This document shows, piece by piece, positions 1-64,000 of a stretch of 64,000 nucleotides of DNA (positions within the stretch are counted from its first letter, which is position 1; each line of letters starts with the position of its first letter). The position numbers and the translations under genes are program-made. Below the pieces are notes generated by a model, which had not been told where the DNA came from, ran no database searches, and saw only the letters and a list, made by a program, of their open reading frames with translations. Origin of the DNA: a virus; the IMG/VR virus record IMGVR_UViG_3300008448_008955, positions 1-64,000 of that record. One strand, written 5' to 3'.

Positions 1-867
1 GAACAGACCCAAGTTTTTGGCCTGGATCTCACGAGCATGCATAATTGTGTCAAACAAGTCATAGCCCACTTCATAGTGTTCGGCCAACCAACGCAGGGCA
101 ATGTTGTCACGTGGATGGCAAGCACCTGCGTCGCCCATGCCTGCTGTCATGTACTTGGGACCTTGCAGTCGCATGGTACTGCGAGCCAAGGCGTTGGTAA
201 CAACGTCAACGTTGATGTTGCCAATCTTCATGGCAAAGTCTTGAATCATGTTCACAATACCAACCTTAGCTGAAATGTAGGTGTTGTAGAAGATCTTGAT
301 GGCTTCGCATTCGTCCCAGGTACCAATCTCGTAGCGTGGATCGTTGTTCATGATGGTCTTGTACAGTTCAATTAACTCACCAGCAACGCCAGTAAGGTCA
401 CCATCTTCTGTGCCAATGATAACCATTTCAGGATTGGCCATATCCCACTTCACTGAGCCCATGGCAATCAAGTACGGGTTGTACAAGAACTGGTGTTTAG
501 GATCTAGCAATGTAATAAATTTGCTACGAGTAGTACCGGGCAATACTGTACTAATCAATACAACCTTTTTGCTGGACTTGGCGTGCTGATTGACTTTTGT
601 AATAGCGTCAATTACAGCATCGTGGCCAAAGTCTCGAGGCTCCATGTGACTCGATGGCACTGAACCGTCATAGCCTTCGGCATGCGGAGTGGGCACTGCA
701 ATAAAGATCCAGTCACTTTTGTTCACAAGTTCTTCAATGTCGCAGACTTTTACACTGTCGCTTTGTCGTGGGTAAATATCGTAACCACGCACTTCGTGCT
801 TTTCTGCCATAACTTCGGCACAATCAAGGCCAAGTTTACCGATACCAATAAAACCAATTTTTTCCAT
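1..867 (-). CDS. UDP-glucose/GDP-mannose dehydrogenase family protein (3' part off the left edge)
   Basis: The ATG is at 867 and 289 codons are visible before the window edge. The N-terminus is a Rossmann NAD site (GFIGIGKLG, residues 5-13). Later come the STVLPGTT segment and the helix around FYNTYISAKVGIVN, then GDAGACHPRDN with Cys250, which matches the catalytic Cys of the family (G-x-C-x-P-x-D). These enzymes oxidise a nucleotide sugar C6 alcohol to a uronic acid in two NAD-dependent steps. The C-terminal UDP-binding domain lies outside the window. A good ribosome site (AAAGGA at about 882-887) sits inside the first codons of the divergent gene at 871. With the adjacent transferases it suggests glycan synthesis or modification in the host. 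The exact sugar cannot be read from sequence. Confidence 0.88.
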   Translation of the reverse strand, partial: MEKIGFIGIGKLGLDCAEVMAEKHEVRGYDIYPRQSDSVKVCDIEELVNKSDWIFIAVPTPHAEGYDGSVPSSHMEPRDFGHDAVIDAITKVNQHAKSSKKVVLISTVLPGTTRSKFITLLDPKHQFLYNPYLIAMGSVKWDMANPEMVIIGTEDGDLTGVAGELIELYKTIMNNDPRYEIGTWDECEAIKIFYNTYISAKVGIVNMIQDFAMKIGNINVDVVTNALARSTMRLQGPKYMTAGMGDAGACHPRDNIALRWLAEHYEVGYDLFDTIMHAREIQAKNLGLF

Positions 868-870
868 ATA

Positions 871-2133
871 ATGAGCGTTCCTTTAGATAGATTATACAAT
901 CACATAGACAGTCTTTGCGACCATGACGTAATAATTTATCGCTTTTTTCCGCATGGTTCGAAAAAACTCAGTGATTTAAAAATGTTACAATCATGGAACT
1001 GGTTTGAATATATGACTCGACCATTGGCAATATTTCACGATCAGGAGCCGTTAGACTACGATCTCTACAGCCAACAAGAAGTGTTAGCAACCATTGAGTG
1101 TTATGGATTGCCCGCGGTCATGCAGGACATTGCCAAACATACACATTTACGCGGAGTAACCTCGGGGATTCTGGGAGTGTGTGACAAATCAATCATTGTT
1201 CACTCAGAGCAAAACAGTAGTGAAATTCAAAAATATGAACACAATGATTTTGTTGGCGTGTATTGGTGGAGTCATGCAGCAATTGCAAGAGATTGGTTTA
1301 GATATGCCGAGCATGATCCTAACTTAACATTCCGGCACAATCGCAGTCACAAAGATTTCCTGATCTACAACCGAGCTTGGCAAGGAACCAGGGAATACAG
1401 ATTAAAATTTGCTGAACTGTTGGTGCAGGCTGATTTGATAAAAGACTGCAATACAAAATTTTCAGCCACAGACAACCAACAGTACTACAGTCAACATCAG
1501 TTTGTCAACCCACAATTTCAAGTTTCTACGGCTCTAGAAAACTATATTCCTACAAACAACCATGATGCCAGCGCCAGTGCTGACTATGACAGCAATGACT
1601 ATCAGACGTCAAACATAGAAGTAGTACTAGAAACACTGTTTGATGACACACGATGGCATCTAACTGAAAAAAGCCTAAGACCTATTGCTGTTGGCAAGCC
1701 ATTTTTGTTGATGTCCACACCTGGCAGCTTGAAATATCTTCGCAGTTATGGGTTTGAAACTTTTGCGCCGCTGATTGATGAAAGCTACGATAGTATCGTT
1801 GATCCTGTAGACCGCATGCTCGCAGTGATCAAAGAAATGCAACGTATATCTCAACTGGGTGCCAGTGCAAAAACAGCATTGTATCAAGAACTCAATAACA
1901 TCGCTGCAAGAAACAAACAACGTTTTTTCAGCAGAGCTTGGCAAGATCAAATATTTGCTGAGTTGAAAACGAATCTAGAAGAAAAAATCAATTACTTGAA
2001 CAACAACTGTGTTGGTGCAAAGTTTTGGAAGCAGGCTAATCCTGAACCAGCGCAACGATTAGTTGGTATAAAAACAGCCGTTGGCAACGAAATAGAACAG
2101 TTTAGTCAGTGGATGAAGTCAAAAGGCCTTTGA
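871..2133 (+). CDS. Putative glycosyltransferase (exostosin/fucosyltransferase-like C-terminus)
   Basis: Predicted 420 aa. I chose the ATG at 871 because the longer reading frame from 682 runs back through the dehydrogenase gene. The C-terminal third has the pattern DTRWHLTEKSLRPIAVGKPF, then a segment ending LRSYGFETFAPLIDESYD. This resembles the nucleotide-sugar-binding half of GT10/exostosin-type transferases (TEK...P...G.PF...LR..GF.TF...IDESYD). No DxD motif or signal peptide is evident, so it is probably cytoplasmic. The divergent dehydrogenase starts only 3 bp away, leaving no room for a normal ribosome site; the mRNA may be leaderless or start upstream. The last 32 bases overlap the convergent gene ending at 2102. 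The transferase call is by motif only. Confidence 0.6.
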   Translation: MSVPLDRLYNHIDSLCDHDVIIYRFFPHGSKKLSDLKMLQSWNWFEYMTRPLAIFHDQEPLDYDLYSQQEVLATIECYGLPAVMQDIAKHTHLRGVTSGILGVCDKSIIVHSEQNSSEIQKYEHNDFVGVYWWSHAAIARDWFRYAEHDPNLTFRHNRSHKDFLIYNRAWQGTREYRLKFAELLVQADLIKDCNTKFSATDNQQYYSQHQFVNPQFQVSTALENYIPTNNHDASASADYDSNDYQTSNIEVVLETLFDDTRWHLTEKSLRPIAVGKPFLLMSTPGSLKYLRSYGFETFAPLIDESYDSIVDPVDRMLAVIKEMQRISQLGASAKTALYQELNNIAARNKQRFFSRAWQDQIFAELKTNLEEKINYLNNNCVGAKFWKQANPEPAQRLVGIKTAVGNEIEQFSQWMKSKGL

Positions 2134-2965
2134 GTCTCTCAAAAACTGCATCGTAGTTGTTGACAGTGTCCGATGCAAAATCAAAACTCAACATGTTCAT
2201 CTGTGGGTTTTTGTCACTGATAACATTGAAGGTTTGTGGAAAATCATTGTGTGTGACTTGCTCTAGTTTCTTAAATTCAAACCGACGTTGTTCTACTAGA
2301 TCAACTGCACTGCCTTGTGCCAGTACCCAATTACCCAAAACTTCATACTCACTGAACCACTTGACATTGGCCACATAGTCCCACGGAGTGTATTCAATCA
2401 TAGCATCCAGTACATTCATGCCATGACGTTGTTCAATAAGGCGTTTTAGATTAGCCCAGTCCTGACTGAACACAGGCATCATGTCGCATACAAAACAGTG
2501 AGGGGTCTGTCGCTCTAGACCAGTGATTGCTTGGAACCCTTCGTAGTATCCAGGAGCATGTTTTATGTTGGGCAGGTTCCAGAGTTGCAATCGCCCTTCA
2601 ACTTGGTACTGATATGGGCTAGTGCAAAAAGTATCTGCATCGTGCAAGAACAATATGTCATGATCCAACAAGTCAATCATGGCCAGTTTCAAGGCCTGTT
2701 GAAACAACCAGGCACCGCGATAGTCGCCGCTAATGTTCCAGTTTTTTACAGTTGGGCGTTGATCAATAACTTCTTGGTCAGTGAGATACACAAAGTTTGA
2801 AGTATCAATGCCGTATTTGACAAACACAGAATTTAATCGTTGTCCATTCAATGGCGAAACAATGTAGGTCTGGTCTACAGGCTGTAGATAACGATCAAAT
2901 TGCAGTGTTAAACAGGCGTTGCCAATACGATGGGCGCCTACTGGCATTATTCGTGCTGTTCTCAC
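2102..2965 (-). CDS. DUF6492-like glycosyltransferase-fold protein
   Basis: Predicted 287 aa from a GTG at 2965 (weak GGGA upstream); an ATG at 2947 is the alternative. The chain has the order expected of a GT-A-like fold: an N-terminal strand region (YIVSPLNGQRLN), the segment GAWLFQQALKLAMIDLL, then FLHDADTF, whose D-x-D could bind the metal and nucleotide sugar. This order (long helix GWxxQQ..KL before DADT) resembles DUF6492 proteins, thought to be glycosyltransferase-like. It forms a convergent pair with the putative transferase at 871-2133. A perfect 9-bp inverted repeat at 2973-2996 lies directly upstream. The substrate is unknown. Confidence 0.55.
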   Translation of the reverse strand: MRTARIMPVGAHRIGNACLTLQFDRYLQPVDQTYIVSPLNGQRLNSVFVKYGIDTSNFVYLTDQEVIDQRPTVKNWNISGDYRGAWLFQQALKLAMIDLLDHDILFLHDADTFCTSPYQYQVEGRLQLWNLPNIKHAPGYYEGFQAITGLERQTPHCFVCDMMPVFSQDWANLKRLIEQRHGMNVLDAMIEYTPWDYVANVKWFSEYEVLGNWVLAQGSAVDLVEQRRFEFKKLEQVTHNDFPQTFNVISDKNPQMNMLSFDFASDTVNNYDAVFERLKGLLTSSTD

Positions 2966-2972
2966 AATGATT

Positions 2973-2996
2973 CCCGGTAAAATCTTATTTACCGGG
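2973..2996. repeat. Perfect 9-bp inverted repeat with embedded GTAAATA
   Basis: CCCGGTAAA (2973-2981) pairs with TTTACCGGG (2988-2996) around a 6-base loop. It contains the stop codon of the gene at 2985-3347. Read on the minus strand, the element includes GTAAATAAG about 22 bases before the GTG at 2965, resembling the late-promoter box seen elsewhere in the window. There is no U-run, so simple Rho-independent termination is unlikely. It may process or insulate the junction between the two minus-strand genes. Confidence 0.5.
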
Positions 2997-3347
2997 TTGT
3001 GTCAGTGTTCCGTCCCAGTCGTCTGCTGGCGGGGTTTCTCGGAATGTTTTAATACGTTCTAAAAGATTGTCGTAAAAACTGTCAAGCTCGCCAGACCATT
3101 TTCCCTTGAGTGTTTCGCCGATGGCCTGCTCGCAGTACTCCCAGTGACGTTGCTTGTAGTGTTTGATTACATTTTCGTGCAGCTCTTTGAGATTTGCTGC
3201 CACAGGAAATTCGGTTAGTGGAATGCGCTCAATTAAACAGTAAGCAGTCACCGGCAACATTTCTGGTGGTCTACGCACAGTGTCTAGTTCCAATACCGTA
3301 TAGCTGTCAGGTACGTTTTGTGCCACTTCGCCAAATATAATGTGCAT
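2985..3347 (-). CDS. Conserved phage-type hypothetical protein
   Basis: Predicted 120 aa, ATG at 3347 with AAAAGGA about 8 bases upstream. I do not recognise a domain. It is a soluble mixed-charge protein with a proline-rich early part (RRPPEMLPV), a helical middle (LKELHENVIKHYKQRHWEYC) and a C-terminus with DDWDGTLTQPGK. It is divergent from the phosphoesterase at 3369, with 21 bp between starts. Nothing in the neighbourhood fixes a function. Confidence 0.6.
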   Translation of the reverse strand: MHIIFGEVAQNVPDSYTVLELDTVRRPPEMLPVTAYCLIERIPLTEFPVAANLKELHENVIKHYKQRHWEYCEQAIGETLKGKWSGELDSFYDNLLERIKTFRETPPADDWDGTLTQPGK

Positions 3348-3358
3348 GTTAATTCCTT

Positions 3359-3365
3359 TTAAATA
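3359..3365 (+). promoter_or_regulatory. Late-promoter-like box TTAAATA next to start codon
   Basis: TTAAATA lies 3 bases before the ATG at 3369 and belongs to a 15-bp block (3359-3373) found identically at 38000-38014, also at a divergent gene start. T4-type late promoters (consensus TATAAATA) start transcription about 5-7 bases downstream, which would give an almost leaderless mRNA. No Shine-Dalgarno precedes this ATG. Inferred from motif and position only. Confidence 0.35.
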
Positions 3366-3368
3366 TGT

Positions 3369-4160
3369 ATGATGAGTTTTGTATTTGATTTAATTTCTGA
3401 TTTACATGTTGACACATGGGACGAAAACAATTGGGAAGGTATTGCTACCAGCCCAGTTTGTGTGGTGGCAGGAGATGTCAGCAAAGATCGAGCCCAGGTA
3501 GTTGACACACTGCGACGACTGGGTAAAACCTACCAAGCGGTGTTCTACATTGATGGCAACGACGAACATCAGGCCTATCTTGGTAACCTGGGCTACAGTT
3601 ATGCTGATCTAGTTGGCAAAATTAACAAAATACCCAATCTAGTCTATCTACAAGACAACGTGGTTGTGATAGATGGTGTGGCCATTATTGGTACCAATGG
3701 TTGGTGGGGATTTGATTTTGATCTAAGTGTAGACGGTCTTGCTAGTGCAGAATGGTACAAAGAAAAATTTTCTCTCAGTAACGAAGCCATCAAGGCTATC
3801 AGCAAAATGGCTACCAACGATGCTATGTATCTAATCAATTCAGTAAAACGCCTACAAACTCATTTGGACGTAAACAAAATTGTAATAGTAACTCACACTG
3901 TGCCTAACGCTGCATTGATCTCGCATGACATTGATCTAGAAGGCAAGCTCAAGTTTAATACCATGGGCAACCGCTACATGGATCAGGTGCTAGATGCAGA
4001 CACTGAAAACAAAATACATACCTGGTGCTTTGGACACTATCATGGCTCAGTGGATCAGCATAAAAATAATATTCGCTATGTAAACAACTGTAGAGGCAGG
4101 GGTGATACACCTTATAAAAAATATGTGTACCACCCTTTGCGTGTGGTTATAGATTATTGA
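3369..4160 (+). CDS. Calcineurin-like metallophosphoesterase
   Basis: Predicted 263 aa. The motif order of the metallophosphatase superfamily is complete: D-x-H near the N-terminus (ISDLHVD, residues 9-15), GD (VVAGDVS), GNDEH (a variant of GNH[DE]), a metal-binding His in THTVPN, and GHYHGSVD (GHxH) near the C-terminus. These residues make a two-metal site that hydrolyses phosphomonoesters or diesters. Close relatives act on nucleotides, nucleic acid ends or proteins; sequence alone does not say which. It overlaps the stop of the opposing ClpS gene by 7 bases. Probably a cytoplasmic enzyme of the host-takeover set. Confidence 0.85.
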   Translation: MMSFVFDLISDLHVDTWDENNWEGIATSPVCVVAGDVSKDRAQVVDTLRRLGKTYQAVFYIDGNDEHQAYLGNLGYSYADLVGKINKIPNLVYLQDNVVVIDGVAIIGTNGWWGFDFDLSVDGLASAEWYKEKFSLSNEAIKAISKMATNDAMYLINSVKRLQTHLDVNKIVIVTHTVPNAALISHDIDLEGKLKFNTMGNRYMDQVLDADTENKIHTWCFGHYHGSVDQHKNNIRYVNNCRGRGDTPYKKYVYHPLRVVIDY

Positions 4161-4465
4161 ACAGTGTCTGGTTCAAGTTTGATCTGCAATGGATAACTTT
4201 GAGCTCGGGCACTTACAGTAACTTCAATACCTTTTTGTTCAGCAATTTCGTAGGGCAACACCGCAACCACAGCCGAACCTGCTTCATGAATATCTTCTGT
4301 GATGGTAAACGCAGTTTCTTCAGTGTAGTCAAAAAACTCCATTAAACTTTCAATCACAAACTCCATGGTGGTCTGATTGTCGTTGAGATAGATCACCTTG
4401 TACATCGGCGGTTCTTTGATTGATGTATTTGTTTTGACTCGTGATCTGATTTCAGATTGCGACAT
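4154..4465 (-). CDS. clpS: ClpS-like ATP-dependent Clp protease adaptor
   Basis: Predicted 103 aa. I chose the ATG at 4465 because AAGGAGA lies just upstream; an in-frame extension to 4606 would run back through the neighbouring gene. The core matches ClpS: YKVIYLNDNQTTMEFVI, then ITEDIHEAGSAVV and a final SYPLQIKLEP. The Asp in LNDN and the His in IHEAG match the N-degron pocket residues. ClpS delivers N-end-rule substrates to ClpA in the host. The phage also encodes ClpX (6185-7372), but no ClpA or ClpP is in the window, so this protein presumably works with host ClpAP. Its start overlaps the end of the upstream oxygenase gene by 14 bases. Confidence 0.88.
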   Translation of the reverse strand: MSQSEIRSRVKTNTSIKEPPMYKVIYLNDNQTTMEFVIESLMEFFDYTEETAFTITEDIHEAGSAVVAVLPYEIAEQKGIEVTVSARAQSYPLQIKLEPDTVQ

Positions 4466-5141
4466 TTTTTTCTCCTTTGTTGTAATGTGCATGAATTTGC
4501 ACAAGGTCTTTGTTGATAAACTTGTTGTATTTGTGCCAGTTTCCTGAGCAATGTATCTGTGATGCCAAGAAGAATACACCACTACCAGCAGTATAACGGA
4601 AAACACCGTCGGGTGTCAACCAGTCCAAAAAGTGTTGCTGATGAACTGGGTCAATTGAATGTTCAAGATCTTCAGTTTCGCTGATGTTGCAGATCTTGGT
4701 TGCAGGATTGGGCGCAGGTGTAGCCCAGTCGTACAGCATTTGACTCAGGTGGTCGTTGCTGTTGGCTTCTTCTTTGCACAGTATCACATTGAATTCGGGA
4801 TGCGTATCCAATGCAATAATAACAGTGTAGGTAGGAACATCAAAGTGTTTGCAGTAATCGTCCACATGTGTGCTGTGGGGCAGACTTTGACGCTGATAGT
4901 TGGCCCATATGTTTTCACACCCAGGCAAAAAGTGATGGGTGACTCTTTGTACAATATCCCAGCACTGTTGACTTTTTGAAGGTTCAATCAACAGTCTATG
5001 ATCAATTATGGGTCCTTGGTCCACCATGAGATGATCATCGGTAGTAGCATTCACGTACTTTTCTGTAGAGAATGTGTTGTAGTATTGTTTGAATAATTCA
5101 ATCTCATCTGCAGAAATGAGATTGTGTTCGATTTGAGCCAT
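4452..5141 (-). CDS. Putative 2OG-Fe(II) oxygenase-like protein
   Basis: Predicted 229 aa, ATG at 5141 with TTTAGGA upstream. The segment PHSTHVDDYCKH gives an H-x-D pair typical of the iron-binding facial triad. A later HCSGNWHKYNK stretch could supply the distal His and the basic residue for 2-oxoglutarate. A long loop lies between them. Such oxygenases are common cargo of T4-like aquatic phages and hydroxylate proteins, nucleic acids or small molecules. The call is from motif spacing, not a full alignment. It sits between Hsp20 and ClpS; a 9-bp hairpin separates it from Hsp20. Confidence 0.5.
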   Translation of the reverse strand: MAQIEHNLISADEIELFKQYYNTFSTEKYVNATTDDHLMVDQGPIIDHRLLIEPSKSQQCWDIVQRVTHHFLPGCENIWANYQRQSLPHSTHVDDYCKHFDVPTYTVIIALDTHPEFNVILCKEEANSNDHLSQMLYDWATPAPNPATKICNISETEDLEHSIDPVHQQHFLDWLTPDGVFRYTAGSGVFFLASQIHCSGNWHKYNKFINKDLVQIHAHYNKGEKNVAI

Positions 5142-5153
5142 GGTGTTCCTAAA

Positions 5154-5175
5154 CAGTGGCAGTTTCCTGCCACTG
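5154..5175 (-). terminator. Perfect 9-bp hairpin between hsp20 and oxygenase gene
   Basis: On the minus strand CAGTGGCAG-GAAA-CTGCCACTG forms a GC-rich stem closed by a GAAA tetraloop, followed only by TTTAGG. The U-run is short, so it may be a weak terminator, an mRNA 3' end protector for hsp20 or a processing site. A GTAAATA box (5176-5182) lies at its 5' side, suggesting a fresh transcription start for the downstream gene. Confidence 0.5.
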
Positions 5176-5182
5176 TATTTAC
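5176..5182 (-). promoter_or_regulatory. Late-promoter-like GTAAATA upstream of 5141 gene
   Basis: The GTAAATA box is on the coding strand, 34 bases before the ATG at 5141 and adjacent to the hairpin at 5154-5175. It matches the (C/G)TAAATA boxes placed before virion genes in this window. Confidence 0.35.
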
Positions 5183-5189
5183 TCTGACA

Positions 5190-5648
5190 TCAAGCAGTGT
5201 AGCTGATAGCAATGGTCTTTGGCTTGGCGTCTTCAGGAACTTCACGTGTTAGGTGTATGTTCAAGATGCCCAGTTCAAGATGCGCATTGCTGATCTCCAC
5301 GTGGTCAGCTAATTGAAATTCTCTACGAAAACTTCTTTCACTGATGCCTTTGTGCAGATATTTTGCAGTGGCGTCTTCATTGTCCACAGTTTCGCGGCTG
5401 TGTTTGCCTTCGATGATCAAGACTTTTTTGTCCTTGGTCACTGAAAGATTGTCGTGCCCAAAGCCGGCTACGGCCACGCTGATCATGTACTCGTCATCAT
5501 TGATTTGTACAATATCGTAGGGTGGGTAGTTGGTGTTGCCTTGTTGCGCATTCAATCGCATTAGTTCATCAAACATTGAATCAAAACCGATACCAAATTT
5601 GTGAATTGCGGGAATGTCGAAAGAACGAAGGGTGAGAGTTTTTGTCAT
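5190..5648 (-). CDS. Hsp20 small heat-shock protein (IbpA-like)
   Basis: Predicted 152 aa, ATG at 5648 with AAAGGAG 7 bases upstream. The N-terminus resembles IbpA (RSFDIPAIHKFGIGFDSMFDEL). The alpha-crystallin domain spans about residues 40-140: YPPYDIVQINDDEYMISVAV, VLIIEGKH, and ERSFRREFQLADHVEISNAH followed by LGILNIHLTREVPE. Small heat-shock proteins hold unfolding proteins and form oligomers. In phages they are thought to protect proteins during rapid virion synthesis. The promoter region carries a sigma70 site whose -10 is also a perfect T4 late box (5714-5744), so the gene could be made early and late. Confidence 0.93.
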   Translation of the reverse strand: MTKTLTLRSFDIPAIHKFGIGFDSMFDELMRLNAQQGNTNYPPYDIVQINDDEYMISVAVAGFGHDNLSVTKDKKVLIIEGKHSRETVDNEDATAKYLHKGISERSFRREFQLADHVEISNAHLELGILNIHLTREVPEDAKPKTIAISYTA

Positions 5649-5713
5649 TTGTTTTCTCCTTTATTAAGCAAGATGACTTTTGAAATGTAGCCCGACCATC
5701 GGCACTACAAACA

Positions 5714-5744
5714 TATTTATACAGGAAATCTCAACTCTTGTCAA
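5714..5744 (-). promoter_or_regulatory. Dual promoter of hsp20: sigma70 TTGACA-N17-TATAAA fused to late box TATAAATA
   Basis: On the minus strand TTGACA (5739-5744) is followed after exactly 17 bases by TATAAA (5716-5721). The same bases form TATAAATA (5714-5721), the exact T4 late-promoter consensus. The leader to the ATG is about 60 bases and begins with a stem-loop (arms GTAGTGCCGA and TCGGGCTAC). The -35 overlaps the 3' end of the upstream small gene. Confidence 0.75.
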
Positions 5745-5959
5745 GATTTTTCGATATTTTTTATTTCGTAATCGCATGCAACCCAGGTCATAGCAAAAAG
5801 AGTAAAATGCTCTGGGTGATTTAACCCAAGTCGATATTTTAAGCCTTTGGCAACTTTGGTTGTGTAAGGTATCTTGTAGCGGTTGGCCCAGGCGTTAACT
5901 GTATCTTTGAGACTATCGAAACTGTCCATGCTTGTGACAATATCAAACTCAATGTACAT
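5741..5959 (-). CDS. Small hypothetical protein downstream of bS21
   Basis: Predicted 72 aa. Its ATG (5959) overlaps the bS21 stop as TAATG, so translation is coupled. I do not recognise a family. Residues such as WANRYKIPYTTK and RLGLNHPEHFTLFAMTW suggest a compact alpha/beta fold, possibly nucleic-acid binding, but this is guesswork. Its 3' end carries the -35 of the hsp20 promoter. Confidence 0.55.
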   Translation of the reverse strand: MYIEFDIVTSMDSFDSLKDTVNAWANRYKIPYTTKVAKGLKYRLGLNHPEHFTLFAMTWVACDYEIKNIEKS

Positions 5960-6183
5960 TAGAACATTTTTTTGGGCAGTTCTTGTTCACGCAGTTTCTT
6001 ACGCCAGCGTTGTTTGGCTGCTGACGCTCTGAGTTTGCGTTGAGTTGTGGGTTTGATATAGTGTTCACGATCTCGCAGATCATTTAGCATGCCCGAAGCA
6101 GCAATTTTCTTTTTGAATTTACGCAAGGCACGATCTACGTTGCCGTCTTGTACCAGTACTGATCTTCCGTGTAGTTTTTCCAT
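5959..6183 (-). CDS. rpsU: Ribosomal protein bS21 homologue
   Basis: Predicted 74 aa, about the family length. It shows the bS21 core near residues 17-33 (VDRALRKFKKKIAASGM), the motif L-R-D-R-E-H-Y, then K-P-T-x-R-K-L-R and a very basic C-terminus (KQRWRKKLREQE). In bacteria bS21 sits near the anti-Shine-Dalgarno end of 16S rRNA in the 30S subunit and aids initiation. Phage bS21 is a known trait of large aquatic phages and is thought to bias ribosomes toward phage mRNAs. The start lies one base after the clpX stop, so the two are co-expressed. Confidence 0.93.
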   Translation of the reverse strand: MEKLHGRSVLVQDGNVDRALRKFKKKIAASGMLNDLRDREHYIKPTTQRKLRASAAKQRWRKKLREQELPKKMF

Positions 6184-6184
6184 G

Positions 6185-7372
6185 TCAGAGTTCTTTTGGA
6201 CTATTTACCAAAGTTTTGTCAATATCTACGTGTTTAATGCCGTCTGAACGATAACGGCTCAGATTGTACATGTGCGGCAGTAACACACGTTCAAGTTCTG
6301 AGTGCAGACCACGAGCACCTGTTTTGTTTTTAATGGTACGTTCAGCAATGAGATCCAGACTGTCCTTGGTAAACTCTAGGTCAACATCATCCTGCTTGAA
6401 CAACCACTGATACTGACTCACGTAGTTGTGCTTGACTTCTTGCAGAATACGCACAAGATCTGCTTTATCCAGTTCTTGTAGAGCCACCCAAGTAGGAAAG
6501 CGCCCAACAAATTCAGGAATAAGACCAAATCTCACAAGATCATCGGGGGTCGTTTGATCTAGTTGACCCTTGACATCGTCTGTTATTTTAGCCCCAAATC
6601 CAATACTGGTGCCTTTGATGCGATTTTTTACAATGTTGTCTAGTCCCACAAAGGCACCGCCGGCAATGAACAAGATGTTGGTGGTGTCGATTTCCACAGT
6701 TTCTCCTGTGGGATGTTTGCGTCCGCCTTGTGGAACAATACGACATTTGGTACCTTCTACCAACTTCAGCAAGGCCTGCTGGACACCTTCGCCTGACACA
6801 TCGCGAGTGATACTGGCGCTTTCGCTTTTGCGACTGATCTTGTCAATCTCGTCCACAAACACAATACCACGCTGTGTTTTTTCAAGGTCAAATCCCGAAG
6901 CGGCATACAGCCTTGAGATCAAACTTTCCACATCATCGCCCACATAGCCTGCTTCGGTCAGGCTGGTAGCATCAGCAATCACAAAAGGCACATCCAGGTA
7001 ACGTGCTACTGTGCGGGCCAGCAAGGTCTTGCCTGATCCTGTGGGTCCAAGCATAAGAATGTTGGCTTTTTCAATTTCGGTATTCTTGTCTTGATTGCCA
7101 ATGCGTTTATAGTGATTGGCAATGGCCACGCTGAGTACCATCTTGGCCGCATCCTGACCGATCACATACTGGTCTAGATGGCGACGAATTTCTCTAGGAT
7201 CAAGGCTGGGACGAGTTTCAGTATTTGTTACCGGCTGGTCTACTAGTAAATTTTGACAGAGGTCCACGCACTCATTACAAATTGCAACGCTTTCGCCTAC
7301 AATTAGTTTAGTCACGTTGTCTTTGTGTTTGCCGCAAAAACTGCAGGTATCAATAGATTTATTTTCGCTCAT
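6185..7372 (-). CDS. clpX: ClpX AAA+ protease/unfoldase subunit
   Basis: Predicted 395 aa, slightly shorter than E. coli ClpX (424). The N-terminal zinc domain has Cys10, 13, 32 and 35 in two C-x2-C pairs. Walker A is GPTGSGKT (about 109-116), Walker B is VFVDEID (about 171-177) and the pore loop is GYVG (142-145). The loop GTSIGFG keeps IGF (about 257-259), the tripeptide that docks ClpX onto ClpP. A working ring that recruits host ClpP is therefore plausible, redirecting host proteolysis. The start overlaps the upstream stop as ATGA. bS21 follows after one base. Confidence 0.96.
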   Translation of the reverse strand: MSENKSIDTCSFCGKHKDNVTKLIVGESVAICNECVDLCQNLLVDQPVTNTETRPSLDPREIRRHLDQYVIGQDAAKMVLSVAIANHYKRIGNQDKNTEIEKANILMLGPTGSGKTLLARTVARYLDVPFVIADATSLTEAGYVGDDVESLISRLYAASGFDLEKTQRGIVFVDEIDKISRKSESASITRDVSGEGVQQALLKLVEGTKCRIVPQGGRKHPTGETVEIDTTNILFIAGGAFVGLDNIVKNRIKGTSIGFGAKITDDVKGQLDQTTPDDLVRFGLIPEFVGRFPTWVALQELDKADLVRILQEVKHNYVSQYQWLFKQDDVDLEFTKDSLDLIAERTIKNKTGARGLHSELERVLLPHMYNLSRYRSDGIKHVDIDKTLVNSPKEL

Positions 7373-8811
7373 GTGTTGGGTTTTGATTCGAGACGTTGTG
7401 CTACCTGAATTTGTTCGCTTTCGCTCAACATTTCAGGGTCGTATTCACCTGTTTCAATTTTGCTAATTAGGTGATCAATATAGGCCATATCGTAAGTATA
7501 ATTGTCGTTTTGGTTTTTGTCAACCTGTATCCATTGGTTGCCATTGAATTTATGCAATATATTGGGCACATAATCGGTGTTGATCCAAGTATCGCCTTTG
7601 TTTGGATTAGAAGGGAAAAGAGAACCAAAGCCAAACTGTGGTTTTTGCTCAAGATATTTGATCCATGGCAACTCTGTTATTGACCCACGCTCCAGCAAAG
7701 AACGCTGATGCTTCAACGTGTCAGTGGGATTTTCTTGTTTCCAACGACTCATTGCCAGTTTCATGTCTGAATCTTCTTCGTCATCTATGTTGTATGACAA
7801 CTCAGGTTCCTCAATCAATGGTTCAGGTTTGTGGACTATGGGCTTGAGATCCTTGAAATGAGCAAATCCCTGAGTAAGATAAGGATGTTGCTCTAGTATG
7901 GATTTTTCTGGTTCTGGTTTGTCAGGCGACGGGAACATCCAGCCGGTGGGATGTGGGTCTTGAATAACTGGTTTATCTGCAACAGGCTCTACTTCTGGTT
8001 CAGGATCTGATTCAGATTTTTGTCCAGGCGCTAGACCAAGACGTTCAAACACTCGCTGTCGTTCCCACTTTAAACTTTCTGTAGCTGCCAACAGCATCAT
8101 GATGGCCAAGGGATCAAACACAGCAACAATCACAATGATCACCCAGGTCACTGCTTTTTCCAGCAGATTAGCATCTGGGTTGTCCCCGTAGATCAACTTG
8201 GCAATGTATTTGATAGGGCCTACTTCGGCTTCAACTTTACGTACCTCAGCGGCAATAGGCGCTCGCTCTTCATTAAGCTGACTAATTGTTTTCTGTTCGG
8301 CTGCAATCTCGGATTGAAGTCTAACACGTTCTTTGGCTTGCGTTCTGCGGACCGCCACTGCTTTGTCGGCACCCGTTTCCGTAGTACTGCGACCCATAAT
8401 CTGGTCGACAGCTTCATCCATTTGTTTAAGAGCTTTGCGGTTTGCATCTATATTGTCCTTTGCTGTCTTAATCTTTTCGTCGTACACTGCAACCTTGGCC
8501 TGCACGTCTCCGCCCACTAGGCTTTGGTCGCTGTGTGCTTTCGACAAGAAACCAAAAATGCCCATTGACGTGATCAGCATCAGCACAGCCACGGCAGGCA
8601 CCAAGTAAGCTTTCATCAAGAATCGGCACTGTCGCCAGTATTCGTGCAGCCACAATGTGACCACAACCTTGCCCACCTCCAATATGCCGCCCATCACAAT
8701 AATAGGGATTACAGCCGCGGCAAAAATTGCAGTGAGACCTGCAATGCTGTAATAGGCGGCAATGACTGACAAACTCAGTGCTACTGCCAGTGTAACGTAG
8801 CTGAGAAACAT
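7369..8811 (-). CDS. Membrane-anchored coiled-coil protein
   Basis: Predicted 480 aa from the ATG at 8811; a TTG at 8835 would overlap the upstream gene and is less likely. Two hydrophobic helices near the N-terminus (SLSVIAAYYSIAGLTAIFAA and IVMGGILEVGKVVVTL) are followed by a third (AVAVLMLITSMGIFGFL). A long coiled coil rich in A, K, Q, R and E comes next, then a further helix pair (VTWVIIVIVAVF, PLAIMMLLAAT). The C-terminal half is charged and proline-rich and probably cytoplasmic. Similar proteins occur in large aquatic phages without known role. It is coupled to clpX by an ATGA overlap, hinting at envelope or proteolysis-related host takeover. Confidence 0.75.
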   Translation of the reverse strand: MFLSYVTLAVALSLSVIAAYYSIAGLTAIFAAAVIPIIVMGGILEVGKVVVTLWLHEYWRQCRFLMKAYLVPAVAVLMLITSMGIFGFLSKAHSDQSLVGGDVQAKVAVYDEKIKTAKDNIDANRKALKQMDEAVDQIMGRSTTETGADKAVAVRRTQAKERVRLQSEIAAEQKTISQLNEERAPIAAEVRKVEAEVGPIKYIAKLIYGDNPDANLLEKAVTWVIIVIVAVFDPLAIMMLLAATESLKWERQRVFERLGLAPGQKSESDPEPEVEPVADKPVIQDPHPTGWMFPSPDKPEPEKSILEQHPYLTQGFAHFKDLKPIVHKPEPLIEEPELSYNIDDEEDSDMKLAMSRWKQENPTDTLKHQRSLLERGSITELPWIKYLEQKPQFGFGSLFPSNPNKGDTWINTDYVPNILHKFNGNQWIQVDKNQNDNYTYDMAYIDHLISKIETGEYDPEMLSESEQIQVAQRLESKPNT

Positions 8812-8815
8812 AAGA

Positions 8816-9136
8816 TTATTTATTGGTGGCACCAACTACCCTAACGGCTAATTTTACACTGATCCAACTGGCAAAGCTAGCGTCAGGAACATCAAACCAT
8901 ACATTGATCTTCTTGCGCTCCCAGTTGTTTTCAAGTTTGCGTTTTATACGACTTTGGCCAGACCAATTGCCGTGGCCAAAAACTCGTTGTGCTTCGCGGA
9001 TGATAGAGTACCACTGTTTTGCACTCTCTAATTCAACCACGATGCGGCATAGGTGCATAGCGTCGGTCGTTGTTTTAAGCGGGTCAAGAGACTGCAACGT
9101 GCTATTGCTAGCAGAGGTTTCAATATTAACAGACAT
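8816..9136 (-). CDS. Small hypothetical protein
   Basis: Predicted 106 aa, ATG at 9136 with AAAGGAC upstream. The middle has RVFGHGNWSGQSRIKRKLEN and then WERKKINVWFDVPDASFASW, suggesting an alpha/beta fold with a basic face. No family recognised. It ends in AATAAATAA just before the ATG of the membrane protein at 8811. Its 5' side is the structured non-coding gap 9137-9361. Confidence 0.6.
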   Translation of the reverse strand: MSVNIETSASNSTLQSLDPLKTTTDAMHLCRIVVELESAKQWYSIIREAQRVFGHGNWSGQSRIKRKLENNWERKKINVWFDVPDASFASWISVKLAVRVVGATNK

Positions 9137-9361
9137 AAAGTCCTTTCACTGTTGGTTCCTACTGGGCTTACACTCGGGTACCAGCCGAGTTTTGACTTGC
9201 GTCTAGGACAGTGCCACACCTCGTGGACTTACGCTGAAGAGCCACGGTGCATGTAAGGATCGATTCAAAGAGCTCACCCCCACAACCGTTCAGCCGCACA
9301 CCATATCCTGGCCAGGTCCGACACTATGCAATAAACATTTTACAGAAATAGTCGATGATTG
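9137..9361 (-). other. Structured non-coding gap, possible RNA element or long 5' leader
   Basis: About 225 bases without an ORF of useful length on either strand, in a region where genes normally abut. It contains several potential stems: ACTCGG/CCGAGT around a 7-base loop (9172-9190), CCAC/GTGG (9214-9226), CTTAC/GTAAG (9228-9257), the palindrome CCTGGCCAGG (9307-9316), and a closing CACTGT/ACAGTG pair (9148-9153 with 9207-9212). Read on the minus strand it would be the leader of the 9136 gene. The 7-base-loop stem resembles a tRNA anticodon arm, but no T-arm (TTCRA) fits. It could be a structured leader or a small RNA. Confidence 0.35.
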
Positions 9362-10270
9362 TCAAGAAAATTCTGCAACAATTTGATCTAATTCTTCTAT
9401 CAAGAAGTGGTCATCGGGATTGTAAGCAACTCCTTGCCAACGCTTGACCTTGATTGGTTCTTCGGGTTTCCAATCATTATACCAATATTCACCGTTCCAG
9501 CCGGCGTGGTATTCATGACCAGTTTGAGTCTCAACGTTGTATTTGCCCTCACGCACAGGTTTGACTTTTGAAGGGAACCAATCAGTCAATTTGTACTTGA
9601 TGTCGTCCATGTCGCGGTAGCGTTCGTATCCTGAGCCTTTGCTGGAGCCAGCAATGTAGAACGCATGATCAGAACCTTTGCCATTGGTATCGCCACCGTA
9701 GTTGTCCAGTTCCTGATCATCGTATTCCACGCCAACTACAATTTCGTTTGCGTCAAAATCACAAAGGTTCAACAACAGTTTTTCGGGGTCAAAAGGTTCT
9801 GTGAGTTCAATATCGGCTTCAAAAAAAGTACCCTTGTCGGATGTATAGCCAAAATACACAACAGTGCCAGGTGGTTGACTGTCAATCCAGACTTCTTCAA
9901 ATGTGCTGAGTTGCACATCACACCCATCTAGGCCAGACAGATCTCGTTCGTAGACCACAGTACCATTTTCGTCAAGAACCTGCATGGTGCCTGCGTTACG
10001 GTCAACACCACTAACATGTCCAACGTCGTCGCAGTCATAGTATGATCCTGGTTCAAATGGTCGCATGTCTTCAGGAACATCATCAAACTCATCTCCACCC
10101 CAGGCATAGTCGGGTACACTGAGTCTGTGTTCTCTAAAGTAGTCGTAGATTTCACGTGACACCGTGCCCATCACATACTCACCACCATAGCCCCACAGTT
10201 GGATTTTGTAGGTGCGTGGAGTGAATTTCAAATGTGCAATGAGCTTTTCTTGTTCTTCAATTGTGGCCAT
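9362..10270 (-). CDS. Acidic hypothetical protein
   Basis: Predicted 302 aa, ATG at 10270 with AAAGGAAAAAG upstream. It is strongly acidic and rich in Y, W, G and D (for example YAWGGDEFDDVPEDMRPFEP), with strand-like repeats in the middle (GTMQVLDENGTVVYERDL). No catalytic motif or membrane segment is seen. It overlaps the upstream gene by 14 bases. Position in the early operon after the 13941 promoter suggests an early host-interaction or DNA-mimic-type role, but that is speculation. Confidence 0.6.
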   Translation of the reverse strand: MATIEEQEKLIAHLKFTPRTYKIQLWGYGGEYVMGTVSREIYDYFREHRLSVPDYAWGGDEFDDVPEDMRPFEPGSYYDCDDVGHVSGVDRNAGTMQVLDENGTVVYERDLSGLDGCDVQLSTFEEVWIDSQPPGTVVYFGYTSDKGTFFEADIELTEPFDPEKLLLNLCDFDANEIVVGVEYDDQELDNYGGDTNGKGSDHAFYIAGSSKGSGYERYRDMDDIKYKLTDWFPSKVKPVREGKYNVETQTGHEYHAGWNGEYWYNDWKPEEPIKVKRWQGVAYNPDDHFLIEELDQIVAEFS

Positions 10271-10724
10271 TATCTTTTTCCTTTACAAGTTTGCATACCA
10301 GCTGAAACTGTTCGTAGGCGTCACGAACAGCAGGGTGTGTCATGAGTTTATCTGCTTCGGCCTGCATGGCCTGCACCCCAGCTTCGGCACAGTCGCGCAC
10401 ACTGAGCCCATACAAGGTGCATAGTTCATCGCCCATTTCTTTGGCTAACTTGCGCCATGATTTTTGTTGTGCTTCTGTGATTGGGGTTTTCTGAGGACGT
10501 AGTTCTGCGGCTTTGTTGATAGCACGACAAATAGCATCTTCTGCGTAACGCCCTGCGGCAATCATAGGAGCAAGTGCTGGGTCAATGTTAAACCTACGAC
10601 TAATCCCACCAGGATACACCATCACAAGGTGATTGCCTTTGTGAAAACTGTCCATGAGATCACTGTCGTATTCTGCCACAGGTCTGTACCTGCGACCTTC
10701 TTTAGTGTAGTAAATTTTTTTCAT
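10257..10724 (-). CDS. Hypothetical protein with PAVRDAYEQFQ C-terminal motif
   Basis: Predicted 155 aa from the ATG at 10724, which overlaps the upstream stop as TAATG; the longer ORF to 10748 would start inside the neighbour. The C-terminal PAVRDAYEQFQLVCKL resembles PAVKEAWDQFQMLAGL in the protein at 11032-11457. Similar tails occur in many small phage early proteins. The N-terminus has KKIYYTKEGRRYRPVAEYDS. Function unknown. Confidence 0.6.
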   Translation of the reverse strand: MKKIYYTKEGRRYRPVAEYDSDLMDSFHKGNHLVMVYPGGISRRFNIDPALAPMIAAGRYAEDAICRAINKAAELRPQKTPITEAQQKSWRKLAKEMGDELCTLYGLSVRDCAEAGVQAMQAEADKLMTHPAVRDAYEQFQLVCKLVKEKDNGHN

Positions 10725-11035
10725 TACAACCATGCATGGCATGACCATGTATTAAGATATCGCATACTGCCGTTAAATGTACCAAAATGTTTTTTGTGAA
10801 AGTTATCATACGCCTTCTGCCATTTCTTTTGAATAGGCTCAGGACTGTGACAAGCAAGATAGTGCAAGCGACCAAACTGTCGGAAGACTATCTTCCGGTT
10901 GATCCTATATCCTACAGGATACCATTCTACACGGCTCTGCCAGTTGTAGTTGTCAGTGTGACCATACAGTCTACGCATCTTCATGATGCGTTTGGTATTC
11001 ATGCTAGAACTAGGACGAAACTTATTTGCGTTCAT
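10724..11035 (-). CDS. Small basic hypothetical protein
   Basis: Predicted 103 aa. Very basic and aromatic (WQSRVEWYPVGYRINRKIVF, then KKWQKAYDNFHKKHFGTF), a composition common in small early phage proteins that bind nucleic acids or RNA polymerase. No family recognised. It overlaps genes on both sides by 1-4 bases and is translationally coupled. Confidence 0.55.
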   Translation of the reverse strand: MNANKFRPSSSMNTKRIMKMRRLYGHTDNYNWQSRVEWYPVGYRINRKIVFRQFGRLHYLACHSPEPIQKKWQKAYDNFHKKHFGTFNGSMRYLNTWSCHAWL

Positions 11036-11457
11036 TGGTAGTTCTTGTCCAATTTGGTGTTGGTGAGACCAGCCAGCATTTGAAATTGATCCCAGGCTTC
11101 TTTTACAGCTGGACGAGTTTCTAGTTCTGAATCCGGCAACACAGTTTCCAACCAGATTTCGCGACGGCGTGGTGGATGAAACCCAAACTTGCGAGGCTGG
11201 TGCAGTTTGCCTGATTCCCAGAGTTCAATGCTGACTTCACGAAAACGAGCTTCGTCTGTGTAGCCGTCCCATTCAGGAGTACTCCACCCACCACCTAGAT
11301 TCTGGCCACCACCGTAGCCTTGCCAGATGCTGGTCCATTGTTCGTCAATGCGTGGATCAAAGTCAGTGCGAGTGATCAACACCAACACATCGCGAATGTC
11401 AACTGTGCCGTCCACGATGTCACGCACACATCGACTGTAGCTGAGTCCAATTTTCAT
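11032..11457 (-). CDS. Conserved early phage hypothetical protein
   Basis: Predicted 141 aa, ATG at 11457 with GGAG upstream. The N-terminus MKIGLSYSRCVRDIVDG followed by DVLVLITRTDFDP is a pattern I associate with hypothetical proteins of T4-like phages. The C-terminal PAVKEAWDQFQ tail matches the protein at 10257-10724. No catalytic residues recognised. Confidence 0.6.
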   Translation of the reverse strand: MKIGLSYSRCVRDIVDGTVDIRDVLVLITRTDFDPRIDEQWTSIWQGYGGGQNLGGGWSTPEWDGYTDEARFREVSIELWESGKLHQPRKFGFHPPRRREIWLETVLPDSELETRPAVKEAWDQFQMLAGLTNTKLDKNYQ

Positions 11458-11459
11458 TG

Positions 11460-11690
11460 TTATTCTCCAAAATACTTGATCACAGCATCCAGGTGATGGA
11501 CCATGATTTCGTTTATGCTCACATCTTCAGGGTGCATCCACACGCCGCTAGGATTGGCGTCGGTCCGAGGATTCTTTTTCCACTCCTTGAGTTCTTTCTT
11601 GAGATAGGTTCTCTGCTCTTTGAGTGTGAGCACAGTGATTCGATCAGCGGCTTCGCCGTCCAGTGTGATAGGTCCAATTCGTTTGCTCAT
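11460..11690 (-). CDS. Small hypothetical protein
   Basis: Predicted 76 aa, ATG at 11690 after GGAGAAAAATT. It is helical and highly charged (TLKEQRTYLKKELKEWKKNP). It overlaps the end of the ligase gene by 4 bases, so it is co-translated with it. Function unknown. Confidence 0.6.
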   Translation of the reverse strand: MSKRIGPITLDGEAADRITVLTLKEQRTYLKKELKEWKKNPRTDANPSGVWMHPEDVSINEIMVHHLDAVIKYFGE

Positions 11691-13057
11691 AATTTTTCTC
11701 CTGGTTCAAAGCCACGGAATCGTTTGTGACGGGGGAATCTCAGTGAGTATGTTCCGTCTTGGTTTTGCGTAACTGCGTCAGCTTCAACTTCACCAATGAC
11801 GCCAAGTAGGCGATCCCGTGCGGCCCAAAACTCATCACGATCGCTATCGCTATAGCCAGTACCAACATTAACCCGAATATTTCTGTCATTGTCAACTCCT
11901 TCGTAAATTATAGCACCTAACCGGCCTGCATTGCGACCAGTTCCTTCTTCAAAACCCACAATGGTCAAGTCCACTGTGATAGTAGGCTTCCATTTCATCC
12001 AAGAATCTGAACGCTTGCAGATGTAAGGTGCACCGAGCTCCTTGATCATAATGCCTTCGTAACCTTGTTCCACACTGGCTTCGGCAAAGCGGCGCATGAC
12101 GTCATGACCTTCTGCTGTGTCCAAATCCACATTCATGCCGGGCATGATCTGCACACAACCGTCCTCGGGCAGGGTGGATTTGGCACTTTCAAGCCACTCC
12201 AAGCGAGCCTGCTGTTTTACATTCCAGTGTCCTTCTTCCAACGCATCCAAGGGCAAGATATCAAATACATGATAAACCATGCCATCTGTCTTGGCATCGC
12301 TTTTGCGGTGTGCCTGCTTCATGAGCTTTTGAAAGCTTTCGCCCACAATCTCACCATCCAGCACAAAGTTGCCGCCGGTGCCACGACCATATTGGAATGC
12401 CTTGCGAGCATCTTCTACAGCTTCGGCAATCTGCGGAAAGTTTTCAAAGATCTTGCCGTTGCGACTGTACAGTGTGCAAGTGGCACCCTGTACCACAGCA
12501 ATCACACGCACACCATCCAGTTTGACTTCCAGGCGCTTGATACCTTTGAGCTTTTGCTGTTGATCTGAACTGTCCTGTGCTAACTGACAAGTAAACACAG
12601 GAATCTTCCAGTCAGTTTTGCCCAGTACTTTGTTCAAGGTCTTTTCTGAGATGCCGCAACGCAGATCTTTGATGATCACACGACGAGCAAGGCCGTTCCA
12701 TTCTTCACTGTCGAACTGCTCTGACATTTCCTTGATAGCGTCACGAGCACGACCGCCAGTGATACCACGTGTTCGCAGATCTTCCAACATGGCCCAAAAA
12801 CGAGTCCAAGGATTGGCACGACCTTCAAGGCCTTGAGTTTCTGGCACTTGCCGAACCCCAAACACATAGAACGGATTGTAAGCCTGGTAACAGTTGAAAA
12901 GAAAACACTGGGCGTCTGCTGAACCCAGCTTGGCCGCTATGAGTGCTTTTTCAATTACTGATTCTTTGTGGAGCCGGCTGTCAGAGCTTTCTAAGTCGCG
13001 AATCCAACCTGCGGCCATTGCCCCATCAAACCTTTCGTTGCTGTAATCTACTGTCAT
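11687..13057 (-). CDS. ATP-dependent DNA ligase (T4 gp30-type)
   Basis: Predicted 456 aa, near the T4 ligase length (487). Motif I is EVKLDGVR, with Lys179 as the AMP acceptor. Motif III is FVLDGEIVGE, motif IV is EGIMIKEL and motif V is WMKWKPT. The N-terminal DNA-binding part has RVIIKDLRCGISEKTLNKVLG and the C-terminal OB part contains TIVGFEEGTGRN. It seals nicks during replication and recombination. AAGG lies before the ATG at 13057. The gene sits in the early operon behind the 13941-13969 promoter. Confidence 0.96.
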   Translation of the reverse strand: MTVDYSNERFDGAMAAGWIRDLESSDSRLHKESVIEKALIAAKLGSADAQCFLFNCYQAYNPFYVFGVRQVPETQGLEGRANPWTRFWAMLEDLRTRGITGGRARDAIKEMSEQFDSEEWNGLARRVIIKDLRCGISEKTLNKVLGKTDWKIPVFTCQLAQDSSDQQQKLKGIKRLEVKLDGVRVIAVVQGATCTLYSRNGKIFENFPQIAEAVEDARKAFQYGRGTGGNFVLDGEIVGESFQKLMKQAHRKSDAKTDGMVYHVFDILPLDALEEGHWNVKQQARLEWLESAKSTLPEDGCVQIMPGMNVDLDTAEGHDVMRRFAEASVEQGYEGIMIKELGAPYICKRSDSWMKWKPTITVDLTIVGFEEGTGRNAGRLGAIIYEGVDNDRNIRVNVGTGYSDSDRDEFWAARDRLLGVIGEVEADAVTQNQDGTYSLRFPRHKRFRGFEPGEKL

Positions 13058-13067
13058 ATTTAAGACC

Positions 13068-13481
13068 TTACCATGAGCTATTATAAAACACTTTTAGACC
13101 CAAGAACAATTCTGCTCGGGCATTTTTAATAAATTCAAGATCATGATCGTAGTAGTGCTGATCTGAGTCGTTGCCAAAAAAGAATCCAGCTGTCGAAGGC
13201 AGTTGGCGCTTCTTAATTGTGTGCTCTAGCTGATCTAAATCTTCAGCAGTGAGTTCGAGTTCAATGCCGTTGAAAGTATCATACTCTAAATTTTTTTGTT
13301 CTGCGAGCTTTTCCATCCAGCCATGCAGGTTAGGATGTTTACGCCAGTAAGCAATCTCACGTGGCTTGGTCACTGTGTTGTTTTCGAATTCGCGAGTTGT
13401 TTCGTTAAACTCAGCGCCTTCGTAGTATTCCTCTTGTTGACCTGCCCTAGTGGCCACATAAGCATACATGTCGAGACCCAT
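13068..13481 (-). CDS. MGLDMYxY-family conserved hypothetical protein
   Basis: Predicted 137 aa. The start MGLDMYAYV followed by EIAYWRKHPNLHGWMEKL is typical of a widespread family of phage and bacterial proteins of unknown function. Residues AGFFFGNDSDQHYYDHDLEF are also characteristic. The ATG overlaps the stop of a 52-aa gene as TAATG, and AAGGAG lies inside that upstream gene. Confidence 0.75.
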   Translation of the reverse strand: MGLDMYAYVATRAGQQEEYYEGAEFNETTREFENNTVTKPREIAYWRKHPNLHGWMEKLAEQKNLEYDTFNGIELELTAEDLDQLEHTIKKRQLPSTAGFFFGNDSDQHYYDHDLEFIKNARAELFLGLKVFYNSSW

Positions 13482-13639
13482 TATTTTTCTCCTTGTTGAT
13501 GCCGGTACTCACGCTTGAGCCACCAGCGATATCGTTGAAAGTAAACTTGCATTGGATAGGTAGGCAAACTACCTGTCCATTCTTCTATTTCCAAACAGTG
13601 GCTATACCACTGTTGTTGCAACCAAGTCCGAAATGTCAT
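13481..13639 (-). CDS. 52-aa protein with RYRWWLKREYR signature
   Basis: A small gene easily missed. Its ATG at 13639 overlaps the upstream stop as ATGA and its TAA overlaps the next ATG, so it is coupled on both sides. The product starts MTFRTWLQQQWYSHC and ends YFQRYRWWLKREYRHQQGEK. The aromatic-basic tail resembles short conserved proteins of T4-like phages. Its last codons encode the AAGGAG ribosome site of the following gene. Function unknown. Confidence 0.8.
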   Translation of the reverse strand: MTFRTWLQQQWYSHCLEIEEWTGSLPTYPMQVYFQRYRWWLKREYRHQQGEK

Positions 13640-13908
13640 GCCGCCTCCAACATGTTAGCAGGCACATTGAACACGCCACCGGGGGTGTTGACCAGGATAT
13701 ACTTGATCTTGACTTTGCGTACAGTGCCAACATAGGTCAGACCGTTGCGGTTGCTGGTAAACTTCACAGAGTCTCCAAGTTGGAATGCTCGTTTGTTTTG
13801 TTTGGTCAGTTGCGAACGGGCAAACTTCACAGCATCGATCACACTCGACAACTCAGTGTTGGTCAATTTACCAAACATGATAGCAGAATTGATTGCGTTG
13901 ACGTCCAT
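13636..13908 (-). CDS. SH3/KOW-like small protein
   Basis: Predicted 90 aa, ATG at 13908 after AGGAG. It has an N-terminal helix (TNTELSSVIDAVKFARSQL), then a beta-barrel-like segment: FQLGDSVKFTSN, YVGTVRKVKIKYILV and GVFNVPANMLEAA. The pattern GDxVxF...G.V.KV...V.V.G....VP is typical of SH3-like domains in small phage early proteins. It is the first gene after the strong early promoter at 13941-13969. Confidence 0.65.
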   Translation of the reverse strand: MDVNAINSAIMFGKLTNTELSSVIDAVKFARSQLTKQNKRAFQLGDSVKFTSNRNGLTYVGTVRKVKIKYILVNTPGGVFNVPANMLEAA

Positions 13909-13940
13909 TTTGGGCTCCTGTTTTGTTACGCTATGTCATT

Positions 13941-13969
13941 ATTATAGCAAAACGGGAATATTCAGTCAA
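13941..13969 (-). promoter_or_regulatory. Strong early sigma70 promoter (cassette copy 1)
   Basis: On the minus strand TTGACT (13964-13969), a 17-base spacer containing AATATTCCCGTTTTGC, and TATAAT (13941-13946). The spacer and flanks closely match four promoters at 50309, 50757, 51002 and 51319. It drives the operon from 13908 leftwards. Confidence 0.88.
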
Positions 13970-13980
13970 CCGTGCAAAAG

Positions 13981-13996
13981 TAGTACTAAAGTACTA
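13981..13996 (-). terminator. Weak terminator after virion gene 13998-15578
   Basis: On the minus strand TAGTAC-TTTA-GTACTA forms a 6-bp stem followed by CTTTTG. It lies immediately after the stop codon at 13998 and just upstream of the early promoter, a sensible boundary between the virion unit and the early operon. The stem is short, so efficiency is uncertain. Confidence 0.4.
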
Positions 13997-13997
13997 G

Positions 13998-15578
13998 TTA
14001 AATGGGTATTGTTTTGAAAGTAGTGCTGACAACTTCGCCCGATGCATAGCGAACAGACAGCTTATTTGAATCACTGATAGGAGGAGATACCAGCGACGAG
14101 TATACTCGATATCCGTTGGCGTCAAAGGTGCCCGAACCTGTGGGCCAGGTGCTGGTCCAACTGGTGCTCCAAGTAAATTCTGTGCTGGGCGGTCCTCTAA
14201 AGGTCACAGTTACCGGGGTTCCGTACACAGTTTCGTTCACGCTGTTGAACCATCCGTCCTGTGTTACCGTAGCAGTCTTTGGATAGTTAGTAGCAACAAT
14301 TTCTAAATTTATAGAGTCAGACCTGGTAGGGCCACCGGGCTGGCTAGCAGTCATAGTCAATAAAACAACACCCAAGTTGGGAATCAGCCATCCTGGTACT
14401 TGAATTTGAACGCCGTTGCCATTGTTTAGGTCAATGCCAGGAAGTGTGACATAACTGCCTGCTGAAGTAGACAATGTGACTCGAGTGTTTGCGTCTGATG
14501 GCTGAACCACAGCATTGATCCAGAACGAAGAATTTTGAATCAACGTAGTCGACACATTGCCGGGCTGTTGAGTCGATGCCTGTTGCTCATAAACTTGTGC
14601 TATTCGTACCACAGCAGGTGCAGACAAGGATGTACTGGTAGAGGTTGGCGGCACCAATGGATTGAGCTGTTGCGATTCCACCAACTGTCTTGCTTCTGCT
14701 ACAGTGTACGAAACGCTAAAAGGATTTGATGTGGTTTGATATTTAGGCAACGGTAACGTCACACTGGGTTGACCCAGATCAGACACTGCACTGGGAGGAG
14801 GCAATACACTGGTCTGCAAAATTGGTGTGCCTGTACTGCTCGGCAATCCAGGCCAGTCGTTAGACACACTGAATCCTCCCACTGGAATTCCAGCTTCGTT
14901 GAGTGTTGATTGATTCTTACCTTCACGAATAGCACCTACCACAGCCTGTCCTGCCTGAGTGCTAGTGTTGGCAATTTTCAACATGTAGTCATACTGCCCG
15001 CTGGGTGTGTTATAGTTGCCCACTTGAGCCAAGGTAGACACCAAACTGTAAACTGCTGACGGACTTCCAGCAGCCTCTGCATCGTAGTTAATGCCAGCAG
15101 CGTTTTGAAAATTTGCTTCTGATACGATTCTTTGGCAAACAGCATTGAAATTTTCATTCATTACTGTGGTCTGAACAGGATAGGTTGCTATCAGCGCAAC
15201 AATTTCAGCATTGGCAGCTGGAATCAAACCTGTTGTAAAAGCAGTGTCAGCATCAGCATAGGTTCCGGCTGCAGGACCCGAAGGTATCACAATAGGTCCG
15301 CCCACTGGTCCAAATGTGCCTTGCACACAGGCCTTCATGTTATCATACACAGCTTTTAGATTGAGCAAAGTTATGCTGTTAAGAGCACTGGTAGCTTGAT
15401 TCAACGCATTAGTAGCTACCGCACCGCTGGCAATGCCAATAATGTCTGTTACAGTAGGGACACCAAAGTCACCTGATCCAGTGGCTACATTGGCACGAAT
15501 GTAGGAATTCACCGCTGTGGGCACAGGCGCAGCTAAATTTTCAATTAAATTTAACCCTTTGAGTGTGTCTATGCTCAT
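13998..15578 (-). CDS. Large virion-associated structural protein
   Basis: Predicted 526 aa. No signal peptide or enzymatic motif. The N-terminal 200 residues are Ala/Gly/Thr-rich and helical; the C-terminal 250 residues are Ser/Thr/Pro-rich and strand-rich (Ig- or tail-fibre-like), with FWINAVVQPSDANTRVTLST and VTFRGPPSTEFTW. It is coupled (4-base overlap) to the 386-aa gene and followed upstream by the PAAR gene, placing it among tail or baseplate components. Exact T4 counterpart not recognised. Confidence 0.6.
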   Translation of the reverse strand: MSIDTLKGLNLIENLAAPVPTAVNSYIRANVATGSGDFGVPTVTDIIGIASGAVATNALNQATSALNSITLLNLKAVYDNMKACVQGTFGPVGGPIVIPSGPAAGTYADADTAFTTGLIPAANAEIVALIATYPVQTTVMNENFNAVCQRIVSEANFQNAAGINYDAEAAGSPSAVYSLVSTLAQVGNYNTPSGQYDYMLKIANTSTQAGQAVVGAIREGKNQSTLNEAGIPVGGFSVSNDWPGLPSSTGTPILQTSVLPPPSAVSDLGQPSVTLPLPKYQTTSNPFSVSYTVAEARQLVESQQLNPLVPPTSTSTSLSAPAVVRIAQVYEQQASTQQPGNVSTTLIQNSSFWINAVVQPSDANTRVTLSTSAGSYVTLPGIDLNNGNGVQIQVPGWLIPNLGVVLLTMTASQPGGPTRSDSINLEIVATNYPKTATVTQDGWFNSVNETVYGTPVTVTFRGPPSTEFTWSTSWTSTWPTGSGTFDANGYRVYSSLVSPPISDSNKLSVRYASGEVVSTTFKTIPI

Positions 15579-16735
15579 GACAACACCCTCGCTAGAGTTG
15601 CAATGTCAGTGTTGGCAATATTTGGTATCTGACTCATACTGACCGCCAATGCCACGCTGGCCACTGCTTGATCTTCTGGAACTATCTTGCTCAATTCATC
15701 GCAACCTGTGATGTTGCTGTTGGGACCAACGTCTATAGATCCAATGAATGTTTTGACAATTGAATTGGCTGTGCCGTCGCTGTTGTATATAGACTGCGGA
15801 CCGTTGTCTGTGGGCACAGATAGACTCCGCCAACTTTCGCCAAACAACACAGTAGGATTCAGTAGATCAGCTAGAGTATTGACCCCGGGTGTAGTAACAT
15901 CCAAAATGTCTAAAATTTCTGCGAGATCAGCGCCGGTTATTTTGAGCATGGCATTGTAGGCTTTTCTTTGCAGATTATTAAACTGACTGCGAGTCAAATC
16001 TAAACTTGACTGACTAGGTGTGCACAATCTTACAATTTCATTTTCAGACATGCCTTGCTCAAACAGCGCCAAAGTGATCGACGGCAAGGTGCCACGTACT
16101 ATGTTACCATAAATGCTTATCTGTTGCAAAACACCAGCAGGTGTTCCGATCTCATTAAGTTGTTGAAGACTCAACGCATTGCCCATGGCTCTAAGATCTT
16201 GTGCAAATGCTGGCATTGCCATGGTCACCTTGGTGATGTCACCAGTGACCAAGTTGTTCATGTTGGTAAAAGTGGCTGCCATTTTGTTGGCATTGACTGT
16301 GCTGTAAATCAGTTGTGTTGTTTGTGATTGATAGCTAGTAGCTGCCGACCAAACTTCTGCAAACTTACTGATGTCTCCGTTGCCGAGATATTTGTTGCCG
16401 GTGTCTAATACAAATTGAGCAAACCCACCGGTAGTGACAGTAGGTATAGTAGCCACAGTTTGCACGCCAGTAATGGTATTAGCATAGGCAGTGGGCACAC
16501 TGGCACCAAGAGCCGGGCAATTTGACGCACCCAGAGTTTTTAACTGAGCAATGGTCGCGTTGGCTAGGCCATACGAACCAGCCAAGCTCAAGGTATCTAA
16601 AAGAGAATCAATGGCAGGTACTGCGTTGTAGCTGGCCACTGCATTAGACAACGTGGTGCTGACTGCTAGACCTGTGTTGGCCAACAATCCTGTCAATGCT
16701 ATCAACTGCAACGGAGTATACAACCCTGTGGCCAT
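15575..16735 (-). CDS. Virion structural protein next to PAAR spike tip
   Basis: Predicted 386 aa, largely helical and rich in A, L, S and T, starting MATGLYTPLQLIALTGLLAN. No known catalytic motif. It is separated from the PAAR stop by one base and overlaps the 526-aa protein by 4 bases. The three genes probably encode neighbouring tail-tip or baseplate parts. Function not recognised. Confidence 0.55.
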   Translation of the reverse strand: MATGLYTPLQLIALTGLLANTGLAVSTTLSNAVASYNAVPAIDSLLDTLSLAGSYGLANATIAQLKTLGASNCPALGASVPTAYANTITGVQTVATIPTVTTGGFAQFVLDTGNKYLGNGDISKFAEVWSAATSYQSQTTQLIYSTVNANKMAATFTNMNNLVTGDITKVTMAMPAFAQDLRAMGNALSLQQLNEIGTPAGVLQQISIYGNIVRGTLPSITLALFEQGMSENEIVRLCTPSQSSLDLTRSQFNNLQRKAYNAMLKITGADLAEILDILDVTTPGVNTLADLLNPTVLFGESWRSLSVPTDNGPQSIYNSDGTANSIVKTFIGSIDVGPNSNITGCDELSKIVPEDQAVASVALAVSMSQIPNIANTDIATLARVLS

Positions 16736-16736
16736 G

Positions 16737-17015
16737 TTATCCTATCCTCACGTTGTCACTGCCGCCTACTCTTTTATGATCTTTGCAGCTATCGGCATTG
16801 CCAGTGACATTGACAGGTTTGTTGCCGGCACGAACGCTGCCAACGCCATTGGCTGTGGTGATACTTTTGTGATCGTACTGCTTGGCCTTGGCGTGGTCGG
16901 CTACCTTGGATCCATTCACGCTGATTGCTTTGTTATTGACTCGCACAGAACTAAAGCCGCTTGTAATAGCGGCTCCGGCATCATTTGCATCACCTACACG
17001 TTGCACTGCGGGCAT
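16737..17015 (-). CDS. PAAR-domain tail spike tip protein (T4 gp5.4-like)
   Basis: Predicted 92 aa, the usual PAAR size. It begins MPAVQRVGD, the common PAAR opening, and has repeated Val/Asn turns (VRVNNKAISVNG, VRAGNKPVNVTG), His residues that could bind the tip metal (VADHAK, YDHKS, KDHKR) and GDAND/GNAD turns. PAAR proteins cap the gp5 spike and pierce the outer membrane. Its presence supports a contractile-tailed phage of a Gram-negative host. Confidence 0.85.
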   Translation of the reverse strand: MPAVQRVGDANDAGAAITSGFSSVRVNNKAISVNGSKVADHAKAKQYDHKSITTANGVGSVRAGNKPVNVTGNADSCKDHKRVGGSDNVRIG

Positions 17016-17016
17016 G

Positions 17017-17325
17017 TTATCCTAGGATTAGTTTTTTGTCTGGAACCTTGATCCCAGTGGTGGCTTCAAGGTATTTCATGCGCACAGAATCATCAGTCGG
17101 GGCACACAAAGCTATACTGCCAGTATTTAGCTTGATTTCGGCACTGGGATCAGCGGTAAACAAACTAGGGATCAATCCCATTCCCTGTGGCCCAGGTGCA
17201 ATGCTTACTGGCTCTTCAAGGATGATCCAATCTCCTCCTGACATTTTTACCTTGGCAACTATTTCTTCGCCAGAGTTCATTTTAAATGTGTATACTTTAT
17301 CCGTTGTTAGTGCTAGTTGTGTCAT
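17017..17325 (-). CDS. Conserved T4-like small protein (SH3/LSm-like)
   Basis: Predicted 102 aa. It opens with strands YTFKMNSGEEIVAKVKMSGG and WIILEEPVSI, the pattern of small beta-barrel proteins found in many aquatic T4-like phages (S-G-E-x-I-V-A-x-V). The C-terminus MKYLEATTGIKVPDKKLIL is conserved-looking. The role is unknown. Its start overlaps the glutaredoxin stop by one base. Confidence 0.6.
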   Translation of the reverse strand: MTQLALTTDKVYTFKMNSGEEIVAKVKMSGGDWIILEEPVSIAPGPQGMGLIPSLFTADPSAEIKLNTGSIALCAPTDDSVRMKYLEATTGIKVPDKKLILG

Positions 17326-17555
17326 TAGACGCTTTCTGTTAGTTTTGCTTTGAGTTCTGTAAATCCGCCAATCAGTTCTCCGTCAAGGATGATCTGTGGT
17401 ACGGTTCTTGCTGTGGGGATTGCTTCTAGCAATTCTTCTTTTGTGTATCCGTCACCAATCTTGCGTTCTTCAAAAGCAATGCCTTTTTGTTTTAGCAGTG
17501 CCTTGGCTTGATCGCAATAGGGACAGTGATATTTGCTCCATACAATAGCTTGCAT
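17325..17555 (-). CDS. nrdC: Glutaredoxin
   Basis: Predicted 76 aa from the ATG at 17555, chosen because AAGGA lies 8 bases upstream; longer starts run into the previous gene. The redox motif is CPYC near the N-terminus (WSKYHCPYCDQAK). The cis-proline segment TVPQIILDGELIGGFTEL is complete. Glutaredoxin re-reduces ribonucleotide reductase at the CxxC tail of NrdA. It is in the same operon as NrdA and NrdB, as in many T4-like phages. Confidence 0.93.
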   Translation of the reverse strand: MQAIVWSKYHCPYCDQAKALLKQKGIAFEERKIGDGYTKEELLEAIPTARTVPQIILDGELIGGFTELKAKLTESV

Positions 17556-17556
17556 A

Positions 17557-17967
17557 TTATTTTCCTTCATTTGATTTATCATAGGTCTTGGCAAAGATGT
17601 CTGTTTTGACAACACCATAATCGCCAGGTCCGTGCTTGACAATGTAGTCATTGCCTTTGGTGTATTCTAAGTTACCCCAACTTGCTCGAACAACACCGTC
17701 ATGGTCAGCCAACTTAGCAACCTTCATAATTTTCTTTGGCGTAGCTGTGCCATCACCATTGTCATCATAGTAGGCGTTAAACTTAATAGGGCTCACCGGG
17801 TACCGCTCGCCTTTGGGACCAGTGATAATCTTGTGTCCCACTGTGTAATTCACAGGACCTTCTAGTGTGTCCACAGTGCCATTGTCTGTAGCTGTTTCGT
17901 ACTTGATAGGTGTGGGATGTTTGTAGGTTTCAAATCCACCCTGGGCAAACCAATTGTCGTCGATCAT
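17557..17967 (-). CDS. PGDYG-domain protein
   Basis: Predicted 136 aa. The C-terminal HGPGDYGVVKTDIFAKTYD carries the PGDYG signature of a small phage-associated family of unknown function. The middle (ITGPKGERYPVSPIKFNAYY) and repeated Tyr/Asp turns suggest a beta fold. It lies between nrdB and glutaredoxin (4-base overlap with nrdB, 1-base gap to glutaredoxin), implying a link to nucleotide metabolism or simple co-expression. Confidence 0.75.
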   Translation of the reverse strand: MIDDNWFAQGGFETYKHPTPIKYETATDNGTVDTLEGPVNYTVGHKIITGPKGERYPVSPIKFNAYYDDNGDGTATPKKIMKVAKLADHDGVVRASWGNLEYTKGNDYIVKHGPGDYGVVKTDIFAKTYDKSNEGK

Positions 17968-19067
17968 AGTTCAGGTAGTTCCTCGTAGTCAATGCTGTCG
18001 CTCATTACACCAATAACATAATTAGTGCTTTCGTTCTCTTGCAGTGCAGTTTGTTTCTTGCTGGTGTCAACGTGTTTGTTGAACCAAGGAATAGGTGTGC
18101 TCTTGGGTGCAGGTTCCTGATACTTGATACCAATTTCGTGCAAGGCGTTCTTGGCAGTGTAGTCCACAAAGTCTCTCAAGATGTTGGCATTGAGTCCAAT
18201 CACAGGACCATGTTTGAACAAATAGTCTGCCCACTCTTTTTCTTCACGAATAACATCCATGTATAACTGATACACTTCTGCTTCGCATTCCACTTTGGCG
18301 GCGGCAAAGCGTGGATCTTCTTTCACAACTTGATTGATCAAGAATGCAGTCCAGTCCTTGTGCAGGATTTCGTCTTGCAGGATCAACTGAATGATGTTGC
18401 CGTTGCCAATAAAGATTTTGTTTTCTACCATGGCCAATGAAGTAGCAAAGCTAACCATAAAGCGGAATGCTTCAAGTGCGTAGCTGGCATTTAGTGCCAA
18501 CCAGATTGATTTAATATGAGCATCATCAGAAACTAAATCAAATCCTAGTTCTTTCTTGCAATTCATTTGATGCAAGTCATCATAGTACTTGCCCACACTA
18601 GAAGCCATATCAATGATCTCTTTGGTGTCGTGGATTGTATTAAACATGTCCTTGGGCACGTTGTAGATGTTGCGAATGATGTGGCTGTAGCTACGTGAGT
18701 GAATGTTGGTCTCAAAGAATCCCCAGTTGTACATCAGGCTTTCAAGTTCAGGGATTGAGCACACAGGAGTAAACACCTGTGTAGGACCGCGACCTTGCAA
18801 ACTGTCCAGCGCGGTTTGACGCAACAGGTTTGATGTAAAGATGTGCTTGACTGTGTCTGACGCATCTTTAAAGTCTTGGCTGTCTTTGGTTAGTGAAATC
18901 TCTTCAGGCACCCAAAAGAAACCACGTGCTTCTTGTTCAAACTTTTGTAGTTTGTTGTACTTGACTTCTTCAAACCGTTGAATGGTCACAGGGCCTGCAG
19001 GATCCAAGAACATCTTGCGGTTGAGATAATCTGTTTTTGTTTTTAAGTTGTATTGTGCTTTGCTCAT
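17964..19067 (-). CDS. nrdB: Ribonucleotide reductase class I beta subunit (NrdB)
   Basis: Predicted 367 aa. It has the ferritin-like core: FFWVPEEISLTKD, SIPELESLMYNWGFFETNIH and HSRSYSHIIRN, where the Tyr matches the radical Tyr of class Ia (E. coli Y122). One extra residue lies between the metal Glu and His compared with E. coli (FETNIH against SETIH). Later helices carry ALEAFRFMVSFATSLAM and LQDEILHKDW for the second metal half. The C-terminal tail (NYVIGVMSDSIDYEELPEL) should dock to NrdA. Provides the radical for dNTP synthesis. Confidence 0.96.
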   Translation of the reverse strand: MSKAQYNLKTKTDYLNRKMFLDPAGPVTIQRFEEVKYNKLQKFEQEARGFFWVPEEISLTKDSQDFKDASDTVKHIFTSNLLRQTALDSLQGRGPTQVFTPVCSIPELESLMYNWGFFETNIHSRSYSHIIRNIYNVPKDMFNTIHDTKEIIDMASSVGKYYDDLHQMNCKKELGFDLVSDDAHIKSIWLALNASYALEAFRFMVSFATSLAMVENKIFIGNGNIIQLILQDEILHKDWTAFLINQVVKEDPRFAAAKVECEAEVYQLYMDVIREEKEWADYLFKHGPVIGLNANILRDFVDYTAKNALHEIGIKYQEPAPKSTPIPWFNKHVDTSKKQTALQENESTNYVIGVMSDSIDYEELPEL

Positions 19068-19068
19068 G

Positions 19069-19995
19069 TTAATCTTTCAGTGTGTAACTAATCTGCCCAC
19101 TTCTAATGTTGTGCTGTACAACAAGGTCTCGGTCCGGGCGAACTAAAATTATAGGATCTTCGCCTGGTCCCCAGTGCCCATCATCAAGGTACAATGTGTC
19201 ATTGTCTTGTTTCATCCCCATTCTTGGCACAATCAACACACATTGATCTTTCCATGACTGAGTAGAAACTGTCAGTTCAAAGTGACGTTGTTCAGGATGC
19301 CAATGTTGCGCATGATAGCTAGCCACTACTTGACCAGCTTTGACAGCTCGCATGTACGGAATCCATCCCCAATCGGTTTCCTGCTGGCGCGGGAAGGTAA
19401 CGATGCCAGGAGTTAAGTTAACTTCTGTCACATTCATTATGTTTCCGCGCATGGTATTAACAACGTGAATGAATTTTTGATCAATGTCCACTGCTGGATT
19501 GAATCCTCGTGGCTCTGAACAAGGTCTGCATAGTCCTTGAGCAAAGCGTTCAGGAATTGGTATTGCCCACAGTTCTAAAAAGTATGTGCTCGGAAGAAAC
19601 ACACGCGAGTTATCTGAAGGCAGACTGTTCCATAAACCTTCCCACCAAAGATTTCCGTTTACTGTTTCAGTAAACGTAACAGGAGTAGATTCAATGTCCC
19701 TGGTGTAACGTTTGTTTACCAGTTCAATTCGATCTTGAAGGCCCAGCCGTTTTATAATCTCACAGCCCAAGTGGTAGCGATTTACATCACTTTCGAATGC
19801 ACGTATGTGACGAGCACCATGTTTCAAGGCCATGATTGATAGTAGTCCTGTGCCAAAGCCAATGTCAGTACAATCTTGGTCTTTGACATATCTACTGAGT
19901 ACACGGTCATAGAATTGATTGCGAAGAAAATCGTTGATCATTCCGAGGTTAACTCCATCGTGATTCGTCCAGTCAATGTGGTTTAAAAAATCCAT
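19069..19995 (-). CDS. PRMT-like SAM-dependent methyltransferase
   Basis: Predicted 308 aa from the ATG at 19995, which overlaps the upstream stop as TAATG. The SAM site is DIGFGTGLLSIMALKHGA, followed by the acidic strand end IRAFESD, a layout resembling protein arginine methyltransferases. Post-motif segments (NGNLWWEGLWNSLP) replace the usual E-loop; I do not see a clear double-E loop, so the substrate could be something else. It sits between nrdA and nrdB, which is unusual. Substrate unknown. Confidence 0.7.
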   Translation of the reverse strand: MDFLNHIDWTNHDGVNLGMINDFLRNQFYDRVLSRYVKDQDCTDIGFGTGLLSIMALKHGARHIRAFESDVNRYHLGCEIIKRLGLQDRIELVNKRYTRDIESTPVTFTETVNGNLWWEGLWNSLPSDNSRVFLPSTYFLELWAIPIPERFAQGLCRPCSEPRGFNPAVDIDQKFIHVVNTMRGNIMNVTEVNLTPGIVTFPRQQETDWGWIPYMRAVKAGQVVASYHAQHWHPEQRHFELTVSTQSWKDQCVLIVPRMGMKQDNDTLYLDDGHWGPGEDPIILVRPDRDLVVQHNIRSGQISYTLKD

Positions 19996-20186
19996 TACCA
20001 ATGTCTAATAGTATTTGCTATGATAAAAAAACATGTAACCACATGTATTATAACCCAAAAAGTCTTTAAGAACAAGGCTATTCGGGCTTCTCGAAGAGTT
20101 AATATAGGAACATCTGGGCGATCGTGATCTGATTTGCCCATTAGGTGTCCGGTTGCTCGAGCCCATATACGTTCGATGCTGTTCAT
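19995..20186 (-). CDS. Small membrane protein in nrd operon
   Basis: Predicted 63 aa. The N-terminal half is polar (RATGHLMGKSDHDRPDVPIL). The C-terminal half is one transmembrane helix (LFLKTFWVIIHVVTCFFIIA). It overlaps the nrdA stop (ATGA) and the methyltransferase start (TAATG). Function unknown; coupling to nrd genes may be regulatory. Confidence 0.7.
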   Translation of the reverse strand: MNSIERIWARATGHLMGKSDHDRPDVPILTLREARIALFLKTFWVIIHVVTCFFIIANTIRHW

Positions 20187-22498
20187 AGCTTGCAGCTCTC
20201 ACAGTCTTCTTGATCATCAAAGTCAATCTCTTCCAACGGTGCGTCTTCTGCTTTTTGTTTTGAACCTGCTTTGTTGATCAAACTGTAGTAGAACGTTTTC
20301 AATCCCCAGTAGTGTGCCTGCATCAAGTTCTTGGCAATCAGGGTTGTGGGAACCTTACGATCTGGGAAGTGTGCAGGATTGTAGAATGTGTTAGTGCTGA
20401 TTGACTGATCAATGTAGGCTGCTAACACAGCCGCTGTTTTCAAGTATCCGTCGCAGTCCTTTTGTGCCCACATCTGTTGATATCGATTTTTCAACTTGTG
20501 ATACTCGGGCACAACTTGTGTAAGACTGCCTGCTTTAGATTCTTTTACTGAAATCAAGCTCATGGGCATTTCAATACCGTTGGTTGAGTTAATAACCACT
20601 GAGCTGGACTCTACTGGGGCAATAGCCATCAGCGTGGCGTTGCGAACACCATGTCCACGCATTTGAGCACGTAGACCTTCCCAGTTTAGTTCAGGTGTAA
20701 AGTCAGCTAACTCGTTAACACCTTGTGCTCTGCGCTCCCAAGGAAATATACCCTGGCCATAGAATGTGCGATCACTATCTTTGCAACGTCCACGTTCCTT
20801 GGCCAGCTCAACTGTGGATTCTGTGAGATAGTAAGCTTGATGTTCCATCCAGGATTTGACTTCAGCTAAGGCATCTTTCTCGCCATAATTAAATCCGCGC
20901 TTGGCGTGCCAGTAAGCAAGATTCGTAACACCGATACCGAGCGGCTGGATCTCGTCGTTGGATAACTTGCTTTGAATTGAGAGGAAGTCCTGATAGTCAA
21001 GGATATTACACAGACTCCTCTGCAGAATCCTACAAGCCCGGCGCATGTCCTCTGGATTACGGAATGCTCCCCAGTTAATGGACCCAAGTGTACACAGCGC
21101 GATGCGACCTTGATCATCGTCCAGTCGTTTGAAAGGTTTTGTAGGAAGGAGAATTTCACAGCAAAGGTTACTCTGGTAAATGGTATGATACTCAGGATCA
21201 AAAGGACCTTGATTCATCACGTTGTCTATGAATACCAAATAGATACGTCCTGTGTCAGTGCGTTCTTTGAGAATACCGCCTTTGAATACTTCTTCAGCTG
21301 ACATGGTTTTCTTGCGTAGGTCTTTTCTCTTTTCATAGGCAACATATAGTTCTTCAAAGCGAGTTGTGTTCTTGTAAAATGCTTCATATAAGTCTGGCAC
21401 TTCATTGGGGTCAAAGAACGTTATGTTTTCTTTGTTCTTGAATCGTCTCCAGAAGAAAGCTGACAGCACAACCCCATAATCCATATGACGGACTCGGGTT
21501 TCTTCTGTTCCTTGGTTGTTCTTAAGGACAATAAGATCATCAAACTGATGATGCCAAATAGGATAAAAAACAGTAGCACTTGCATTACGAATACCTCCTT
21601 GACTGCAACTACGAAGGTCACCAAACCATTTTTTCAGGAATGGAATCATACCTGTGTGCATTATCTCGCCACCACGAATGGGCGAGCCTAGTGGACGTAG
21701 TCGTCCAATCTCTAAACCAATGCCAGCACGTTTGCTAGCATACTTGGCCATCATTTCGCCACTAGCAAAAATACTATCGAGATCATCGTCACTGCGGATA
21801 AGAACGCAAGAGCTAAACTGCTTAGTAGGAGTGCCCAGTCCAGCAAGGACAGGCGTTGCAAGAGTAAAGAGACCGTCTGATGCCGCATTGTAGTATTCTT
21901 TGATATAGCGCATACGAGCTGAGTTCGGTTCTTCTTTATGAAATACAGTAGCGGCCGCCACCATGTAACGAACTTGAGGAGTTTCATAAATTTCCTTTGT
22001 TGAACGATTCTTGACCAGATACTTTTCAATCAGTTGTTCAATGGCCGCATAGCTGTACTGTTCGTCTTTGACATGATCAATCATGTCATTCATACGGCTC
22101 CAATCGGCCTCATCGTACCATTCTAGGAGCTCGGGAGTGTACAGGCCTGTGGCCACATTACGCTTCACAATCTCATACAAGTGGGGAGGCTCGTAGCTGC
22201 CGTAAACGTCTTTGCGCAACATACTGAGACGTTGTTTCCCTGCTACATATTGGTAATTGGTGTGCCCTACATCTGGATTGGATTCTACGTCAATGAGATC
22301 CACAATAGCACGTAAGGTAATCTCGTCAATTTCTTTGGTGGTAATACCATCATAAAAATGCAACTGAGCTTTAATCTCTACCATGCTTTGACTTACGTCA
22401 GCAATGCCCGAGCATATTTTAGCAATCTGCGTTTGCCACTTTTCCAAGGCCAAGGGCTCACGCTGGCCACTACGTTTAACGACGGTAATGTTTTTCAT
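20183..22498 (-). CDS. nrdA: Ribonucleotide reductase class I alpha subunit (NrdA)
   Basis: Predicted 771 aa, close to E. coli NrdA (761). An N-terminal ATP-cone is present (VVKRSGQREPLALEKWQTQI). Active-site features follow: FSSCVLI (first redox Cys), SNLCCEI (N-x-C-x-E with the thiyl Cys) and ALCTLGSINWG (second Cys). Next comes the VVINSTNGIEMP segment. The C-terminal DCESCKL is the mobile thiol pair re-reduced by glutaredoxin, which the phage also encodes. The intact ATP-cone predicts dATP inhibition. No good ribosome site is visible upstream of 22498. Confidence 0.97.
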   Translation of the reverse strand: MKNITVVKRSGQREPLALEKWQTQIAKICSGIADVSQSMVEIKAQLHFYDGITTKEIDEITLRAIVDLIDVESNPDVGHTNYQYVAGKQRLSMLRKDVYGSYEPPHLYEIVKRNVATGLYTPELLEWYDEADWSRMNDMIDHVKDEQYSYAAIEQLIEKYLVKNRSTKEIYETPQVRYMVAAATVFHKEEPNSARMRYIKEYYNAASDGLFTLATPVLAGLGTPTKQFSSCVLIRSDDDLDSIFASGEMMAKYASKRAGIGLEIGRLRPLGSPIRGGEIMHTGMIPFLKKWFGDLRSCSQGGIRNASATVFYPIWHHQFDDLIVLKNNQGTEETRVRHMDYGVVLSAFFWRRFKNKENITFFDPNEVPDLYEAFYKNTTRFEELYVAYEKRKDLRKKTMSAEEVFKGGILKERTDTGRIYLVFIDNVMNQGPFDPEYHTIYQSNLCCEILLPTKPFKRLDDDQGRIALCTLGSINWGAFRNPEDMRRACRILQRSLCNILDYQDFLSIQSKLSNDEIQPLGIGVTNLAYWHAKRGFNYGEKDALAEVKSWMEHQAYYLTESTVELAKERGRCKDSDRTFYGQGIFPWERRAQGVNELADFTPELNWEGLRAQMRGHGVRNATLMAIAPVESSSVVINSTNGIEMPMSLISVKESKAGSLTQVVPEYHKLKNRYQQMWAQKDCDGYLKTAAVLAAYIDQSISTNTFYNPAHFPDRKVPTTLIAKNLMQAHYWGLKTFYYSLINKAGSKQKAEDAPLEEIDFDDQEDCESCKL

Positions 22499-22504
22499 TA
22501 TATG

Positions 22505-22930
22505 TTACTTTATTTCTATTTTTATTTGTTGCTGACTGATGCAGTGTTGAGTTTTTTTGGAACTCAGGTTGATATTTACGATTTGATCTCGATCCCAATT
22601 CAATATATATTTTCCTTGGTCAAATAGGACTAAATTGTCACTACCCATTTCGATCATTTCAGCGTCTTGCATGTCTGCGCGATCTAACAGAACTATAGTA
22701 TACATGATTCCTAGCCCGCGAGCAAGTCCACAGTAAATGTTGTCATCCAATAACTGCCATGGGTCAGGCCAACTATTTCGTTCATCCCAGTGTAAATGAT
22801 AAGGAGTCCAAGGTGTGTCAAACCACCATGCATTGATGGTCTGCAGAGCCAATTCAGGCTCTAATACCAAACACTGTCGGCGAAGATTGGACCAACTTTC
22901 AAGTCGGTCCGCAAAGGTGCGTGGCCACAT
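22505..22930 (-). CDS. Conserved hypothetical protein downstream of tailspike
   Basis: Predicted 141 aa. Its start overlaps the stop of the tailspike gene. Tryptophan-rich segments (TINAWWFDTPWTPYHLHWD and RNSWPDPWQLLDDNIYCGLA) look conserved but match no domain I can name. It may be a tailspike chaperone or accessory tail protein by position. No membrane or signal segment. Confidence 0.55.
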   Translation of the reverse strand: MWPRTFADRLESWSNLRRQCLVLEPELALQTINAWWFDTPWTPYHLHWDERNSWPDPWQLLDDNIYCGLARGLGIMYTIVLLDRADMQDAEMIEMGSDNLVLFDQGKYILNWDRDQIVNINLSSKKTQHCISQQQIKIEIK

Positions 22931-24729
22931 TAGGCTAAATGAGTGATACTGTAGTCTATAGTACCGGCAGAACCGGTGGAAGATGAGCTATACGCCACTG
23001 TGATATCTCCGCCTGGAGCAGCTTCAGTGGCGGTTAATGTAACACCAGTAGATGCGTTTTCTGTATAGCTGTCGGTGTAAGAGAATGACCCAGTGGCCGC
23101 GCTGACTGCGGTCAGCGTTCCGGTGCGTACTGTGGTTCCACGAATGATAGTATAATCCATCTTGAATGCCTTAAACACCGCGGTGTCTATCAAAAACAAC
23201 GGACCTGAATTGTTGTCGCTGATGATAGAGTGTACACCTGTGGTGCGGGTGTACTTACCTAGCTGCATCTCAGTGGCTATAGTATCGTCACTGACTCCAC
23301 TTACTGTAAAAGAAACCCCACGTATGTTCATGCCCAACGCAATGCTGGTTGAATCGTTTAATGCAATACGTGGATATGTAGCACTTTCTGACGTGGTGCG
23401 CTCGAACATGTCACCGACGCTGATATTGTTGTTGGCATCAATGTCTATTACAGGAGTTTGTGCAACTGTGTTGATGTGATTACCAACGTTTAAAAATGTG
23501 TTGTAACCAGTGGCATTGAGTTTGACTCCTTGAATCACAATGCCTTCAGCATAGACATTGTCAAATATGTTATTCAGAATTCTAAATCCAATAGGACCGC
23601 CGTCTACTGGAGTCAAGCTACCTAGAACAATGCCCTGAGTAAGTGAATCAAAATAGCTGTTGCTCACTGTCACTGCCTGTACCTGTTGGTCTGTGTTGAA
23701 ACCATAGGTACAGCCTGAAAACTTGCAGTCATCAAAAATCACCTGACGAGTTATCAACGCCGAGGTGCTGGCAAATTTCACTGCCGACAAGTCATCAAAG
23801 GTGGTGTTGCCATCGTTGGTGGTAAACGGTCCATCAAACGTACACTCTTTGAAACTGATTTGTTCAGCTCTTTCTACCAACAAAATGTTATGACTGCGAG
23901 CAGAGTCATTGCCAAAGTTGACTGTTTTCCAGGCCATACTTTGTACTTCTACATTTTCAGGACGTGTGGCGCTGTTGCTGAGAATATTGCTGCCAGTCTG
24001 TTGCAAACTGTCAGCGGTACGTACCACATACTCGGGCAAATCTTCTTCTACCCAGTAAGTGGTATTTGTTGGCAGAATAGCAGCACCAATGCTGTCCTCA
24101 ACAGGTACAGCACTCAGCGAGCGATAGTAACGATCGTTGGTGGCATAATAGACCAGTACTCCTTGGGCATAAGGGGTGAAAGAAACCCAAGGATTAGACT
24201 GAAACAAAATAATACTAGAGTCTGATCCTTCGCCATATAGTCTGGCATGCGGGGGTATTAAAATTGTGTCAGTGATCAAATAAGTGCCAGCTGGGAAAAA
24301 CAAACTGCGACGAATTTGAGGGTTGTTTTGTCGGCAATACAACTGAAACAGTGCACGATTGATTGCCGCTGTGTCATCAGTTACACCATCGCCTGTGGCA
24401 CCAAAATCTTTGACACTGGCAAACTGATCCAACCAATTCTGTAGACTCTGAGTTACAGGACTACCTGAAGTAGCACCTGTTTGTACTGCATAACCTGTGG
24501 CTTCTAGACCACTGTAGGTGTAAGCACCGCTCAACGCTAATACGTCTGAAAATTCTGTGAGGATTTCAGTGTTGCCTACTACTGGAGCACCTTCGGCTAA
24601 TTCTCCGTTGCCGATGAAAAGTCTGCGCTGATCTACTGCCCAGCCAAATTCAGCGCCGGCTAGCGGCTGGGGAAGGTCATCTAATATGCCCTTGCGTTGG
24701 GTAATGCGTGAAATCTGTAAAATAGCCAC
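22930..24729 (-). CDS. Tailspike with pectate-lyase-like beta-helix
   Basis: Predicted 599 aa starting at a GTG (24729) behind AAGGA. The N-terminal hub (about 1-60, ending FGWAVDQRRLFIGNG) resembles tail-fibre attachment domains. At about residues 105-130 VKDFGATGDGVTDDTAAINR is the standard opening of pectate-lyase-superfamily beta-helices. Beta-helix repeats follow to about residue 480, then a C-terminal jelly-roll-like part. Such spikes bind or cleave surface polysaccharide. A late-type CTAAATA box lies 25 bases upstream (24754-24760). Confidence 0.85.
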   Translation of the reverse strand: MAILQISRITQRKGILDDLPQPLAGAEFGWAVDQRRLFIGNGELAEGAPVVGNTEILTEFSDVLALSGAYTYSGLEATGYAVQTGATSGSPVTQSLQNWLDQFASVKDFGATGDGVTDDTAAINRALFQLYCRQNNPQIRRSLFFPAGTYLITDTILIPPHARLYGEGSDSSIILFQSNPWVSFTPYAQGVLVYYATNDRYYRSLSAVPVEDSIGAAILPTNTTYWVEEDLPEYVVRTADSLQQTGSNILSNSATRPENVEVQSMAWKTVNFGNDSARSHNILLVERAEQISFKECTFDGPFTTNDGNTTFDDLSAVKFASTSALITRQVIFDDCKFSGCTYGFNTDQQVQAVTVSNSYFDSLTQGIVLGSLTPVDGGPIGFRILNNIFDNVYAEGIVIQGVKLNATGYNTFLNVGNHINTVAQTPVIDIDANNNISVGDMFERTTSESATYPRIALNDSTSIALGMNIRGVSFTVSGVSDDTIATEMQLGKYTRTTGVHSIISDNNSGPLFLIDTAVFKAFKMDYTIIRGTTVRTGTLTAVSAATGSFSYTDSYTENASTGVTLTATEAAPGGDITVAYSSSSTGSAGTIDYSITHLA

Positions 24730-24748
24730 AGTGATAATCCTTGATCTA

Positions 24749-25465
24749 TCACATATTTAGCAAATAGTACTGTTCAACTCTGCGCCACCATTCTGAACGA
24801 TATTTTTCAAATTCTGCGCCTTCTAACACAAACTCTTGATACTGCGGTTTTCCCACAATGTTGTGGTCCTTGTCAAGATCTGGTTTGACGCACATTAAAA
24901 CTACGCCTTTTTTGATACGTGTACCATGTAGTTCGTTGTGCGCTTCTGCATAGGCTGCCAACTGCATGAAATAATCTTCAATCCATTCTCGCCGTTTGGG
25001 CTTGTTGGTCTGTTTGTAGTCTAAAATACTTTCGTCATTTAGATGTATACCTGCACCGTCTGTGGTACCTGCGTAAATTCCCGGGAAATACAACGGAACT
25101 TCAATGCCCCAAAATTCATTAACATTTATCAATCCTTTGTTGACAACTTCTTCGGCCATGACATGACTGGGCCAACTAAAGGGATTTGATCCACGCGGAG
25201 GCATGGCACCGTCTTTGATGTACTTTTCTAGATAGGTGTGCATGCGTGTGCCACGGTTGGCAGCTTCGGTGGTAATTTGCTGTGCCTTTTCGTAGCCTAC
25301 ACTTTTACGCCAACGCTCTAGAATTTGTTTCTTTTCTTCAGACTTGGTTTTGTCTAGTATGGTGGTCACTGAGGGCAGATTTTTGCCATCTGGTGTGGCA
25401 TAAAAACGTTTGCCTTCAACAACGACTCGTGGAATGGGTTTGTAGTCAAATTTAGGATTGTACAT
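24749..25465 (-). CDS. PD-(D/E)XK nuclease (RecB/Cas4-like exonuclease fold)
   Basis: Predicted 238 aa from the ATG at 25465; a TTG at 25474 is the alternative. Residues LPSVTTIL and AANRGTRMHTYLEKYI are followed by the metal site: GTTDGAGIHLNDESILDYKQ (Asp, then D-x-K) and the helix MQLAAYAEAHN with the conserved Q-x3-Y. This is the order of RecB-family exonucleases. Only scattered Cys residues occur, so it probably lacks the Cas4 iron-sulfur cluster. It is the last gene of the Fe-S/radical SAM operon, overlapping the upstream stop by 14 bases. It could degrade host DNA or process replication ends. Confidence 0.8.
   Translation of the reverse strand: MYNPKFDYKPIPRVVVEGKRFYATPDGKNLPSVTTILDKTKSEEKKQILERWRKSVGYEKAQQITTEAANRGTRMHTYLEKYIKDGAMPPRGSNPFSWPSHVMAEEVVNKGLINVNEFWGIEVPLYFPGIYAGTTDGAGIHLNDESILDYKQTNKPKRREWIEDYFMQLAAYAEAHNELHGTRIKKGVVLMCVKPDLDKDHNIVGKPQYQEFVLEGAEFEKYRSEWWRRVEQYYLLNM
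24754..24760 (-). promoter_or_regulatory. Late-promoter-like CTAAATA of tailspike gene
   Basis: CTAAATA is on the coding strand 25 bases before the GTG at 24729, with the AAGGA site between. Its position and sequence match boxes before other virion genes (30328, 31967, 34874). Confidence 0.5.
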
Positions 25466-26834
25466 TGGGAACAAAAATCATGGATTGGTGTAAACTAACG
25501 CCTGTGTCAATTTTATTGCAAATTGTTGCAAACTGTTCTTGATCAGATTCATTTAGTACATTATACAATCTTTGATTGTACTTTGTAAAGTCCATTTTTG
25601 TTTTTTGATCAAAATATGCGGTATGATTAAGATATTTTTTCCAGAGTTGATCATTGTCAGGTGCTGTATCTAGTTCGCCAATGGTAGTCACAATAAAATT
25701 ATAAATGCCGCGCATTTGATCTGGCCATTGTTTGAAAATTCTATGATCTAAACACTGTTGTAGCTTTTTGGCCAATTCAGGTCTATACCGTTGTGGCAGG
25801 GCCTGTACATCAAGATGTTCAGTCTGATCTACTAAATTGGCAGCATAATTATGAAATACAAAACCACGCTGTTCGTACCAGTTGCACCAGTAATTCAACC
25901 AGTCATCAATGTAGAATATGTTGTTGAGACTAAACACAGGACTCACTGCACATTTCCAAATGGGACGCATTACCTTGCGACCCTTTACAATGGTCATTTG
26001 ATTTTTGTAACTGATCAAGGTATCTAGATTTCGTTCAATTTTTTCAAATCGTGCAGGCCAACGAATGTAGCTGTAGTTTTCTCCCACCGAGTCTATGCTG
26101 AGCAGAATATCCACACTTTTGAAACGGCTTAACAATTCCATTAGTTCATCTCTGGGGTTCACTGTCATGGCAGTAGTCAGTCTGAGATTGATTTTTTCAG
26201 CGATGCCTTGCTCGCACATCCAACTCAATAACTTGGTCATGCCCGGCTGAATCAGTGTTTCGCCACCAATGAAATGCACAAAAAAATGTTGATACCTGTT
26301 GTGTTTTTGCATGATAGCATTGGTTATAAAATCCCAATGCTGCTCGCTGTCGCTGATGTCAGTTTCAAAAAATTCATTGACTACGTTGTTGGTAATTCTA
26401 GCAAAGGTACTGCTTTCAAAAGGACTACAACTACGACAACTGAGATTACACAAATTACTGAATTTGATTCTAACTTCGAACTCTGCTACCTGTTTGCTCT
26501 TGATAAAATGTCCCAGCCGATCCTGCGGCATTTCAACAAAGCTGCGCAGTCGTTCACTTTGTCCACCATTGGTTTCTTCTTTAAGACAGTGCCTGCAAGC
26601 ATCGGGCCATTGACCCTGTGCTTGTTGTTGCTTAATTTCAACAAAAGGATCTGAACCTTTGCTGGGCACAAACAATGCCGCATCTAGATTGCAACAGCAG
26701 GTCTGAAATATTTGATTTTTTGAAAACTCGCTGTGACGAATGTCAAGTGTGACATAGGGTGCTGGGCACAGTGCAGGATGTTCTTGCGCCCAGGCCATGC
26801 GTTTGTGCAAGGCCTGTTGAATGATATCACTCAT
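25452..26834 (-). CDS. Radical SAM protein, twitch-type
   Basis: Predicted 460 aa. The cluster motif is C-x3-C-x2-C at Cys129, 133 and 136 (SNLCNLSCRSCSP). Upstream is an accessory motif C-x2-C-x4-5-G-x-S-x-R (ACRHCLKEETNGGQSERLR), shared with the proteins at 36790 and 59472. HFIGGETLI matches the GGE loop that binds SAM. The long C-terminus has few cysteines, so it is a twitch/SPASM-like relative rather than a full SPASM enzyme. Product unknown. Its start overlaps the IscA-like stop by 4 bases. Confidence 0.85.
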   Translation of the reverse strand: MSDIIQQALHKRMAWAQEHPALCPAPYVTLDIRHSEFSKNQIFQTCCCNLDAALFVPSKGSDPFVEIKQQQAQGQWPDACRHCLKEETNGGQSERLRSFVEMPQDRLGHFIKSKQVAEFEVRIKFSNLCNLSCRSCSPFESSTFARITNNVVNEFFETDISDSEQHWDFITNAIMQKHNRYQHFFVHFIGGETLIQPGMTKLLSWMCEQGIAEKINLRLTTAMTVNPRDELMELLSRFKSVDILLSIDSVGENYSYIRWPARFEKIERNLDTLISYKNQMTIVKGRKVMRPIWKCAVSPVFSLNNIFYIDDWLNYWCNWYEQRGFVFHNYAANLVDQTEHLDVQALPQRYRPELAKKLQQCLDHRIFKQWPDQMRGIYNFIVTTIGELDTAPDNDQLWKKYLNHTAYFDQKTKMDFTKYNQRLYNVLNESDQEQFATICNKIDTGVSLHQSMIFVPNVQS

Positions 26835-27151
26835 ACCCTAAAACTTTCCCCACAACCGCAGCGGTCACGCTCATTGGGATTTCGAAATTCAAATCCTTCG
26901 TTCAGTCCGTTGCGCACAAAATCAATTTCTGTGCCTTGTACATAAGCACAACTTTTTGGATCTATAAAAACTTTGCAGTCAAGACATTCAACACACTGAT
27001 CTTCAGGCGCTGGAGAATCCACATACTCTAGCACATAGGCCAGTCCTGAGCACCCAGTGGTTTTTACACCAATCCGAACACCAACTCCGTGTCCTCTTCG
27101 GTTCAATGTTTGTTGTATCTTACGAGCAGCTAAGGGAGTTATTGTTATCAT
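26831..27151 (-). CDS. IscA/ErpA-type Fe-S cluster carrier
   Basis: Predicted 106 aa from the ATG at 27151; the longer frame to 27229 runs inside the upstream gene. It has the A-type carrier layout ITITPLAARKIQQ, KTTGCSGLAYVLEY (Cys34) and DRCGCGESF (Cys98 and Cys100), the three cluster ligands. A-type carriers move Fe-S clusters from IscU to apo-enzymes. Here the gene is squeezed between two radical SAM genes (32-base and 4-base overlaps), which suggests it loads those enzymes. Confidence 0.93.
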   Translation of the reverse strand: MITITPLAARKIQQTLNRRGHGVGVRIGVKTTGCSGLAYVLEYVDSPAPEDQCVECLDCKVFIDPKSCAYVQGTEIDFVRNGLNEGFEFRNPNERDRCGCGESFRV

Positions 27152-28139
27152 CTTTTGTACACCATCTTTTGCACACTGTCGGTTGCTTGTCAGTATTCCA
27201 AGATTCAACCAAGCGGTCAAACCAGGCAATAGCCGACTCTACCCCCACTGTAGGGCCATGGTTGCCATGTACATACTCACGTAATTCTGTGTTCCAGACC
27301 TGTAGAGCATTATGGTTGTGATACTGTTGAGGGTTGTGCCCTGTCCAACAACAGGGATACACATATCCATCAGATGCCACATAAACACTGCGTTCACGCA
27401 CAGCCCAACAGTCAATGTTCACTTTTTTGCTGTCTGTGTATTTTGGCATTTCAGTAACCACTTTGACAATTTGATCTTGTATAAATTGATCGTTGACTTG
27501 GTCAGGATATTGCCAGTCAGTTCGTATTGAAAAAATTTTGTTTCCTTTGCGATCGTAACTGGGACCGTTGTTTCGATCTGTTTCGCGTTCTTCTAGCCAC
27601 ATAAATCCTAGGTCCTTGGCCATTTGATACATTTCAGGTAATTGTGGTCGATTGTGATCAAACACATTGGCCATCCATATTGCCTGACCGCCTGCATCAA
27701 TAAAAGTTTTAGCATTGCGTATCACGTTTTCAAACACAGTGTCTTGACGATATAAACTGTGAGTGTCTGACAGACCATCAATGCCAAATATACCAAATAC
27801 TCTGAGCTTGGCCAATCCTCTCCAGAATTCTTTGTCTCGGGCGCCACCGTTGGTGTGCACTCTTATGCTCATGTCCGGGTTGGCCTGTCTCATGTAGGCA
27901 ATGATATCCAGGGTTTCTGGATTCATTATTGCGTCGCCAAAGTTACCATTGATGATAGCAATGTGAACCCTACTGAGTCGGGTCAGCGAAAATATTTTTT
28001 TAAAATCTTCAAGGCTGAGATTGGTCTCAGTGTATCCCATGTTATAAGGATATCCTAAAAAATTTCTAGGACAGAAAGAGCATCTAGCGTTACAAAGTGA
28101 GCTTAACTCTAGATGCAAATGATTGATTTCATATTGCAT
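27120..28139 (-). CDS. Radical SAM/SPASM protein
   Basis: Predicted 339 aa. The SAM cluster is near the N-terminus: Cys16, 20 and 23 in SSLCNARCSFCPRN. The C-terminal part has cysteines typical of a SPASM auxiliary cluster: NIDCWAVRERS, GYVYPCCW and VCKRWC. This domain order is seen in peptide-modifying and sugar-modifying radical SAM enzymes. It starts 10 bases after the iscU stop and its end overlaps the IscA-like gene by 32 bases. Substrate unknown; no obvious RiPP precursor lies next to it. Confidence 0.85.
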   Translation of the reverse strand: MQYEINHLHLELSSLCNARCSFCPRNFLGYPYNMGYTETNLSLEDFKKIFSLTRLSRVHIAIINGNFGDAIMNPETLDIIAYMRQANPDMSIRVHTNGGARDKEFWRGLAKLRVFGIFGIDGLSDTHSLYRQDTVFENVIRNAKTFIDAGGQAIWMANVFDHNRPQLPEMYQMAKDLGFMWLEERETDRNNGPSYDRKGNKIFSIRTDWQYPDQVNDQFIQDQIVKVVTEMPKYTDSKKVNIDCWAVRERSVYVASDGYVYPCCWTGHNPQQYHNHNALQVWNTELREYVHGNHGPTVGVESAIAWFDRLVESWNTDKQPTVCKRWCTKDDNNNSLSCS

Positions 28140-28149
28140 CCCATACTTA

Positions 28150-28539
28150 TCAAGCCAGTTTGGCCTGTGCTCGTTGTTTGTAGTTTTCTACTGCCGCTTT
28201 GATGGCATCTTCTGCAAGTATTGAACAGTGAATTTTAACAGGGGGGAGGGCAAGCTCATCAGCAATCTCGCTATTTTTAATCGCTGCCGCTTCGTCAAGT
28301 GTGCGTCCTTTGACCCATTCAGTAACCAGCGAACTCGACGCAATCGCTGAGCCACAACCATACGTTTTAAATCTTGCATCTGTGATTACTCCGTCTTTTA
28401 CTTTTATTTGTAACTTCATCACATCACCGCAGGCAGGTGCTCCTACCATGCCAGTACCTACGTCTTCGTCGCTCTTGTCAAACGATCCCACATTGCGTGG
28501 ATTTTCGTAATGGTCTACAACTTGATTGGAATATGCCAT
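28150..28539 (-). CDS. iscU: IscU Fe-S scaffold protein
   Basis: Predicted 129 aa, full family length. Ligands are present: Cys37 with Asp39 (PACGDVMKLQ), Cys62 (YGCGSAIASSS), and His104-Cys105 (VKIHCSILAEDAI). The LPPVK motif (98-102), recognised by the HscA chaperone, is intact. It could therefore use host IscS, HscA and HscB to build clusters. It leads an operon iscU - radical SAM - IscA-like - radical SAM - nuclease. No phage IscS or HscA is visible. Confidence 0.95.
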   Translation of the reverse strand: MAYSNQVVDHYENPRNVGSFDKSDEDVGTGMVGAPACGDVMKLQIKVKDGVITDARFKTYGCGSAIASSSLVTEWVKGRTLDEAAAIKNSEIADELALPPVKIHCSILAEDAIKAAVENYKQRAQAKLA

Positions 28540-28551
28540 ATAGAATTCTGA

Positions 28552-28971
28552 TCAATCAAAAGTTTGGCTAAACAATCTACCACGATATCTAAAAGTCACT
28601 GTTTCGCCTCGTTGTGTCACAACAGGTACAGACTCACACACAGTTCGGTGACTGATTCCGCCAGGATGAGAGTCTCCACGACCGGCTTGATACCCTACTA
28701 CCCCGCCTACCACAGTGGCTATATCGCGTCCAGAGCCGCCGCCAATCTGGTTGCCAATTGCGGCACCAGCAATGGCTCCCAACACACCACCTGCGGCATT
28801 GCCCGATGAGTATGGAGTTTGCACAGCAATCTCGCGGCATTGTTGTTGATATGTAGTGATCATGCGTGGTTCAACACGCACAATTTCTGCGGTACCATAA
28901 CTGTTGTATTGGGCCATGGCCAATGGGGCAGCGGCTGCAAATAGAGTAAACAAAATTGCCAAACGGGTCAT
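28552..28971 (-). CDS. Exported glycine-zipper protein
   Basis: Predicted 139 aa. A clear signal peptide (LAILFTLFAAAAPLAMAQ) has an AMA cleavage site. A glycine-zipper segment of about 40 residues (GGVLGAIAGAAIGNQIGGG, then VVGGVVGYQAGRG) resembles the 17-kDa/Rick antigen and YMGG-like outer-membrane proteins. Two Cys residues outside the zipper (QQCRE, TVCESV) could form a disulfide. No lipobox Cys is seen at the cleavage site. It has its own sigma70 promoter (28998-29026). Possible roles are superinfection exclusion or envelope weakening. Confidence 0.8.
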   Translation of the reverse strand: MTRLAILFTLFAAAAPLAMAQYNSYGTAEIVRVEPRMITTYQQQCREIAVQTPYSSGNAAGGVLGAIAGAAIGNQIGGGSGRDIATVVGGVVGYQAGRGDSHPGGISHRTVCESVPVVTQRGETVTFRYRGRLFSQTFD

Positions 28972-28997
28972 ACAGTTCTCCAGAAGTTAGTGTACAT

Positions 28998-29026
28998 ACT
29001 ATACACTATTTAACATTTTGTGTCAA
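28998..29026 (-). promoter_or_regulatory. Sigma70 promoter TTGACA-N17-TATAGT
   Basis: On the minus strand TTGACA (29021-29026), a 17-base spacer and TATAGT (28998-29003), then about 26 bases to the ATG at 28971 with CTGGAGAA as ribosome site. Its spacer contains GTTAAATA, a possible overlapping late box. It probably drives the glycine-zipper gene and the Fe-S operon behind it. Confidence 0.75.
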
Positions 29027-29045
29027 CGTTAGTTGACCAATTTGA

Positions 29046-29405
29046 TTAGACGCTGCGGTCTCGATTCATTGCCGATTTGGCCGCACTGGCCACAATGTCC
29101 TGTGCCTTGTTTACAGGCATTGTAACAGGTTCAGGTTGTCCAGCGCCTTTGAATATAATTTCATCAGAATTGGGCTGCATTGGTTCTAGTACTGAACTCA
29201 ATGGAGGCTGTCCAACAATTTCTTCTATGTTATAAGGAGTTATGTTAATGTCTAAACTTTGTGCCAAGCTAATAAAAGCGTCTTTGCTGATTTGTCCACG
29301 AGAGTTGGTGTCCCTGGCACGACCGGCCAGGAACTGTACCAGACCCAATAATTCATCTGGTCGCGGTGTGCTGGCCTCAGCACCGGCAAACTCTCTAAGT
29401 CGCAT
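29046..29405 (-). CDS. Probable head or internal protein with MRLREF start
   Basis: Predicted 119 aa. The ATG overlaps the upstream stop as TAATG. The N-terminus MRLREFAGAEAS resembles those of the next virion-type proteins (MKLHE, MQIFE), each with an (L/I)-x-E near the start. The rest is a helical segment (ELLGLVQFLAGRARDTNSRG) and a polar tail. No enzyme motif. Role inferred from position and N-terminus. Confidence 0.55.
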   Translation of the reverse strand: MRLREFAGAEASTPRPDELLGLVQFLAGRARDTNSRGQISKDAFISLAQSLDINITPYNIEEIVGQPPLSSVLEPMQPNSDEIIFKGAGQPEPVTMPVNKAQDIVASAAKSAMNRDRSV

Positions 29406-30304
29406 TATCGTTTGGCTCGGCCCAGCGCAGCTGGTGCAGGTTCCATACCTGGTTCAGCCATGGCAGGATCTACAGGCATTTCGGCGCCCATGTCAGCACC
29501 AGCAGCGGCAGCCATGTCTCCTGCGGCAGCGCCCATGTCAGCACCAGCAGCGGCCATATCAGCACCGGCTGGTGGCATAGCAGCAGGTTGGCCAGTTACA
29601 ACACCAAGGGCAGAATCAAGCTGTTGCTTGGCACCTTGGATGTTCTGCAACAGACCTGTGAGAGCGGCTGTGGCATCTTGATTAAACTGTGTGGCTTGGT
29701 CTATGCCAACTTGATTCTTGATCGAGTCAACCAGAGCTGGTAGTTCTTTGAACTGTAGTTCGCTTACATCTTCGACCATGCTTTGCATCTTGTCGACCAT
29801 GTCTTGAGCAGCCAACACAACTTGAGCCTGTTGAATTTCGCTTTCGTTCAAACGGCGTGCCATTTTGCGGAAACGGCTTTCGGCCTGCATCATTGCAGCA
29901 CCGGCCACTAACTTTTGTTCTTCAGGATTCAATGTTTGGCCAGCTTGACTCTTCTTAAGAGCTGCTGCCAACTTAGGATCTTTAGCAATAGCACCTTGCA
30001 CCGCAGGTTTTTGTGCGGCTCCTGGCGTTGTTCCTGTTGCCGGCGCTGGAGTTGTTTGTGTTTGTTGCTGTGCTACCAAAGCCTGCTCAAGCATGACCAG
30101 CTTGAGATATCCAGGATTTTTCTCACTGTGATGACGAGCGGTGCCCGAACGATGTTCAGCTAGCAGCCCACGAACACGAGTCAGTAGATGCTGTGTTTGA
30201 CGACGGTTTAGGTTGTCAAACTGAATGGTAGAGCCAAAATAACTTTCGAATACTTTAGCAATTTGTTTTGTTGGCTGTGGTGCGGCCAGTTCGTGCAGTT
30301 TCAT
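29405..30304 (-). CDS. Coiled Ala/Met-rich probable internal head protein
   Basis: Predicted 299 aa from the ATG at 30304, with AAAAGGA upstream (the ORF extends to a TTG at 30310). It begins MKLHELAAPQP, then KVFESYFGSTIQFDNLNRRQ, a helical middle and a C-terminal low-complexity region of GADMAAA-type repeats. At DNA level a 26-bp direct repeat occurs at 29484-29509 and 29529-29554, 45 bp apart. A CTAAATA box lies at 30328-30334. Such Ala-rich coiled proteins in T4-like phages are often internal or scaffold-like. Confidence 0.55.
   Translation of the reverse strand: MKLHELAAPQPTKQIAKVFESYFGSTIQFDNLNRRQTQHLLTRVRGLLAEHRSGTARHHSEKNPGYLKLVMLEQALVAQQQTQTTPAPATGTTPGAAQKPAVQGAIAKDPKLAAALKKSQAGQTLNPEEQKLVAGAAMMQAESRFRKMARRLNESEIQQAQVVLAAQDMVDKMQSMVEDVSELQFKELPALVDSIKNQVGIDQATQFNQDATAALTGLLQNIQGAKQQLDSALGVVTGQPAAMPPAGADMAAAGADMGAAAGDMAAAAGADMGAEMPVDPAMAEPGMEPAPAALGRAKR
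29484..29554. repeat. 26-bp direct repeat, period 45 bp, in Ala-rich coding region
   Basis: The block GCGCCCATGTCAGCACCAGC plus six further identical bases starts at 29484 and again at 29529. It encodes GADMGA-type residues of the low-complexity tail of the gene at 29405-30304. The repeat length suggests expansion by recombination or slippage. Confidence 0.75.
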
Positions 30305-30752
30305 TTGCAAATCCTTTTAGTTGCCAATATTTAGCCGAATTTAAACATTTTTCTAATTCAGAATCTAGCATATTGAAGTAATCAATTTTGCGTTGAATCT
30401 TGGTGTTTACAGACTCTGCAAAGTCTGCGTTTCGGCTATGATTAGCTAGTTGTTGTCGGCAGTGAATATCCGCTGCCAAACTCTGACGTTTGTTGTCCAA
30501 TATTTGTATGTTACGGGCTAGTGCATATCTTTGTAGTCGATCCGCTACGCACCAACTCATAGCCACACGTTTGCTGCCAAAAACTACAGTTTCGTTGTTT
30601 TTGACTTGAACAACAACATGTTCTTTTTTAGGTATGATTCTGTATTTGCCAAAAGCTGTGTAGCCGCCTGAACCGTCAGGTACAATCAGTTTGTCTTGCA
30701 ACTGTTTGATTTCACGATCAGCAAACTTTTCTAGCTTTTGTGTACGATTCAT
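30255..30752 (-). CDS. Hypothetical T4-like virion-cluster protein
   Basis: Predicted 165 aa from the ATG at 30752, which overlaps the upstream stop as ATGA; the longer frame from 30821 is a shadow. It starts MNRTQKLEKFADREIKQL, has an alpha/beta middle with VPDGSGGYTAFGKYRIIPKK and ends in a coil (IQRKIDYFNMLDSELEKCL). Its end overlaps the next gene by 50 bases. No family recognised. Confidence 0.6.
   Translation of the reverse strand: MNRTQKLEKFADREIKQLQDKLIVPDGSGGYTAFGKYRIIPKKEHVVVQVKNNETVVFGSKRVAMSWCVADRLQRYALARNIQILDNKRQSLAADIHCRQQLANHSRNADFAESVNTKIQRKIDYFNMLDSELEKCLNSAKYWQLKGFANETARTGRTTANKTNC
30328..30334 (-). promoter_or_regulatory. Late-promoter-like CTAAATA
   Basis: CTAAATA on the coding strand, 24 bases before the ATG at 30304, with AAAAGGA between. 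It lies inside the 3' end of the upstream gene, a frequent arrangement for T4 late promoters. Confidence 0.45.
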
Positions 30753-31012
30753 ACTATTACATAAGTTGTGATTAACCAGGCCACAGTAGCAGTCAATGCA
30801 CCGATGATACCTATGCCCCAACCAATGAGCTGATTGTTTCTTTTTTCTGACATCTCATGTATGGCATTTTTGATAGCCTCAACAGACTGAGATAAATTCT
30901 CAATCTTTTCGTCTAGAGTTTCCAGTTTGGTTTCTAGCAAACGGTAACGTTCAGCGCACAGTTCAACGTGCGCTTCTAGACTTTTCTTTTCAATGTCAGT
31001 GGTATCAGGCAT
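30749..31012 (-). CDS. XhlA-like coiled-coil/single-TM protein
   Basis: Predicted 87 aa. An N-terminal coiled coil (YRLLETKLETLDEKIENLSQ) is followed by one transmembrane helix near the C-terminus (LIGWGIGIIGALTATVAWLI). This layout matches XhlA/hemolysin-type phage membrane proteins, which can act with holins, but also other anchors. A CATAAATA box precedes it (31031-31038). A lysis role is possible but unproven; no endolysin is visible nearby. Confidence 0.6.
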   Translation of the reverse strand: MPDTTDIEKKSLEAHVELCAERYRLLETKLETLDEKIENLSQSVEAIKNAIHEMSEKRNNQLIGWGIGIIGALTATVAWLITTYVIV

Positions 31013-31448
31013 ATGGTCCGTCCAATGCTTTATTTATGGGCTCAAACCAAATGTTTGTATCAGGTCCTGAAGTTATCAACACTGTGTTAGACGTCTTGGT
31101 TTCTTTGAGTCCTGTGATCATTGGCACATTGTCACACTCATTGATCAACGAATCAAAATCGTTTTCCTGTCCACTTAAACTATAGACCAAGGGCTGATCA
31201 ACTTCAAACTCAAAATGCCAAACACCATTGTTGCACTGTGCTGGTGCAATGTCAACTGGCTGTGTTCGCAAACTTATCAATTGATTGATAGTTTCCCAGT
31301 TACGTTGTTGATTACGGCTGAAATTCCAAGACGCTTGATCAGTCACTGGTTGACCCGCCTTGTCTTTAAACGGCATGCTAGAAGTTCTATAATGACCAGT
31401 GACACCTGTTGGACTGCAATCAAACAAGGTCTTACATAATATTTTCAT
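31005..31448 (-). CDS. Conserved T4-like hypothetical protein
   Basis: Predicted 147 aa, ATG at 31448. The opening MKILCKTLFDCSPTGVTGHY followed by SRNQQRNWETINQLISLRTQ is a pattern I associate with conserved proteins of aquatic T4-like phages; function unknown to me. It follows a terminator and starts a new late unit: GTTAAATA sits at 31457-31464, directly after the hairpin at 31474-31503. Confidence 0.65.
   Translation of the reverse strand: MKILCKTLFDCSPTGVTGHYRTSSMPFKDKAGQPVTDQASWNFSRNQQRNWETINQLISLRTQPVDIAPAQCNNGVWHFEFEVDQPLVYSLSGQENDFDSLINECDNVPMITGLKETKTSNTVLITSGPDTNIWFEPINKALDGPYA
31031..31038 (-). promoter_or_regulatory. Late-promoter-like CATAAATA
   Basis: On the coding strand CATAAATA (seven of eight bases of the T4 late consensus), 19 bases before the ATG at 31012. 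Confidence 0.5.
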
Positions 31449-31456
31449 TCTACAGG

Positions 31457-31464
31457 TATTTAAC
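31457..31464 (-). promoter_or_regulatory. Late-promoter-like GTTAAATA after terminator
   Basis: The box lies between the terminator at 31474-31503 and the ATG at 31448, marking a transcription-unit boundary on the minus strand. Confidence 0.45.
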
Positions 31465-31473
31465 GGCCAACAA

Positions 31474-31503
31474 AAAACCCAGGATATTTCTAACCTGGGT
31501 TTT
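31474..31503 (-). terminator. Rho-independent terminator
   Basis: A 10-bp stem AAAACCCAGG (31474-31483) with CCTGGGTTTT (31494-31503) and a 10-base loop. On the minus strand it is followed by a T-rich run (TTTTTTG). It ends transcription of the gene at 31523-31924 and can work in both directions. Confidence 0.88.
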
Positions 31504-31522
31504 GTTGTTAATCAGTGATTGA

Positions 31523-31924
31523 TTAGGTCGATAGCTTGAAGCCAACGCTTGTGCAGCTATCTAACTGATAACCTGTGTAGGTAATGTTAGCAGCAGCCAA
31601 GAACACAGCGGCGCTGGTGTTAGTTGTAGCATTAGCAAAAGCGCCGGTTGGGTATGTAGCGAAGCTCAATACTGTACCGTCAACTTGATACATAGCGATT
31701 GTAGCAGTTTGTTGGATAGCGTTGATAACGTTAGCAACATACTCTTGCACGCCTTGTTGTGACACAACAGTAGTGTTAGCAACAGCGCGGAAGAAGTCCA
31801 GTTTAGGACCAGCAGGTTGAACTGGAGTAGCAGCGGTAGATGCAGAAGCAGCTACAGGACCGTTTTGTACGTCAAGTGCAAATACTGGTTGTACGTCACC
31901 ATTTACAGGGGTAATATAAGCCAT
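31523..31924 (-). CDS. Probable abundant virion protein in a monocistronic unit
   Basis: Predicted 133 aa, ATG at 31924 after AAAGGAAAATTAAA. It is rich in A, T, V and N with no charges in long stretches (ATPVQPAGPKLDFFRAVANT), and beta-like later. The gene has its own late-type CTAAATA box (31967-31973) and a strong terminator, the pattern of a highly expressed structural gene. A head decoration or tail protein is a reasonable guess. No family recognised. Confidence 0.65.
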   Translation of the reverse strand: MAYITPVNGDVQPVFALDVQNGPVAASASTAATPVQPAGPKLDFFRAVANTTVVSQQGVQEYVANVINAIQQTATIAMYQVDGTVLSFATYPTGAFANATTNTSAAVFLAAANITYTGYQLDSCTSVGFKLST

Positions 31925-31966
31925 TTTAATTTTCCTTTAAGTTTGTGGTCTCGGTGGACCTGCTTT

Positions 31967-31973
31967 TATTTAG
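31967..31973 (-). promoter_or_regulatory. Late-promoter-like CTAAATA
   Basis: The CTAAATA box is on the coding strand, 42 bases before the ATG at 31924 and followed by AAAGGA. Together with the terminator at 31474 it defines a single-gene late unit. Confidence 0.5.
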
Positions 31974-31987
31974 CCTTTTGGCAAAAA

Positions 31988-33877
31988 TCAAGCACCTTGA
32001 GGGTTATTTCTCTGTCGATTTTGAGCAGCAAAAGCATTGGGATCAAAGCGATTTACTGCCTTAGCATAGCCTGCAGGAGTGGCCATTACCCAGCCTTCTT
32101 GCCCGGGATGCTCTAGATCTGCTTGACGCAAGATGTCCATCTTTAAATCGTGCAACAATAAGAATGCAGTAAATGCCGCTGCCAATGCAGGTGTATTTGA
32201 GCTAGGACTTTCTAAGTATTCTACAATGTTGCGGAACTTACTGGGTGTTACTTTGCGTTGCAACCATTCGCCGAACTCGGGCAATAGTGTATTAGGATTC
32301 AATGGAGTACCAACCTTGGTGTTGATATAGTCCACACATAACTTGGCAAGGTCAGTGATCCGGTGTGCTCGTAGTTCTGTAGGATTAAACAGAGTAGAGA
32401 TGGCAGCACCATCTGTGCGAATCAACTGTTTGAGTTGTTTTACTTTGGCAGGTTCCGCAGACAGTGCCGAGGGCGTCGCAGGACGCTCTAACATCAAGCC
32501 CGGAACTTCGTTAAATGCTACACCTTTGAGAGGCTGACGTGCATCTCCTGCATCCGAGTACATGCTATGTACAGCGATACCAATATCACTGTTTCCAATG
32601 CGTTGCCCTAAGTTACTTCGAGCTGGAATTTTATACTCAATAGTGTTAGGTTGAAACACATAATTGCCTGCGATTTCTGGGGGTGTGTTTGCGTACAGCA
32701 AATCACCTTTGACATAGCCACGGAAGTTGGGAGGTAAACTAGCTTCTAGTACAGGGAACAACTTTGTGTACAAGTTAATAATGCCAGTGCGATCGCCTTT
32801 TCTGGTGTTTTGAATCTGTGCCATCATTTGAGGACTAGTAGCAAGGCCATCGTAGCCCTTGGCTTCAAATCCTGATCCGTCAGTTAACACAAACTCGCCT
32901 GTGGAGGGTTTACGACCCCAGATTATAGCAGGCATACCGTCCCATTTGGCAGTGGTGGTTTTTGCAGGTGATTCAGTGGCATGCTTGACAATTTCTAGTG
33001 CTCGCTGAATGCCAGCTGTGCCTTCTCGAAATACCCAGTCTTCAAGATGTTCAATGCCCTTGGCACGGCCACCTACACTGGCCTGTTCAGCTTCCAGTAT
33101 GGGTTGCATGCCTTGATTTACAATACGATCCCGCAGGCGTCCCAGGAATCCAGCATCGCTTTCCCGCACAGATGTTTGAGGTTCTTTGAGACCTTGTTTG
33201 GCCAAATAGTCGCGGAAATCTCGAAGCATAGCATCACTGTCGGGGTTGTTGGCCAAGGCAGCGTAAATGCTTTCCACACTCTTGAGATTGTTTCTGTTGT
33301 AACCTCGCCCTAGAACCCATTGAGCAAATTGATCAGGATTTGTGCTGATCACTTCATTGGTTGTTCGATTGAGTACGCCGTTACTGCCTACTTTGAGTCC
33401 ATGATGTTTGGCCATGCTGGACCATAGCACAGCACGGTTCATGCCTTTGTATTCGGTATTGTCTGCGCCACCGTAGTAGAACTGTCCCCAATCCAAGTCG
33501 GGGAAGAACATAAAATCTGTTTGAACAAAACCACGATCTGGATCACCAGCAATGGGAGTTCGAAAATGCACTTCTCCTGCCTTGCGAACATATTCGCGAG
33601 GATCTTGTCCTTGACTTTGCACAAACTGTGTGAGCGTGGCAGCAAGTTGATCCTTGGTAATTTTGTTGGCATCCACACCAAGGTCGAGATCGCCCGAAGT
33701 AGGCTTGCGCCCGGTTGATCCTAGTTGACGTTCTTCAGGAAACTTTAAACCTGTGACTTGTTCAACCCAGGCAATGGTTGCAGGTACGTCAGCTTGGTTG
33801 ATGCGTTGTGTCAGCGGCTCACCGTCTTTGCTCTTGAATACGTTACCACCTTCCAACAAAGTTTTCAATAACTTCAT
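31988..33877 (-). CDS. Double nucleotidyltransferase fusion (pol-beta-type + ligase-type)
   Basis: Predicted 629 aa. The N-terminal half has a pol-beta-superfamily signature: GS at 53-54, D-L-D at 63-65 (GSTGRKPTSGDLDL) and a third Asp at 121 (VQTDFMF). The second half has a covalent-nucleotidyltransferase motif I, KWDGMPAII with Lys311, then GYVKGDLLY and EYKIPAR (about 414-420), like motifs III-V of DNA/RNA ligases; it resembles DUF6267-type phage proteins. The very N-terminus is MKLLKTLLEGG, where LLE-G fits a T4 prohead protease site. It overlaps the next gene by 4 bases. A repair or end-modifying enzyme, perhaps carried in the virion. Confidence 0.65.
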   Translation of the reverse strand: MKLLKTLLEGGNVFKSKDGEPLTQRINQADVPATIAWVEQVTGLKFPEERQLGSTGRKPTSGDLDLGVDANKITKDQLAATLTQFVQSQGQDPREYVRKAGEVHFRTPIAGDPDRGFVQTDFMFFPDLDWGQFYYGGADNTEYKGMNRAVLWSSMAKHHGLKVGSNGVLNRTTNEVISTNPDQFAQWVLGRGYNRNNLKSVESIYAALANNPDSDAMLRDFRDYLAKQGLKEPQTSVRESDAGFLGRLRDRIVNQGMQPILEAEQASVGGRAKGIEHLEDWVFREGTAGIQRALEIVKHATESPAKTTTAKWDGMPAIIWGRKPSTGEFVLTDGSGFEAKGYDGLATSPQMMAQIQNTRKGDRTGIINLYTKLFPVLEASLPPNFRGYVKGDLLYANTPPEIAGNYVFQPNTIEYKIPARSNLGQRIGNSDIGIAVHSMYSDAGDARQPLKGVAFNEVPGLMLERPATPSALSAEPAKVKQLKQLIRTDGAAISTLFNPTELRAHRITDLAKLCVDYINTKVGTPLNPNTLLPEFGEWLQRKVTPSKFRNIVEYLESPSSNTPALAAAFTAFLLLHDLKMDILRQADLEHPGQEGWVMATPAGYAKAVNRFDPNAFAAQNRQRNNPQGA

Positions 33878-34608
33878 GGCTTGCCACCTGCCTGCTGTTG
33901 TAAACTCTGCATGGCTTGAGCATGCACAGGATCTTTGGCATTAAAGGGTTGTCCATTTACCAGCCAATTTCCACGTGTGTCTTGCGTGAGTTTTATCTGC
34001 CCTTTTTGTTGTGTTTGGCCGCCACTGCTACGGGGATCAAACTGTGAAATCTGTTTAGCAGGAGCAATGCCATCTCGAACAATGTCAGTCCAGGCAGCAG
34101 CCAGTTGTGGGGTGTTGTTGCCAGGCTTGACTGTGGCGTTCATTACAGCGTCAATGCCTTTGTCAATGGCTTCTTTTGCTGCATCGGCAGCCCCTTTAAC
34201 TGTGGGGTCATCGCCTACTGAATTAGGCAAGCCAGCATAATCTGCGTTGGGCCCAATGGAATTGTTGACCAAAGTCACCAGCTGCGGTTTGATTGCGTTA
34301 AAGCTGGCTGGGCTCATTGCACTGAGATTGGTAGTTGGATTACCAGCTGCATCCTTGGTCCTGCTCATGAACTCTTGCACAGCTTGAGCCCAAGCAGCTT
34401 GTAGTTGTGTGGCCAGTGGCCCTACCAGTGCTTGATTGGCCTTGAAGGCTGCCATCCTAGAATTGGCGCCAGAGCCAGCTGGATCAAAAGCAGGGCTACC
34501 GGTTTGGCTCTGTACAAACTTGTTGAATCCAGCCTTGGCAATGCCACTGGCTAGTGCACCAACAATTTCGTTAACTCTTTTTGGCTGAGTTATTTCAAAG
34601 ATTTGCAT
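33874..34608 (-). CDS. Probable head or internal protein with MQIFEI start
   Basis: Predicted 244 aa, ATG at 34608 with AAGGA upstream. It starts MQIFEITQPKRVNEIVGALA, followed by an Ala/Gln-rich helical body (NQALVGPLATQLQAAWAQAV) and a C-terminal beta hairpin (IKLTQDTRGNWLVNGQPFNA). No enzymatic motif. It is coupled to the double nucleotidyltransferase by ATGA. Confidence 0.55.
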   Translation of the reverse strand: MQIFEITQPKRVNEIVGALASGIAKAGFNKFVQSQTGSPAFDPAGSGANSRMAAFKANQALVGPLATQLQAAWAQAVQEFMSRTKDAAGNPTTNLSAMSPASFNAIKPQLVTLVNNSIGPNADYAGLPNSVGDDPTVKGAADAAKEAIDKGIDAVMNATVKPGNNTPQLAAAWTDIVRDGIAPAKQISQFDPRSSGGQTQQKGQIKLTQDTRGNWLVNGQPFNAKDPVHAQAMQSLQQQAGGKP

Positions 34609-34855
34609 CTGTTTTCCTTACGCTGCGATTGAATTTGCCAGCATCTTTTGTTCTTATTGCATTTAACAATTTTCTTGTGAGATTTTCTGCTTGGTCAGCA
34701 GGAAACTCAGCTTCTATTTGTTCTACTAAGCGAATAGCAGAAGCGATCACGTTGCTGGCACGATTTTCAATGATCAAGCGACGATCGCGCTGAGCATATT
34801 TTTTGTCGTACAAGCCATCTAATTCTTCTAAGATGCTGCGAGTTTTTTTCTGCAT
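34595..34855 (-). CDS. Small helical basic protein
   Basis: Predicted 86 aa, all-helical and highly charged (LEELDGLYDKKYAQRDRRLI). First gene of this virion cluster on the minus strand, preceded by CTAAATA (34874-34880) and AAAGG. Overlaps the next gene by 14 bases. Function unknown. Confidence 0.6.
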   Translation of the reverse strand: MQKKTRSILEELDGLYDKKYAQRDRRLIIENRASNVIASAIRLVEQIEAEFPADQAENLTRKLLNAIRTKDAGKFNRSVRKTDANL

Positions 34856-34873
34856 TGTTTAGGACCTTTGGAT

Positions 34874-34880
34874 TATTTAG
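34874..34880 (-). promoter_or_regulatory. Late-promoter-like CTAAATA
   Basis: On the minus strand, 19 bases before the ATG at 34855. It is back-to-back with AATAAATA at 34896-34903 on the plus strand, so this 75-bp gap appears to hold divergent late promoters. Confidence 0.45.
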
Positions 34881-34895
34881 CGGGTTTCCAGTTCT

Positions 34896-34903
34896 AATAA
34901 ATA
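34896..34903 (+). promoter_or_regulatory. Late-promoter-like AATAAATA of fiber gene
   Basis: On the plus strand, 28 bases before the ATG at 34932, with AAAGGA in between. Matches seven of eight positions of TATAAATA. Confidence 0.5.
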
Positions 34904-34931
34904 TCTAAATGCGTATCGCAAAGGAAAACTT

Positions 34932-36803
34932 ATGACCAGTCAGATCAACCCAACAGCAATCAATGATCAATATCCTGTGGCTGCCCAGCCCAACAATACC
35001 CAAGGATTCAGAGATAATTTCGCCGGCACTAAAACTAATTTTGAATATGCCGCAGAAGAAATCACAGAGCTTCAAACCAAATCAATTTTAAACGCTGCCT
35101 TGGACAATGGATCTTCTCTGAGTACACAAAACAACATGTTGGGTGCGCCTTTGATTGGCGCTAAGATACGTAATTTTAGTGCTGATTCAGTGAACATTGC
35201 AACCACTTCGGGCCCAATTATATTAGATTATAGTCAAGGACATTATCAGCGTATTGCAACCACAGGCAACATTAACTTAGGCTTTAGTAACTTTGCGCCT
35301 TCAGGTAGTTTTAGCAGCATACGAGTACAGGTCATTGTTGATGCTGTTGGCCGTACCATGGCTCTTAGCCCTTACGTAACGCTAGGCACAGACGGCATTC
35401 AGGGCTATGCCAGTGGTACTATTACTTTTGCCGAAGCAGGCACTTATCAATTTGGGTTTACAACATCTGACTCAGGCGCCACTATCACAATTCAGGATTT
35501 AAATCGCCCATTGAGTGATTACACCAATCCTGTGACAATTGCCAGCACCGAGCCTAGTATCAGCATTACCTCAGGTGCGCTGGTAGTTGCTGGCGGTGTT
35601 GGCGTTGCTGGTAATCTTTATGTGGACGGCAACATTGTTGGAAACTTTGTAGCCACCACTCAAACATTTGCCGGTAACTTAACTGGTGGAAATCTATTGA
35701 CCAGTGGCATAATGAGTGCCACAGGCAATGTCTCTGGCGGTAACATTAGAACCACAGGGCAAGTTTCAGCCACAGGCAACGTTACTGGAGCTTATATCAT
35801 CGGTGATGGTAGTCAATTGACCAATATCACTGTGTCCGGTGGATCAGCCATTGTCAACGGAACCAGTAATGTAAGAGCAATTGCCAACAGTAATATCACT
35901 ATTGGAATTGGCGGATCAAACGTTGCTGTATGGGCCAACACAGGTGGTTTTGTAACTGGTTTAATCAGCGCCACAGGTAACATCACTGGCGGCAACCTTA
36001 GGACTGCTGGACAAGTTTCAGCCACAGGCAACATCACTGGCGGTAACATTCTAGCAGGTTCGGGAGTTGGAGTTGGCGGCGATGTTGGAGTTGGCGGCAT
36101 TATATTTGCAAATGGCAACATCAACACCAACACCTCATTCAACGCTGTTGGCAATATTGTTGGTTCTTATTTCATTGGCAACGGAGCATTTTTATCAGGC
36201 CTGTCTAGTACTTCAAGAATCACAGCAGGTACCACAGAATTGGGCGTTTCTACCCCAAGTGGTAATATTCAGGCAACCGTTGGAGGCACAGCAAACATAG
36301 CCGTAATTTCCACGCAAGGTATAGATATCACTGGAAACGTAACAGCCTCTGCTAACTTAGAAGGTGTTGGTGTCAGTGTCACTGGCAACGTCACTGGTGG
36401 CAATCTACGCAGCAACGGTTTGATCAGTGCTGCTGGTAACATCACTGGCGGTAACATTGCAGGTACTGGCAATGTATCGTTGGTTGGCAACGTGATTGCT
36501 GGAAACTTGACCACTGGTGCACAAATGGTTGCACTTGGCAACGTCACTGGCGGTAACATTGTTACCAACGGTCAGGTGCGCTCTTTCAACGGTACTGCTG
36601 TTTCAGCAGGAGGCACAGCTGGAGCAGGATACGTATTTTCAACTACTGCAAACTTTGGTGTATTCTTTGGATCAGGTGCACCAACATTGGCCGCAGCCAA
36701 AGGATCATTGTACCTACGCAGTGACGGTACTACCACCAACGATCGCATGTACGTAAACACCAATGGCTCTACTACCTGGACCGCAGTAATTACTGCAAGT
36801 TAA
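34932..36803 (+). CDS. Repeat-built tail fiber-type protein
   Basis: Predicted 623 aa. The N-terminal 60 residues (INPTAINDQYPVAAQPNNTQ, then GFRDNFAGTKTNF) are an attachment-type domain. From about residue 225 the chain is made of repeats of the form (A/V)TGN(V/I)(T/S)GGN(I/L), more than ten copies, typical of a trimeric beta-stranded fiber. The C-terminus has KGSLYLRSDGTTTNDRMYVN, common at fiber ends. It is the only plus-strand gene in its region, with its own late-type promoter and a strong terminator at 36833-36868. Expected role is host receptor binding. Confidence 0.75.
   Translation: MTSQINPTAINDQYPVAAQPNNTQGFRDNFAGTKTNFEYAAEEITELQTKSILNAALDNGSSLSTQNNMLGAPLIGAKIRNFSADSVNIATTSGPIILDYSQGHYQRIATTGNINLGFSNFAPSGSFSSIRVQVIVDAVGRTMALSPYVTLGTDGIQGYASGTITFAEAGTYQFGFTTSDSGATITIQDLNRPLSDYTNPVTIASTEPSISITSGALVVAGGVGVAGNLYVDGNIVGNFVATTQTFAGNLTGGNLLTSGIMSATGNVSGGNIRTTGQVSATGNVTGAYIIGDGSQLTNITVSGGSAIVNGTSNVRAIANSNITIGIGGSNVAVWANTGGFVTGLISATGNITGGNLRTAGQVSATGNITGGNILAGSGVGVGGDVGVGGIIFANGNINTNTSFNAVGNIVGSYFIGNGAFLSGLSSTSRITAGTTELGVSTPSGNIQATVGGTANIAVISTQGIDITGNVTASANLEGVGVSVTGNVTGGNLRSNGLISAAGNITGGNIAGTGNVSLVGNVIAGNLTTGAQMVALGNVTGGNIVTNGQVRSFNGTAVSAGGTAGAGYVFSTTANFGVFFGSGAPTLAAAKGSLYLRSDGTTTNDRMYVNTNGSTTWTAVITAS
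35700..36560 (+). repeat. Array of TGN(V/I)TGGN repeats
   Basis: Degenerate in-frame repeats with recurring DNA words such as ACTGGCGGTAAC (near 36028, 36444 and 36548) and GCCACAGGCAAC. They encode the fiber shaft and could recombine to change fiber length. Confidence 0.7.
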
Positions 36804-37980
36804 TCAATTCCCAAAATTCAGGGAAAGTACTAGCTAGATCTTGTTGTCGCAACAGATCTAGCTTTTTTGTTGACTCAAGAAATTTGTCCCACTGCTGTGG
36901 CTGATTTTCCAAAGGCATGTCCATGAAATCCATGATGCTAGTGATTTGCCAGTTGGGCTGTTGTGATTCAAGTTGACTACGTATTGTTTGTTTGACTGTG
37001 TCTGGCAGTGCTCGAACATTGAGATAGTGTGGATGATGCACCATGTTAAAAAACACAGGAATTTCTCGATCGCAGAAATACTGTTGTATTTGCATCACGT
37101 ATAAAATGTTCAAAGCACACACTGTAACACAGATGTGCATTTTAATGTTGGGGCTGGTTCTGACCAACTGTCGATAACGCAATACGTTCTTTTCAACTGT
37201 GCTCCACGTTTCACCATATCGAATATAATCAAAGTGTGGTCCAATACCATCTATGCTAATATCAATGTTTACTGATTTAAACTGTTTGATGATATCAATG
37301 TACTCAGGATTCCAAATGGTACCATTGGTATTGATATGCAACCCTTGATCTCGGCATCGACCGCTGTCAACACTCTGTTGCAAAATATGAAATACTTTGT
37401 CCAACAACATAGGCTCAGCACCGTAGATGTCATAGTACTCTACATCAGTGAACCAGGTTGCTAGATCTGTCCATAGCTGTGTGTTTTCGTCGCTGTAGCT
37501 GCTGCGAATTCTGCCCCAGGAAGCTAGATATTTCTTATAGTCTGGTTCCCATTTTTGAGCTTCAATTTCCCAGTAGTCGCGATACCATTTGCTAGAAACC
37601 TCAGGCCAGCATGTTCTGCAGGCTAAATTGCAGGTGTTACCAGGTTTAAGGTCCACCAGTTGTGGCTTGTGACCTGTGATCACTAGATCTTTAAATTGTT
37701 CATTGGCCACTTGTCTGCGGCTGCTTCTTCCTGCTGCTTCTTCATTCCAGCAAGCACTGCAATTTGGATGTTGGATCCCTTGTTCTAGATCTCGCTTTAT
37801 CTCATAGCGTGTAGAACTGTTCCAAGCCTGTTCCATAGTATGTGTATCAAGAAAAATTTCCTGACCTTCTGGGTCTCGTAGATAAGTTTGACTGTGACAA
37901 CACAGCAGGCACCGTCCTGAATTGTGTAATGCAATCCCAGAATCTGCCCAAACACAATATAAACCTTTGTCTTTTTCCAT
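36790..37980 (-). CDS. Radical SAM protein, twitch-type
   Basis: Predicted 396 aa, ATG at 37980 after AAAGGA. Cluster Cys117, 121 and 124 (GNTCNLACRTCWPE). The accessory motif C-x2-C-x4-G-x-S-x-R (NCSACWNEEAAGRSSRR) matches the proteins at 25452 and 59472. The N-terminus has another Cys group (GRCLLCCHS), as in related proteins that begin with a Cys-rich strand. YGAEPML takes the place of the GGE loop. INTNGT and SIDGIG are typical core strands. Its 3' end contains the fiber gene terminator. Product unknown. Confidence 0.85.
   Translation of the reverse strand: MEKDKGLYCVWADSGIALHNSGRCLLCCHSQTYLRDPEGQEIFLDTHTMEQAWNSSTRYEIKRDLEQGIQHPNCSACWNEEAAGRSSRRQVANEQFKDLVITGHKPQLVDLKPGNTCNLACRTCWPEVSSKWYRDYWEIEAQKWEPDYKKYLASWGRIRSSYSDENTQLWTDLATWFTDVEYYDIYGAEPMLLDKVFHILQQSVDSGRCRDQGLHINTNGTIWNPEYIDIIKQFKSVNIDISIDGIGPHFDYIRYGETWSTVEKNVLRYRQLVRTSPNIKMHICVTVCALNILYVMQIQQYFCDREIPVFFNMVHHPHYLNVRALPDTVKQTIRSQLESQQPNWQITSIMDFMDMPLENQPQQWDKFLESTKKLDLLRQQDLASTFPEFWELINLQ
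36833..36868 (+). terminator. Rho-independent terminator inside an opposing gene
   Basis: Plus-strand stem GCTAGATCT-(T)-GTTG, loop TCG, CAAC-AGATCTAGC, then TTTTTTG (36863-36869). It ends the fiber transcript and lies inside the coding end of the convergent radical SAM gene, so the hairpin is also protein-coding. Confidence 0.9.
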
Positions 37981-37999
37981 GATGTCCTTTGATTAAACC

Positions 38000-38006
38000 T
38001 TAAATA
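38000..38006 (+). promoter_or_regulatory. Late-promoter-like TTAAATA in shared 15-bp block
   Basis: TTAAATA begins the 15-bp block at 38000-38014 that is identical to 3359-3373. In both cases it sits at the start of a plus-strand gene in a divergent pair. Confidence 0.35.
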
Positions 38007-38665
38007 TGTATGATATGTCAGAACTTACTACAATTTTTACTCCCATTAGATATCTGGTCAGCAAACTGCATTTAAAAATGCCCTGGACCTACGAAGAAGT
38101 CGTTGCTGAACTTGAAACAGAAGATTGGAAGCCGCATGGAGAAGTTGCTCCTGTAGGGCACAATCCATGGCCTGGAATGCGTTACAAAGTTCTACGCCCT
38201 CGTGAAGAAAACAAAAAGCTAGTAGCAATCAGCAGATATTTTAACAGTCTCAAATTCAAACAACAAGTAGTTGACTGGATGTATGACAATTATCCAGGCA
38301 CCGACGTGGCCTGGGGCATGGACCGTGACACCATGTTTCGACAAAGTCAAACGCACATTGAGTTTACTCGTGACATGCCAGGCTTTGTCAACGCACTACA
38401 CACAGACTATCGCAAACTGATTGCCACTGGCATGGTCTACTTCAGCAATCACGACACTGAAGATCTCAGCAGTTATTTCTACAAATCAGAAAACCGAGAT
38501 GAACCTGTGCGTATGACCACTGAGTTTGGCGACGGTTGGTGGCACCAAAATGGTAATTACACCTGGCACGAAGGATGGAATCGTACTGATCAGGTGCGCT
38601 ACAGTGGACTTCTAGGGCTTACTATATACACCAGCGACGCACCTGTTTGGCCAGGGCAGAATTAA
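38006..38665 (+). CDS. Putative 2OG-Fe(II) oxygenase-like protein
   Basis: Predicted 219 aa from 38006; an ATG at 38015 (MSELTTIF) is equally possible if the TTAAATA box is the promoter. HTD in NALHTDYRK is a candidate H-x-D iron pair. It is followed by strands GMVYFSNHDTEDLSSYFY and then WHQNGNYTWHEGWNRTDQVR, offering a distal His and an Arg. This order fits a small 2-oxoglutarate oxygenase of the kind common in T4-like phages. Substrate unknown. It overlaps the convergent helicase stop by 4 bases. Confidence 0.5.
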   Translation: MYDMSELTTIFTPIRYLVSKLHLKMPWTYEEVVAELETEDWKPHGEVAPVGHNPWPGMRYKVLRPREENKKLVAISRYFNSLKFKQQVVDWMYDNYPGTDVAWGMDRDTMFRQSQTHIEFTRDMPGFVNALHTDYRKLIATGMVYFSNHDTEDLSSYFYKSENRDEPVRMTTEFGDGWWHQNGNYTWHEGWNRTDQVRYSGLLGLTIYTSDAPVWPGQN

Positions 38666-40116
38666 CCTGTTTTTATCTGTCCCAGTAACTGTTTGAGTTT
38701 GGCTGTTTGTACATCAGCGGTTACTTTAGGAACGTCACTTGAGTGAACCATTGGTTTTTCCCATGCGTGTGTGCCTGTGGGTTTCTCCCACTTAGTTGGC
38801 GAATCTTCCGATGGCGCTACTGTGCTTTTGGCCTTGATTGAATCCATGATACTGGGCTTTACTCCACCACGGAAATTGTCTTGTTCGTCGCCGCCTGCAT
38901 CGGTAATACGCATAGTGTTAATATCGTATTCAAGATCGATTTTCTGTCCTACACCTGTTGAACTACGACTTTTCATACATTGAATCTGATACTTGCCTCG
39001 CTCTTTCATAGCCCGGCTCGTGAAAATACCAAATACATTGTCCGCTGTATTGATCTTACTAATACCACCACTAATATGACTGTGATCAAATTCAATCTCC
39101 TCCACAGCTGATCGATTCAATTGCGATGCGGTCACAAGCAATATGCCCAGTTCTTTGGCCAAGTTACGCAGTTCTTCACTCACATACTTGTCTTTGACAA
39201 ACAGATCGTTGGGACTGACTTTGGCGCTGACAGGCATCAACAAGTCCAAATAGTCAACCATCATGAAGTCAACTCGGTGTCCTGTTTTGATTTGATATTC
39301 TTTTAAGAATGCACGAATGTCATTGATGTTGCTTTGTGCTGGCAATGCTTTGACTTGATAGCTACCTGCCTTCTTGCCTACCATTTTGACTTTAAGGGCT
39401 GCTGTTGATTTGTCTCGACGAATATCTTTAGTTGACATATCTGTCAACATAGCTGCCGTACGCAGACCAGTGAGTTCCTCACTGAGTTCTAGCGAAACAT
39501 AAACACCATGCAAGCCCTGTTGTACCCAGTTCAGTGCAATGTTCATCATCACAAGACTCTTGCCTGATCCTGAGCCACCTGCAAAGATGTTGAGTTCGCC
39601 GCGACTAAACCCACCATACAGCAGTCTATCCACTTGTGGCCAACCTGTTGATACTTGTCCGCCTGCATCAAAGTACTTGGTAAACATACCCTCAGGATCG
39701 GCCCAAAAATCTGTGCCAAGATCCTTGGTTAAAGAAATTTGTACTGCATCTTTAATCAATTTTTCTACAGGCTCAAACTCACCTTTTTCCAACAGATCTG
39801 CACTTTTAAGAATTGCACGTTCAAGTTCTTGGCGCTTGGTAAACGCTTCAAACTCAGTCATAAACCAATCATAGTGTCCTTCATTCAAGTCAGGCACTGA
39901 TTGTAATTTAATTCCTGTGGCCGCTGTGATCTGTGCACGATCAGGCAACGTGCTGTATTTGGCACTGTGTTCTTTGATAAACTCCGCTGCTCGGCGTATG
40001 CTTTTATCAAAGTTGTCTGGGTTATAAATGTTCTGCACACGCACATAGCTCTGTGCATCTTCCAACATCATTTCCAGGAACAGGCGCTGTACGTCAACTC
40101 CGTAGTCTTTTAACAA
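38662..40116 (-). CDS. Replicative DnaB-type helicase (T4 gp41-like)
   Basis: Predicted 484 aa. Walker A is GGSGSGKSLVMMN and Walker B is FMMVDYLDLL. The DnaB-type motif VTASQLNRSAVEE with the arginine-finger region FTSRAMKERGKYQIQ follows. The N-terminal helical domain (about 1-130) and a C-terminal tail rich in K, P and S complete it. It unwinds DNA ahead of the fork together with the primase encoded immediately upstream (23-base overlap). The stop overlaps the convergent 38665 gene. Confidence 0.93.
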   Translation of the reverse strand: MLKDYGVDVQRLFLEMMLEDAQSYVRVQNIYNPDNFDKSIRRAAEFIKEHSAKYSTLPDRAQITAATGIKLQSVPDLNEGHYDWFMTEFEAFTKRQELERAILKSADLLEKGEFEPVEKLIKDAVQISLTKDLGTDFWADPEGMFTKYFDAGGQVSTGWPQVDRLLYGGFSRGELNIFAGGSGSGKSLVMMNIALNWVQQGLHGVYVSLELSEELTGLRTAAMLTDMSTKDIRRDKSTAALKVKMVGKKAGSYQVKALPAQSNINDIRAFLKEYQIKTGHRVDFMMVDYLDLLMPVSAKVSPNDLFVKDKYVSEELRNLAKELGILLVTASQLNRSAVEEIEFDHSHISGGISKINTADNVFGIFTSRAMKERGKYQIQCMKSRSSTGVGQKIDLEYDINTMRITDAGGDEQDNFRGGVKPSIMDSIKAKSTVAPSEDSPTKWEKPTGTHAWEKPMVHSSDVPKVTADVQTAKLKQLLGQIKTG

Positions 40117-41077
40117 GTTGTTTCTTCCTTAATTCTATTTTGATTCTGCTGGTTTCTCTAGCTTGAAGTATAGTTAGCAAAGTTCCAAGTCGTCCATACT
40201 TCTTTACTGCATCATTTACATCTTTGCAATCTTCCCAGTTGGGTATGCTTACTGCCCAGCCCAGTTCTACGGCGCGGTCAATCAAGTCCAACCCTGCTTG
40301 GTCTTGGTCGGGCACCACAGTGATTTCTCGTCCTAGACCACGGATCATTCTAGCCTGTGCATCACTGATTTCATTGTGCATGACTGCTAGGCCGCCAATA
40401 CTGAGTGCATCAAATATGCCTTCGGTCACAATCACATGTTGCCAGTCTGGATGCTGTAAGTCAGTGCCGAACACATACCCTGGCTGCACATCAGAAATAA
40501 ATTTAGGAATCTTGTTGTCAATAAATCTTGAAGTGTAGCCTACAATTTTGTTTTCGTGTGTGAACGGCACAATTACACAAGGTCTGGTCCAGTGAACTCC
40601 ATCGGTGCGGATAGGAGTCATCATGGGAAAGTCTTCAGGTACACGTCGATCACGAATGTAGTCCCAGTACCTAGGATGTTCCTGTGTGATCAATTCACTG
40701 CCCGGTGGCAGCTCACGTTCTTCAAAATCAATGCCTTGTAATACACTGAACACACGTTGTCGGTCTTCTACAATGCCGTAGATACTACGATGGCGTAAAC
40801 TTTCCAAGTTAGCCAGTTCAATATCTCGTTCAGGCACACCCAGCCAACTCAAGAGCCTACGGGCCTTGAAGCTCACAGAGCGGCCAAGGATAAAGCTGGC
40901 GGTGTAGCCGCAATTGAAACAGTGATAGCTCCAGCCTTGTTCGTTTGTTTTGATTCCGCCTCGTTGACGTCGGTCTGGGCTGTTGCCGTTGTGATGACAA
41001 CATGGAGCGTTGAAACTGACCCACCCACTGGGACTGGCTTTGCGTTTTGCAGGTAGGTATTGAACAATATCAAGCAT
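40094..41077 (-). CDS. DNA primase (T4 gp61-like)
   Basis: Predicted 327 aa. The N-terminal zinc-binding segment is APCCHHNGN, then WSYHCFNCGY. The TOPRIM-like core is VTEGIFDALSIGGL, then GREITVVPDQDQAGLDLIDRA with the D-x-D pair. The C-terminus is basic (KIELRKKQLVKRLRS). It makes RNA primers and interacts with the helicase encoded directly downstream. The extended -10 site at 41084-41092 lies just before the ATG. Confidence 0.93.
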   Translation of the reverse strand: MLDIVQYLPAKRKASPSGWVSFNAPCCHHNGNSPDRRQRGGIKTNEQGWSYHCFNCGYTASFILGRSVSFKARRLLSWLGVPERDIELANLESLRHRSIYGIVEDRQRVFSVLQGIDFEERELPPGSELITQEHPRYWDYIRDRRVPEDFPMMTPIRTDGVHWTRPCVIVPFTHENKIVGYTSRFIDNKIPKFISDVQPGYVFGTDLQHPDWQHVIVTEGIFDALSIGGLAVMHNEISDAQARMIRGLGREITVVPDQDQAGLDLIDRAVELGWAVSIPNWEDCKDVNDAVKKYGRLGTLLTILQARETSRIKIELRKKQLVKRLRS

Positions 41078-41083
41078 CTGCTT

Positions 41084-41092
41084 ATTATAGCA
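41084..41092 (-). promoter_or_regulatory. Extended -10 promoter TGCTATAAT before primase
   Basis: On the minus strand TGCTATAAT (41084-41092) is a perfect extended -10. The -35 region (TGTACC) is weak. It lies 6 bases from the ATG at 41077, so a transcript would be leaderless or nearly so, unless the site is only a relic of the early cassette. Confidence 0.45.
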
Positions 41093-41101
41093 GAGTTTGT
41101 A

Positions 41102-42172
41102 TCAACGGTACATCAAATTGGTCACTGTACCATTGTTAATGATAACATTGGCCATGAGCGTGTTACCAAAAGTAATAGGCAGATATCCAGAGCCGCCATC
41201 GATCACAGTTATTGGCCCACAGGTGCCATCGCTGGCCAAACTAGCCACAGCCCGTGCGCCGGCACCGTTGCCTACAATAACAACATTGGGCGGAGCAACA
41301 TAGTTGCTGCCTGGGTTGTTGAGAGTAATTCCTGTGACTACTCCGTTGACCACTGTGGCACTGGCCTGCGCACCCCATCCCTGACTTTGGTTAAACGACA
41401 AACGAAGCAAGGGGTGGAACCCTGCTACATTAAGATAGACTGTACTGGTCTCGTCAAAATACTGTGTAGAATCTGTAACGTTGTACCAGGGCGACTCGTA
41501 GTCTTCGGCTGCTTGCGCTTTGATTGTTCCTGTGAAATGGGTGAGTTCCATTTTAAACGTGGTCAAACTAGCACCCAAGGTAGGTATATGACTGCTGTAA
41601 AACTCAGTCTGTTGCAAATAATTCAATGGTTGCGGAGTCAGTGCCCAGTCTGGCCAACCCGAAGGTGGATTTGCTGGCCAGGAAGTAGGACCATAGATAG
41701 TGGGTATGGTCAAATTTACACTGTCTTGAAACTGCGGAAACACTGAGTCCACAATGTTGGCATCGCCGCGGGCACCTGAATTGTCATCTACAAACACAGC
41801 CTGTACATAGTTTCCAGCTGATCGTTGGATGCTGTAACTGGCCGGTTGTGCCAGCAGGTTAATAGTATCGGTAGTGTTTAACACTACTTTGACACGTCCA
41901 GTGCTGGCACTGAGTACTTCCATGTCCTTGGACAGCAACAGTTCATTGCCGTTTTGACCGATTAGACGGAATACAAAATTGCTGCCAGTGATGTTTACTG
42001 GCTTTTGATCTTGATTGATGAATTCAAACAAAAGCACGTTGTCCACGCCCTTGTTTATGGTTAAATATTTTGCGTACACTGGGTCATACCTCACAGTAAA
42101 GTAACCACCACTGGTGTCAACTAACAAAACTCTGGTTATCTGCTGGTATAAGTAAACGGTGGTTGAATACAT
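41102..42172 (-). CDS. Virion structural protein with Gly-rich beta repeats
   Basis: Predicted 356 aa from the ATG at 42172, with AGGATCACC upstream; the longer frame to 42343 lies under the opposite gene. The N-terminal half looks like a beta-sandwich (VRYDPVYAKYLTINKGVDNV). The C-terminal part has repeats of G-x-(N/G)Y-x-x-P-x-V-x-(I/V)-G-x-G (NPGSNYVAPPNVVIVGNGAG), as in many T4-like tail proteins. CATAAATA at 42189-42196 fits a late promoter. Exact place in the virion unknown. Confidence 0.65.
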   Translation of the reverse strand: MYSTTVYLYQQITRVLLVDTSGGYFTVRYDPVYAKYLTINKGVDNVLLFEFINQDQKPVNITGSNFVFRLIGQNGNELLLSKDMEVLSASTGRVKVVLNTTDTINLLAQPASYSIQRSAGNYVQAVFVDDNSGARGDANIVDSVFPQFQDSVNLTIPTIYGPTSWPANPPSGWPDWALTPQPLNYLQQTEFYSSHIPTLGASLTTFKMELTHFTGTIKAQAAEDYESPWYNVTDSTQYFDETSTVYLNVAGFHPLLRLSFNQSQGWGAQASATVVNGVVTGITLNNPGSNYVAPPNVVIVGNGAGARAVASLASDGTCGPITVIDGGSGYLPITFGNTLMANVIINNGTVTNLMYR

Positions 42173-42188
42173 GGTGATCCTCAAATAA

Positions 42189-42196
42189 TATTTATG
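42189..42196 (-). promoter_or_regulatory. Late-promoter-like CATAAATA
   Basis: On the minus strand, 16 bases before the ATG at 42172. It overlaps the start codon of the divergent gene at 42194. Strong match to TATAAATA. Confidence 0.5.
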
Positions 42197-42571
42197 GGCA
42201 GTGATATCTTTGCAAAATTGGCTGAAAAATACCCTTTCATAACGCTGTGCGTCTATGCTAACAACGAATACGTAGGGGTAGTACAAAACAGAGACGACTC
42301 TGTTACAACAATCTACGACTTTGGGGCTATTGTTAGCCAGCAAGACAAGATGATGTTTCTAGATTTAGCTACTACTTGGTGGTGGGAAAGCAATCGTAGT
42401 ATACCCATAAACATATTCTTACGCGGAGATTGGGACAGATTCCGACATACCCTACGCACATTCAGTAACAAAGATTTAGAAATTATTCACGGACCTGTTT
42501 GCAGTCTCAGCGATATTACCCGTAAAAAGGTCAAACGCAAGAGTATTACCCTGGTCAAACGTCTTGGTTGA
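42194..42571 (+). CDS. Conserved hypothetical protein, divergent from virion gene
   Basis: Predicted 125 aa. Mixed alpha/beta: an N-terminal strand pair (FITLCVYANNEYVGVVQNRD and TTIYDFGAI), central acidic/aromatic LATTWWWESNRSIPINIFLR and a basic C-terminus (TRKKVKRKSITLVKRLG). No family recognised. It overlaps the convergent gene by 17 bases. No ribosome site is visible. Confidence 0.6.
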   Translation: MGSDIFAKLAEKYPFITLCVYANNEYVGVVQNRDDSVTTIYDFGAIVSQQDKMMFLDLATTWWWESNRSIPINIFLRGDWDRFRHTLRTFSNKDLEIIHGPVCSLSDITRKKVKRKSITLVKRLG

Positions 42572-43115
42572 GAAGATTCATATGCAGTGCTACCAAGGCT
42601 GCGTAACTGATCGCATGTGCCTTTTTGAATGTGTATCCCCGACTAGTATCTCCATCCCACACTGACGCAAACACTTCTGCCCAGGGTTGCCGTTGTAGGT
42701 GTGCTTTACCTGGACGAATAATTGATATAAAAGCAGCCAGTCTTGGTATGCTGTCTGGCTTCATTTCTTTTAACAAATCATAGTAATTGCCCACGTGCGC
42801 CAACTGGCCGACCCAGTGCGCATCAGTCCACAGTCGACTCCAAGGAGGAGTTGCTGCCAACATAGCTTCATAGTGTTCAGGACTCTGAATCAAGCTGTAC
42901 ACACTCATGTTCAGGAAGTCCAGCTTGAAGTAGCCACGTTGTTCTGCTGTTTCATAATCAATGGCCGCACACTGGTTCACCGGATCTTGCGGAATGTCAG
43001 TGACATACACTCCCGAATTGTGCCGTCGCCCATCGCTTTGTCGTGCGGCTGTGTGCTGAATCAAATTCAGCACAGCATTTCGGTCAGCAAAGTCCAAGTC
43101 AATATCTGCGCTCAT
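42555..43115 (-). CDS. Miniature DnaE-like (family C polymerase palm) protein
   Basis: Predicted 186 aa against about 1160 for DnaE. Several DnaE segments appear in order: SADIDLDFADR (compare PDFDVDF, with the D-x-D catalytic pair at Asp4 and Asp6), RRHNSGVYVTD (GKHAGGVVIAP), GYFKLDFLNMSVYS (KFDFLGLRTLT, with Lys64 and the third catalytic Asp66), MKPDSIPRLAAFISIIRPG (KPDCFEDMIALVALFRPG) and YTFKKAHAISYAALVA (FNKSHAAAYALVSY). The three Asp positions are kept while most fingers, PHP and tail domains are gone. Function unknown: a reduced polymerase, a decoy or a polymerase-binding protein. Starts in an ATGA overlap. Confidence 0.7.
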   Translation of the reverse strand: MSADIDLDFADRNAVLNLIQHTAARQSDGRRHNSGVYVTDIPQDPVNQCAAIDYETAEQRGYFKLDFLNMSVYSLIQSPEHYEAMLAATPPWSRLWTDAHWVGQLAHVGNYYDLLKEMKPDSIPRLAAFISIIRPGKAHLQRQPWAEVFASVWDGDTSRGYTFKKAHAISYAALVALHMNLLNQDV

Positions 43116-43459
43116 TTTGTATCACACAATGCCATGGCTATCTTTAGTGCATCTTCGGCTCGATCACGTGCCAGCAAAGCATCTGCTACCGTGGGGTGTG
43201 TTCGAGCTAACGCTTGCATACGCTCTTCCTCGACCATTTTAGTTTGTGCCCATTGTATAATTTCTCTAGTCTCGTTGTCTAGCTCAATTTGCGGATAACT
43301 AGATGTCATGGGCAACCATGAGCTGCCATCATACACTTCAATATTGTTACCGTTGTACCGTACCATGCCGGCACTGGGTCGACTCATGTCTACGTAAGGT
43401 GAATTGTACACATTGCCTGCAATGTGTATTCCTTGTCCGCCTGTGATATTTCTAATCAT
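43112..43459 (-). CDS. Small virion-type protein with fiber-like N-terminus
   Basis: Predicted 115 aa. The N-terminus contains SAGMVRYNGNNIEVYDGSSW, a motif repeated in many phage fiber and tail proteins (G-x-x-R-Y-N...VYDG-x-W). The C-terminal half is a charged coil (QIELDNETREIIQWAQTKMV). Two bases separate it from the upstream stop; it overlaps the DnaE-like gene by 4. Probable tail accessory. Confidence 0.55.
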   Translation of the reverse strand: MIRNITGGQGIHIAGNVYNSPYVDMSRPSAGMVRYNGNNIEVYDGSSWLPMTSSYPQIELDNETREIIQWAQTKMVEEERMQALARTHPTVADALLARDRAEDALKIAMALCDTK

Positions 43460-43460
43460 A

Positions 43461-44147
43461 TTACCATCCTGCTTGAGTTAGTATTTCTTGAGCATACAGT
43501 TTATCTTTGGGGTGCTCTTTGAATTTCTTTTGCCATACATCAGAATTGATATAGGGCCATACTATTGCCAGTTGTTCTGTGTTGAGCTCACCTAGAAATT
43601 TCTGACCAGACTCAGAATTATAAATGGCCCACGGACTGACACGACCGCTTGTTATTGCATAACATATAGCATTGGAATTGCCATAACGCAAACAGTCATG
43701 TGCTGGATGCCCTGTTTTCTCGTTCCAGTCCATGCTGTATTCTATTGATCTAGCTAGCGCATCGTCCACTGCTTCAGTTGGCAAGTAATACTGAAGATAC
43801 TCTGTGTAGATCTGATCGCTGCACCAGCGGTCAATCTTTTTGTTTTGTTTTAATAACCAGTCCATAAAACGCGGCGGGTTGATTACTCGTGTATCTACAC
43901 AGTAGCGTCCAAATTTTACAAAGGCCTTGTAATAAGCACTGTCAGCAAAGTCATCGAATGTCTTGGCTGCCGAAGGTTGTAGTGTACGATAAAATAGTAA
44001 AAATGCATGGAGGCCTAATTGAACTCCACGCTCGCTCTTTTCTAATCTACGTCTCTTGCGTTCACACATGTGCACCAGTACACTGCTTTCGCGTACAAAT
44101 GTCTTGTTACAAAACTCGCAGACAAATTTATTTTGTGTCTGTTCCAT
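43461..44147 (-). CDS. C2H2-type zinc-finger-containing phage protein
   Basis: Predicted 228 aa from the ATG at 44147; 44165 is a possible earlier start. The N-terminus FVCEFCNKTFVRESSVLVHM followed by CERKRR is a C-x2-C...H-x-C zinc finger. The rest is a helical domain with WCSDQIYTEYLQYYLP and PAHDCLRYGNSNAICYAITS. I have seen this layout only in uncharacterised T4-like phage proteins. A nucleic-acid-binding role is plausible. Confidence 0.65.
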   Translation of the reverse strand: MEQTQNKFVCEFCNKTFVRESSVLVHMCERKRRRLEKSERGVQLGLHAFLLFYRTLQPSAAKTFDDFADSAYYKAFVKFGRYCVDTRVINPPRFMDWLLKQNKKIDRWCSDQIYTEYLQYYLPTEAVDDALARSIEYSMDWNEKTGHPAHDCLRYGNSNAICYAITSGRVSPWAIYNSESGQKFLGELNTEQLAIVWPYINSDVWQKKFKEHPKDKLYAQEILTQAGW

Positions 44148-44577
44148 GCTTGCGCAAATACTCATCTAATTCTTTTTTGGTTGTAATGGTAGCCAATAGA
44201 TCTAGTTCGTCACTTTTGTAATTCGGGAATAGTTCAGCCAGTTGTTTACGAACAGCACCACTACCTTCTTTCTTTTTAGGCGAGATCCAATTGTGTTTGA
44301 ACGCACCCATGTCAGGACTCACTGTGGTGGCCATGAGCCATTGCAATTTTTTATGGCGTGTGGAGTTGAAACTAAAAAAGTGTTTGTTCAGTCTTTCGTT
44401 GGTTGAAATCACATAGAACTCCTGTAAGTCACGCGATCCTTCCACGCAACTTCCCCAACGGATCATCAGGAACGGAGCAAACTTTTTGCGTTCTTCATCT
44501 GTAAGCTCGTCGTAGAAGTCTCGATTCTTGCGATCAAATTGTCGCATCTCGTTGGCAATGTTTAGTTTGTCACTCAT
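44128..44577 (-). CDS. Conserved T4-like hypothetical protein
   Basis: Predicted 149 aa, starting within an ATGA overlap. Segments DELTDEERKKFAPFLMIRWG and NERLNKHFFSFNSTRHKKLQ are striking, followed by WISPKKK and a C-terminal helix. I could not match it to a named T4 gene, although its place among replication genes is compatible with a replisome accessory role. Confidence 0.55.
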   Translation of the reverse strand: MSDKLNIANEMRQFDRKNRDFYDELTDEERKKFAPFLMIRWGSCVEGSRDLQEFYVISTNERLNKHFFSFNSTRHKKLQWLMATTVSPDMGAFKHNWISPKKKEGSGAVRKQLAELFPNYKSDELDLLATITTKKELDEYLRKHGTDTK

Positions 44578-44819
44578 GGGGTTTTCTTTAAATTATACAA
44601 CACAAACAACTGATCCAGCAACTCACGCATAGCCGGATCTGTTTCGCACATGGTCAGAACATGGTTTATTTCGCTGCGATATCCTCGCATGGCTAGGCCT
44701 GAATCGTTGTTGTCGGCCCACCCTACCATTCGTCGCTTGGTTTCGCCAAACTTACGAGCATAGATTCGATTGTCCACTCGCTCGTAGATGTAAGTTGCAC
44801 CAGGAGTTAGATTGCCCAT
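44574..44819 (-). CDS. Conserved small phage protein (MGNLTPGATYIYER type)
   Basis: Predicted 81 aa. MGNLTPGATYIYERVDNRIY is the opening of a common T4-like phage family of unknown function; the C-terminus ends in a helix (ELLDQLFVLYNL). Overlaps both neighbours by 1-4 bases. Confidence 0.65.
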   Translation of the reverse strand: MGNLTPGATYIYERVDNRIYARKFGETKRRMVGWADNNDSGLAMRGYRSEINHVLTMCETDPAMRELLDQLFVLYNLKKTP

Positions 44820-45154
44820 TAGTGATTCCGTTTGCCATCAAACACACAGTTGAATATCAAGTTCTGTTCGCCGTCGTTGATTACTCTATGAAATGCGCCA
44901 TCGGGAATCAGGATAATGTCGCCGGCATTGACTCTGAACTTTTGTTCATTTACTATCATCATACCTGTGCCTTTTACAAAGAAGTAAACTTCTTCTTGTC
45001 CCTCATGACTATGGCCACGTGTGGCCTGTCCTCGATACAGTTTGGTTGAACTCAGCACAAGATTGTTCAAGGTCTTGTTGTCTTTCAACAAGTAGGTTTC
45101 GTTGTCTTTGACTATTTCTCCACCAACGTCGTTCACAGTATATTTCAAGTTCAT
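44819..45154 (-). CDS. Cupin-domain protein
   Basis: Predicted 111 aa, a single small cupin. Motif 1 is RGHSHEGQEEVYFFVKGTG (two His and Glu ligands) and motif 2 is GDIILIPDGAFHRVIN (His ligand). Such proteins bind a metal and act as sugar isomerases, epimerases, dioxygenases or ligand sensors. No substrate can be assigned. It sits between two uncharacterised genes, away from the glycan island. Confidence 0.82.
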   Translation of the reverse strand: MNLKYTVNDVGGEIVKDNETYLLKDNKTLNNLVLSSTKLYRGQATRGHSHEGQEEVYFFVKGTGMMIVNEQKFRVNAGDIILIPDGAFHRVINDGEQNLIFNCVFDGKRNH

Positions 45155-45158
45155 AAGA

Positions 45159-45659
45159 TCACCATGCTTTGTTGTAGTCTACAATTTCGCAGTTGCGACT
45201 GACGTCTTTGACAAAGTAAACGCATTCAGGATTGTCGCCGTCAGTAATTGGCACCGCTAACAATTGTCCATTTTTTAACTTTGGTGCATACCAAGACACT
45301 TCGTGATAGACATCTAAGATTTCAATGTCAGGAAAACTAGGTCTAAAACTACTAAGTGGGTTGAATTGGAATACCTTGAACCCACGGTCATTGATTGAAG
45401 TTAATGGTAACACTTCAAGATCACCCATGTCGGGTTCTCCTATCAGGACCTGCCAGTCCATGGGCATACGAATAGTATGTTCTCCAATGCGTAACACCAG
45501 AGCTGGCGAATTAAAACTTTCTAAAAATATTAGAGGAATAAAATAATAGTCTGGTTCAGCAGGATTAGAGTTGTCTAATATGCTGAAACGCATGTCGTCT
45601 ATTTCTTCAGGAAGATGATCTAGATCGTAGGTTTGATTGTCAAGTGTAAGAATTCTCAT
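45159..45659 (-). CDS. Conserved hypothetical protein with apparent leaderless mRNA
   Basis: Predicted 166 aa. It is compact and beta-rich (MDWQVLIGEPDMGDLEVLPL and WYAPKLKNGQLLAVPI), a pattern I believe recurs in aquatic T4-like phages without assigned function. The sigma70 promoter at 45666-45694 places the transcription start at or next to the ATG at 45659, so no Shine-Dalgarno exists. Confidence 0.65.
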   Translation of the reverse strand: MRILTLDNQTYDLDHLPEEIDDMRFSILDNSNPAEPDYYFIPLIFLESFNSPALVLRIGEHTIRMPMDWQVLIGEPDMGDLEVLPLTSINDRGFKVFQFNPLSSFRPSFPDIEILDVYHEVSWYAPKLKNGQLLAVPITDGDNPECVYFVKDVSRNCEIVDYNKAW

Positions 45660-45665
45660 ATCATT

Positions 45666-45694
45666 ATTTTACAGGTTCCTATACATAAAGTCAA
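45666..45694 (-). promoter_or_regulatory. Sigma70 promoter giving a leaderless transcript
   Basis: On the minus strand TTGACT (45689-45694), 17-base spacer, TAAAAT (45666-45671). Six bases separate the -10 from the ATG at 45659, so transcription should begin at the A of the start codon. Confidence 0.6.
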
Positions 45695-45708
45695 CTATAT
45701 AGTATAGT

Positions 45709-46476
45709 ATGATTACCAAAACATCAATTTATTATCAAGAAGATCTTGCACCAGCATTTGAATTGTCACCGTTTTTATCGCATGGCACCTGCACAGTATG
45801 CAACAAAAACACAGAGTTTGCAATTGACTCTGATTATCCTGACTTGTTTATGACCTACCGGGAAAGTGCTAGATGTGTGCAATGCAATCTAATAGCCAGA
45901 CAACGTGTGGTCATGACTGCTGTAAAACTTTTTGCTCAGCCTGGAAATGTTGTTTACTTACAAGAACAAGTGACCAGCAGCTATGAATGGGCGGTAAAAA
46001 ATCTCACTGAGTGTACTGTAATTGGCAGCGAGTATGTGCCCAATGGCGGTCCGCCTGACATACGCCACGAGAATGTCGAAAGTTTGTCATTTGCTGATGC
46101 TAGCACGGATATTATTGTGAGTCAAGATGTATTCGAACATGTGGCCAATCCCTGGCAAGGGTTTGCTGAATGTTATAGAGTGCTTATTCCTGGTGGCCGT
46201 ATGTTTATGACCATTCCCTTTGCCGGCGATCCTGCTCATCTTACTGTTGATCGTGTGAAACAAGGACTACCTGATCGTTATCACGGCAATCCACTCAACG
46301 ACCAAGGTAGTCTAGTGTATTCAGATTTTGGCTGGGATCTAGTGAGACGACTAAAAAAAATCGGCTTTGCAGTAGAAATGTCTGTGTATCGTTGTAGTGA
46401 ACTGGGCTGGGCTAGTCCTATACTGCTGTTCGAGTTGATCAAGCCAGTTTCATCCAATCCAGTCGTTCCTGTGTGA
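45709..46476 (+). CDS. SAM-dependent methyltransferase with N-terminal zinc ribbon
   Basis: Predicted 255 aa. Two C-x2-C pairs near the N-terminus (CTVCNKN, CVQCNLI) suggest a zinc ribbon. The methyltransferase core follows: VVYLQEQVTSSYEW, TVIGSEYVPNG (the acidic end of strand 2), FADASTDIIVSQDVFEHV and YRVLIPGGRMFMTIPF, a methyltransferase-11-type layout; the SAM glycine loop is atypical. The substrate may be a sugar or a lipid. Overlaps the convergent uvsW end by 38 bases. Confidence 0.78.
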   Translation: MITKTSIYYQEDLAPAFELSPFLSHGTCTVCNKNTEFAIDSDYPDLFMTYRESARCVQCNLIARQRVVMTAVKLFAQPGNVVYLQEQVTSSYEWAVKNLTECTVIGSEYVPNGGPPDIRHENVESLSFADASTDIIVSQDVFEHVANPWQGFAECYRVLIPGGRMFMTIPFAGDPAHLTVDRVKQGLPDRYHGNPLNDQGSLVYSDFGWDLVRRLKKIGFAVEMSVYRCSELGWASPILLFELIKPVSSNPVVPV

Positions 46477-47908
46477 AAGGATAATTGGCTTCTTTGTAGT
46501 AGGCTTTGCGCTTGGTCAAGTGGCGTTTAGCAAACTTGCAAGTGCTAGTTACATCCCAGATCTCCACATGATCTTTATCTTCCGCCTTACGTATGCCACG
46601 GCCAATCGACTGAATGACTCTAGTAAAACTCTTACCAGACTCAACCATAACCAAATTAAAAATACGGGGGATGTTAATACCAACAGCAGCCACCCCATAT
46701 GTTGCCACAATGATTTTATCTGTTGCTTCAGCCACTTCATCATATTCGCTTTGTCTATCTTTGGATTTTGTTGCGCCCGACACAAACACCGCCCGGTCCC
46801 CTAGTCTTTCAACCAAGGCATGTCCAGCAGCCACACGATCCACCAGCACCAAGGTATTGCCTGTTTCGTTTACTTGACGGACCAATGCCGCTATAGCATC
46901 CAGTCGGCCTGACTCTTCCAGCAAATACTTTAGTTCTTTTTGATAGTCTGCAAACTCCACATGATCCATTAGTTGCACAATGTTGACGTGACACTGCGCT
47001 AACACTCCTTGCTGTTGTAATTCGTTGGCCGACAGTCTACCTATCACAGGACCCAAGCTAACCAACAGTGCTTGGCTTTCGAACTTTTCTTTTGGCACAG
47101 TACCTGTTAAACCCCAACGAATTGGCACTTGCGCCATTACACTGGTCAGCAGGGTTTTTAATGCATCTGCTTTGGCCATGTGTACTTCATCTACCATGAC
47201 ACATACCACACCCTCAATAAAATCCTGTATGGTGCAATCGCCTACACCGGCTTTGGTGTTCTTCAACAGCACATTGAGACTTTGCCAGGTACATATGGTA
47301 TGTGTACGACCCCACTCTTTGCGATCACCAAAATATACACCAACATCCAGGCCCAAGTTTACATAATCCCGTTCAGTCTGGCGCACAAGATCTTTGTTGG
47401 GCACAATAACAATTGATCTACCATGTGCTTCCACTGCGGCACTCAGCGTAGCAGTCATAATTGTTTTGCCGGCGCCTGTGGCCACTTCTTGTATGCACTG
47501 CGGATTTTGTAGGAAGTTATTGATGATTTCAACTTGATAATCACGCAACATCACAGGCTGCCCCTCAGCAGGATGTCCTTTGGGCCAGGTCTTGTGAGCC
47601 CAGGTAAGCTCTTCCACTACATTAAAATCAAATGTATTAGAATATGTACGTTGGTCATCTAGCTCGATATCGTAGTCGTACTGTTCTAAAATAGGAATGA
47701 TTTCGGGCAGTAAGTTTGTGTATGTAGATCCACCTAGTTGGAAGTAACTGACTTTGCCGTCCCATCGTCCTAGGCGTACTGCTGGAAGATACCTTGCATA
47801 AGGCACATCATATTTGAAGGTGTTTACTAATTTCTTACGACAGTCTAGATCCAGACCTTCAATCTTGATGTTGACTTCGTCACGTATTTGTATTGTGCAT
47901 TGTTTCAT
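46439..47908 (-). CDS. uvsW: UvsW-type SF2 helicase
   Basis: Predicted 489 aa, close to T4 UvsW (503). Motif I is VATGAGKTIM, motif II is VDEVH, motif III is GLTGTV and motif VI is QSIGRGIRK. The N-terminal domain (about 1-100) carries the substrate-binding part (KLVNTFKYDVPYARYLPAVR). UvsW unwinds R-loops and branched DNA, switching replication from origin-dependent to recombination-dependent. Its start overlaps the upstream gene as ATGA. Confidence 0.93.
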   Translation of the reverse strand: MKQCTIQIRDEVNIKIEGLDLDCRKKLVNTFKYDVPYARYLPAVRLGRWDGKVSYFQLGGSTYTNLLPEIIPILEQYDYDIELDDQRTYSNTFDFNVVEELTWAHKTWPKGHPAEGQPVMLRDYQVEIINNFLQNPQCIQEVATGAGKTIMTATLSAAVEAHGRSIVIVPNKDLVRQTERDYVNLGLDVGVYFGDRKEWGRTHTICTWQSLNVLLKNTKAGVGDCTIQDFIEGVVCVMVDEVHMAKADALKTLLTSVMAQVPIRWGLTGTVPKEKFESQALLVSLGPVIGRLSANELQQQGVLAQCHVNIVQLMDHVEFADYQKELKYLLEESGRLDAIAALVRQVNETGNTLVLVDRVAAGHALVERLGDRAVFVSGATKSKDRQSEYDEVAEATDKIIVATYGVAAVGINIPRIFNLVMVESGKSFTRVIQSIGRGIRKAEDKDHVEIWDVTSTCKFAKRHLTKRKAYYKEANYPFTQERLDWMKLA

Positions 47909-48768
47909 TCTAATGTTACTTTTGTTACATGCTGGCGCTGGGCAATTTCGGCTAGTAAGGTACTGCGTGACACCGTCTCGACCAGCTGGGCAAGAGGGAA
48001 ACGCAATGGTAGTGCTCTTGTATTATACACGTTTTCTATGCCACGAGCAAGGAAAAATTCTTGGTGTTCCTGTATGTATTTTGCCATGCTGGGTGTTTTA
48101 GACTCTAGGTCTTGATTGTAAAATGCCACATTGAAATCGGCACTGTAGTGATCAAATGGACGGAACGCATCGTCGCCAATGTATTGGTCATTGTCGTGCG
48201 CAAGGTCTTCTACAGTCTTGCCTATCTCAGCATAGTTCAAATACACAGTGCCAAATCGTATTTTCATTGTGCCATGTTGTCGTTGTAGCACAGGATCCAA
48301 TTGTTGTGTCTTGGGCATGCCGTACCAGGTACACACAAACCTATGTGGGTTAGTACCCAGTACACTTTCACATCTATGCACTGCTATGTTTAAAGAAGCC
48401 AAGGCCTCACGAACTGGCACTGGCGCACGATGCCAGAATCTTGTGTTTTGTTGATCTAACAGTCCGTGATACTGCTCAAAGATATTGTGCAGATAGTTCA
48501 AACAATTTTGATCAAATGTAAATGGATGCCGTATGATGTACTCATAGGAGTTTATGGTTTCAATGCATTGTTTAATCATGTCAATAGCACGGGCAGTTTC
48601 CTCTGCAGGAGTGCCGAATCCATAAAATCTATCTGGATGATCTAGAGGCCACGCATCGCGCTGACTCATACGTTCTAGCCATAGCTCAGTTATGGGATTG
48701 GCTAGCAGTTGGAATCGTAGTGTTAAAGGGGAGTCATGGCCTAACTCAATAAGCAAGTGTTGAGGCAT
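47905..48768 (-). CDS. Hypothetical protein before uvsW, leaderless
   Basis: Predicted 287 aa from the ATG at 48768. Segments CLNYLHNIFEQYHGLLDQQN, FVCTWYGMPKTQQLDP and RFGTVYLNYAEIGKTVEDLA look conserved, but I do not know the family. The sigma70 promoter at 48774-48802 lies 5 bases from the ATG, so the mRNA should be leaderless. It forms an operon with uvsW. Confidence 0.6.
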   Translation of the reverse strand: MPQHLLIELGHDSPLTLRFQLLANPITELWLERMSQRDAWPLDHPDRFYGFGTPAEETARAIDMIKQCIETINSYEYIIRHPFTFDQNCLNYLHNIFEQYHGLLDQQNTRFWHRAPVPVREALASLNIAVHRCESVLGTNPHRFVCTWYGMPKTQQLDPVLQRQHGTMKIRFGTVYLNYAEIGKTVEDLAHDNDQYIGDDAFRPFDHYSADFNVAFYNQDLESKTPSMAKYIQEHQEFFLARGIENVYNTRALPLRFPLAQLVETVSRSTLLAEIAQRQHVTKVTLE

Positions 48769-48773
48769 ATACA

Positions 48774-48802
48774 AGTATATAGCACAATACAATTGAAGTC
48801 AA
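48774..48802 (-). promoter_or_regulatory. Sigma70 promoter giving a leaderless transcript
   Basis: On the minus strand TTGACT (48797-48802), 17-base spacer, TATACT (48774-48779), then 5 bases to the ATG at 48768. The -35 overlaps the U-run of the terminator upstream. Confidence 0.6.
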
Positions 48803-48832
48803 AAAAGCAGGTACCTTTTTAGGGGTACCTGC
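48801..48832 (-). terminator. Rho-independent terminator
   Basis: On the minus strand GCAGGTACC, an 8-base loop, GGTACCTGC, then TTTTTTG. A second long hairpin, CTGGGC/GCCCAG (48841-48870) with an inner CGG/CCG, precedes it. They end the transcript of the AAA ATPase gene and the three small genes. Confidence 0.92.
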
Positions 48833-48840
48833 TGTAAAGC

Positions 48841-48870
48841 CTGGGCCGGAGCCAACCGTATAGTGCCCAG
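48841..48870 (-). other. Conserved-looking hairpin before terminator
   Basis: CTGGGC (48841-48846) pairs with GCCCAG (48865-48870) and an inner CGG/CCG pair tightens the stem. There is no U-run of its own. It lies in the 3' untranslated part of the early transcript and might protect it or act as a small RNA together with the terminator. Confidence 0.4.
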
Positions 48871-48886
48871 GAAAAAAGGAAATGAA

Positions 48887-48991
48887 CTACCTCACCACTA
48901 CCACTTGAAAACCTTGTTGCTGTTGTTCGTCTGCTTCATCTTTGGTATCCACAGCAAACAAAAACAACTCACCATCATAAATTTTGTACAT
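48887..48991 (-). CDS. 34-aa small protein
   Basis: ATG at 48991 with AAGGA 6 bases before it. The product starts MYKIYDGELFLFAVDTKDEA, then a short Gln stretch and ends VVVVR. A good ribosome site and its place in the operon support it, but no relatives are known to me. It is below the usual gene-calling size. Confidence 0.65.
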   Translation of the reverse strand: MYKIYDGELFLFAVDTKDEADEQQQQGFQVVVVR

Positions 48992-48999
48992 AGTGTTCC

Positions 49000-49152
49000 T
49001 TAAAAAATAGCATTTGCGGCTGCCGCGGCATTCCAGGCGCTGAACACAATGTTCATCCAGCCCAACCCGTTGTGACCTGCTTCAAAATCTCGTTTGGCCC
49101 ATTTAAGCATGAGCCAGGCAAGAAAAATATTTAAAATAGTCCAACCACTCAT
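49000..49152 (-). CDS. 50-aa membrane protein
   Basis: ATG at 49152, overlapping the previous stop as ATGA. The product has MSGWTILNIFLAWLMLKWAK, a charged turn (RDFEAGHN) and GLGWMNIVFSAWNAAAAANA. Two short hydrophobic helices give a small hairpin membrane protein. Similar W-rich small proteins recur in T4-like phages. Confidence 0.75.
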   Translation of the reverse strand: MSGWTILNIFLAWLMLKWAKRDFEAGHNGLGWMNIVFSAWNAAAAANAIF

Positions 49153-49256
49153 GCTATCACCGCAATCAAAAATATAAACAAAGCCACAACAGGGTGTCCA
49201 AACAACAAGGCCATCATGGCAAGTATAGTGCCAAAGAAAGCCTTGTCGGAGCCCAT
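49149..49256 (-). CDS. 35-aa single-TM protein
   Basis: ATG at 49256, overlapping the AAA ATPase stop as TAATG. The product is MGSDKAFFGTILAMMALLFG followed by HPVVALFIFLIAVIA, essentially one or two membrane helices. Coupled to both neighbours by 1-4 base overlaps. Confidence 0.72.
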   Translation of the reverse strand: MGSDKAFFGTILAMMALLFGHPVVALFIFLIAVIA

Positions 49257-50278
49257 TAAGCTGCCTTCATGCAAGTTGTCTCTGACATGCGCTTCCAGTT
49301 GTTAGGGAAGCTCTTGCGCAGGTCTGCAATCTTGAGCGCCATGCGCAAGGATACCTCACGCAACCGATCTTTGTTGGCATGCATAAAGTCAATAATGTCG
49401 TCTTGTGCATACTCGTTAAAGTCGTAGTCGGCAAACAACACACCGTCTTTGGCAATCTGTTTGATACGCAAGAGCTTGTCACGCATGGTGTCCAAGGTCA
49501 AGTCCAGATAGTGGCAACGACTTTGCAAGGCGTCCAAGTGGTCACGCAATTTTTGCGACTTCATCTTGTCGAACTTCAAGTTAGTGATGAAGATAACGCT
49601 ACCTTTGAACTCAAAGCGGTCTGGGATACCCTCACGGCGCAGGGCACTGCTCTCTGACAACCAGCTAATAGTACGCTTCTTACCTGAGTCCAAGGCACCC
49701 TTGAGCAAGTTAAGAGCAACGTCATCCAACAAGATGCTGTCACAGTCGTCAAACACAACCACACAATTGGCGTCACTGTACTTGTACAGAGTCTGGTACA
49801 GACCAATGGGGGTTGCTGAGCCTTTGACTACCTCAGCACGGAGGCGCTTGCCTGCCAGCTTGTCAAACATTGTGGCCTTGTCAATTTCTTGCTCAACGCC
49901 AAAGCTCTTGCCCACGCCAGGAGGGCCGCTCACAATCATAGCACGGATGTCACCACTCACTGTGGCCTTTGTCATCTCGTGCAGGATGTCAAAACGCTCA
50001 CGGATACGATCCATGGCCTCGTCGTCTGTCTCGACTACTGTGGGCTTCTCAAAATGTACTGTATTGTCTTGCATGGCATCTCCTGTTACATATTCAAAAT
50101 CTTGGATGGAATCTACTTTGATACGCACGGTATCTGGGCAGTTGGGGAAGTTACCATCATTCTTGACAGTAACATAATTGCCTTTGGCGCCTGAGGCATA
50201 GCCTGACACCAAAGTAAAAGCAATATTGCGGACGGGCTTGTTACGATACTTACCCTTAATGATACGAATGGCACTCAT
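49256..50278 (-). CDS. AAA+ ATPase (T4-like early protein)
   Basis: Predicted 340 aa. An N-terminal domain of about 60 residues is beta-rich (NYVTVKNDGNFPNCPDTVRI). The AAA core has Walker A GPPGVGKSFGVE, Walker B CVVVFDDCDSIL and sensor 1 VIFITN. It resembles small single-ring AAA proteins common in aquatic T4-like phages, of unknown substrate. It has its own strong early promoter (50309-50337) and AAGGAGCC ribosome site, so it should be abundant early. Three tiny genes follow in the same transcript. Confidence 0.85.
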   Translation of the reverse strand: MSAIRIIKGKYRNKPVRNIAFTLVSGYASGAKGNYVTVKNDGNFPNCPDTVRIKVDSIQDFEYVTGDAMQDNTVHFEKPTVVETDDEAMDRIRERFDILHEMTKATVSGDIRAMIVSGPPGVGKSFGVEQEIDKATMFDKLAGKRLRAEVVKGSATPIGLYQTLYKYSDANCVVVFDDCDSILLDDVALNLLKGALDSGKKRTISWLSESSALRREGIPDRFEFKGSVIFITNLKFDKMKSQKLRDHLDALQSRCHYLDLTLDTMRDKLLRIKQIAKDGVLFADYDFNEYAQDDIIDFMHANKDRLREVSLRMALKIADLRKSFPNNWKRMSETTCMKAA

Positions 50279-50308
50279 GGTTGGCTCCTTGTTGTGCGTT
50301 AAAATTAA

Positions 50309-50337
50309 ATTATAGCAGATGTTGAATTAAGCGTCAA
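50309..50337 (-). promoter_or_regulatory. Early sigma70 promoter (cassette copy 2)
   Basis: TTGACG (50332-50337), 17-base spacer, TATAAT (50309-50314), then a short leader with AAGGAGCC before the ATG at 50278. The -35 lies in the last codons of the upstream gene. Confidence 0.85.
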
Positions 50338-50728
50338 CCTTGACAGCCTCAATTCCAAACTGTTCGAGCAACACGGCTCGGCAGGCATCTACGGTGCGTT
50401 TAGTTACCACTACCTTGCCGCCCATGAATCCCACATAGAGATTTCGGTGTGTTACAAACTTGATCTCACCATCGGCACCTGTGTGCTTTTGACGAGCGGC
50501 AGGTTTGGCTGTCGCTGTCTTGGCAGGTGCCTTTGCAGGCTTTTCTGCTTTGGCAGGCACTGCCGCAGGCACTGGTGCTACCAGCTTAGGTGCGGCATTG
50601 ACAGACCCATGCTTCTTGTCATACTTGGCAATCTGCTCTGGAGTCATGCCCCAAGTGGCTAACAGACGTTTGACTTCTGTACCGGGCAGTTGATTCCAGT
50701 GGATGATTTTGTCGGTCCAGTTCTGCAT
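50327..50728 (-). CDS. Histone-H1-like Ala/Lys/Pro-linker protein
   Basis: Predicted 133 aa. The N-terminal domain (about 1-45) has WNQLPGTEVKRLLATWGMTP. The central linker is A/K/P-rich (KAEKPAKAPAKTATAKPAAR), similar to H1-type tails. The C-terminal domain is a compact alpha/beta unit (FVTHRNLYVGFMGGKVVVTK). Likely binds DNA or protein; its abundance is suggested by its own early promoter (50757-50785). Confidence 0.6.
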   Translation of the reverse strand: MQNWTDKIIHWNQLPGTEVKRLLATWGMTPEQIAKYDKKHGSVNAAPKLVAPVPAAVPAKAEKPAKAPAKTATAKPAARQKHTGADGEIKFVTHRNLYVGFMGGKVVVTKRTVDACRAVLLEQFGIEAVKVDA

Positions 50729-50756
50729 TGTGGCTCCTTTTAGTTACTATACAAGT

Positions 50757-50785
50757 ATTATAACAAATTGGCAATTATTGGTCAA
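50757..50785 (-). promoter_or_regulatory. Early sigma70 promoter (cassette copy 3)
   Basis: TTGACC (50780-50785), 17-base spacer with AATTGCCAATTTGT, TATAAT (50757-50762), AAGGAGCC leader, ATG at 50728. Separate promoter for the H1-like gene. Confidence 0.87.
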
Positions 50786-50790
50786 CCGTT

Positions 50791-50970
50791 TTACGCAGAA
50801 GCAAACAACTTGCCCATTTCGCGGAAAACTACACGGCTTGCACGAAGCTGGTCAAATGTGAGATCGTCCTCACCGCTGTCTTGCATCTGTTGCAGGGTTT
50901 CCAGCAGTCCGGGCAAGGCCCAATCTTTTTGGTATTGCTGGACAACTTGCATGGCTTGTTCGAAGTTCAT
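50791..50970 (-). CDS. 59-aa early protein
   Basis: ATG at 50970 after AAGGAGCCACAA. The product starts MNFEQAMQVVQQYQKDWALP and has a helical, acidic middle (QQMQDSGEDDLTFDQLRASR). A textbook ribosome site and its own promoter (51002-51030) support it, though it is just below usual size cut-offs. Function unknown. Confidence 0.8.
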   Translation of the reverse strand: MNFEQAMQVVQQYQKDWALPGLLETLQQMQDSGEDDLTFDQLRASRVVFREMGKLFASA

Positions 50971-51001
50971 TTGTGGCTCCTTTGTTTCTTACTATGCTTA
51001 T

Positions 51002-51030
51002 ATTATAGCAAAATGGGAATATTCGGTCAA
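51002..51030 (-). promoter_or_regulatory. Early sigma70 promoter (cassette copy 4)
   Basis: TTGACC (51025-51030), 17-base spacer with AATATTCCCATTTTGC, TATAAT (51002-51007). Leader ends in AAGGAGCC before the ATG at 50970. Confidence 0.9.
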
Positions 51031-51035
51031 CCAGC

Positions 51036-51060
51036 TAAAACTGCTGAAATTTTCAGCAGT
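51036..51060 (-). terminator. Rho-independent terminator
   Basis: On the minus strand ACTGCTGA / TCAGCAGT form an 8-bp stem around an A/T loop, followed by TTTTAG. It separates the 69-aa gene from cassette copy 4, making each early gene its own unit. Confidence 0.7.
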
Positions 51061-51082
51061 TTTTGTGGTATTTTTGCAACAT

Positions 51083-51292
51083 TTAGCCGTTGCGACGGGC
51101 TAACAGACGTACAAAGTCTTGTTGCAATTCTGCAACATCTTCGTTTGACACATAGAAGTCAGTGGTAGGATCGTAGTACTCGCCTGCTTTGGGATCGTAG
51201 TACAGAACCTGACCGTTGGGGTAGTGGAAAGGACCTTCTAAGCCCTTGCGTGGACCGTATTCCTTGTTGTGCTTGAAAACGATGTAGCTCAT
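51083..51292 (-). CDS. 69-aa early protein
   Basis: ATG at 51292 after AAGGAGCCACC. Tyr/Gly/Pro-rich N-terminal half (FKHNKEYGPRKGLEGPFHYP) and an acidic-helical end (SNEDVAELQQDFVRLLARRN). Own promoter at 51319-51347 and terminator at 51036-51060. Function unknown. Confidence 0.7.
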   Translation of the reverse strand: MSYIVFKHNKEYGPRKGLEGPFHYPNGQVLYYDPKAGEYYDPTTDFYVSNEDVAELQQDFVRLLARRNG

Positions 51293-51318
51293 GGTGGCTC
51301 CTTTGTTGCTATGTTGTT

Positions 51319-51347
51319 ATTATAGCAAATTGGGTATTTTGGGTCAA
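51319..51347 (-). promoter_or_regulatory. Early sigma70 promoter (cassette copy 5)
   Basis: TTGACC (51342-51347), 17-base spacer with AAATACCCAATTTGC, TATAAT (51319-51324), AAGGAGCC leader to the ATG at 51292. Confidence 0.9.
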
Positions 51348-51351
51348 CCTT

Positions 51352-52092
51352 TTATTGCCACAGATCTTGTACTACTTTTTCGTTAATTTCGTGCGGTTTT
51401 GGGTGCCCGTGAAAAACTAATACTGAAGTACGCGGGTCAATGTTGATGCCTGCGCCCGGTATCTTGTGACGACGCCGAGGAAAATCATACCCGCCGTCCA
51501 CACACTGCCAGCGCCAACTTTGAAACTGCCAGTCTGGCATGAGTCTGTAGCGGTTAACTCCCAGTTGATGTTGTATGTAATCTTGATCACCTGGGTAGCG
51601 GCGCATAGTGGTAGCCAAGTCTTTGGTGTTGAATTCGTCCCATAACCAGCTTACATTGGGCACATTAAACCACATCACACTGCTGTTAAGTCCTTGTTTG
51701 GTTGGCGTTTGCAAATAACGAAAATCTCTAATAGCCCAGAGATAATTGAGATCTAATTTTGTGATCCAATCAATTTCACGCACAATCACAGTGTCAAGAT
51801 CAAAGTACAGTAAATTGCCATTGAACAAATCTCGGTTGAACAACTGTAGCTTGTACCACCACGATTTCTTGGGCCCTGATACTCCGGGCCATTCTTCCAG
51901 GCAGTGCTTGACCATGTGCGGCGGAACTGATCTATGATGTTCAGTATACACATGTAATCTAATACCGCCAGGACGCACACGCTCCAACATGTTGTGCAGT
52001 TTTTCAACATACTGCCAATCATATCCTGTGCCGTGTATCACACAAGCACAGTCAATTATGTCGTCAGTGCGCTCTCTAATCTTTTTAACCAT
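51352..52092 (-). CDS. DxD glycosyltransferase-like protein
   Basis: Predicted 246 aa. LLYFDLDTVIV is a D-x-D strand of GT-A folds; WWYKLQLFN precedes it as in GT8-like enzymes. Later NSSVMWFN, GDQDYIQHQLG and HGHPKPHEI supply the usual acceptor-side motifs. It transfers a sugar in the glycan island. Overlaps the upstream gene by 37 bases. Confidence 0.75.
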   Translation of the reverse strand: MVKKIRERTDDIIDCACVIHGTGYDWQYVEKLHNMLERVRPGGIRLHVYTEHHRSVPPHMVKHCLEEWPGVSGPKKSWWYKLQLFNRDLFNGNLLYFDLDTVIVREIDWITKLDLNYLWAIRDFRYLQTPTKQGLNSSVMWFNVPNVSWLWDEFNTKDLATTMRRYPGDQDYIQHQLGVNRYRLMPDWQFQSWRWQCVDGGYDFPRRRHKIPGAGINIDPRTSVLVFHGHPKPHEINEKVVQDLWQ

Positions 52093-52907
52093 AGGCCTCT
52101 TTCTATTTCTTCCACAGTGTATTCAGTGTGACATATTTCAGTCAGCCACTGATCACGATCCACTGTGTAGGGCTGTTCAATATTGTCCAGGCTCACGCCC
52201 ACTGGATAAGCCAAACTGGTACTGTCGACCACGGGACGAACTCCAGCAATAGCGGCTTGTACGCCAGGTCCTGAATTGTAATTGACCACAGCATGACAAT
52301 CAAAATGCATGTCAAAGCTGTCATAGGTATTTGCAATCTTTTGCGGATGTTCTATGTTCACACCTGGTGGTAATGGGAACAAAGGTGTACGACAACGTGG
52401 GTGCGGTCTTATTAAGATAGGACGATCTGTGTGGGTGCGCAATTTGGTTAGGGTATTGCGCACCCATTCAGTCATGTTGGTAATGTGTTCAACCTGCAGG
52501 CTGCGAGCATGCTGCATGGCCAAGATCACATGCGGCCGGGGTTTTATTTTTTGTGCCAGACTGATCTTTAATCGTTGCGGTCTGCCCCAGTCTAGATTTT
52601 CTGTGTGCCCATAATAACCCTGTGCAGTGATATTGTTCACTGCAATTTTCCAAGTGTTGCCACGATACAGTGCGCCAATTTCCACAATGATTACAGGTTT
52701 GTTTTCCCTGCGGTAGTGTTCGTATACTTCACGATTTTTGCTCATGCGTCCGTGGAACAACGCCGACCAAATAATGACTGCGTCACTGTGCATGCTATTT
52801 TCTTGTGTTTGAATTCCACGTGCCTGTAGACTGTCTAACACAGCACTCATGACTGGTCCAGAATTAAGAGCACACTGCAAAGGAAAATAGGCTATGTTTT
52901 TGATCAT
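52056..52907 (-). CDS. CPS/LPS-type transferase (copy A)
   Basis: Predicted 283 aa from the ATG at 52907. Shares with the proteins at 53710 and 56590 the segment THTDRP.....R and a later A-V-V-N-Y/F-N-S pattern (FDCHAVVNYNSGPGVQAAIA), here with LIRPHPR. These resemble the C-terminal half of capsule polysaccharide export/synthesis and glycerophosphotransferase-like enzymes. Member of a small paralogous family in this island. Exact donor and acceptor unknown. Confidence 0.6.
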   Translation of the reverse strand: MIKNIAYFPLQCALNSGPVMSAVLDSLQARGIQTQENSMHSDAVIIWSALFHGRMSKNREVYEHYRRENKPVIIVEIGALYRGNTWKIAVNNITAQGYYGHTENLDWGRPQRLKISLAQKIKPRPHVILAMQHARSLQVEHITNMTEWVRNTLTKLRTHTDRPILIRPHPRCRTPLFPLPPGVNIEHPQKIANTYDSFDMHFDCHAVVNYNSGPGVQAAIAGVRPVVDSTSLAYPVGVSLDNIEQPYTVDRDQWLTEICHTEYTVEEIERGLWLKRLESALTT

Positions 52908-52918
52908 AAGTATCAACA

Positions 52919-53713
52919 ATGAAATACACAGTAGTTACCACATTTAATGCAGCCGGCTACGAGAAGTATGGACGCAGAATGATCCAGACCTTTTTGCAAA
53001 CCTGGCCAACCACAGTAGAATTACAGGTCTACGCCGAAGGCTGCACAGTCACAGAGTCTGCGCCCAATTTGCGAGTGTTTGATCTAGAAGCTGCCAGTGC
53101 TGAATTAGTGGCATTCAAGACTCGTTGGCGTGGTGTGCCCAAGGCCAATGGCGATGTGTCAGCAGATCCTGTGCGTGCCAAAAGAAAAGATTCAGGCAAA
53201 GGATTTAAATGGGACGCTGTGCGTTTTGCACACAAGGTCTATGCTATATTTGCCGCTGCTCGAACCACACACGACTGGTTGATTTGGATGGATGCGGACA
53301 TGGTATGTCACAGCAACATCACTGAACAGCGCATTGCACAACTGTGTCCAGATGATCGTGAACTTTGCTTTTTGGGGCGACGTGGCAAATTCAGCGAGTG
53401 CGGGCTGTATGCTATCAATCTTGCCAGTCAGAATGGGCAGCGTTTTGTGCAACGTTTTCAAGAAGCCTACGATCATGACAGAATATTCTACTATGCAGAA
53501 TGGCACGACAGTTATGTATTTGACGAAATAAGAAAAATAGTGGCTTGTGCTGAATTAGATTGGAGCAGCCATTTGATCACAGGCGAAGGCCATCCCTTGA
53601 TCAATTCAGAGTGGGGTGCTTACTTGGACCATTTAAAAGGTGCTAGAAAAAACACAGGGCGCAGCCTGGCCACTGATTTAAAAGTGCAACGTCAAGAACA
53701 ATATTGGTCATGA
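52919..53713 (+). CDS. DxD glycosyltransferase-like protein
   Basis: Predicted 264 aa. LIWMDADMVCHSN has a D-x-D metal site after the strand-helix unit FAHKVYAIFAAARTTHDW; FLGRRGKFSECGLYAIN and EWHDSYVFDEI follow. GT-A-like enzyme of phage glycan islands. First of four co-directional plus-strand genes. Divergent from the 52907 gene with an 11-bp gap. Confidence 0.7.
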   Translation: MKYTVVTTFNAAGYEKYGRRMIQTFLQTWPTTVELQVYAEGCTVTESAPNLRVFDLEAASAELVAFKTRWRGVPKANGDVSADPVRAKRKDSGKGFKWDAVRFAHKVYAIFAAARTTHDWLIWMDADMVCHSNITEQRIAQLCPDDRELCFLGRRGKFSECGLYAINLASQNGQRFVQRFQEAYDHDRIFYYAEWHDSYVFDEIRKIVACAELDWSSHLITGEGHPLINSEWGAYLDHLKGARKNTGRSLATDLKVQRQEQYWS

Positions 53714-54492
53714 TATTTCTCAATAAAAACAGCAACGACGAATATGTAGAAATGTTTGCCCGCGGCTGTGGTGCCAAGCCTACTGCACTGGAAACCTGGC
53801 GCTACGAAGATAGCACAGATCCTTTGCTGATTCGTGGCATAATGAAGCACAAAATAATCAAACGCTGTTGGACAGATCGCAGAGAATTTCTGTACATGGA
53901 TTCTGGATACTTTGGCAACAGAGTCAGCAGACAAAATCCCAACGGTTGGAAACTGTGGCATAGAATTGTGCCCAACAATTTGCAACACGGAGATATTGTT
54001 GCTCGACCTGCTGATCGCTGGGAACAGCATGGGATTGAACTCAAGCCCTGGCAGTCAGGGCGTAAAATATTGATTGCAGCGCCAGACGAAAAGCCCTGCA
54101 AGTTTTATGGAATAGAACTAGAAGAGTGGCTAGCAAACACAGTGGCCGCCATCAAGCGCCACACAGACCGTCCTGTGGAAATACGTCAGCGCACAAAAAA
54201 TCGACAGGCCAGAGTGGCCAATGCATTTGAACATGCACTAGCAGATGTACACGCTGTAGTCACATTCAACAGCATAGCAGCCACAGAAGCCATAATACAA
54301 GGTGTTCCTGCATTTGTGTTGGCACCCAGTAATGCTGCCCTGCCTGTGGCCAGCACAGATTTAAGCACAATAGATAACCCACGACTAGCAGATAGATCAA
54401 CAGTTGAGGCCTGGGCACATCATTTGGCTTATGGACAGTTTCATATTAGCGAGCTCCAATCCGGGCTTGCAAAGGAGATATTAAATGTATGA
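53710..54492 (+). CDS. CPS/LPS-type transferase (copy B)
   Basis: Predicted 260 aa; the ATG at 53710 overlaps the upstream stop as ATGA. It is clearly related to the protein at 56590-57564: FLYMDSGYFGN, WHRIVPNNLQ, HTDRPVEIRQR, HAVVTFNSIAATEAIIQGVP and a C-terminal WAHHLAYGQF all recur there. The pair probably arose by duplication. Probably transfers a sugar-phosphate or sugar; no partner can be named. Confidence 0.65.
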   Translation: MIFLNKNSNDEYVEMFARGCGAKPTALETWRYEDSTDPLLIRGIMKHKIIKRCWTDRREFLYMDSGYFGNRVSRQNPNGWKLWHRIVPNNLQHGDIVARPADRWEQHGIELKPWQSGRKILIAAPDEKPCKFYGIELEEWLANTVAAIKRHTDRPVEIRQRTKNRQARVANAFEHALADVHAVVTFNSIAATEAIIQGVPAFVLAPSNAALPVASTDLSTIDNPRLADRSTVEAWAHHLAYGQFHISELQSGLAKEILNV

Positions 54493-55132
54493 ATTTCAAG
54501 GTTGGTGGTTTCCAGACATGGAAGACCATTTCCCAAAAATGATCAACAAAAGCATCAGCAAAGGTGGTCCTGCTGAATATCAATATCAGGTACGCGACCG
54601 TAGCTTGCGCTATGTTAAAAACAATCGCGTGGCCCTGGACATTGGCGCCAACGTAGGCTTGTGGAGCCGCAGCCTGGTCAAACACTTTGATCAAGTCATA
54701 GCCTTTGAACCTGTGGCTATGTTTCGGGACTGCTTGAGCAAAAACGTTGTAGCAGAGAACCTGACTGTGCGCACAGAAGCACTAGGCGATCGCGACCAAC
54801 AAGTCACAATGGTGCTAACTGAAGGCAACACAGGACACACTCACATTGATCCCAATGCACAAGGCGGCGAAACCACTGTGATACGCCTGGATAACTTGAA
54901 GTTAGAAAAAGTGGACTACATCAAAATTGACTGCGAAGGTTACGAGTATCGTGTGTTGTATGGTGCGCAGGACACAATTCGTCGTTGCAGACCCATTGTT
55001 GTTGTGGAACAAAAGCCGCACGAAATGTATACCAAGGACTACGGACAACACGCTGCCATAGGCTTGTTGCAAGACTGGGGCATGGTTCGACTGGATCAAG
55101 TAAAAGATGATTGGATCATGGGATGGCAATAA
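54485..55132 (+). CDS. FkbM-family methyltransferase
   Basis: Predicted 215 aa. LDIGANVGLWSRSLVKHFD is the SAM loop; IAFEPVAMF follows and DYIKIDCEGYEYRVLYGA is the FkbM signature. FkbM enzymes O-methylate sugars in capsule and LPS. It overlaps the previous gene by 8 bases, consistent with coupled expression. Confidence 0.88.
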   Translation: MYEFQGWWFPDMEDHFPKMINKSISKGGPAEYQYQVRDRSLRYVKNNRVALDIGANVGLWSRSLVKHFDQVIAFEPVAMFRDCLSKNVVAENLTVRTEALGDRDQQVTMVLTEGNTGHTHIDPNAQGGETTVIRLDNLKLEKVDYIKIDCEGYEYRVLYGAQDTIRRCRPIVVVEQKPHEMYTKDYGQHAAIGLLQDWGMVRLDQVKDDWIMGWQ

Positions 55133-55683
55133 TAGATCAAGCATACCAGCAACAGCTGGATCAACTGCACAAAGGTGGCAAGTTCGACAATGGCTACAAA
55201 AGCTATCCTATTGTCAAAGACTTTTTAACACAATATCAACCCACCAGCTTGCTGGATTTTGGCTGCGGACAAGGTGGCTTGATTCGTGCCATACAAGAAC
55301 AACATCCTAGCATATTCTGTGAAGGCTATGATCCGGGCAATCATCAGTTCCGTCAGTTGCCCAAACGCAGTTATGACGCTGTGATTAGCACAGATGCAAT
55401 AGAGCACATTGAACCTGCGTACTTGGACGAAACACTACGCATCATTGACAGCAAAATTCAACGCTGTGGCTGTTTTAGAATTGCCTGCTATCCTGCCAAG
55501 AAAAACTTGCCGGATGGGCGTAATGCACATTTGATTGTAGAACTTCCTGAATGGTGGCGTGACAAAATATTGTCTACAATGAATGTGGATATTGTGTGGG
55601 AAAAGATCAAAGTAGTAGACAAAACTGCAACGTGGCCGCACGTGAAAGGCCACAACTATGATGTAATTGTTCAGCGCAAGTAA
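55123..55683 (+). CDS. Class I SAM methyltransferase
   Basis: Predicted 186 aa from the ATG at 55123 (10-base overlap with the FkbM gene); an ATG at 55111 is also in frame. LLDFGCGQGGLI is the SAM loop, CEGYDPG the acidic end of strand 2 and DAVISTDAIEHI the third motif. A small-molecule or sugar methyltransferase. Overlaps the convergent gene by 13 bases. Confidence 0.82.
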   Translation: MAIIDQAYQQQLDQLHKGGKFDNGYKSYPIVKDFLTQYQPTSLLDFGCGQGGLIRAIQEQHPSIFCEGYDPGNHQFRQLPKRSYDAVISTDAIEHIEPAYLDETLRIIDSKIQRCGCFRIACYPAKKNLPDGRNAHLIVELPEWWRDKILSTMNVDIVWEKIKVVDKTATWPHVKGHNYDVIVQRK

Positions 55684-56600
55684 GGCAAGAACTTTTGATA
55701 GATGCGCCCTTCTCTCGCATCTTGATCACTCCAGTGTGCAGCCGCTAGGTCATTGATCCATTGGCTGCGATCAAACTGTTGTGGTTGTTCGATTCGAGTG
55801 ATATCTTTGTTGGCCACTGCCCAACTCACACAGCTGGAATCATCAGCAAACACAGGAACTCCAGAACATGCTGCTGCCACGCTGGCGCTGCTGTTGAAAA
55901 ACACTGCGGCATGAGCATTTGCTAGATTGTCCAACAGTGTGCTGGTTCTTGGGTCAACTACTGTAATGCCAAGATTCACATGGTGTCGTGATTGATACTT
56001 CACAAAGTCTCTAGCTTCATAAGAACCCGGATGTGGTCTGATCAATATTGGCCTTTTGCTGTATTGGCGTATTTGCCCAATTTTTTGTTCCAGCCAAACC
56101 AAAGGATCCAGTGTTTTCATTGCGAATCCGCCATCTCGTTGCATGCACACCAGCACATGCCCACGTTTGCTACCGGTATAGGGCAAGAGATCCACATTCA
56201 GGCTGGCACGTATTTCGTTCCATTTGTCCGGCGTGCTGTTGCGATTGGCATATTCTGCTTTGTCGTAGAACGGTCCGCCGAGACTGTATCGCAAATAGGT
56301 GCCAGTGTTGTCCAGGTACTTGAAACAGCTGGCATCTATGCACATGGTGTGGCTGCCACGACGAGCCTGTTCAGCAATGATTTGTTTGCGCAAGGTAATG
56401 TTGGGTCCACCAGTGTTGGTTGTTGCCCACCCCAGGATCACTGCCAGTTTAGCAGGGCGATATTGACAGTCCCATTCCACCCGCACAGGATCGCCTGACT
56501 GTTTTACACCTTCAGCAAAGCTCTCCAAACACTGTATCTTCCTGGCATGCTTGCGAGGGTTAGCTACAGAACTAACATACACTACAACATCATTGGCCAT
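55671..56600 (-). CDS. CPS/LPS-type transferase (copy C)
   Basis: Predicted 309 aa from the ATG at 56600. Contains RPILIRPHPGSYEARD and AAVFFNSSASVAAACSGVPV, plus a C-terminal WINDLAAAHWSD. The same frame is found in copies A, B and D, though this copy is more distant from B and D. The N-terminus has VVYVSSVANPRKHARK. Overlaps the upstream stop by 11 bases. Confidence 0.58.
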   Translation of the reverse strand: MANDVVVYVSSVANPRKHARKIQCLESFAEGVKQSGDPVRVEWDCQYRPAKLAVILGWATTNTGGPNITLRKQIIAEQARRGSHTMCIDASCFKYLDNTGTYLRYSLGGPFYDKAEYANRNSTPDKWNEIRASLNVDLLPYTGSKRGHVLVCMQRDGGFAMKTLDPLVWLEQKIGQIRQYSKRPILIRPHPGSYEARDFVKYQSRHHVNLGITVVDPRTSTLLDNLANAHAAVFFNSSASVAAACSGVPVFADDSSCVSWAVANKDITRIEQPQQFDRSQWINDLAAAHWSDQDAREGRIYQKFLPYLR

Positions 56601-57564
56601 TGAGAATCCGCCATGCTGTGCCATCACGCATTTCGGGTTCTGTAAACTGACAATAGGCCAGGTGTGCAGCCCAAAGATTTACTTCGTCCAAAGTTGGAAT
56701 GTATGGCTTTTCTATTTCTGACAATTGTTTACTGCACAACGGAGCGGCTGCATTGGGTCCCAGTGTAATAGCAGGTTTGCCCAGCAACAGTGCTTCAGTG
56801 GCCGCAATACTTGAAAATGTAACCAAACAATGTACGTCCTGCTCTAACGCCATGGCCATAGTATCGGTGCTCTGTCGCACACTACGGCTTTGCTTTTCAC
56901 GCACAACAATAGGACGATCAGTATGTTTTTTAATTTCTGCTTGTGTGTCTATTAACCACTGCTCAAGATTGATGTTGTAGAGATTCAGCAACTTTTGACT
57001 AGGCGGGGCTAGCAGAATGTTGGTGCCTCGACGAAACTTGATGGGTTGTACGCCAGTGGCTTCTAGTCTGTCCCTGGGCCTATCAATAATAGGGCCAAAA
57101 TACTGTACATCGTTTTTGGTAATACGGTGAAAGGTTTTCTTTTTTCCGTTGCCAAAATAGCCTGTGTCCATGTAGTAGAAGTCCCGACCACTGGTACGGC
57201 ATGCAGCTATCTCTTTGCGCTTGGTAATACCGCGCAGTATCACAGGAGTCATTGCTTGTTCTTCTCGACTCCAGGTACTGATGCGGCCACCAGACCCTTG
57301 AATAAAACTTTGTAAGATAGGATCGTACATGTGACCTTTTTCTGAAAATTTAAAATCTTTGCCATCGCTAGCAACTGCGGCACAAGCCCCGGTATTGAGT
57401 GCAGCTATTCTAGCGGCAATGTCTTCTACACTTTGTCCGTAGTACTCACCAGAAGGGTCCACTCTGTATTTTAATATGTCACGGAAGATAGCGGCTATCT
57501 CGGGTGTTACCATGTCTAGTTCATGGCGGGTCAAGGGCACTAGATCATCGTTTTCTTCACTCAT
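56590..57564 (-). CDS. CPS/LPS-type transferase (copy D)
   Basis: Predicted 324 aa from the ATG at 57564 (ATGA overlap). Has an N-terminal extension of about 90 residues compared with copy B, with which it shares FYYMDTGYFGN, FHRITKNDVQ, KKHTDRPIVVREK, CLVTFSSIAATEALLLGKPA and WAAHLAYCQF. Likely a duplicate of B that kept or gained an N-terminal domain. Confidence 0.65.
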   Translation of the reverse strand: MSEENDDLVPLTRHELDMVTPEIAAIFRDILKYRVDPSGEYYGQSVEDIAARIAALNTGACAAVASDGKDFKFSEKGHMYDPILQSFIQGSGGRISTWSREEQAMTPVILRGITKRKEIAACRTSGRDFYYMDTGYFGNGKKKTFHRITKNDVQYFGPIIDRPRDRLEATGVQPIKFRRGTNILLAPPSQKLLNLYNINLEQWLIDTQAEIKKHTDRPIVVREKQSRSVRQSTDTMAMALEQDVHCLVTFSSIAATEALLLGKPAITLGPNAAAPLCSKQLSEIEKPYIPTLDEVNLWAAHLAYCQFTEPEMRDGTAWRILNGQ

Positions 57565-58241
57565 AATCTTTGCTGGCAATATTCAGTAAGTATTCGTTCT
57601 CTGTGCCACTCGTTGCCTTGTGGAGTATCAGCAAACTCCTGAAAGCATGGCGTGCCAAGTGTGTAGTGCAGTAACTTGGCGTCGGCATTTGGCCCGTATT
57701 CATCAGGCAACCAGTTCCATTCAGGTGGGAGTTCGCCCACACGCTCATCATCCAGCCAAGTAAACCTGTGTAGTTCAGCACCGGTTGCTTTTTGCACAAA
57801 CTCGGGAGTGAGTTTGCGATTGGGAAAACTGTTGCAGTTCCAGAGTATGACACTTGACCAGTTCTTGCGTGGATAATCTTCGTTCTTGGACCCTAGATAC
57901 TTCTCAGTCATTCGAGTTTTGTAGTCATGCTTGACCACCATGACATCATTATAGGGATTTTGCAAGTCCCATAATTCAGCAATGTCCCCACGTACAATCA
58001 TGTCGCCGTCTATAAAGATAGCCCATCCTGTGTACTCCATCAAGTGAGGCACCAAGAAACGTGTGTAGATAAAATGATTTGAGCCGTCTGTGTGCGTTTC
58101 TGAATAGTCCCGAAACAGATTAAGTGCCACAGGCACAATAGCAACAGGTCTAGAACTGTTGCGAATGATTGAATTCACACAGGTATGATATGCTATGGCT
58201 TCTCTAGGATCATATCCTACAAATACAGGAATAGCTTTCAT
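57561..58241 (-). CDS. GT8-like glycosyltransferase
   Basis: Predicted 226 aa. IFIDGDMIV is the D-x-D site; VGYDPREAIAYHTCVNSI, WSSVILWNC and LLHYTLGTPCFQE fit the GT8-like layout. Cytosolic sugar transferase of the island. Coupled by ATGA to the cytidylyltransferase gene before it. Confidence 0.78.
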   Translation of the reverse strand: MKAIPVFVGYDPREAIAYHTCVNSIIRNSSRPVAIVPVALNLFRDYSETHTDGSNHFIYTRFLVPHLMEYTGWAIFIDGDMIVRGDIAELWDLQNPYNDVMVVKHDYKTRMTEKYLGSKNEDYPRKNWSSVILWNCNSFPNRKLTPEFVQKATGAELHRFTWLDDERVGELPPEWNWLPDEYGPNADAKLLHYTLGTPCFQEFADTPQGNEWHRERILTEYCQQRL

Positions 58242-58996
58242 TTACGCTCAATGTCCTCTTCCACACAATCTTCGCCGTACTGAATTTCAATTAACTTGAG
58301 TGGTTGATTGGTTTCATTGCACAACTGATGCCACTCACCAAGTTTGATCCAGGTGTGTTGGTGTCGCGCTGGACTAGCCATCAAGTCATAATCAGTGCTG
58401 TGTGGATCCACTGTGTATACTGTGGCTTCACCTTCAGCAACAAACCAAAACTCTGCACGTTTTTCGTGCCGTTGCATGCTCAAGCATGTCTTGGGATTTA
58501 CTGTGAGTTCTTTGAGTTTGGTGTTGGCACCCACTTCGTGTAACACTCGATAGTAACCCCAAGTGCGTTCAGTGCGCGGTTTCTTCCAGTCCTCAAGAAT
58601 CCAGCTGGAGCTGTTCTTCTTGTCATGTCCCCCAACACCAAACACAAACTCAACGTCGGGCACTGACATTTCAGGAATGTTTTCCTGTGTGCGATCTCCG
58701 CCGTTGGCAAAAATGATTTCAGCATTGGGATGTCGTGCTTTTACCATACGGATAGCATCACAACTGGACCCATCGTCGTCGTTGTAAACCACAACTTCGT
58801 CAACCACTGCAAGATTGCCAACAATGGCCATGCGCTCTTGCAAAGGCATGAAAGGCCTACCTTTTTTACGGGTAAGCCATTCATCAGAGTTAAGTCCTAC
58901 TATCAGTCTATCACCCAGTGTTCGGGCAGCTTTGAAATAGGCAATGTGTCCAGAGTGCAGGGGATCAAATCCCCCAGTAACTATAACAATTTTCAT
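58238..58996 (-). CDS. Cytidylyltransferase-cupin fusion
   Basis: Predicted 252 aa. Residues 1-130 are an RfaE/TagD-type nucleotidyltransferase: VTGGFDPLHSGH (H-x-G-H), PLQERMAIVGNL and GGDR. Residues 140-250 form a cupin similar to the phosphomannose-isomerase type II C-terminus: GYYRVLHEVG, RHEKRAEFWFVAEG, LGEWHQLCN. It would activate a sugar or alcohol phosphate as a CDP- or ADP-compound and isomerise or bind a sugar. First gene of the minus-strand half of the island. GTAAATA lies at 59002-59008. Confidence 0.82.
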   Translation of the reverse strand: MKIVIVTGGFDPLHSGHIAYFKAARTLGDRLIVGLNSDEWLTRKKGRPFMPLQERMAIVGNLAVVDEVVVYNDDDGSSCDAIRMVKARHPNAEIIFANGGDRTQENIPEMSVPDVEFVFGVGGHDKKNSSSWILEDWKKPRTERTWGYYRVLHEVGANTKLKELTVNPKTCLSMQRHEKRAEFWFVAEGEATVYTVDPHSTDYDLMASPARHQHTWIKLGEWHQLCNETNQPLKLIEIQYGEDCVEEDIERK

Positions 58997-59001
58997 ATTG
59001 C

Positions 59002-59008
59002 TATTTAC
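59002..59008 (-). promoter_or_regulatory. Late-promoter-like GTAAATA
   Basis: On the minus strand 6 bases before the ATG at 58996; a transcript started from it would be nearly leaderless. Weak single-motif evidence. Confidence 0.3.
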
Positions 59009-59019
59009 TGGCAGTGCTG

Positions 59020-59472
59020 TTACACGGTAATATCTTCCATGCCAGCTGTGCGTAATCTAGTGATATGACCCAGCTGCCATTGCTTGGTTTCTAGGCCTTT
59101 CATGATACCCAACCAGCGGTTACGCAATAACGCCACTTCGTTGATAATGGTTTCAAAATCAACCACTTCGTCTTCGCCATCAGCATACTTTTCAGCATCT
59201 CGACTAGTTAATGCTCTAGCATAGCTTTCAAGGTACTTTTGAAAATGTTTACGACGAATTTTGCGCAGTTGTATGTTGAGATAATTTAGCACAGCCTCAA
59301 TTTCTTGTAGTTGGTTAAATCTGTGCTCCGTATGTCCCGGTAGTTCTTTAAGAGCACGTTCAACTAACCCACCAATTCTACAATCGCGTTTGGCATCTTC
59401 TAGCTCACGTTCATAGTGAGCAATAAAATCAGGAATCGCCCCAAGATCAGCAACAACTTTACTGTACCACAT
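59020..59472 (-). CDS. uvsY: UvsY-like recombination mediator
   Basis: Predicted 150 aa (T4 UvsY 137). All-helical and charged. The C-terminal part (SRDAEKYADGEDEVVDFETI, then LLRNRWLGIMKGLE and HITRLRTAGMED) matches the UvsY pattern of Y-x-x-x-E, a helix with W-x-G-I, and a final basic helix. UvsY loads UvsX on gp32-covered DNA, and both partners are in this operon. Its ATG overlaps the radical SAM stop as TAATG. Confidence 0.72.
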   Translation of the reverse strand: MWYSKVVADLGAIPDFIAHYERELEDAKRDCRIGGLVERALKELPGHTEHRFNQLQEIEAVLNYLNIQLRKIRRKHFQKYLESYARALTSRDAEKYADGEDEVVDFETIINEVALLRNRWLGIMKGLETKQWQLGHITRLRTAGMEDITV

Positions 59473-60731
59473 TATATGTTTTTCTCATTGAAATATTGAT
59501 TTATTTCTGGCCAAAGCTTTTTCCAATCAGTGCCGCGCCGTTGATCAATTGTGTCTAATGTTTGTTTTAGCATGTGCAATCGATCAATTTCGACAGTACC
59601 AGCAGCCGCAAGAGCTGCAATACCTTCCAGACGTTTTCGAGACTCAATGTCCCAGTCTGTAGCAATAGGAAATTCAGTTATCAGTTGATCAAACTGATGT
59701 TGAAAAAACTCACCACCAAAAATTTGAGGATGATATATTTTCTCAAGTCCGCTGTCAACCAAGTGATAATCCTGCAGAATTTTAGGATTGATTTTTTTAT
59801 ACTCTGCAATTCTTTGTTGCAGATCAATAGCAGTTTTCATTGTTAATGAGGTTATTACTTGATGTACTGACAATGCCATCCACCGATGCTGCATTAACGA
59901 TTCAAAATTGCGCTGCCAATTTTGTAAATTCAACCCATAGCGAACAAACTCTGCTTGATCGCCCCAGCAGTCTAAACTAGCAGACACATGAACTTGTTTG
60001 ATTTTTCTTTTAACTGTGAGATCTCGACCAGCATCAATAAACCGTTGCAGGGTTTCTGCATTGCAGTTGAGATTTGTGTTTATTGCAAGCTCAAGATTTT
60101 TATTGTCAAGGCTGTATAAGATCTCTAAGATTTGCCAGAATTCATTTTGCAACAAAGGCTCGCCACCGAGTATACTGAGCCTTGACAACTTTGATCCATT
60201 GTTTTTTAACCAATCAAGATATAGTGAAAAAAGCTGATCACGATCTGGAGATTTATTCACAGATTCTATGCCCAACGGGTATGGTCCAAACTTTTTAAGT
60301 TCTTGGTTTAACTTGGAACTAAACACTGGCAAACAATATACACATGCTAGATCGCAGGTATTGTTTAGATAAATTTCGCTGATGCGAGGTGTAACATCTA
60401 GGTTATCAGTAGCAAAATCAACAGGGGTCAATCCTGAAATTTGATTGTGGTGCAGGCGGTCGCTAACGCCGCCTGCTTGCTCTATGTCTTGGCAGTATTC
60501 ACAACCGCGTCCCGACGGCCATTTGCCTTGCAGCATAAGGCGTCGATCATCAAGAACTTCAGGAGTATTGTGAAATGAATCAAAAGTTTCTGGGGTCACT
60601 TCGACAGGAGAAACTCTATGACAACTTGACGACTTGCCATTGTAGAGTCTTAGAGTATTCCAACCCCATTTAAGCACACATGCAGATGCATTGTGAATAG
60701 GAAAAACGCTGTTATTCCCATTCTTCGTCAT
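59472..60731 (-). CDS. Radical SAM protein inside recombination operon
   Basis: Predicted 419 aa from the ATG at 60731; longer frames run through the acidic gene. Cys126, 130 and 133 form the cluster motif (NNTCDLACVYCLP). The accessory motif C-x2-C...G-x-S-x-R (CEYCQDIEQAGGVSDRLHHN) and the GGE loop (LSILGGEPLL) are present. The frame is shared with the proteins at 25452 and 36790. It sits between uvsX and uvsY, coupled by a 20-base overlap upstream and TAATG downstream, an odd place for such an enzyme. Substrate unknown. Confidence 0.85.
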   Translation of the reverse strand: MTKNGNNSVFPIHNASACVLKWGWNTLRLYNGKSSSCHRVSPVEVTPETFDSFHNTPEVLDDRRLMLQGKWPSGRGCEYCQDIEQAGGVSDRLHHNQISGLTPVDFATDNLDVTPRISEIYLNNTCDLACVYCLPVFSSKLNQELKKFGPYPLGIESVNKSPDRDQLFSLYLDWLKNNGSKLSRLSILGGEPLLQNEFWQILEILYSLDNKNLELAINTNLNCNAETLQRFIDAGRDLTVKRKIKQVHVSASLDCWGDQAEFVRYGLNLQNWQRNFESLMQHRWMALSVHQVITSLTMKTAIDLQQRIAEYKKINPKILQDYHLVDSGLEKIYHPQIFGGEFFQHQFDQLITEFPIATDWDIESRKRLEGIAALAAAGTVEIDRLHMLKQTLDTIDQRRGTDWKKLWPEINQYFNEKNI

Positions 60732-60969
60732 TGTATTCACTGTCTTCGTCGTACTCTTCTTCTTGTTCGTAGTCCTTGTCGTTGTCAAGGTAACTAGTGA
60801 GAGCACGTTTAACATCCGAATCGTGTTTGAAGACATCTCGAATGTCTTCGGGATCTTCGTCGTTGTCAATGAGAATCGATACCAACGTTTCCGCGGCTTC
60901 TGTTCTATCAACGGTGTTAACGTAGCGTTTTAGCTCACCCCAAATTTCGCTAGCGATATGTGAATGCAT
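60712..60969 (-). CDS. Acidic small protein downstream of uvsX
   Basis: Predicted 85 aa. A helical N-terminal part (IWGELKRYVNTVDRTEAAET, then LVSILIDNDED) is followed by a very acidic tail (EQEEEYDEDSEYNDEEWE). The ATG overlaps the uvsX stop as TAATG. Its DNA-mimic-like tail could bind the recombination proteins. No assigned function. Confidence 0.65.
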   Translation of the reverse strand: MHSHIASEIWGELKRYVNTVDRTEAAETLVSILIDNDEDPEDIRDVFKHDSDVKRALTSYLDNDKDYEQEEEYDEDSEYNDEEWE

Positions 60970-62030
60970 TAGACCTCCTCGTTGTCAGCTTCGCTGGTAC
61001 TTACCTTGTCTGCTTGATTGGCAAAATCTGCCATGATCTTGTCAAGACAACCGTCTTCGTTGGCTTCCCAAGCTTTACGGAACTGTTTGATAATTTCACC
61101 GTCTGATGTAACAAACATCAATCGGTTACCGTCTTTTTTCAGCATGCCTTTCTTTTCAGCCAAGTCAACAAGACCACTGTAAGGGCTCATGCCTTGTTCA
61201 TAAGGAATTTTAACTTGCACACCTTCAAATGGTTTGGCATAGCGAGTTTTCATAACCTTGCATGCACTTCGAATGCCCATGACGTCTGTGACTTTGTTGC
61301 CATCCTCATCTTCTTTGAGTTTGAGTTTGCGCATGGCCACAACAATTGAGCTAGCGTAAATGAAACCTTGACCGCCTGAGATTTTGTCGTCTGGGTCAAA
61401 CATGTCTTGTGAAGCGTATGTATGATTAGTACATACCAAGCCAACGTTGTAGCTACCGAACATATTGACACAATTGCGAACCAAGGCTGTGAGTGCTTTG
61501 GGCTTGCGACCTAAGTCACCTTTCATTTCGCCTGCTTCAAACTGATTAACGTCTGTGGGAGTCAACAACATACCCAGGCTGTCGATTACAAACATGACTT
61601 TAGGGCGCTCACCGTCGGGCAGAGCCTTGTAATCACTCATGAATGTAGCAATGGTCTTGGCCACATCATCGATCATGGCCATACTCAGCTTCAGCAATTT
61701 GCTTTCGTCTGTGCTTACACCAAGTGCGTGTAGCCAGGCTTCGTCAAGAGCGTTTTCTGAGTCAATCAGCACAACATAGATGCCTTGTTCTTGTGCGTGT
61801 TTGATAATGTTGCCTGAGCAGATGTAACTTTTACCTGCGCCGGATTCTCCAGCAAACACAGTAACCTTGCCTAGTGGAACGCCTTTGTTGAAGTCTCCAC
61901 TGATTAGATAATTCAGTGCATAGTTGCCTGTTGAGATCCAATCTGTAGGATCATTAAAGCCGATACTAAGGCCGTCAATGCTCTTAGTGATTTCCTTGCG
62001 GAATTTTGAAATGTCAAATGGTTTACCCAT
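60969..62030 (-). CDS. uvsX: UvsX recombinase (RecA-like)
   Basis: Predicted 353 aa from the ATG at 62030 with AAGGA upstream (T4 UvsX 391). Walker A is GESGAGKS (61-68) and Walker B is VMFVIDSLGML. The GGQGFIYASSIVVAMRKLKL segment holds the DNA-binding loop region. The acidic C-terminal tail ends EADNEEV. UvsX drives strand exchange in recombination-dependent replication. It sits between the 248-aa protein and the acidic protein, with gp32 first in the operon. Confidence 0.96.
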   Translation of the reverse strand: MGKPFDISKFRKEITKSIDGLSIGFNDPTDWISTGNYALNYLISGDFNKGVPLGKVTVFAGESGAGKSYICSGNIIKHAQEQGIYVVLIDSENALDEAWLHALGVSTDESKLLKLSMAMIDDVAKTIATFMSDYKALPDGERPKVMFVIDSLGMLLTPTDVNQFEAGEMKGDLGRKPKALTALVRNCVNMFGSYNVGLVCTNHTYASQDMFDPDDKISGGQGFIYASSIVVAMRKLKLKEDEDGNKVTDVMGIRSACKVMKTRYAKPFEGVQVKIPYEQGMSPYSGLVDLAEKKGMLKKDGNRLMFVTSDGEIIKQFRKAWEANEDGCLDKIMADFANQADKVSTSEADNEEV

Positions 62031-62032
62031 GA

Positions 62033-62779
62033 TCAATCCTTAAACAATTTTATATAATCTACTGTATTAGTAGGAAAGAATTTTAATCTGCGCGGTTGCT
62101 CATAAAATCTTTTATTGGTTTTTTGCATTACCAACATATGACACATCGCTGTTTCAAAAAAATCAAGATCAACTGCGTATTCCTTTCCGTCGGTAACATC
62201 AGTTGATATTTTAACACACTTTTCAATAGTGTTAAAGTATTCTTGGTTAGACTCTGCAACAATGTGACAAAAATCTTCAACCTTTTCATCCACAGGGTGC
62301 AGTCCACACTCTTTCAAAAACAACGACACAGCGGCCGGGCTATTCCAAAAACTTGTTATGTCAAGCACGTGGTCAGCATCTGCAAACCAACCTTCAGACT
62401 GATGTACTTTGTCCAACAATGTGTTAGATAATACTTCAATCTGTTCTTGAATAGTAACTCCATCTTGACGTAGAATCACAGGTTTGTTGAACTCAGGAAT
62501 AGCCTTTTTCCACTTTTTTAATCCCATCAATATAATCAATAGCCTACCAAACGTACTAAACGAACTTGAACTAATGATTGTATTGCCTGCTGCTCTTTCT
62601 TTGACCATATCAATATCTGGATGTTTTACTTGATAGAATCTAGAAAGAGGATAGTGATGATGTAAGTTGTTGCCCTTAACAAAAGAAGGAAACGCAGAGT
62701 TTCCTTCTTTTGTACAACAGTCCATTAGAGCTGTTACTGTATGCCCTAATGCACCGTTGTGGTAGCAAAAAGCAAGCAT
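62033..62779 (-). CDS. Uncharacterised protein between gp32 and UvsX
   Basis: Predicted 248 aa, ATG overlapping the gp32 stop as TAATG. It starts MLAFCYHNGALGHTVTALMD, has NTIISSSSFSTFGRLLIILM and WFADADHVLDITSFWNSPAA, and ends in an alpha/beta unit. No known fold recognised; no P-loop. The unusual insertion between two core recombination genes suggests co-expression or a recombination-linked role. Confidence 0.65.
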   Translation of the reverse strand: MLAFCYHNGALGHTVTALMDCCTKEGNSAFPSFVKGNNLHHHYPLSRFYQVKHPDIDMVKERAAGNTIISSSSFSTFGRLLIILMGLKKWKKAIPEFNKPVILRQDGVTIQEQIEVLSNTLLDKVHQSEGWFADADHVLDITSFWNSPAAVSLFLKECGLHPVDEKVEDFCHIVAESNQEYFNTIEKCVKISTDVTDGKEYAVDLDFFETAMCHMLVMQKTNKRFYEQPRRLKFFPTNTVDYIKLFKD

Positions 62780-63774
62780 TACTTGGTTTGACGGCTACGG
62801 ATCATGGCCAAAATGTCTTGTGCATTTTGTGTTGCCTTGGGTGCTGCAATCGGTGCAGCGGCTGCTTCAGCGGCGTCTTCTTCCCATGGTGCTGCTTCTG
62901 CTGCCGGAGCAGGAGTTGCTGTACGTGCCACAGGTGCAGGTGCTGCTGGTGCTGCGGCTTCGTCTGTGCTGCCGCCTTGAGGAGCGCCAACTCCGGCTGG
63001 GCGGAAGTACTGACCCCAACGCTCTGTGTCGTAAGGCTGACCATCTACTGATGCTTCAAACATCTCTTTGATCACTTTGAGTTCAACATCGCCTGGCTTC
63101 TTGGGCAGGAACGTACTCAAATCAAACAAGCCATGTTTTTCGACAGCGGCTTGCTCGTCTTCAGTGAGTGCTGACTCTTTACGTGCCCACTTGCTTCCGT
63201 TGTAGTCAGCGAAACCGCCCTTGCTGCCTTTGCTGATGCGGAAGTCCAAGCCACGCAGATAATCTGTGGGCAGTTCTTCCAGTTCAGGATCCATCAACGC
63301 ACCTTTGATGGTGGTAAAGATCTGAGGACCAATAATGAACTTACGGATTGGGTTTTCAGGAGTTGTATCATCGCTGAGTGGATTCTCGCGAACAAAACCT
63401 TGGAAGATGTAGCTACGCTTCTTCCAGTATTTGCGACCCATGTCTTCAAGGCTCTTGTCCTTGAACCAGGTACGCACCTCTGTCAAGATAGGGCAGGTCT
63501 CGCCCCACATTTCCACGCAAGGTACTTGAACCATAACTTGCTTGGAGTCCATTTCGCCTTTGACGCCGTTGAAGGGTAGACGAATCATTGCTCGTTCTTG
63601 CCAGAAGAAAGTGTTCTTAGGATTGCCATCTGGGAGGAAGCGCAGTGTGGCGCTTTGGCCTTCTTCCATATTCCAGTGTGGGTAGATTGATCGGTCACCG
63701 CCTCCGGTGCTACCTTCTTTGCCTTTGTTTTCTGCTGCCTGTAAACGTGCGCGGATTTCTGCTAATGATGCCAT
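62779..63774 (-). CDS. ssDNA-binding protein gp32
   Basis: Predicted 331 aa (T4 gp32 301). The N-terminal start is basic and helical; the core has YPHWNMEEGQSATLRFLPDG, FFWQERAMIRLPF and the Cys pair CVEMWGETC. The tail is Ala/Pro-rich and acidic at its start (PWEEDAAEAAAAP), as in the partner-binding C-terminus. It coats ssDNA and organises the replisome. A leader of about 95 bases with two small inverted repeats precedes the ATG (63775-63877), reminiscent of gp32 autoregulation in T4. Confidence 0.93.
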   Translation of the reverse strand: MASLAEIRARLQAAENKGKEGSTGGGDRSIYPHWNMEEGQSATLRFLPDGNPKNTFFWQERAMIRLPFNGVKGEMDSKQVMVQVPCVEMWGETCPILTEVRTWFKDKSLEDMGRKYWKKRSYIFQGFVRENPLSDDTTPENPIRKFIIGPQIFTTIKGALMDPELEELPTDYLRGLDFRISKGSKGGFADYNGSKWARKESALTEDEQAAVEKHGLFDLSTFLPKKPGDVELKVIKEMFEASVDGQPYDTERWGQYFRPAGVGAPQGGSTDEAAAPAAPAPVARTATPAPAAEAAPWEEDAAEAAAAPIAAPKATQNAQDILAMIRSRQTK

Positions 63775-63877
63775 AGTATTTTACCTTTCTAAAGTTGCCT
63801 ATGTTATATGCCTATCTAATAATTTAGATGTTTAGTTGCCTGTGCATACAAGTTGTATTGTACGCGAATGTATTTAG
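63775..63877 (-). promoter_or_regulatory. gp32 leader with inverted repeats and late-type box
   Basis: A CTAAATA box at 63871-63877 begins a leader of about 95 bases. It contains ATCTAA-TAAT-TTAGAT (63814-63829), ATACAA-G-TTGTAT (63846-63858), and two copies of AGTTGCCT(A/G)TG (63793-63803 and 63834-63844). In T4 the gp32 mRNA leader folds and is bound by gp32 itself; a similar autoregulatory site is plausible here, but pairing was judged by eye. Confidence 0.45.
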
Positions 63878-63922
63878 TATCACAATACAAAAGGCAAAGT
63901 TTTTTGTTCAATAAGTACTGTG

Positions 63923-64000
63923 ATGGACAACAATCCTTTTTATGTCTACGACACGCATGACTGTGTGTGGACCAGCAATCCTGAATTTAAAAATTTAACC
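63923..64000 (+). CDS. Start of an unidentified plus-strand gene (cut by right edge)
   Basis: An open frame starts at ATG 63923 and runs 26 codons to the edge: MDNNPFYVYDTHDCVWTSNP and on. No ribosome site is obvious. Divergent from gp32 with about 150 bp between. It may be a real gene, but only the rest of the sequence could tell. Confidence 0.4.
   Translation, partial: MDNNPFYVYDTHDCVWTSNPEFKNLT

Follow-up and report, generated by a model that had tools for sequence, protein, structure and literature searches.

Genes and features at the hsp20 locus

The virus record comprises 96,470 bases, of which the first 64,000 make up the stretch analyzed here, hereafter called the window. The hsp20 gene belongs to the core genes of T4-like cyanophages, in which TATAAAT late promoters have been scanned for, and the passages of these studies that contain hsp20 or late-promoter terms mention no leader element (PMC3037559; PMC9004378). 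The role of the phage Hsp20 protein is not settled, even though its gene is part of this core. The UvsX protein of the record has its nearest relative in Sinorhizobium phage Phosso (68.7%), and PA5oct-like Pseudomonas phages rank highest for the tail sheath protein (36.7% over 88%); its identity to the proteins of Phosso and Atu_ph07 is higher over a shorter stretch.

In the window, hsp20 is located near the genes for ClpS, ribosomal protein S21 and ClpX (Table 1), and together they form a proteostasis cluster spanning positions 4154-7372. The clpS gene also adjoins hsp20 in Pseudomonas phage Callisto, and the two genes are not far apart in Phosso.

Table 1. Features of the hsp20 locus, in window coordinates, with the basis for each assignment.
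Feature	Position	Strand	Basis
ClpS	4154-4465		
hsp20 coding sequence, 152 aa	5190-5648	-	PF00011 (E 3e-16); phrog_432
Shine-Dalgarno (SD) sequence AAGGAG, predicted to pair with the anti-SD sequence (hairpin 2)	5656-5661	-	Fold; alignment
Anti-SD sequence CUUGCUU with the ROSE motif U(U/C)GCU	5666-5672	-	Conservation; fold
GUCAU, complement of AUGAC (start codon and codon 2, 5648-5644)	5673-5677	-	Fold
Hairpin 1: 6 pairs, bulged G (5703), 4 pairs, 3-nt loop	5686-5709	-	Fold; covariation; null test
T4-type late box TATAAATA, overlapping the -10 hexamer	5714-5721	-	Sequence; TAAATA enrichment upstream of ORFs
-10 hexamer TATAAA, 17-nt spacer from the -35 hexamer	5716-5721	-	Sequence
-35 hexamer TTGACA	5739-5744	-	Sequence; -35 conservation in the clade
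Ribosomal protein S21	5959-6183		
ClpX	6185-7372		

An overlapping sigma70/late promoter upstream of hsp20

In T4-type phages, late promoters are served by the sigma factor gp55 and carry the late box TATAAATA. The original prediction placed a TTGACA-N17-TATAAA promoter over a perfect late box upstream of hsp20, and both sites are present on the minus strand (5744-5714, TTGACA-N17-TATAAATA), with the sigma70 hexamers matching at 11 of 12 positions and a spacer within 16-18 nt. If the spacing of T4 promoters applies here, as we assume, transcription would start near position 5708, which gives a leader of about 60 nt before the ATG at 5648. Taken within the window alone, the sites are close to chance: TATAAATA occurs once against 1.29 expected and is thus not over-represented, and TTGACA-N16-18-TATAAW occurs once against 0.11 expected, with at least one occurrence in 10 of 100 shuffles. 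It is the comparison with relatives that makes the promoter convincing, since TAAATA is conserved at a nearly fixed position upstream of hsp20.

We asked how TAAATA is distributed in the record as a whole. Out of 39 occurrences, 23 are located at most 80 nt upstream of an ORF and in the sense direction, corresponding to 23 of 115 ORFs. This share, 59%, compares with at most 25% for 14 other permutations of the same letters. Genes headed by TAAATA include virion genes such as those for the tail sheath, the tail tube and a head-tail adaptor (as identified with PHROGs), with the motif at promoter distance as in T4-type late promoters, as well as the gene for ribosomal protein S21. These patterns support the view that TAAATA serves this phage as its late box. 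A gene for a gp55-like late sigma factor (phrog_12791, phrog_234) was identified in 16 of 18 records searched; the two without it are the 96-kb record of the window and a 212-kb relative, and a separate search of the 127-kb record of L004, which encodes an identical Hsp20, also gave no match. Because the records that lack the gene are fragments, its absence from those phages is not established. Upstream of several ORFs (window 48768 and 50728, record 86510, minus strand) there are TATAMT-like boxes with ACTTGTA after them, and these possibly represent a further promoter class of this phage.

We compared the regions upstream of hsp20 in relatives, of which 80 out of 321 were kept, yielding 54 distinct leaders as defined by the last 110 nt. 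The TAAATA late core is found at a near-constant position in nearly all of the 54, and ATAAATA in all but four, three of which carry TATACTAAATA while L036 is boxless. The overlap takes two geometries, either TTGACA-N17-TATAAATA or TATAATAAATA with a perfect -10 hexamer displaced by three bases. A total of 51 distinct hsp20 boxes were compared with 73 other TAAATA boxes upstream of ORFs in the same 80 loci, the latter set being drawn from ORFs located 150 nt or more from the end. The sigma70 score was 9.78 of 12 for the hsp20 boxes and 7.12 for the other late boxes, while dnaK boxes of related viruses scored 7.71. Hexamers with at least five of six matches were recorded at the -35 position for 26/51 hsp20 boxes and 1/73 other boxes, and at the -10 position for 49/51 and 18/73, respectively, most of the latter 18 being located before clpS. 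The sigma70 hexamers, 16-18 nt apart, are thus conserved beyond the late box. Promoters located about 50 nt upstream of clpS in relatives (L008, L010, L015, L029 and others) read TATAAT-N-TAAATA, which is another overlap of a -10 hexamer with the late core.

A simpler explanation is that the promoter serves a single phase of infection, being either a late box that happens to resemble a -10 hexamer or a sigma70 promoter with a chance TAAATA. It would fit the letters shared by TATAAATA and TATAAT and the near-chance counts in the window. Also, the hsp20 promoter regions of 24 cultured phages were classified as late-type in 12, TATAAT-type in four, unclear in five and element-less in three, so that single-phase use probably exists in the family. 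However, a pure late box does not explain why the -35 hexamer follows the quality of the -10 hexamer: at least five of six matches are seen in all 16 distinct promoters of the TATAAATA type (14 of them perfect) as compared to 4/23 of the TATAMTAAATA type, with four other promoters belonging to neither. Nor does a pure sigma70 promoter explain the retention of TAAATA in nearly all relatives. For the locus studied here we consider single-phase use unlikely, although it deserves to be taken seriously.

The counts support the view that -35 and -10 quality compensate for each other across hsp20 promoters, and since they are drawn from related sequences they describe a pattern rather than independent trials. 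When the two geometries are mapped onto a tree built from 57 Hsp20 proteins of the clade, they interchange no fewer than 10 times, with six of the changes being forced by well-supported branches; this is a gene tree, from which the history of the promoter may differ. The scores of the hsp20 boxes, the compensation and the swaps together suggest that both readings have been selected for hsp20, and it is a fair inference that the promoter is used both early and late. The original prediction of a dual reading is in this sense partly supported by sequence comparison, with transcription in both phases being predicted from it. Its further suggestion, that the chaperone is kept on throughout infection, appears doubtful because translation may be held back despite ongoing transcription. 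The overlapping promoter offers a conserved case in which to test whether two sigma factors read the same gene.

A conserved leader with two hairpins

The original prediction also described a leader of about 60 bases with a bulged stem, and the stem was recovered as 10 pairs with one bulged G (5709-5686). What it overlooked is the leader as an element in its own right, which by comparison of sequences is both more conserved and more widespread than the promoter. Hairpin 1 starts within a few nucleotides of the putative RNA start. In the predicted hairpin 2, one G of the anti-SD sequence is left unpaired, and the majority of hsp20 leaders in the window clade retain the GUCAU motif.

The hsp20 leaders of cultured phages have quite different sequences and the same anatomy as the leader in the window, as observed in Methylophilales phage Melnitz-3, Pelagibacter phages HTVC008M and HTVC115P, cyanophages, Phosso and Pseudomonas phage Callisto. 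The leader is thus found before hsp20 in cyanophages and in phages of SAR11, OM43, rhizobia and Pseudomonas. A structural parse identified hairpin 1 in 21 of 24 named phages, the same 21 that carry UYGC(U/G) near the start codon; the element was not found in Vibrio phage IBT_VpB-34, S-TIM5 and SCTP-2. In P-HM2 (L249) and Sf-FP1 (L254), the annotated hsp20 start is located upstream, in or before the leader, and the conserved SD sequence and ATG further on suggest that these starts are misplaced.

Null counts were based on 78 distinct leaders, from which duplicates and the pattern-selected loci L084-L202 were left out. The bulged-G hairpin was present in 74 of these leaders, as compared to a mean of 4.8 and a maximum of 12 in shuffled sequences, while the other ORF leaders in the record have it in 3 of 113 cases. 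Likewise, U[UC]GCU followed by the SD sequence (AGGAG) was found in 68/78 distinct leaders and 0/113 other ORF leaders. One pelagic group (e.g., L227, L229) is without UYGCU, and L228 is without hairpin 1.

Since an alignment made with MAFFT (A1) misplaced the 3' arm of hairpin 1, a covariation model was seeded from eight leaders of equal geometry (A3) and extended to 73 matches (A4). In this alignment, which is fitted to the model structure and hence leans toward it, each of the 10 pairs of hairpin 1 varies on both sides. Compensatory cells number 197, as compared to 49.3 for shuffled sequences, and the covariation score is 0.445, as compared to 0.138 for shuffled sequences and 0.03-0.10 for slid controls. 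In the eight-sequence seed alignment alone, 6 of 16 pairs have double changes. The comparison thus shows hairpin 1 to be a real RNA structure and the anti-SD sequence to be conserved. No covariation was detected for hairpin 2 in the 73-match alignment, where the pairs are near-invariant and changes are one-sided (e.g., U-G to C-G); this can be attributed to the SD side being fixed by its function. The pairing of hairpin 2 in the cell is inferred from the predicted fold.

Within hairpin 1, the bulged G is invariant in position while the length of the stem varies, the C-G pairs above it are near-invariant, and the remaining stem and the loop (UUCG, GCAA and others) are variable. An inverted repeat, TGTAG..CTACA, adjoins the promoter, and the dyad could in principle be a DNA operator for a repressor bound beside it. 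The fixed position of a single bulged G in a stem of varying length and the occurrence of the element without a late box and with an anti-SD motif downstream make such an operator very improbable.

The leader precedes additional chaperone genes

A model, R1, was run on 678,993 bases from 52 sources, which comprised 49 of the 80 loci together with the window and the remainder of its record. It gave 55 matches, of which 50 are hsp20 leaders, one in each of 50 hsp20-bearing sources. The remaining matches are a leader of dnaK (L036), a pair of elements upstream of groES behind a 14-aa ORF (L030, L051) and two weak matches on the reverse strand. A second model, R2, was applied to 34 whole records (8.3 Mb), part of which had contributed to its training, and gave 47 matches at E<=0.01 in 32 records, with one to three in each. 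In G013, G014 and G015, matches are located downstream of dnaK. Translation of the sequences following 11 further R2 matches revealed two Hsp20-like ORFs and nine short ORFs of 85-101 aa. The short ORFs, which are encoded by the large relatives, are mostly alike, often with MFT.DA.IDAVQTGKKQFV (L352-L360; records G001-G008, G010), and a 91-aa ORF has no convincing match in Pfam, PHROG or NCBIfam. Before the short ORF, L352-L358 carry an inverted repeat, TTGC-N-GCAA, just upstream of TAAATA, which is often followed by TACAAT.

The exact hairpin pattern was found in at least 119 viral stretches (L084-L202), which were selected by this pattern and therefore left out of the covariation analysis and null counts. 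Nearly all are located upstream of hsp20; among the stretches listed, DnaK is encoded downstream in two (L092, L176), and in L125 the hairpin is located about 140 nt upstream of a groES-groEL operon. No match to the exact pattern was found in bacterial and archaeal genomes. Three of seven bacterial Hsp20 relatives (L363, L364, L367), from Kordiimonadales and another proteobacterial MAG, have a bulged-G hairpin as judged by eye and AUUGCUC near GGAGG, and their leaders were recognized neither by Rfam at gathering score nor by R2.

At least 588 DnaK relatives were detected in viral contigs, and the best 80 gave 69 distinct leaders. Within this set, TAAATA was present in all 69, the anti-SD sequence was UYGC(U/G) in 45, UUACU in 23 and neither in one, and a relaxed hairpin 1 was identified in 32 as compared to 4.6 in shuffles. 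Many of these leaders (L265, L266, L277, L290 and others) contain an additional small hairpin, GGGCA..GCCC, between hairpin 1 and the anti-SD sequence. Many dnaK loci also have a second copy of the leader after dnaK and before an Hsp20 gene, the identity of which was verified as PF00011 in L263 and L298, and in L331 a copy precedes groES, as suggested by sequence likeness. Most copies between dnaK and hsp20 have no adjoining late box, which fits an RNA function that is independent of the promoter. The occurrence of copies before dnaK, hsp20 and groES, with those between genes mostly free of a late box, ties the element to chaperone genes rather than to one promoter.

These copies also bear on the suggestion that hairpin 1 only shields the 5' end of a late mRNA from decay and that UYGCU acts as a translation enhancer. 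The start of hairpin 1 so near to the putative RNA start would agree with this, as would the proposal that hairpin I of short ROSE-like thermometers has a stabilizing role (PMC3669281). However, both hairpins are retained jointly between dnaK and hsp20, mostly where there is no late box, and the other genes of the record generally lack such a hairpin, which makes protection of the 5' end an improbable sole function.

Predicted folding and proposed regulation of translation

The predicted accessibility of the SD sequence in 27 native leaders increases from a mean of 0.20 to a mean of 0.30 across 5-45 C. The values are 0.34-0.42 when the upstream sequence is shuffled and 0.58-0.78 when UYGCU is complemented, as compared to 0.34-0.46, with a wide spread, for 22 other GGAG leaders of the record. 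The predicted melting across 5-45 C is almost nil, and it is likewise nil for the E. coli ibpA and ibpB leaders included as controls; since the computation fails on these, it decides nothing about thermosensing.

Our preferred interpretation, to which we assign a probability of about 0.7, is that hsp20 in these T4-like phages is transcribed from an overlapping sigma70/late promoter that drives a leader of the ROSE kind, with translation being held until hairpin 2 opens. Comparison across relatives shows the overlap and conservation of the promoter and the association of the leader with chaperone genes; the subsequent steps are a model. Host RNA polymerase would read the sigma70-type promoter early in infection and a gp55-programmed polymerase would read the overlapping late box later, from nearly the same start, so that hsp20 mRNA would be made through much of infection. 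The mRNA would carry the stable bulged-G hairpin at the 5' end of its leader of about 60 nt, followed by a weak hairpin 2, with U(U/C)GCU paired to the SD sequence and GUCAU to the start codon, thereby holding translation down. Hairpin 2 may open as the temperature rises, or through titration of a repressor by unfolded protein, and the response to temperature is suggested by analogy.

The latter possibility can be taken one step further: hairpin 1 may be a candidate site for an autogenous repressor, Hsp20 itself or another protein, in which case the leader would sense aggregation and not temperature directly. E. coli IbpA provides a precedent for an autogenous repressor. The bulged G never varies and the C-G pairs above it hardly do, unlike the remaining stem and the loop, which looks like the pattern of a recognition site; moreover, the element is rarely seen other than before chaperone genes and a single type of short ORF. 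However, the same bulged hairpin is part of ROSE_2, and hairpin 1 may therefore be a folding aid. We regard a repressor site as less likely than the preferred interpretation, although it is a serious rival.

More tentatively, and with somewhat less than even confidence, we suggest that T4-like and jumbo phages have a heat-shock regulon consisting of hsp20, dnaK, groES(L) and the short ORF, in which translation would be switched by temperature or aggregated protein through one ROSE-like leader, with overlapping sigma70/late promoters ensuring a supply of mRNA throughout infection. The conserved leader suggests that phages hold back the translation of chaperones until stress. This can be approached with ordinary reporters in cultured cyanophages and in phages of SAR11 and OM43, and with the leader as a marker, chaperone regulons of phages could be located in metagenomes.

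Comparison with known promoters and RNA thermometers

As in T4-type phages, the late core is located before virion genes, and a gp55-like factor is encoded by most of the records searched, the fragment that holds the window not being among them. The promoters studied here differ in that the late core of hsp20 overlaps a sigma70-like promoter and in that the usual box is NTAAATA rather than the full TATAAATA.

The ROSE family has always been tied to small heat shock genes (PMC4166951). Its short members are 61-62 nt long and have two hairpins, of which hairpin I is stable, while U(U/C)GCU in hairpin II pairs with the SD sequence and hairpin II suffices for thermoregulation (PMC3669281). We compared the leaders to the Rfam models. 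ROSE_2 gave 100 bits on E. coli ibpA, with the same bulged-G hairpin and UCUCGCU..AGGAG, and our model R2 matched the leader of E. coli ibpB (25.4 bits, E 2e-4). ROSE_3 gave 34.1 bits for the Melnitz-3 leader and 33.6 bits for L263 (threshold 43, E about 0.001) and a value below threshold for C48C1 (E 0.16); below-threshold ROSE_3 matches were confined to L205, L263 and L208. The leader in the window has no match to a Rfam ROSE model even at E 10, and no match at gathering score was found in the window, in nine sources or in the further phage sources scanned. The best Rfam match in the window, freshwater-2, was rejected, as it scored 20.7 bits (cut-off 49.9) and aligned to the promoter and SD region.

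The leader precedes a small heat shock gene, has two hairpins, within the range of two to four expected of a ROSE element, has an imperfect U(U/C)GCU/SD pairing and starts with a bulged-G hairpin, and lacks a match to a Rfam ROSE model at gathering score. The lack of such a match bars it from membership in the Rfam family but not from working like ROSE, and on anatomical grounds we call it ROSE-like without counting it as a Rfam ROSE member. Shared with ROSE (ROSE_2, RF01832; ROSE_3, RF02523; Pseudomonas ibpA, PMC3669281) are the leader of about 60 nt before a small heat shock gene, the two hairpins, the bulged G in the first hairpin (ROSE_2 consensus) and U(U/C)GCU opposite the SD sequence with an unpaired G. 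The leaders of the type found in the window differ in being phage-borne, with Rfam scores below threshold or no match and a putative thermal role, in also heading dnaK, groES and a short ORF of no assigned function, in being driven by late or overlapping sigma70/late promoters and, in the window clade, in having a sequence complementary to the start codon as well. If they function as proposed, ROSE-type leaders would be extended from small heat shock genes to dnaK.

A literature search covering part of PMC found no ROSE leader in a phage, and the blyA thermometer of SPbeta has been described as no more than the second one found in the genome of a phage (PMC11182007). The thermometers of lambda cIII and SPbeta blyA are, like the leaders studied here, translation-control leaders in phages, but the parts of that article that deal with them neither liken them to ROSE nor place them before chaperone genes (PMC11182007). 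If the proposed mode of action is correct, the leaders upstream of phage hsp20, dnaK and groES would enlarge the small set of published phage RNA thermometers by a widespread class.
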